A stretch of 32,500 nt of DNA, from assembly GCA_018398765.1 (NCBI GenBank), contig JAHBMJ010000516.1, positions 1-32,500 on the forward strand, read 5' to 3'. Shown in pieces: positions 1-32,500 of this stretch. Origin of the DNA: Chromera velia (taxonomy: Eukaryota; Sar; Chromeraceae). Numbering within the stretch: the first letter of the stretch is position 1; every line of letters begins with the position of its first letter. A program made the position numbers and the translations under genes. The notes under the pieces were generated by a model. That model made no database searches and was not told the origin of the DNA. It saw only the letters and a program-made list of their open reading frames with translations.

Positions 1-133
1 CGCTTCCTAGAAGGTTTGATGACCATCTAAGCCAGATTTCTAGGACCTGGGACTCCCGGCTATAAGTTGAATAACATGGTTTCTTTTGAGTTTTTGTATC
101 TGACTCACATGATTTTTTGTTTATTTTTTGTAG
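1..133. other. Left-edge non-coding sequence
   Basis: No coding feature can be supported here. The segment is T-rich towards its right end and finishes in ttttttgtag, which looks like a 3' splice site for the candidate exon that follows. It may be the tail of an intron whose upstream exons lie outside the window. Confidence 0.3.
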
Positions 134-266
134 CTACAATTACTGGACAACCGGTAGGGCCTTCCTGCTGTGTCAATCCGTTGCCAGAGCTAGCAACACA
201 ACACGGGCTCACATACATAAACAAAGAGACTGGCTGCATGTATGCAACAACGCTTGCAGATCTGAG
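134..266 (+). CDS. Possible orphan internal exon of an unknown gene
   Basis: A 133-base open segment is bounded by a pyrimidine-rich acceptor (ttttttgtag) and a good donor (gag|gtgagc). One frame reads TGQPVGPSCC...ETGCMYATTLADL and another frame is also open, so the frame is not settled. I do not recognise the product. No partner exon was found to the right, where the sequence turns AT-rich. If real, it is either an internal exon of a gene entering from the left or a decayed gene or transposon fragment. Chance occurrence is quite possible. Confidence 0.18.
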
Positions 267-1540
267 GTGAGCATCGAGGCCTTCTGCCTGGAGAAGTTCC
301 TCAGGAGCGGGGCAAACCAGACGAAGTCAGGCAGCAAAATGATTTTTTGCACAGGATGAGGGAGGCCGAAATGAAATCGGTGTAATCACATTTAGATACT
401 GAGAAAGGGGGAAGAGGGAAGGGAGCAATTAATCAATCAAATCGAGCAATTAATCAATTAATGAATTGGTTCTTCGAGGGAGGCGGGCGGTCCAGTGCGT
501 TCAGTCGGTCGATTGGTCGAGCAAACGAACGAACTGTATCAAAGAGAAATCTAAAAGTATCTATTCACACACAGATCAGAGCAGGGCAGAGCAACATCGA
601 GAGGCAGAGGGCAACTCACCGGTCGATTGATGAAGCGAGGTACGTGTCGATCAATCTTCCCGACATGCGACTAGGCGCTCAGCGTTTATCGTTCCTGGAA
701 CGCAGGGATCGACTCGATCCTTGTCTGCCAGAAAAGAAGAAAATCAAGTATCAAAATCGCGTCATATTTGCCCGTCTCTGTGTGCGTGTGTGTATGCGTC
801 GACCTGTGTCTGAACAGGCCTGTCGGAGTCATGCATGTGGTTCACTTTTGCATCACAAGAATAATTCAATAGTGGTGAGAGCGACGCCAACTGACTTACA
901 CATATATATACATATGAATCGACTGATGGATTGCAGAATTAATTGATCAATCGATATGAAAATCGATTAATTTTTTCAAAAATTCTAAAGTCTGGATTAT
1001 GCTGAAGCAATATTGTAAGACGGATCTAGAGACAGATACATACCTACGTACAAATATGCATATATAGCGAAAGCGTATCATAGTTTAGGTGATATGCATT
1101 AAGTCTAACATTAGGTCATAGTGATATACTCAAATTATGCTGATCTGACATATTCAAAAGTTATGCGTCTCTGCATAAATCCTCGTTATACTTACAACTG
1201 ATTCTTGAACTGAACGAATAGCCTGAGCCGCATGAACAGTATTTACAATACTTGCCAGGGTTATCCAGGGGCCAGGGCTAGATCCCGGGTTACCATACGT
1301 GTATACCATACATATCCGTATGACAAAACTGGGTTAAATTCTACCCAAAAAATTCATGAACCCCGGAGTGGAAGTTACAATAGTGGAACCTCAGTGGACC
1401 TTATAATCTAGGCGCGATTCTAGTGAAACTCACGAAATTAGCAAAATCCAGAAAGGTAGATCCCATGGCAAATTCCACTAAAATCTACATATACCTGGTG
1501 TGCCATACCATATTCTATGAATAAATTCTATTTACACAAA

Positions 1541-1738
1541 TCTTGTAGTGTTATACATTAAAGTGTGGCAGTCTTAGTGTGCATTATTATTGTACAAAAA
1601 AAAATAAAAGATGAGAAGCTTAAACTGAAAATGCTAAAAGATCTTTACTAAACATTAAATATTATTAGTTTGAGCTTCTCATCTTTTATACTTTTTGCAC
1701 AACAATTATGCAGACTTTAATGTGTTACACTACAGGAT
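1541..1738. mobile_element. Foldback (MITE-like) inverted repeat
   Basis: Two arms of roughly 70-80 bases are imperfect reverse complements around a loop of about 50 bases. The inner 16 bases are perfect: TAAAAGATGAGAAGCT at 1605-1620 and its reverse complement at 1673-1688. The outer ends also match, TGTAGTGTTATACATTAAAG near 1544 against TGTAGTGTAACACATTAAAG on the other strand near 1735. The left arm has an extra block of about 14 bases. No transposase frame lies inside. A non-autonomous foldback or MITE copy fits best, but no clear target-site duplication was identified. Confidence 0.55.
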
Positions 1739-2514
1739 TAGTATAATCTTATCAAATTCTATACTCTTTAAATTATCGAAGAATTTAATCCAGTTTTGCA
1801 AGATACAGTAGGATAATGTAGTTGCCTACTAGCTGGATGGTTATACAGCCTGAGGATGGTTATAAATCTAAAAATCTAGGTAAAAATTATGCTCTTATAT
1901 ATATCATTATTTTTTTAACGATAAATTTGATCTAATTTCACATAAAACTTGATCATTTTACAAACTGGCTAACAAACTGGCAGTACGTGTGCTAGGCAGT
2001 GTGGCACTAGTCATTAGAAGTGAAATGCAATGTTAACTCGAAGTATATACACAAGTTCGGTACACAATTCAGCTTCACTGCGCTTGTTGGGGTTCAATCC
2101 AGGGCTCAACTTTGAACACGAGATCGATCGATCGCCAATGAATGAATGCCAACATATTAGAAAGAACGTCGGGACCCGCCAGGAGTAGTCTGAATTGAGT
2201 TCCGCCCGTCATGCAACTGCCTGCGAGCAGACAGCTAGTCAGACAGGCGTCCCGCTGATTGGACTCAAAGGAATCTTGCCAGCCTGTCATTCCAAGAGAC
2301 CGCCCTCATCCACCCCCCCGAAGAGAGGGAGAGAGTCCCGGCTTTTCTGTTTACCGACCGGCGCCGCTGAGGCAACCCCCCTCTAGGGATGTATGTATCG
2401 GCATCTCAGACCTTCCCCCCTGCGTGGAAGCGAAGACGCCAGAGAGCGTCCTCACAGTGTGGATGCAGGGACAAGCAGGCTCTGGCAGGTCCCGAAAAGC
2501 TTTCAGTAGAAGGC

Positions 2515-3060
2515 TCATTCTGCTCTCTCTTTCGCTCTCTCGCGCGCTTTCACCGATTCTCTGTCTCTCTGTCTCTCTCTCTCTCTTTCTGCTTTTTCTC
2601 GCTCTTTATCTTTGTCCCGGCCTCTACCTTTCTTTTTCTTTATTTCTCTGCGCACAGTTGAGACTGATTAGTGACTTGACCTTCTACAATCTTTCCCCTT
2701 TCTCTCTTTCTCTGTCTTGTCAGTTTGATTCTCACCTTTCCTTCGCCTACTTCCCTTGCCGACTCTCTCTTCTTTGGGACTTTCTCTTTTGTTGTCGCTT
2801 CTCCTGGCCCTGAAATTGAAAAGCCTTCATGCAGGCACCTCCCCCCCCCGCATTCCTCTCCCTTTCCCTCTCTCTGTCTTCCTTTAAACACCTCCCTCAT
2901 CTCGATGCTTCAGAAGATTCTCCATCGCGCCATGTCTGTGCATCGTTTGTGTCTTTCTCTCTTCCCACAGACGCACTCTTTCCCTCCGTCGACCGTCGCG
3001 CTCTCTCTTTCTTTCTCTTTCTCTTTCTCTTTCTGCCGTGATGTGCACCCCCCGCTGCCA
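2515..3060. repeat. Polypyrimidine low-complexity tract
   Basis: About 545 bases are dominated by CTCT, TTTC and TCTG runs on the + strand, with few purines. It lies immediately beyond the stop codon of the nitrile hydratase gene, so it would be purine-rich in that gene's sense orientation, the opposite of the pyrimidine-rich introns seen here. Confidence 0.7.
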
Positions 3061-3070
3061 AATCAATCAA

Positions 3071-5800
3071 TCAATTTGAAACTTTCTCAGGCAGCATGCG
3101 GACTCCGATCAGAGCGTCCCGAGAGAGGAGACCCAGGAGACGGGAGTCCTCCCACCCCTCTGTACCAGAGGGACGCAGGGGGACCACGAAGTACCTGCAG
3201 GCACGGGAATGGGATAGCAGAAACAGGAAAAGAAAGGGGAATATTGTTCGATGAACGGATGCGTTGACGGTTTCACATTCTCCTTTTGAAGCCGTACAAA
3301 CAGTCTGCGCAGAAGAGAGAGAGAAATCAAAGAGAAGCAAACTTTGACAAAAGGACAGAAGAATCCAGGGGGTACACGACGGGCACAGAATGAATGCCCA
3401 TGCATCAAAATGGATCTGACGCACCAGCAAGCTCAAAGCCGTGACAGGACAAAAATGAAGGATAGACAAGACACCCAGAAAGATCGAATCACTCCTCCCA
3501 ACAGAACTGCGTGACACGACAACCAAAGAGCTCCTTTCGTTCACTTCCACGACTTTCTCTGTACATATCTATCTATCTATCTTTCTGCCCCCCCGCTTTC
3601 TTATCTTTTTGCTCTTGCTGAAAGAAAAAACCCTTACTGCATGCCTTCTGACCTGAGGTCGCTCGTGGAGTCATGCACCTCCATTGCCACTCGCTGAGGC
3701 ACACGCGTCCCAAATTCTTCCAGGACTTTCCGAGGCTCTCTCACCACCCGACTCCTGTACCCCCTCGCCTTGTACCAGGACGGGGCACGACCCAGAAGGG
3801 CAGAGGGGTAACAGCTGCACCCATGCAAGAAATCTCAGAGACAGACAGACAGACAGACAGACAGGTCATCCATCGGTGAATGAGAGTGAGTGCAAACGAG
3901 TCAGTGTGGTAGCCAGTGCATGGATCAATCAGTGGGGGGGAGGGAGGGCACGGAAGATTTGGAACAAGAGCTGATGCCAAAGAAAAACGATCTTCCAGGT
4001 TCCCCACGTCATTCTGATACCCGCCCTATGTCCTGCTCTCGAACAGTGACAGCATTGGAAACGCGTGACCTCTGCCAACAGCAGAATGGTGCATTGACAG
4101 GGGTAGTGCAGGAAAAGACCTACCAACCCAGTTTCGTCCTTTTCCCGCTCAATTCGGAAGGAGTCAAGAACTGACCTGCAGAGGGTGCACACGACCACAT
4201 GGTGAGTCTGGTCGTCATCGAACAGCGCCACCAGTTTTCGGAGTTCACCCATCTCGACTCCCATCTCCCTCACGGCACTGGTCGCGTCTTTCTTCAGTCG
4301 GTCTGCAAACTCGGGATCCTTCCACGCCCGCACAACCACACGCAGCCCTTCAGGGTCAGCCTGGGTCGCCTCCTTTTTCTCCACGGACTTGTGCAGCTCT
4401 TCTCTGGTGACCAGACCTTTGGCGATGACGGCGTTGATCAGAGCCTCAGCTATGGCCTGCGGGGCTCAGACATAGGAGGGAGAAGAGTATGCAGAATGCG
4501 TGTGGGTGTATGGATGTGTTTCTTTGCGTGATTTTGTGTTGTACTTGCGGAGAAGTCTAGTCGTGAGGGGGCAAAAGAAAAGAAAAGAAAAGAGAAGAGA
4601 AGGGAATGCCCTCAATTGACGCACGCACCTGTCCCGTCACAGGGGCGCCCTCCTTCTCGACAGCGTTCCTCTCTGTCTCTTCTCTGTCTGCGTGCTCGTG
4701 ATCGTGATCGTGCTCGTGGTGGTCATGCTTGTGCTCTGCGTCTCCGTGTTTCCCCTCTTCCTCTTCGCTGTGCGTCTTCATTCGTTTCCTCAACGGCTCT
4801 TCCGCCTGTTCCCCTGTTTCCGCTGAGGAGGAAGACGAAGAGGAAGACCCCGCACCTGTCACTTCTCCCGCTCCCTTTGAAACTGCAGGAGGCAGACGGA
4901 AGTACGAATGAGAGAGGGGGGGAGGCGGATCAACGTGAAAGAACTCACGAGAGAAGGAATGCAGGATTCCTGAAACTCTAGCTGAGTTTTGTTCCATTGG
5001 ACCACCCATGACGCTTCCAAGAAACAACGAAGAAAAAAAGAGGCCGCGTTCATGGCCAAAGGATAACGGGACCAAAAGGGGCAGACAGAAACGAAGAAAG
5101 ACAAAATGCACGGATGTTTCAAAGTCGGTCCAGAAAGACTAAAACCGCGACCAAAAAAAAAAAAACGACCTGCATCTTCAAGCCAGTGTTCGTAAATCTC
5201 CACGCTCACGCAGTCCTCTGCCTCCCCCCCGTAGTGTTCCCACAGGTCCCCCTGGCGGAATCTGACCAGGTACTCCCGGGCTTTCCTTGGTTGTGCCTTG
5301 CCAAGGGATCCCACCACACTGAACGCCAGAGCCTCGCTGTTATCCTTCTCTCCGAGTACACGGGAGACGGTTCCACAGGCCCCAAAGAGATATCCTGGGG
5401 TACGGAGATGGGGTTTTCTCCACCTGCACCTGTACGTCTCCTCCTTCACACGCACACGGTCCCCTTCTTTGAAGGGAACAGAACGGGGGGGGTCGTGGAG
5501 GAGCTGGGCGTCGATATCATCGGAAGAGAGAGCACCGAACTGGCAGAGACCCTGTGCAAGGGCACACGCCCACTTCGCGTAATACGCAAGGGAGTCGTAG
5601 TCCTTTGGGAGAAGACTTTCAATGTTCCTTCGGAATTGGTCCAAATTCAAGAGGCCCTTTTGGAAACACAAATCCGTCAGAGCGTCTACCTGAACTTCCC
5701 AAAAAGCACAGGGTGCGTCTGCAGACCCGCAAAGGCCAAGAGAAGGAGCATCCGTCCTGCCTCCTGTGTCGTGAATTCCTCCGAATCCGATGTGGGACAT
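3071..5800 (-). CDS. Nitrile hydratase, beta-alpha fusion, cobalt type
   Basis: This protein is predicted to hydrate nitriles to amides in the cytosol; no targeting peptide is seen. Exons on the minus strand are 5800-5170, 4882-4629, 4456-4176, 3814-3653 and 3194-3071. All phases agree, giving 483 residues. Residues 1-210 are a beta subunit: GIHDTGG near the start, then FKEGDRVRVK and VRFRQGDLWEHYGG. Residues 211-295 are a Ser-, Glu- and His-rich linker. Residues 296-483 are an alpha subunit (NHase_alpha family): KGLVTREEL, then the metal centre Cys385-Thr-Leu-Cys388-Ser-Cys390, then SRVVREPRKVLEEFG and PSGTEGW. An intron splits the Ser389 codon inside the metal motif. Thr after the first Cys marks the Co3+ class; Fe enzymes usually have Ser. 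Bacterial enzymes use two genes, whereas a beta-alpha fusion with a His-rich linker is known from the choanoflagellate Monosiga. No activator gene is visible nearby. Assignment is secure; exact exon edges are likely. Confidence 0.93.
4692..4733 (-). other. His/Asp/Glu-rich linker of the nitrile hydratase
   Basis: Residues 261-274 of the fusion protein alternate His with acidic residues (HKHDHHEHDHDHEH), following a poly-Ser and acidic stretch. It joins the beta and alpha subunits. Such tracts bind divalent metals in other proteins, for example the His-rich tails of some nickel and cobalt GTPases. A role as a metal store for the cobalt centre is inference. Confidence 0.8.
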
Positions 5801-6565
5801 GTGGTATTAATATTTTTTCGTTTTCTAGACAGAATTCCCGGAACCGTCTCCGGAGACTTGCAAGAGAACAGATATCATATTTCAAATTCGCGGCTCCTAC
5901 ATTTTTTTTACCAACCTCGCGTTCTCTCACGTATCACACCACTGCGAAAACAGTCCTCAGATGGACTCTTCAAAACAGTGATCAAGGATGTTGACGATGT
6001 GCAAAGCCGATCTGGTTCTCTTCCAAACTCGACTTTGCACCAGAATTGTGATGAATTGTGTGGGTCCCATATGGATCCATATGGTCCCAACGTTCCGCAC
6101 GCATGCAGCATGCGCGCCCGGCGGCGCCATGGCGGCGCGCGCCATTCCGAGCTCATGCAAAGATCTGCAGAGGAGACGGCCATGCAGACGCGCCCAAAGA
6201 TCTTTTTTCGATCCCTCCTGTCCATATTCCTTTTGTCAGACTGCACCGCCGATTCGCGCCGCGAAGAAGCGCCGTGAATTTGCCTCTTCCGAAGTACAGA
6301 GTTCGTCTGCATTCCAAAGTGAAGCGATTTCCGTCATCTGTGAGGATTCGTCCTTTGCTCTTGGACTCCTGTCACCCTGAAATCGAAGCCAGAGGAGACC
6401 CTTGCAAACAACACGTTTGCACGAACACTCACCCAAGCGGCCTAAGCCAGGCAGCAAGGATGAAGACTGTCACAGTTCATCAACAGTGGCAGCTTCCTCA
6501 TCTGTAGGGACACGCCTTTCTCTCTAGCTAGCTGCAGGCCGAACTTCTACGTCTGTCCTGCCAGA
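5801..6565. promoter_or_regulatory. Divergent intergenic region, nitrile hydratase and LRR-kinase genes
   Basis: About 765 bases separate two start codons that point away from each other, so promoters for both genes should lie here. An AT-rich patch (aatattaata, about 5807-5816) is just upstream of the nitrile hydratase start. An 18-base perfect palindrome lies at 6067-6084, and the GC-rich block CGGCGGCGCCATGGCGGCG at 6119-6137. A ctgcag acceptor-like site at about 6532-6537 could mean that the LRR-kinase transcript has an upstream exon. I see no convincing gene inside; the overlapping open frames have no recognisable features. Confidence 0.5.
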
Positions 6566-7365
6566 ATGGAGCGAAAGAATTCTGTGCTCACCGAGGAGGT
6601 CGTTGAGATTGACCAGACAAAAAAGAAGAAAGACATCCTCGCTTTGAAGAACGGAGTGGGCCACAGCCGTACCAAAAGCCTTCGCCTTCGGGTGGTTGCC
6701 CCAACGGACATGGCGGCGGTGGCCGACTTGGTGGCGTCCTTCGTCCAGCAGATCGAGCTCGAGTTCGATGGGACGCACCTCAAAAGCCCCACCAAGCAGG
6801 CTGGTCAGTCAGCCCTACAGGGAGGGACAGGGGAAGCAACCGTGGCTCAGGGTTGTGTCCGCTGCTCCTAACGTCGGAATGTTCCAATACCTGCACATCT
6901 TTCATCGTCCATTCTCCCCGTCGATCTGTTTGCACCCCCTCCCTTCATTCTCCTGTTGGATCTGTTCTGCGTGTGCAGACGCGTTGATTAAGGTGCTGAA
7001 CAAGGCGCAGAGGGTGCAAAAGGTGACCTTCGTGCGCTGGCCTCCGGACGGAGAAAAGTTCGAAAATGTGCTCAAGGCAGTGGTCCCATCCGAGCTGTTG
7101 TCGGTCAAAATCGAGGTGCGCAGCCAGTCAAACCGGATGGATGCACACTCTGACGCTCTCCCTCTCTCTCTGTCGTTTCATGGCATGATGTGCAGGGGGT
7201 TTTGCTGGAAGTTGGTTTGTGAGTGGGAGTCTGCATTTTCATCCGTCTATCTGTGGCTGTGCGCGTGCGTCAATCCAACCTCCTCCTTTAACAAAACGTG
7301 TCCGTATCGGTGTGCTCCTAGTGCTCCGTTTGTCTGTCCGGTCGCCTTTCTTGTTTCGTCACATA

Positions 7366-7425
<60 letters not shown>

Positions 7426-8929
7426 CGCGCGCGCGTGCGTGCAGAATGTTCCGGTGTCAATGAAGGGCCTCTCTCAACTTCACCAACAGCTGTGCAACCC
7501 CTACTGGGCGAGTGAGCTGATCCTGGAGGTCTGTTGGTTTGTCTGCCGAAATCAATGCTTTTCTTTTGGAGACGTTCTTCTCTTTCTGTTTGTAGGTCTG
7601 TTTTTGGTTCCTCATGGTTTCCTTCTCTCTTTCTCTCTCCAAAACGATGCATGGATCTCACATGATCATGTTCAGTGTCCTCTTCTGCGTATGGCATGCA
7701 TGATCGAAAGTGTGCAGAAATGAGTGAGGCTGCAAGGTCACTTTTTCCTTTTGTGTTGTCCTTTTCTGTTTGCAGGAGATGTCCTTGGAAGGGTCAAAAT
7801 TTTCTCTCATGCTTGGAGGGGTCCGTCAGTCCGTCGATCCGTCTATATTCCTTTTCCTTCTTTCTTTGTGTCTCCCTTTTCCTCTCAATTCTCTTTCCCT
7901 TGCTCCGACAAACTGATCCTCTCGCGTCCTTTCTGCTTCAAGGCCTCTTTCCATGCTTTGACACGTGAGCTTGTCCCAGGGGTCGTTTTCTGCTCTCTCC
8001 AAATGAGAAGAAGCGAGTTTGCGTACAACAAACTGCCTTCTGTCTGGCCTCGGTGACCCCCCCACATTCGCCGCACTGCTCCTTCCTGAGTCCAATCGAT
8101 GCGCTCACAACTCTTTTTTGAATGCAGACTGAAAGGAAGTGTCTGAATACATTTATTTTCATACAGAATTCTTTCATACAAAATAAATGCATGCATGCAT
8201 GAATGCAGACTGAGGAGAAGTGTCTGAAAAAACTGAAGCTTGTCAAGATCACCCCGGCCCCTCTTCCACGCCAGGTCGGCCGGCGGGGCCGTAGCTCTCT
8301 CTCTCCAAGCTTTCTTTCTGCTTTTTCCTTCCCTTCCCTGCACCCACCTAGGATTCTTCCTTCTCAAATTGGATTCTTCACTTCGTTTCTCTTGTCCTGT
8401 TTTGTCTATCTCCTTGCGTTGTCTCTACTTTGTACCTCTGCATGCCCGTGTCATCTCGAGAAAAGTGAATGATCTCCCCAGAAAGAACACTTCTTCTCAT
8501 GTCCTGTGATGTGTTGCTTCATTTGTGTGCAGCTTCACACGGTCCTTCCCCCCATGCGCTCTCGGCTGGAGGTCCTGGAGATTGCAGAGTGCGGTCTGCA
8601 GGATGGGGGGTTCTCTGCAGTCCTCCAGACTCTCCTCTCATCCGAGAAGGGCAACAAAAAGGAAAAGGAAAAAAGGGCACGAGGGCAGGAAGCGAATGCG
8701 GCAGCGGCAGCAGCGGGAAGACGGGACCCGATTCTGTCAACCCTTTTGCTGCCCGACAATTCTTTGACTTCCAAGGGTCCGTCTATCTGTCTTGTCTGCA
8801 TATTCTATTGAGCAAGCCCGACAGTAAGAATGGAAACCGGATGGATTTCTTCGTGGATCCGTGGTAGAGGAAAGGGAGATGATCGTTTGTCTGATGCATT
8901 TTTTTTTGGGGGGGGGGGGGGGGGGGGGG

Positions 8930-8963
<34 letters not shown>

Positions 8964-10500
8964 TTAAATTTGATTATTCCGTGTTTTTCCCTATTTCACC
9001 ATCCGCTTTGGGTTTCTTCCCCTTTTGCTTTCCTCCGCTGCCTCTCTTTTCGTCCTCTGAGCGATTCAGTGAGAGTGAGTGTTACAAAAGAAGAGCGTTT
9101 CGTCTCTCCGCCCTTTCATTTTTTGTGCAGCTATCGATGCCCTGAACGCGTGCCTTGTGAAGGAGAGACAGTGCTCTCTCAAGATAATAGACGTCTCTGG
9201 AAATGCGGTGGGTCTCTCTCTCTCTGGAATGAAGATCCGCTCTCGATTCCGTTCCTGAATCTTCCTCTGACAGTCTGCTTTTTCTTTCTTGGCCCTTTTT
9301 GTCTTCCGAGCAATCATGGAGTGAGTGTTGTTGCAAAGTGAGCATCTGAAGGGAAGCTTCTCTTCTTTGTTTTTTTTTCTTCTTTCTCCCTTTTCTTGTT
9401 TTCCACAATTAATCTGCCTCCCTGTCTACCTTTCTTGACTCTCTGTCGCCTCGCCCCTCCACGGTTCGGCTTGATGGATTCATTGATTGATCAGTTCATC
9501 GGTCCGCTCCCATCGAAAATATCTGACAGGCTGGACTGCGGACTCGTTGACCCATGCACTGGCGCTTTGACTGACTATCTGATGGATGAACTGCTTTCCT
9601 GCGTACCCGCCTGCCTGCCGTTGCAGATCGGGTCCGAGGGCGTCGAGATGCTTGCAGCTTCGTTGAGTGACTCTGGATGGGGTCTGAAGAGTCTCTCGAT
9701 TGACAGAGTCGGTGCAGGGGCACAGGCTCTGTGCAAGCTCGCTGTGGCTGTAAAAGGACACAAACACCTCGAGGCTCTCTCCTGTGAAGGTCAGATGGGC
9801 AGACGGATAAACAAAGCGACAGACAGAGAACGGACGTGGGTCTTTTCTCTTAATTGGCAGATGTGGTTCGTTCCTTTTCAAAAATTCAATCGCCTTTCTC
9901 TTTAACATCAGGATGCCACGACTGTCGCCTTTTCGCGTTCGCGCAAGAACGACGAGTTTATTTGTATATGCGTATATGTGCAGGCAATGAGATTCGGAAA
10001 AACGAGAAGAAGCCACTTGCTGACGCGTTCGTGGCTGCGCTGCGGGTCCCCAAGGTTCCTCTGGAGGAGGTCAGGGGGGTCCCTCTGCAATCGATGAGCG
10101 ATACGGAAGGTGAGTGAGCCGGGTGCCTCCAATTGATTGACTCATGGATGTTATTCATTTTCATTCATGCTGAGTCCACGGCTTGCAAGGAATGCATGAT
10201 ACACGATCAATGCCGTCTCGGTTTGCAGTCAATCAGTTCGCAGAGACACAAAGAGCAGAGTGAAAGAATTTTTTGTGCGGTCTTGTGCCTGTGGTCTGCT
10301 GAAGAGACGAGATATGTGAATGGATGATGGACCCATGAAGGGTCCAATTAAGACAGCATGCTTCAATAAGTGAACGAACTCAAAATAAACGAACTGACGC
10401 TGCAGCGTTGAAGGCGATTCTCCAGGCCCACCCCCAGGCGAAACAGAACGGAGAGGCGCTCGGACGAGCTGTCAAGGGTTCGTGGTGTGCTGTCATCTAC

Positions 10501-10541
<41 letters not shown>

Positions 10542-13500
10542 TGTGTGGCATGCCGAAATGTTGTCGGGGGATCGTTGGATCCCGTCGGATCGACTTGACT
10601 GGATGGATGGATGGATGGATTTGTGTTTGGGCTGTGAATTTGAGATTGGAACTTTGGAACTTCGGGGTTCCTGTTGTGCGTCTGTCCCTTAATTCAGCCT
10701 CCTCCTCTTTTTTCCCCCCTCCCTGTCTTTTTTTTGGTGACGTTATGCTTTCTTTCACCTTCGTTTGTTGCGGATGTCTGGCGCTCTTGCATTAGGAGGG
10801 CCATCAAAGATGACTAGTCAGTCCCACTTTGCAAAACATCTGTCGCTCCCCACATTTGACTCGTTTGCCTGTCTTTCTCTGATTGTTAATGAATGAGCAG
10901 GTTGGAAAGGCATTGTCGAGGTGAACTCTGATGGCATTTCTGCTCTGTCTGGGGAGGGTGAGGAGGAGGGGGAAGAGGGGGAGGAAGAGGAGGGGGGAGA
11001 GGACGAAGAGGAAGAAGAGGAGGGGGAAGAGGACGAAGAGGAGGAGGAGGAGGAAGAAGAGGAAGAGGAAGAGGAAGGAGAGGAAGAAGAGGTTGAGGAA
11101 GAAGCAGAAGAGGAGGAAGAGGAAGAGGAAGCAGAAAACGAAGGCCATCCACAAGCTCCTGCAAAGAAGGCTGCCAAGGGCAAAAGACAGAACGCGGCAG
11201 CAAGTAAGCCGAAGGCGAAGGCCAAAAACAAGAATGGCGTTGTGCCGGTGAAGAAACGTCAAGGGGGGGTCGAACCAGCCTCCCGGTCTCCCTCGCCGTC
11301 TCCAAAGAAACGTGCCCCAAAAGCCAAAGCCCCTGCTGCTGCTGCTGCAGCAGCTGCTGCTGCTGCTGCTGAGGCAAAGACAGAGGAACCGTCTTCCTCT
11401 TCCGGTCGTTCCCAGACGGTTTCACAAAGGGGCAAAGCCAAGGCAAAACCAAAAAGCAAGCCTCCGCTTCCCCCCAAGTCCCGTCCCCCCGCCCCCCCCG
11501 CTCCCTCCCATATCCTCGTGGCAGAGCCTGAAGACGACGATTCAGAGGATGCCCCCCTGTCCGCAAAGCGCCAGAAATCGATGCCCAAGGCGAGGAAGAA
11601 GAGGAGGAAGGTCATTGAGGAGACGGATGAAGAAGGGGACGATTCAAAACTGAAAGAGCAAGAGGATGCAGACCTCCAGGCTGCACTCGATGCGTCAATG
11701 GGTGAAGGAGCAGGAGAAGGGGGGGAGGTTCCCATTGACCCTGCCAATCTCTTCCCAGAAAATCTCATGGGGGATTCATTTGCCCGTCCAGGACTCCTCA
11801 GGCCCCCAAAAGGAAAGGGAAAAGCGAAGGCCAGGGCCTCCCAAGATTCTCAGGGGCCGCCCCCGACCGAGCAGAGAGTCCGAACGAGAGGAGGTAGGGG
11901 GGGAGGCAAACGCGCATCGTCTTCTCGAATGCCCGCTGCGGATCCTCCCGCTGTAGCTGCAGCCGCTGCCGCAGCAGCAGCCCCCTCACGTGGAGTGAAG
12001 GAAAAGTCTGAGGGGCCCGATGCTTCTGCCGCACCTGTAGAGGAACCGGAAGCGGCAGCGAGGGTGGCAGAAAGAGAGGAGAAGGAGAAGGAGGAGGATG
12101 AGACCTCTTCTCTAGGACCCCCCCTTCCTCCCATGCCTCCCTTGCCGATGGGTTTTTTTGACGGAGGGCCTGTAGAGTGGCCCTCTGGGCCTTCCGCCCC
12201 CTCTAGGGTAAAAAGCCCAGTGCACTGGGGATGGCAAAACCTGGGAAGGCAGGTAAAGCAAACAGAGAGGACCCTCCGAATGCAAGAGGGGACATTGAAA
12301 ATCTCATCGATGAATCAGCGGGATCTCCACCAACACTTAGCGTTGGAGGCTCTGAAACTGAACTTTGGTGGAGCTGGAAGACATCCGTGGTCTTCGTCGG
12401 TTCGTCCCTCGATCTGCTTGTGTGTGTGTGTNGGGGGGGCGTCCTTCCATCTGTCCGTATCTCTCTTGCCGTTTTTGGTCTTCTTCTGGTATGGTTTCAA
12501 TTGTGATGTTTCTCTCTTCCTTTCTCTATCTCTCTCTCCCCCTCTCCCTCGCTTTGCCTTGCTTTCTCGCAGTCGCTTTCTTGCGTTTCCTCACCCACGA
12601 TCGTTTAGTCCGACCTGAATCGTTTCAACCCGACCCAGAGTTGTATGACTAGATTGACAGACGTACGGCTTCTTTTTTTTCCTTTTTTATGCTCATAGGC
12701 CGACTCATTCTCTCTGAATAGGCTCCTGTTGACCCACTTTTTCAGAGCTTCTTTCTCTTCTCCCGCCTCTGTGTTCTTCCCCTTCCCCTCCCTCTGCATG
12801 CAGCTGCTTCCCCTGTTGAAGGGCCACGAGGGCCAGCAGCTCCTCGCCCTTGAATGCCTCTTGAAGGACCCTTCTGACCACAATCTCTGCTTCCCTGTCG
12901 TGGCACTCCTAGAAGACGTCCTCCTCCGCTGCACACCCCCTAACCTGAACATCCGTCTCCTCATCTCCACCGTCCTGGAGGACCTCTTGGTGGATAACTT
13001 GACCTTCAAATTTCAGGTGCGTGCGTGCGGGGGAGGGAGCATGGGAGTATCGGGAGGATCCATCGTGTGTTTCTGTTCATTCATTTTATTCTGCTACATG
13101 CATTCTTTCTTGCATCAGCAGAGCAGACTCAAACGAACATCGATCGCCTTCTTGCATGGGCGTGATACATTCATCTTCTTGAGTAGCCTCAGTATTCCTT
13201 TTCACGCTCAGACAGGCCTTCAGACAGCCGTATAGTTCAGTTGCAAGAAATCAAGTGAGGGCCTGGACCCGAAAAAGAGAAATTAAGTCAACGCATCCCC
13301 TCCCCCTGCAGAGGACCAACTGCATCGAGTACCGAGACTCCATCGCAGAAGGAATCTTCATTGACGGGGGGTCTGGAAATCCGGTCAGTCAGTCAGTCAG
13401 TCAGTCAGTGTTTCTCTCACCGCATTTCTTTTTCGCTTCGGACGGTTCGTGACGGTGGTTTCTGTTCTGCATACGGAGGTGAAGTGCGAATGTGTGATCC

Positions 13501-15432
13501 TGTCTATCTCTATTTTTTGGTGTCCGCCAGCCTTCGTGATTGTTCGACCTCTCCGGTTTCGAACGTCCTTTTGTCTTTCAACGTTCAATTCCAATTTTCC
13601 TGGAAAAGTCATGTGAGTCGACCTTCGATTTGGCCCAGTGGCTCCAGACTCACGTACTTGACAGATCTCCATCTACCTGAATCTCTCCCATGTTTTTCGT
13701 GTGTGTCGATTTTCTTTCTTTCCTTCAGGCCCTGAGTGCGTCCGAGTTTCGGGTTCTCTGGCTCCACAAGCACCGCGTTCTGCAGCCCCGTATCGATCAC
13801 GCGAGGACGATCAGCCATCGGCTGCATGGCGGCATTGGCAACCTCAACAACCATCTGGGTCTTTCTGGCATGACTGGGGCAGACGGGATGGGCCCGGGGG
13901 AGGGTGTGTTTGGTTTTGGCGCTGCAGAATGTCTGGACGGGGACGAGACGTTCAGGGGCGACCTGACTGCCTCAATCTTCCCTAATGCATTCAAACTGAC
14001 GGCAGAATTGGCGGGAGGGGCCGCCAAGGGCTCCATTCCCCCCCGGCAGCACTCTGTCGAGACCATACCCCCTGACGGCCCTCCTTCGCCTGCAGTCGGG
14101 GGCATGGCAGGAGCTCCACCGAAAAGCAGGGGGATCCGAAAACAGCCAAGAGAGCCTGGCAAAGGTGGTCGCAGCAGTATTGTCGGGCCACCCATTGACA
14201 TCTCCGACGACGACACCAGCAGGCTCCCCTCCGAAAGGGGGGTCCGAACGGCGCCTCCTCCTTTAACCACCCCCCCTCCAATTGAGAAAGAGGAGGAAGA
14301 CTTAGGGGTTCTGCATCCCCACGTAGATGACCTGAACAGTGAAGGGAACAGGTCGAGGAAGTCTCGGATGTCCCGACGGTCCTCTCGTCGTCCTCCCCCT
14401 CCTCCGTTTCTTCTTCCTGAAGAAAACGGACCCGTACACGGACACGCTGCTGCCGGAATTTCGCGCGCAATCAGCGAACGATCGGAGTCTGTAGTGGCAG
14501 TCGAGGCCCCCCCACCAGCCGCTGCTGCAGCTGCCGCAGCCGCTGAGTCTTTTTTAAATGTGAATGAGCATGGAGGGTCAGGGATTGCTGGAGATGGGAT
14601 TGGGGGTGAGGGTGTAGGGGCGTTTCCACGATCTGTGCGGAGTTCCGCACGCCTAGGTACACGGGGGGCAAGGGGGGTGCAGGAGGCAGCAGCAGGGGAA
14701 GAAAACGACGAAGTGATCTCGGTGAGGTCCGACTCCCCACCTCCTCTAGAGGCCAACAAATCAGCTGCCCCTCCTGTAGAGCAACACCCGCAGCAGCAGC
14801 AGCAGAGAGAGAGGGGGCATCCGAGACACCACCACACAGAGCAATTCCAGTCTGTGCTCTCTGAACTGTCAGATTCGGACGAGAAGATGGGGGTGGATGT
14901 GAGAAGGGCTCCGTTGAGAGGCACTGCACGGGGCCAATCCGGAGGCACGGCAGTTGGGAGATTGGCTCCTTTCCGGGACCCGGCATTGCTGTTCGGTGGG
15001 GGGGGGGACAGAAGGCGCACAGCGAGGGCGGGGCTCGTTGGAGCACGGGGGGAAAAGACGTCTGAGAATTTGCAGGTTGATGCGAGTGCTTTTTTGTCCG
15101 CTTCTTCTCCCTCTTCGTTTTCTTCCAACACGTCTCCGGAACCTCTGAACAACAAGAGGAAGAGAACGCGACAACAGAGAGAGAGAGAAACCCCCGCACC
15201 CCCCCATGCAGCGGCTGCAGATGGAGGGGGCGGGCGGAGTCTGACAGGTCGCGGGGGGGGTACAGCAAGGGCAGGGAGGGAGAAGGGAATGCTTCAGCGA
15301 GAGAAGGAGAGGGAGCGGTTGGCAAAGACCCAGCGGTCGATAGAAAGGAACCGACAGTCAGACTGGCTGTCCTGCGTCGGAGAGTATTTGGAAAACTTTC
15401 CGGAAGCGAACCGCATCTGCAGGTCTGGATGG

Positions 15433-15467
<35 letters not shown>

Positions 15468-18400
15468 CATGCGGCTTTTGCCTGTTCCCGAATGTCCTGC
15501 TTTTCGCGTTCCCATTTTTTGGTCTCTTCCGGTGTGCAGGAACACATGCATTCGGTTTCCTCTATCCTGGCACTTTTTGAATCATTGGCCTTCCTTTGTT
15601 TGGCTTTCTCTCTCTGACAGACTGTGGCAAAGTGACTCGCAATAGCTCTTTCTTTCTGTTTGCTTGTTCTGCTGTGCAGGGCCCATGAGGCTTCCTCGAA
15701 AGGGGCAGAACCGGTGAAGAAAGAGGGGGGAGGAGGAGGGGCAGCTACCGATTCCCGCGTCCTTCTTCCACGGGAGTGCAGGTGTCGGGAAAATTTGATC
15801 GTGGACGTCTCCTCAGACAGGCACCTTAAGTCCGTGGAAAGAGAAGGGCCTGATCTGTCTGTCTCTCTGTCTGTCTGAAGGAAAAGGAGAAGGGCCTGTG
15901 TCTGGCTCCTGAATGGAGGGGTGGCTGCGGAGAGAAGAATGCTTAATAAGATCGTCCCCCATTCCTCTCTGAATCCATTTCATGAGTATCGTGGATCTAC
16001 ACGAAGGCGCTTTTCCTTTCTTTTTCCCTTGAGAAGTCGCGCACGCAAGCGGAGTGCGTCCCTCCGTCCGGACTTTTTCTTTCGCTCTTCCGCTGGTTGA
16101 CTTTGTCCCTTTTGTTCCTTCATTTGTCGGATTCAGTGAGGTCGTTTTCATCTGTCCTTTGCGGAAGTGTAAAGGCATACGTGTGTGTGTGTGTGTGTGT
16201 GTGCAGTTTTGCCATCAGCAAGATGAGGGAGCAGAAAGACTCGGAGCCCGACGTCTTCAGCTTCGTTCAGTCGATCAAGCGCTTCGTCGAGAAGCAGGTC
16301 GGTAAATCAATCAATCTGCCTGCTGGGCAAAACAAACATGGGGGAGGGAGGGAATGTGCGCATGCCTGTCTGTCTGTTGCATTGGGTTGCTGCACGAGTG
16401 CCTCAAAGTACTTTCTTTTCCTTTCCTCCTCTCCGAAAGAGAGGAAAGAGCCGTTCTCAGATGTCGAAAGGAATAGACACGAGCCACAGACAGTCATCGC
16501 ATGGTCCGCTTTTCCTCCCATTGCCAGAGTGTCTTCAGAAATCCGTTTGGCCCGCCCCCTCCCCCCCGTGAGAGCAGGTGCGTCTGGACAAAAGTCTGGA
16601 GAGCGTTCGGAAGATCGCGAAAGAAAACTTTGGGTTCGTTCCATTAGGAGCAGTACGGAGTGGGGCGTGTCGACACCGTGCGCTCCTCTTCAAACTCCTC
16701 TGTGACGCCTGCAAGGTGCCTTGTGCAGTACAGAGAGAGAGGCGGCACGCACCGCAGCAGAGTGCCTCCTCTAGTTCTTCCTCTTCCTCTGCTTCGTCTT
16801 CTTCGTCTGCCTCAGCCTGTACATACGAGGAGATCTACTTCAACAAAGTGATCATCAAGAATAATGTGGGTGAATGAGAGACAGAAAGTTGGAATGAAGG
16901 ATGGATGCCTATTCATTAGTGTTGTCCGGAGAAAGAAAGGGACGGGGACGCAAGAAGGCAGGGAAAGGGGTGGTAGTTCGACTCCGGCCTCCGCCTTGCT
17001 GATGTTCGGAAATTGGTGCCTTTTTTTCTATCGATTTGTCTATGCCTGGACCTGTCTGCATTCCCAGACGTACGCTTTTTTGCAGCTGTTCATCCACTGA
17101 GGGCGTGGGGTTTCGCCTGTGTGTGAAACCACCTGCGACTAATGCATCAGCAGTCAGATCCCCAAAACCAACAAACGTGCAAATAATTTGTTTGATTACG
17201 ATCCTCTTGTCTAATTCGGGTGTGCAGGTGAAGGATCCCCAAAACGACAACACGTTCCATGACGTTGAGACGGTCCACTTCTTTTTTTGGGAGGAGGGCG
17301 TGACGGCCCTGCGTGTGGCGAAAATGAGACAGAGGGCGATTGGCAGAAGAGACTGGCGGGTCTTCGAACTGATGTCAGTCTCTGTCTTTGTCTTTGTCTG
17401 TGTTTGTCTGAGTCTCTTTCATTCTCTGTCTCTGTTTCTCCGTTAGTACGGAAAAGAAAGAAATGCGAAGTCTGTCAAGGTCCGACGTGTTTCTTCTTTC
17501 TTTGAGGGTAGAAGAAGGAAGGGGGGGCCGAGAGGCAGACTGTAGAGATGCAGCTGAGGAGCTTTCCGTCTAGTTCAAGGTGTTGCTTTCCCCCGTTTCT
17601 CTGTCCCGCTCGGCGCGTTTGAACGGGGGCACGTAAGCTCCTTTTTTTCGCCTCTCATTTGCGTGTCAACATCTCCTCATGCTTGCATGCCTTTCTGCAT
17701 CCTCTGCCTCTCCCTCCTTTCGATGGAGACTTACAGGCTCGGAGAGTGCACTGGTGTGGGTGCCAAAACAAAACAAGGGGAGGCCTCTGCTGTCCAGGTC
17801 CCTGTGAGTGAGGTCTTCGGGTTCTCTGGCAGCCTCGGGAGGGGGTCCTTTGGGGAGGTCTGGAAGGTGAACGTCCGAGAAGACGTCAGTCGATCTGTCG
17901 GAATGCACAGACAGGAGGGAGTGGTGAATCAATGGGCATCCATACGCCTTCCTTTTGCGTCGTGAGAGTCTTTGAGTGGTTGAGGAATAGTTAGAAAGGA
18001 AGCGATGCACTGCTCAGGGCATTTTGCAGGTGAGGCCCAATCAGTCCTCCCAGTTTTGCGAAACAGCCTCTTCCCCCCTTCCACCCTCTCCCTGCAGGCC
18101 AAGCCCCTTGATCCGAAGCACACGGTGTGCCACGTTGCGGCCCAAAAGGAGAAATCCCGGAAGGTGCTCAAGGAGAAAGAGAAGCCCACCGGCAAGGAAA
18201 AAAATGGAAACGGAAAGAGAAGAGGATCAGCAGCAGCAGCAGCATTGGTGGACAAAGAAAAAGACAAGGAGAAGCAAGAGCAAGCACAGAACAAAGACAA
18301 AGGCCCGCTACCCCACCTACAGCCCATTCCTTCGGCAGCCGAGCGCAGAGCCTCCCAAGCGGGACTTGTGCGTGTGTTGATGGGGGACGCTGCGTCTGTC

Positions 18401-21400
18401 TCGGCAGCAGGTGCGGCGGTGTCAAAGAAGGAGACTTCAGCAGAGACGGGGGCAGACGAGGGAGGTCTCCTGGCTCTGAAGATGAATCCGTACGAGTGAG
18501 TGAGTGAGTGAGTCTGTTTGTTGAAAATGGAGATAGATGGATGTGTGTGGGGTGCCTCGAGGTTCTTTCAATGTCAATTGAAAGAGTAGCCAAGTAGACA
18601 AGCGAAGGATGGCGTGGGATTTCTCGTTTTGTGGTTGTGTGTGGAAGTAAAAGGAAAGGCACCTTCGCGAGACGCCGAGGGACAAAGTGGCAGCTCCGGC
18701 TTTATGAGAGGATTCTGTTTAGCACCTGAAAAACATGGAGAAGAAGTGAGTTTGCTGCTAGTCGATTGAAATCGAATGAATTGGATGTGTCCTTCAATTG
18801 ATTGCAGCACATACACTGTGGAGGAGGCTGAGCTGTTGAATGCTTTCTCTCATCCTCGTGTGATCCGGTGTCTCTCTGCCTTCTGTGGGGAGACGGCAAT
18901 GGATCCCGAAACCTTGAAGGCAGCAGGAGAGGGGGGTAACAGCAGTAGTGCGTCAGGGGAGTCGGGGGGGGAAGGGGCGGGAGGAGGGGATCCAGAGTCG
19001 AAACTTTGTGTTCTGATGGATTTGGCGGACGGGAACCTCGGTGAGTGACTTCTTTACCCTTTCTTTCCTTATGTGTGCGTGTGTGAGTGTGTGCGTTTCG
19101 AGATGGTCCGACAGTTGCGTGGCTCTCTGTGGAGACTTGAATGAGGTTTTGAGCATGTCGCCAGTCGTTGATGTGGGGCTCGGGATTCGCTTTAATAGTC
19201 CTTCATTCTTTTCGTGCCTGCCTGTCTCCTTGCAGAAACCGTGATGGAATATTTTGGTGTTCCTACGGACGGAGAGAGGCAGCGGCAGCTGGAGAGAGAC
19301 AGGATACGCAGAGCTCTCGCAGGGCCTGAGGGCACGGGGGGGGGAGGGAAGGAGGCAGAGGCAGAAGAGGAGACCGCAAAGGGGCGTCCTCTTCCTCCCA
19401 GACCTCACGCAGTCAACAGAGACGCCTGTGCTCCTTCCTCTTCCTCTTCTGCATCTGCCTCTGCGTCGTCTCAGTGCAACCCTGCAGCTGTGATTCGGGG
19501 AGAAACTGCGGAGATCGGAGGGCCACAGCGGTCGTCTCTGCCTCCTTCAGTCGGGGGGCAGGGGCAGGGGCAACCGCCGCGCGGATTTTTGGATTCATCC
19601 TTCGTCCGCAGAGTGTGCTTAGATGTAGCTCGGTCAGTCTCTTTTTCCCTTGCTTCCTTTTTGTACAAACTGGGCTTTCCTCGTCGTCTTCATTCTTTCT
19701 TCGTTGCTTAATTCTTTCTACTAAAGCTATTGAGAGTCTTTTTTCCGCCGCAGACATCTTCCCTCGCCTACCCACCCCTCTGTGCGTGTGCATATAAATC
19801 CATCGGTGGCCACGAGTCCCAGAAAGATTCCTTCCTAATTTTATCCCTCACTTCTCGCTTTTCTCTCTTCTTCCGCTTCCTCCCCTCTCACCCTTCGCTC
19901 TCCCCTGAGGTCTTTGTCCAGTGTCAGCTCTCCTTCTGTCCTTCCCTCATTCCCTTCCTTGCGCTTCTTTCCCACCGGACGTCTTCTTGCCCTTGCAGCG
20001 GTATGCAATTCCTGCACAGAAGCAAAACGACCAAGGGGACCAGCTCCTACCTCCTGCACCGCGATCTGAAGCCAGCGAACATTCTCCTCAAGGTCGGTCG
20101 ACCCTTGTAAACCTACACGCACATTTGCATGAAGGGACAAAATAACAAACACGCAGACGCACGAATGCATACAAAGACACACACGCTCAAACAGAATCCG
20201 TTCCCTCCGTGTGGTGAAGAATTTGTTCTACTGCCCTGTTCTCTCTCTCAAAGACCGCCCTGTCCTGTCCGTTTGTTCTCTCTCTTCTCAGCCTCCTGCA
20301 TCTCAGAATGGCTCTGTGTGTGTCTCTGTCCTCTGGTCGTCTTTTTCGATCTGGCGCCGCTCTTCTTGTGTCTGCGTGCATTTATACATCTGTCTGCGTG
20401 TCTGTCTGTCTGTCTCCATGCAGGGCGGCCGGGCGTTGGTGTCTGACTTTGGAGTCGCGCGGGAATGCGACGACTTTGACGACAACATGACCATGGGCCC
20501 TGGGACTCAGGGGTGAGTGCCTTGTTTTGTACGGGGAGGGTGAGTGCCTGTTGTTAGGGGGAAATGAGAACCTCATTTGTGTGGTGGGTGAGTGCCTTGT
20601 TGCTACCTGAGGTGTGTGTCTGGTTGGTCCATGATTTGACTGCCTTCCTCTTGATCTCCTTCCTCCTCCTCGAGGTCTGTCGTCTCCATCCCTCCCTCCC
20701 TCCCTGCCCCCCCCCGCCCTGCCTGCATGCAGATACATCGCCCCCGAGCAAGAGACGACGTGCTACGGGAGGTCTGCTGACGTGTGGTCCTTTGGGGTGA
20801 TTCTGGCCCAGATGCTGGGGTACCCTGACTGGAGGGAGCTGAGTGCCAGGGACCCCAAGAAGGCAGCCAAGAAGGGATGGCACCAGGCAGACGTTCTGGG
20901 TGAGAGTCTGAACGGGGCTTGTGGAGTTTTGTTCGAGAAGTTCAAAAACAAAGATTCCTTCCTGGTGGCACTCTGCATCAGATGCCTGGAGAAGATTCCC
21001 GCCTTGCGGCCGGACTTCAATCAGATTGTCAGGTCAGTTCATCTCTCAAAAGAATTGAGTGGACGTGCAACTGTTGATGCAGATGAGTCCAGAAAGTCCT
21101 TCGTGGCAATGTTTGTTCAGCTAACGTGGTCGGGTCTCCTCTGGTTCCTTCCATCTCGAGGAGAGGAAAGCCGTCGAATAATCGGATTTGTTCAATCAAG
21201 CTTTTTATTTGGACGCGGGGGAACGTTTGTTTCCTTCCCATCTGTCACTCTGCTTTGTCAGTGTGCCATTTGTTTTTATATTTTCCCATCATTGCATATT
21301 TTTGTGTGTGCCTTCTCCGTGAGTCTTCAATCCTTCTCTCTTTTTTTGCTTGAGAGAAATCTCTGTGCAGACTTTTGAAGGATGAGATCTTGAGGGAAGA

Positions 21401-21911
21401 GTTTGACGTCATCTGCTCCAGGCGTCCGTCTCTCAGCCTGCCAGGGCCACTGTCTTTGAGTCCCGGGACGGCATCGGGGGTGCGGGTGACAGAGGAGAGG
21501 AGGCGAATGCACCGGCTGGCCGTTGCGGCTTTTGCGGTCTGGCCGCAGCTCCTTGGGGAGGAGGCGCCGCCCGAGGCACTGTCGGCGGGGGGGTTAGGCA
21601 AGGGGGGGGGGGGAGGGGGTCGAGCGGGGAAGGGGAAGAAACGGGGGCCCGAGGACGGCGAGAGAGAGAAGGAGAGAAGAGACGGAGACGGGGGAGGTGT
21701 AAAGCGTCGGAAGGTCCTGAAAGCCTCTTCTTCTGCTGTTCTAGAAGACGGCCCTCCGGAGGGGGGGGGTCTGGGGGCAGTGGAGAAAGAGCCGCCTGAG
21801 CAATGGGCCTGCCGCAAGTGCACGATCTTGAACGACGCCTTGATGCATCGGTGCAGTGTCTGCAACGGGCTGAAACCCCGTCTCTCTGCAGAGAGCCAGA
21901 GAGAAGAATGA
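6566..21911 (+). CDS. Giant LRR / EDR1 / protein kinase / zinc-finger protein
   Basis: The model has 26 exons: 6566-6803, 6979-7115, 7445-7528, 7776-7820, 8209-8274, 8533-8776, 9131-9207, 9627-9789, 9984-10109, 10406-10477, 10901-12252, 12804-13016, 13312-13383, 13729-15422, 15680-15829, 16207-16297, 16578-16865, 17228-17373, 17737-17866, 18098-18495, 18808-19040, 19236-19632, 19999-20092, 20424-20512, 20733-21032 and 21371-21911. Every junction keeps phase; the total is 7440 bases, about 2479 residues, ending in TGA. The start ATG has A at -3 and G at +4, but an acceptor-like ctgcag just upstream leaves room for a longer N-terminus. EDR1 plus kinase recalls plant EDR1/CTR1-type kinases. The LRR, ubiquitin-type motifs and zinc finger are additions I do not know from that family. 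Several basic clusters suggest nuclear entry. Weak points: the exon 11 donor (12252) is one of several choices, exon 18 ends by phase logic, and an N lies in intron 11. Two adjacent genes remain possible. Confidence 0.72.
7366..7444 (+). repeat. (GT)n(GC)n tract abutting a splice acceptor
   Basis: About 75 bases of strictly alternating purine-pyrimidine sequence, GT repeats then GC repeats, run straight into gtgcgtgcag, the acceptor of exon 3. The acceptor therefore has no ordinary pyrimidine tract. Such tracts can adopt Z-DNA. Confidence 0.85.
8120..8228 (+). repeat. Local duplication of the exon 5 acceptor
   Basis: 28 bases at 8120-8147 recur at 8201-8228 with three mismatches. Both copies contain the acceptor gaatgcag and the first codons of exon 5 (ACTGA...AAGTGTCTGAA). 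Only the right copy continues in an open frame to a donor (8274); the left copy meets a stop and no donor. Confidence 0.75.
8899..8962 (+). repeat. T9-G24-T31 homopolymer block
   Basis: Nine T, 24 G and 31 T follow one another in intron 6. This may be a true G-rich structure-forming tract, but homopolymers of this size are often misread or misassembled. Confidence 0.8.
10901..12252 (+). other. Disordered acidic/basic segment with a UIM-like motif (exon 11)
   Basis: Residues about 418-868. A run of about 60 Glu-rich residues (436-498) is followed by Lys/Ala/Pro-rich sequence, two poly-Ala runs, a basic cluster KARKKRRK that could be a nuclear localisation signal, and an RGG-type patch. At residues 672-686 the sequence EQEDADLQAALDASM matches the ubiquitin-interacting motif pattern: acidic stretch, Leu, x-x-Ala, x3, Ser. 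The donor at 12252 (CAG|gtaaag) fits phase; the frame stays open beyond it, so a longer exon is possible. Confidence 0.65.
12253..12803 (+). other. Intron 11, with possible unrecognised exon and an assembly N
   Basis: Two frames remain open to about 12420, one with SPPTLSVGGSETEL-like and one with NQRDLHQHLALEALKLNF-like sequence, so part of this may be coding. Position 12432 is an N between a GT repeat and eight G bases, meaning the assembly is unresolved here. The right part is pyrimidine-rich and ends in a ctgcatgcag acceptor. Confidence 0.5.
12432..12432. other. Unresolved base (N)
   Basis: A single N sits between a (GT)n repeat and G8, within intron 11 of the giant gene. It marks low sequence quality or a closed assembly gap. 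Confidence 0.95.
12804..13383 (+). other. Helical block upstream of the EDR1 half (exons 12-13)
   Basis: Residues 869-963 are rich in Leu and predicted by eye to be alpha-helical (GQQLLALECLLKDPS, VVALLEDVLLRC, RLLISTVLEDLLVDNL). Armadillo or HEAT-like repeats are a possibility because animal ARMC3 joins armadillo repeats to an EDR1 domain. The match is not strong enough to assert. Confidence 0.4.
13384..13410 (+). repeat. (GTCA)n microsatellite starting at a splice donor
   Basis: Six GTCA units begin exactly at the exon 13/intron boundary (AATCCG|gtcagtcagtca), so the donor motif GTCAGT is repeated every 4 bases. Confidence 0.8.
13729..15422 (+). other. Long disordered segment with SUMO-interaction-like motifs (exon 14)
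   Basis: Residues 964-1528. After a short ordered start (SASEFRVLWLHKHRVLQPRI) the sequence is low complexity: Pro, Ala, Gln and Arg/Gly runs. P1118-I-D-I-S-D-D-D matches the SUMO-interaction pattern of hydrophobic core plus acidic tail, and V1292-I-S-V-R-S-D-S is a second, weaker match. KRKRTRQQ near the end is a possible nuclear localisation signal. The donor is TGCAG|gtctgg. Confidence 0.6.
15433..15467 (+). repeat. (GT)n microsatellite
   Basis: A GT dinucleotide run lies near the start of intron 14. Confidence 0.8.
15680..17373 (+). other. EDR1 domain (exons 15-18)
   Basis: Residues about 1529-1753. The diagnostic stretch in exon 17 is LGAVRSGACRHRALLFKLLCDACKVPC in pattern, with the conserved G-x-C-R-H-R-x-L-L-F-K core at Cys1639 to Lys1647, as in plant EDR1/CTR1-type kinases and animal ARMC3. 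A poly-Ser insert interrupts the domain before YEEIYFNKVIIKNN. The exon 15 donor at 15829 (CTTAA|gtccgt) was chosen because it alone gives phase 2 into exon 16. The end of exon 18 is the least certain. Confidence 0.75.
16181..16206 (+). repeat. (GT)n ending in a splice acceptor
   Basis: A run of GT units ends in gtgcag, the acceptor of exon 16. This is the second case in this gene where a GT repeat stands in place of a pyrimidine tract. Confidence 0.75.
17737..21032 (+). other. Ser/Thr protein kinase domain (exons 19-25)
   Basis: Residues about 1780-2300 carry the usual kinase landmarks in order. The glycine loop is GRGSFGEVWK (1787-1796). The likely beta-3 lysine is Lys1924 in LLALKMNPY, followed by a helix-C Glu in VEEAELLNAF. 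The catalytic loop HRDLKPAN has Asp2161, SDFGVAR has Asp2178, and YIAPEQ and SADVWSFGVIL follow. Lysine after HRDL points to Ser/Thr specificity, and nothing essential is missing. Two low-complexity inserts of about 100 residues are unusual: a Lys-rich one between beta-2 and beta-3, and a Gly/Pro/Ser-rich one before helix E. Confidence 0.9.
21804..21863 (+). other. C-terminal RanBP2/NZF-type zinc finger
   Basis: Trp2445, Cys2447, Cys2450, Asn2454, Cys2461 and Cys2464 form W-x-C-x2-C-x3-N-x6-C-x2-C, the RanBP2 finger pattern. Ubiquitin-binding NZF fingers usually have Thr-Phe or Thr-Tyr after the second Cys; here it is Thr-Ile, so ubiquitin binding is possible but not assured. Confidence 0.85.
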
Positions 21912-23688
21912 CTGACCTGACTGAAAGACAAATTTGTGTCAGGCAGAGTTTCTCCAGAAGAAAGAGAGGGAAGGGTGGAAAAACGGGCCGAACCATCGAA
22001 ATCTAATTCTGTGCAGTAAGGATGGTTCATCGGCTCTGCACTCCCCCCTTTCATCTCCTGAGCGCCCCTGTACTTGTACAAAGACCTCTCTGCTCACTGG
22101 GCGCCCTTTTTGGTGGACTCTCTCTCACCGTCGGCACACTCCGTGGAAAGCTTTTTGTGCCTTCGGTAAGCTGATCGATCACTAGATCGATCAGGCTGTG
22201 TCACTTGAATCCCTGCTCGATCGTCCGTCCATTAGTGCATCGCAGCGTTTTTTGTATGACTGTCTGCCACAGGCTGCAAGGTACCCCAGTGCCCTGTCGC
22301 TTTGATCTCACCATGTATAAAAACACCGTTCATTGCGGCGTTCAATAAATTTAAGTTACTTTCTATATTGTAAACGTATAGATTGCAAAAGCATTTTAAT
22401 AAGTGATTACGCTTGAAAAAAACCATAAATTTAACTTAAATCTGCTAGTAAATCTAGCGAGCTCTATAACTATTTGTTTTGAATGTTTTCAAATGAAAAA
22501 ATAAAAAATTAGAAAAATTATTATCTATATATATAAATATCCAACCTCAATAATAAATTAGGATAGGATAGGATATACGATTAACGTATGGAGAATTGGC
22601 CTCCTCATGCAAGCCCTCCTGCCCCAATGCCGAGCGTTCAACATGTGGCGTCAAACTAGGGCGTCTAGCTAGGGCGTAACGTAACCGAATAGGACTTAGG
22701 ATAGCATTGATATTCCAGATTTAAAAAAATAATTAATTATAGAAGAAATCGAAACTTCAATTTCTAATTTAATTATAGTCCAAGTTTTTAATTAGAGTTG
22801 TTAGACTATAGTCTCTAGTTGTTAGAGATATTGCCTAATACTGCCTAACTAGGGTAAATACTCATGCATGACCGCCCTGCTAGCTCTGGCGACAGATAGA
22901 CATAGCGGAAAGGCCCTAGGGCGGAACATATCAATCAATCAATCAATCAATCAATCGATCAATCAATCGACCATTATTCGGGCCCCCGCGCTAGCCCCCG
23001 CAGGTCAAATATAGTACAGAATTTCGGTATCTATAGTTACGTATGAAGTATTTATAATTAAGGTCAAACGGTATATGTCATCCTAGATGTCATCAAAAAA
23101 TAGCTTTAAAATGTTTCCTAGAATGTTTCCAGTACATATGTTTTCTTCCACGCTCAGCGTAACGCGCTTGCAATGAAACAACGGCTGGAAAGAGACACGC
23201 GAGTCACAGTAAAAAGCGGCCTCTCTTGATCTCCCTCGGAAACTGGAAAAAGGAAGAAGAAGCCAAAGAATGGCTGGCATTGAAGAAAAACAAACAGCCT
23301 TCACTTAACCTGAGGCTTTCCGGAACCCATTGATATATCTCGTCTCGATCTCTTCCATCCACACGCCCGCAGAAAGAGAAACAATTCTCTTCCCAAGCCT
23401 CTTCCTTTCCTGCATCGCTCCTCAACCCCTATCTGCCCCTTCGGACTCTCTCCCTGTATCTCTGCAGAACTCTGGGCCAGACCATCCACTGGCAAGGCAA
23501 CCAAATCCGTCTCTCAATTCGTCCCAACGACCTCTTTCACCATTCCCTGCATTGATAATTATTTCCCTGACCAACCCCACCACAACCCAACCCCATGCAT
23601 GCAATGAACTTTTAATTTCCCACTCCGTTCTCTCTCGCCGGCATGTCTCTTCTCCCCTCCTACCTCGATCTCTTCATGCAGGAATCCA
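21912..23688. other. Convergent intergenic region with an AT-rich island
   Basis: This lies between the 3' ends of the LRR-kinase gene and the GCN5 gene. About 22310-23100 is strongly AT-rich with short palindromes and an imperfect hairpin near 22728-22780. An (AATC)n run sits at 22932-22970. From about 23340 to 23690 the + strand is pyrimidine-rich. No gene or RNA was recognised. The island may be transposon remains, but no terminal repeats or coding domains support this. Confidence 0.45.
22932..22970. repeat. (AATC)n microsatellite
   Basis: Tandem ATCA units, with one or two ATCG variants, lie in the AT-rich intergenic island. Confidence 0.85.
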
Positions 23689-27838
<4,150 letters not shown>

Positions 27839-28748
27839 TTTGAAGGAACAGCGTGAAGAATGATCGACGAGCTAAACAGTAATGGGAGGGAGAAGGCAAC
27901 CGATCCCTTCCCGTCGATTGGCCTTCACCCGACTTGCAGCTTCGATCAGATAGAAGACAAACAAGAGGCGCAACCCTTCAAGTCAGTGCAGAGGCATCGA
28001 TCTTCCGCAGGAACGAAAAACAGCGTCGCACGGAAAATTTCAGACCAGATGCATGAAGCAGAAAACAACTCCAGTCAGTATTGCTGTGCTGCAAAATGTC
28101 GGCTTCACAAATTGAAGGGCAGGCAGCTATATTAATATTGAGTGATGCGCGAAGCTGATGTACGCCGGTCAAATTGGCCAACGAATATGGGAAGGGTGTT
28201 GAAGTGCTGTCATGTGCATGCTGTCACTCTTTGATGAGGGTTGAGCCGAGCTCGATCGACTGAGCAATAGGAGACGGCGGCGCCAGAAATTCGCCTTCGC
28301 GCGCGCGTGCGCACCACGCGGCGGCGCCGCCCATCTGCCTCTACAACAAAAATCGCGAACAGACCGACAAAGATGCAGACTCGGACAGAGCAGTGAGAGC
28401 ACTGGTCTTATCTGGTCCGATCGCTCGATCCGCAGATTCGAATCATCTCAGTAATTCTCAGGGACGATGCTTTCCAATCCAAAAGCTGCTTTTTGTACCT
28501 GCCTTGTTAGGTCTACTCATTCTCCGGCGACATACTTTCTTCCGCAGCCGATCTTGTTCCCGTCTCGTCTATCTGACTGGGTCCCGTCTCCTCTGTGTCC
28601 GCCTGCTTTCCATGCTTTGGCACCGTCTATGTTGTTCCTCCACGGTGTGCACAGATAGTTTGACTAGGTTGTCTCTCGAGTATCTGCGCTGTTTCGGTGA
28701 ATAAGAAAAAGAAAGGATCAAAAAAAGAAACGATACGAAGGGAGGGAG
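27839..28748. promoter_or_regulatory. Divergent intergenic region, GCN5 and TFB2
   Basis: About 910 bases separate the two start codons. A CpG-rich block at about 28271-28332 holds CGGCGGCGCC twice (28275-28284 and 28319-28328), flanking an alternating CG run (cgcgcgcgcgtgcgc). The same 10-mer is in the other divergent spacer of this window. No TATA box is convincing. Frames at 28393-28704 are open but show no known domain and lack splice support. Confidence 0.45.
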
Positions 28749-30811
28749 ATGGATTTGGTTGACCCGAATCAGGGAAGGACGACCGACGAGGATCTGTACT
28801 CTTTCGTGACCCAAATTCCCGGCCAGACCCAAAAGCTATACAGATCCCAAGTGTGCGTCCATGCCATATTCCGGTCCCTGCCGGAGCTCTCCAAGCTCCT
28901 GGTCATGAGATTCCTCTGGTACCACGGATCTGTCCCTTACAAGTAAGCCAGCAGGCCCTCACTGTACTCTAGCTTCCTTCCCATGCAGGCTTTGCACTCC
29001 CTTACCCTCACTCTTACATCACCCCCCTCTGTGCGTCTGTTTCAGCATTCCAATTTCAGATGAACCCGGGAAGCCCCCGCCAGATGCGTGCACTGTCAAT
29101 TCGTGTCTCCCTCCAAATCTCCTCAGGTTACTCAAGGTGATGGTGGACGGCTCCCAAAGAGGAAACAGCAGGGAGTTTCAGGAGCAGTTCACGCGACTGC
29201 AGAACCTCAGGATTGCCGTCCTGAAAAATGAGGCAGAAGGGGCAGGTGGCACGGCGGGAGGCAGCACTGCGGGGGGAAGCCAGGCAGGAAGAACCGACCG
29301 TTCGGGTGGAGGGCAACCAACCTTGGGAGGTCCCTCAGCTCGGGCGCAAGGGGAGTCTAGGTGGTCTTTCTGTGAGGTCTTCACGGGGACATTGAAGGAT
29401 ATTATCCAGAACGGGTAAGTAGGCCTGGATGCATGTGAGTCGGAGCCAGGTGTTGAGAGAGAGACGTATTCCCTTTGTAGTCAGTGGGTTTCTGTGATTG
29501 CGAATTTGAGATGATCTTGAGTTTTTACTTTCAGAGCGAAACGGTGCGTGCCAAAGTCAGCACGCTGGCGAGCAGCGAGACAACTCAACCAGCTTCCGTT
29601 TGAAGTAATCAGAGACCGGAGTCTGCCCCCGTCCCATCTCTCTCTTCATTTGCCGCTCTTCGCCTTCAAACACGCAGCGTCGGGAAGATTTGTTGTCTCT
29701 CTGTTGCAGCGCACATCAATTCCACTGAATGATTTTATTGTTTGAGTCTCGATACTTCTCAGCACAAAGTCACTTTTCACGACTAAATCCCTCCTCATTT
29801 AATCTTTGACACTTCCACTCATGAATCGATGAATGAACAACGCAGACTCCCCGAAACGGAACTCCTCCGCCCCCCCTCCAACCTCCCCCCACCATCACGA
29901 CGGCCCTCCAGAGGGGAACTCGTCAAGTGCTCTACCATGGCATGGGACAGGGTTAGTCACTCAGGCAGGCAGAGAGGGGGTGCATACAAGAATTCTGTAT
30001 GAAAGCAAATGCATGCACCATGGCATGGGACAGGGTTGGTCACTCAGTCAGGCAGAGAGGAGAGGAGGGGGGCAGTAGGTTGGCCAAAATATTTTCAGAC
30101 TGCGTTTCGGTCGATGACGAGACAAAGGAAGACAGACACTGGGCAGTTCGCATTTATTATGCTTCTCTGCGTCTCTCCGTCTCTTCCTTCCATCCTATCC
30201 GTTCTTTCTCCCGTGTATCGTTCCTTCCACCTAGTTGTCTCCAGGATGTCATTAAATCCCTTCCTCACTCCTGCTCCTGCGGTGAGAGCCATGCAGTTAT
30301 TGAGATACATCGTCAGAACAAAAGACAAAAGCGGGTCCTCCAAGTGGACCCCCTCAGACGCTCTGAAAATGGGCTTGTCCGAACTCCGCCTCCTGAGGGG
30401 GGCGGGGGACTCCAGCTCTTCGTCCTCGTCTTCCTCGTCTCTCGCAGATGGTCTGTTGGTCGGATTAGAGGAGCAAGCATGCACGAAACTCATCATTTGC
30501 TGTTCTTCGCCTGTGATAGGTGTGAAGCCAGCTTTTTAGACATCGCTGGCTTTCTTCTTGTTTTTTGCTTTTTCATCTCGTATCTCATCTTCGTCTATGC
30601 TCACTCCTGGATTTTCTCTCTTGATTCGAAACTCTCCCTCTGTATTTCCGGCAGTCTTTCCTCCCTTCTCAGCGCGACGGCACAGTCGGTCTCACACCCC
30701 TATCTCCGCGTCATCTAAAATCACTTTCCTATCCCTCCCTTGGCTTTTCCAACCCTTCAAAAAAGAAGCGGGGCGAGGGTGTCTCTCTGTGTTTGCAGGA
30801 GCATGGTTAAA

Positions 30812-30842
<31 letters not shown>

Positions 30843-31331
30843 ATTTGTGTGTGCGTTTGTGTGCGCGCCGTTGTGATTTGCAGGTCGCATGAGTGAGCCA
30901 ATTTTCCGCTTTCTTCTTTTAGACACGCGACAGCAGCTGATGGAGCTGGTCCTCAAATATCTTGGCAAGATCCGAAACACCGAATTGGGTGGCAATCGGT
31001 GAGTGGATGCGTGGATGGTTTTCTTTGTCTGTCTGCCTGGTTCATTGTTTGCTTGGTGAGCTGGTTGGTCTGCTGAACTCCTCTCTTCTCTTCTCTTCTG
31101 TTTTACCGCAAACGAAAAGGGTGCAGGAAGGAGAGAGTGGCCCTTCTGCAGATGTCTGCGGACCTGCCTGTCTCTCTTTGTCTCCATCTCAGTCATATGT
31201 ACCTTCTTTCATTGACCATCGTTCAAATTCCCCTCTGAGCAAGTCGAGGCACCAGGCTGTGGTAGTTCGAGCAAGTCAAGATACCTCTCTGCATTTCTGT
31301 CCTCCTTCCCCAATTCCCACTCGCCCTTTCT

Positions 31332-31418
<87 letters not shown>

Positions 31419-31430
31419 TGTGTGCGTCTC

Positions 31431-31479
<49 letters not shown>

Positions 31480-32500
31480 GACCCCAGATACCGGGAAGTC
31501 GCCCAGCACGGTCGGACGCCAGTCACGGGACCTTCGCGACCCTCCAACCAGGGGGGGGCGAGAGGGACTGCCCCCGTCTTCGCCACTGCCTCCAGCTCCT
31601 TTTCACACTCGCACATGCGCGCATTGGACAGGTGGGCACAAAGAAGGAAGGAGGGAAGGGATGCACGGACGGGTACTTTCTGATCCAGTGACTCTCTCTG
31701 AGATCGCCTCATTTCCTTCTTCCTCTCTTTTCTCTCTTCAGGTTTCTTTCCAAGGTGCCTCTTTCACTTTTGCGTCTGCACGTTTGTCCCCTTCAGGTTT
31801 TTTATTTGACCCGTCTGAAGGACGACCAGAAAATTTTGGTGTCTCTCCTGGAAGACCTGGGACTTCTATGGAAAGCCCCGGAGGAACGGATCACCGCGAC
31901 ATCTGCTAGCTCGGAATCTGCTGAAGAGAGAAAGAAGGAAAGAGAAACCTTCGCATTTGTGGCACCAGCAGCGGCTCTTCTTAGACACAGCGGTGGTAGG
32001 CCAAGGAAAGAAGAATCATTCATTCCTTCCGCATTCTTGATTGATTCCTTGCCAGAGGCTTTCCTGTTGGCGTGCTGCCTTTCGTTTAATCTTGTTCGTC
32101 GATGTATCAATATTTCCCTCTTCTTCATCCACGTCTGTGCGCCTGCACTGTCCTCACTCCTTCCTTGTCTTTCTAGACCCTCTCGTTCGGTCTTCTCTCT
32201 CTCTCACCTTTGGAGGAAGAGAAGAGGCCGGACGGACCCAGACAGAACCTTCCTTCATAGGGCCCTGATGAAGAAGACAATCTGACGGTGCAGGAGTCCC
32301 AGCCTGCCGAGGCCATACACTTCAGTGGTACTCATAGACAAGAAGACACTTTTCGTTTCTCCCTTGATCGTCTGATTTGATTTGGTTGTGCTGCAGAAGA
32401 GGTCGAGGAGGTCCTTGCCTCCCTCTCGTCTTCCTCTGCCGCCACTGCTGCTGCACACCCGAACAGGCAAAGGGAGAGGGGGGCTCCGTCTGGAAGCGGC
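28749..32500 (+). CDS. TFB2: TFIIH core subunit p52/TFB2, 3' end outside window
   Basis: This subunit of TFIIH anchors and stimulates the XPB helicase in promoter opening and nucleotide excision repair (nuclear). Supported exons are 28749-28942, 29127-29414, 30245-30450, 30884-30998, 31481-31631 and 31797-31992. Weaker exons are 29535-29620, 29846-29951, 32261-32327 and 32397 onward. The family signature is the opening segment LYRSQVCVHAIFRSLPELSK with LVMRFLWY, then FRFLLLDTRQQLMELVLKYL (exon 30884), RHCLQLLFTLAHARIG (31481) and KILVSLLEDLGLLWK (31797). Phases agree from 28749 to 31992 with the exons listed, including the weak ones. An alternative acceptor in intron 1 would add about 28 residues; I chose 29127 because it restores the family spacing. 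Ser, Gly and Pro-rich inserts are unusual. How exon 31797-31992 joins the last two is unresolved. The C-terminal part that contacts the small subunit TFB5 is not in the window. Confidence 0.85.
29934..30061 (+). repeat. 45-base tandem duplication in TFB2
   Basis: About 45 bases starting accatggcatgggacagggt at 29934 recur at 30017 with about three mismatches, an 83-base offset. Each copy contains a donor-like acagg|gttNgtca, so one of them is the candidate end of a weak exon. Confidence 0.8.
30816..30862 (+). repeat. (TC)n then (GT)n tract in a TFB2 intron
   Basis: A CT dinucleotide run passes into a short GT run before the acceptor at 30883. Confidence 0.7.
31337..31480 (+). repeat. Compound (TC)n(GT)n(TC)n tract ending in an acceptor
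   Basis: About 140 bases of TC and GT repeats end in ctctcgcag, the acceptor of the TFB2 exon at 31481. Open frames on both strands here are repeat artefacts. Confidence 0.85.

Follow-up and report, generated by a model that had tools for sequence, protein, structure and literature searches.

A predicted EDR1-type protein kinase with leucine-rich repeats and an NZF-like finger in the photosynthetic alveolate Chromera velia

Gene model

The window analysed here is a 32,500-nucleotide stretch of Chromera velia DNA (C515:1-32500), from a genome of 177.8 Mb in 4040 contigs. Its forward strand, on which all features of the gene are given below, carries a real and intact-looking gene at 6566-21911, an in-phase open chain of 26 exons with GT-AG borders at all 25 introns. 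Exons were assigned by hand on 6001-22600 and then joined; rebuilt from the raw sequence, the chain runs from an ATG at 6566 to a stop at 21909-21911 and comprises 7605 nt with a single terminal stop, giving a protein of 2534 amino acids. The introns are 175-423 bases long, and 21 of the 25 end in TGCAG.

The first-pass annotation had spliced 26 exons in phase into about 2479 codons, and the rebuilt chain reproduces this length (2479 amino acids) when the donors at 12253 and 17867 are used, which close exon 11 at 12252 and exon 19 at 17866. Exon 11 probably ends at 12399, past the alternative donor at 12253, and this end is preferred because 12253-12399 scores as coding in frame. This segment, which lies outside the training set, gave +0.18 bits per codon, compared with +0.07 for the best of 284 intron windows and a mean of +0.48 (lowest -0.09) for 106 exon windows, nearly all of these comparison windows being themselves training data. 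Exon 19 probably ends at 17884; the donor that follows at 17885, GTCAGTCG, has the form GTCAGT, the commonest among the donors (6 of 25, counting itself).

Within window positions 8121-8228, intron 4 contains a sequence that by eye almost repeats the first part of exon 5 (TGCAGACTGAAAGGAAGTGTCTGAA versus TGCAGACTGAGGAGAAGTGTCTGAA), so that part of this exon is duplicated immediately before it.

Leucine-rich repeats and the middle region

The domain order proposed at first pass, from leucine-rich repeats (LRRs) through a disordered region, an EDR1 domain and an active-looking kinase to a zinc finger, is borne out by profile and phmmer matches and by the catalytic motifs of the kinase. In the profile searches LRR_6, EDR1 and Pkinase pass their cut-offs, and the RanBP finger falls short of its own. 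The N-terminal part is encoded by exons 1-10 (6566-10477, residues 1-418), with the LRR evidence confined to exons 6-9. Residues ~192-418, with one insert cut out, matched ribonuclease inhibitor by phmmer at E = 1.4e-10 when summed over four partial alignments and at 4.3e-4 in the best single alignment; further matches included angiogenin inhibitor, NLRP5 and other LRR proteins, radial spoke protein 15 among them. One repeat passes Pfam LRR_6 (24.5 bits versus a cut-off of 23.4; residues 286-307, 9172-9656), and LRR_8 is absent from the Pfam matches at E ≤ 1. Searched against its own genome, the LRR query gave at least 47 matches (102 of 166 candidates scored), at least 10 of them on the same contig and at least 37 elsewhere; the latter are read as generic repeats because all fall within query residues 203-378.

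Exon 11 (10901-12399) begins with an acidic run (70% Glu across residues 430-500), continues as A/P/K-rich low complexity and ends in a tail without a homologue; its sole Pfam match, to YL1, lies below the cut-off (19.3 versus 29.2). Exon 12 (12804-13016) is a helical stretch, for which AlphaFold2 run on the single sequence gave three helices at a mean pLDDT of 66.6; no relative was found in Pfam, by PDB sequence or by fold. An armadillo/HEAT or TFIIS-N-like bundle was considered for these three predicted helices and is not claimed, the best fold match having E = 3.1. Exons 13-14 (13312-15422) are by composition mostly low-complexity linker, and exon 14 has no Pfam match at E ≤ 0.01. Three basic clusters, KKRRK, KRKR and KRRK, occur in the protein at residues 650, 1488 and 2466.

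EDR1 domain

Exons 15-18 (15680-17373) encode an EDR1/CTR1/ARMC3 peptidase-like domain (PF14381) whose core is broken by a Ser-rich insert. The score depends little on the end of exon 15, for which there are two candidates, 15829 and 15856, giving 44 and 46.2 bits, respectively; the shortest variant gives 43.1, so that the domain lies above the Pfam cut-off of 27 in all three splice variants, as in an EDR1/CTR1-type protein. A PDB search with the EDR1 region returned two matches, both spurious hits to the Ser-rich insert.

The family motif SGACRHRALLFK retains its Cys, at 16668-16670, and the available text of PMC10318531 places EDR1 close to the C71 and C93 peptidases. These features would suit an EDR1 domain with catalytic activity, as a cysteine peptidase or in the manner of a transglutaminase, under control of the kinase, an alternative that we consider very unlikely: the core carries the Ser-rich insert, no clear His or Asp partner could be seen by eye, without a family alignment, and human ARMC3 is described in the same text as inactive and devoid of catalytic residues. 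The predicted fold of exon 17 (pLDDT 49) is too poor to judge catalysis. The EDR1 family was found at one place in the genome, this gene (one candidate, one scored), and in none of 14 control genomes, in a search that could miss a copy split over small exons.

Kinase domain

A protein kinase with low-complexity inserts follows in exons 19-25, its last residues extending into exon 26 (17737-21032). Pfam Pkinase matches at 91.4 bits (E = 8.1e-26), and the catalytic motifs are present: the Gly loop at 17837, the beta-3 Lys at 18479, HRDLKPAN at 20057, DFG at 20445 and APE at 20740. The kinase thus looks intact, and activity is predicted from these motifs. A kinase with its catalytic motifs downstream of EDR1 is the arrangement of the EDR1/CTR1 type.

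With the inserts cut out, the best PDB match was TAK1 (E = 2.4e-18, residues 7-260 of a 264-residue query), followed by BAK1 and BRI1, among 576 sequences under 1e-10; with the inserts left in, BAK1 leads. The best 60 of the 576 also include NEK2, PKA, MEK1 and CDK2 further down, and CTR1 is absent from these 60, a spread of matches that does not mark the kinase as Raf-like. NCBIfam returned generic kinase matches alone, far below their cut-offs. Against its own genome the kinase query gave 29 matches, five of them in this gene. A query for the EDR1-kinase join found six pattern-matching stretches in viral contigs, none of which was a relative by tblastn.

One gene or two

The LRR half and the kinase half meet at intron 11 (12400-12803), and the support for joining them comes from gene structure alone. 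Homology matches span splice joins within each half (LRR, exons 6-9; EDR1, exons 15-17 or 16-17 depending on the variant; kinase, exon 19 onward), and none spans the join itself: exons 11-14 match no Pfam family above its cut-off, and the stretch from the exon 11 tail to the start of exon 14 gave a single PDB match, at E = 0.59, and matched nothing but itself in its own genome. The locus could accordingly be divided into two adjacent genes, one for an LRR and acidic protein from 6566 to about 12618, as far as the exon 11 frame stays open, and one for an EDR1-kinase-finger protein from an in-frame ATG at 12798. A single N inside a TG run within intron 11 also counts against one gene, as does exon 12, which is weakly coding in frame (+0.08, versus -0.44 and -0.32 in the other frames) even though it belongs to the training data.

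Several features of the join nevertheless make two genes unlikely. The ATG at 12798, the sole upstream in-frame start, sits inside a splice acceptor, GCATGCAG, and the ATGCAG form recurs in four of the 25 acceptors of the gene. Intron 11 is intron-like in its AT skew (-0.58, with 71% pyrimidine; the other 24 introns have a mean of -0.30 and a range of -0.59 to +0.06) and differs in this from the flanks of the gene (-0.03 at 5807-6565 and -0.06 at 21912-22200). Its 404 bases lie inside the length range of the 25 introns. Exon 12 needs phase 0, which both donor options of exon 11 leave. None of AATAAA, ATTAAA, TGTAAA, AGTAAA and TATAAA occurs in 12253-12803, whereas AATAAA is found past the stop, at 22344; the argument is weak, as AATAAA also lies within introns 4 and 9 (8182 and 10384) and the five poly(A)-like hexamers may not be the signal of this lineage. 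All three frames of intron 11 have non-coding scores (-0.56 to -0.74), which adds little because this intron belongs to the intron training set. A scan of 12200-12900 for bacterial-type promoters and terminators found nothing on the plus strand and two terminator-like sites on the minus strand, and is uninformative for a eukaryote. On gene structure, the two halves probably form a single predicted gene, and it is likely that both lie on one predicted transcript.

C-terminal finger

The chain ends in an NZF-like finger (21801-21878) with a clean W-x-C-x2-C-x10-C-x2-C pattern, the NZF core, and a Thr after the second Cys: WACRKCTILNDALMHRCSVC. The first-pass annotation had called it a RanBP2-type finger, and this description holds in part: the C4 pattern is clean and nucleoporin fingers match it, but the Pfam RanBP finger (PF00641) reaches 15.8 bits against a cut-off of 27, and NZF fingers match best when fingers are scored singly. 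A 37-residue query against the PDB found Nup358 at 2.6e-7 and Nup153 at 3.3e-5, both summed over several fingers, then RNF31 at 4e-4, TAB2 at 5.7e-3 and ZRANB2 at 0.066. With the 27-residue core the order was the RNF31 NZF (8.3e-4), Nup153 (5.9e-3, two fingers summed) and the TAB2 NZF (9.4e-3), and scored per finger TAB2, at 18.8 bits, exceeds the Nup153 fingers at 10.8 and 12.2. By sequence, then, the finger is nearest to the RNF31 and TAB2 NZFs when these are scored singly, with nucleoporin fingers close behind.

The RNF31 finger reads ubiquitin. The TAB2 finger does so too, according to the accessible part of PMC6220233. In the Chromera protein, the NZF-like finger probably recognises ubiquitin chains or targets that carry ubiquitin. 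At the position of TAB2 F675 it has an Ile, and the same source describes the TRABID counterpart of F675 as important for chain binding.

A Ran-binding, nucleoporin-like or RNA-binding finger, on a kinase acting in the nucleus, is a doubtful alternative. The best summed PDB scores belong to Nup358 and Nup153, and the three basic clusters would allow entry into the nucleus, where the first-pass annotation suggested that the protein acts. On the other side, RNF31 leads with the 27-residue core, a single TAB2 finger outscores both Nup153 fingers, RNA-binding ZRANB2 reaches only E = 0.066, and the Thr behind the second Cys is shared with RNF31 and TAB2, which leaves the finger a weak sign of a nuclear role.

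Comparison with known systems

The first-pass annotation knew of no EDR1 kinase with N-terminal LRRs and a C-terminal zinc finger. As regards the LRRs, this is contradicted by the excerpt of PMC11096116 available to us, which describes Raf-related EDR1 + LRR_8 + Pkinase proteins in streptophytes, including Arabidopsis AT1G04210, and holds that the combination probably arose in the streptophyte ancestor; a partial text of PMC3847131 lists At1g04210 as a putative LRR protein kinase. The combination of LRR, EDR1 and kinase is therefore already known, in land plants. The same three kinds of domain stand in one protein in the AT1G04210 type and on a chain of predicted in-phase exons in Chromera, a likeness in domain content. 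The Chromera protein is different from the streptophyte ones in its ribonuclease-inhibitor-type LRRs, its long charged middle and its finger. Its repeats match LRR_6, whereas the plant repeats are LRR_8, and the excerpt of PMC11096116 mentions neither ribonuclease-inhibitor-type LRRs, nor a finger or acidic middle, nor an alveolate host.

Other large signalling proteins share parts of the architecture. LRRK/Roco kinases are likewise very large proteins in which LRRs stand ahead of the kinase, but Pfam scans of pieces covering nearly the whole Chromera protein found no Roc or COR domain. In animal ARMC3 an EDR1-type domain stands behind a repeat domain, as in Chromera; the repeats of ARMC3 are armadillo repeats and it is not known to have a kinase, whereas the Chromera protein has a kinase and no ARM repeat in the Pfam scans. 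Over its full length the kinase finds its best PDB match in TAK1, and the TAB2 NZF is among the matches of the finger, with the difference that TAK1 and TAB2/TAB3 are separate chains in animals and kinase and finger lie on one predicted chain in Chromera. We know of no EDR1 domain or LRR in TAK1. To our knowledge, plant EDR1 and CTR1 kinases are likewise without LRR or finger; what they have in common with the Chromera protein is the fusion of EDR1 to a protein kinase, and the available text of PMC10318531 describes such fusions as frequent among EDR1 proteins.

No report of the order LRR-EDR1-kinase together with a finger was found in the paper listings and passages covered by the literature search. 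The main text of the Phytophthora infestans kinome paper (PMC3019232), as far as available, names none of EDR1, CTR1 and RanBP.

Proposed mechanism

Our tentative best explanation, held with somewhat less than even confidence, is that the locus is one gene for a large MAP3K-like kinase of the EDR1/CTR1 type, with a regulatory EDR1 domain, contacts through the LRRs and an NZF-like ubiquitin reader. What is observed is an exon chain that stays open and in phase, together with the homologies of its domains; that the locus yields one transcript, that the kinase is active, that the finger binds ubiquitin, and each of the regulatory steps are inferred. The ribonuclease-inhibitor-type LRR would bind a partner protein, and EDR1, just upstream of the kinase, would be a non-proteolytic docking and restraint module. 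Binding of ubiquitin chains or ubiquitinated targets by the finger would cluster and activate the kinase, comparable to the proposed recruitment of TAK1 to K63 chains by TAB2/TAB3 in animals. Long charged linkers would join the modules, the basic clusters may permit nuclear entry, and output would pass through the kinase with its HRDLKPAN loop. For the animal system, the accessible part of PMC5632801 gives as the accepted view that TAK1 is activated by K63 chains by way of TAB2/TAB3, and reports that activation also occurs without TAB2/TAB3.

A bolder reading, which we regard as fairly improbable, takes the protein as a single-chain counterpart of TAK1-TAB2, in which a photosynthetic alveolate would have an EDR1-type MAP3K with its own ubiquitin reader and LRR. 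If the single-chain reading is true, one polypeptide would recognise partners, sense ubiquitin and provide the kinase output, and EDR1 kinases would prove able to carry an NZF-like finger of their own. LRR + EDR1 + kinase would then predate the streptophytes or have been invented twice; a member outside plants would imply an older origin or convergence, as against the origin in the streptophyte ancestor proposed in PMC11096116. A natural fusion of an EDR1 kinase with such a finger would also point to a possible connection of EDR1 kinases with ubiquitin.

Genome context

Alveolin-type IMCp gave 11 matches from 16 candidates in the genome, and the same model matched one of the 14 controls, Caulobacter. 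The RuBisCO large subunit gave one match (35.2 bits), with a model that also matches five of the 14 controls. This match, an N-terminal piece (L026, G000:C1339:27717-27845), lies in a short open frame with intron-like sequence at both ends; it presumably represents form II, as which it reads. Taken with the modest size of the genome, the alveolin and RuBisCO matches suggest a chromerid such as Chromera velia.

Two neighbours of the gene lie on the minus strand of the window. At 3929-5806, the N and C domains of nitrile hydratase beta (51.5 and 48.8 bits, respectively) are followed by an alpha domain (82.7 bits), with a His/Asp/Glu-rich stretch between the beta and alpha parts, and the locus may encode a beta-alpha fused eukaryotic nitrile hydratase. 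At 23689-27871, a weak match to an acetyltransferase (15.4 bits versus a cut-off of 20.7) lies upstream of a bromodomain (97.8 bits), perhaps in a GCN5-like gene with many introns. The stretches 1001-2000 and 22001-23000 are AT-rich, with a GC content of 0.34 and 0.41 compared with mostly 0.48-0.61 elsewhere in the window.
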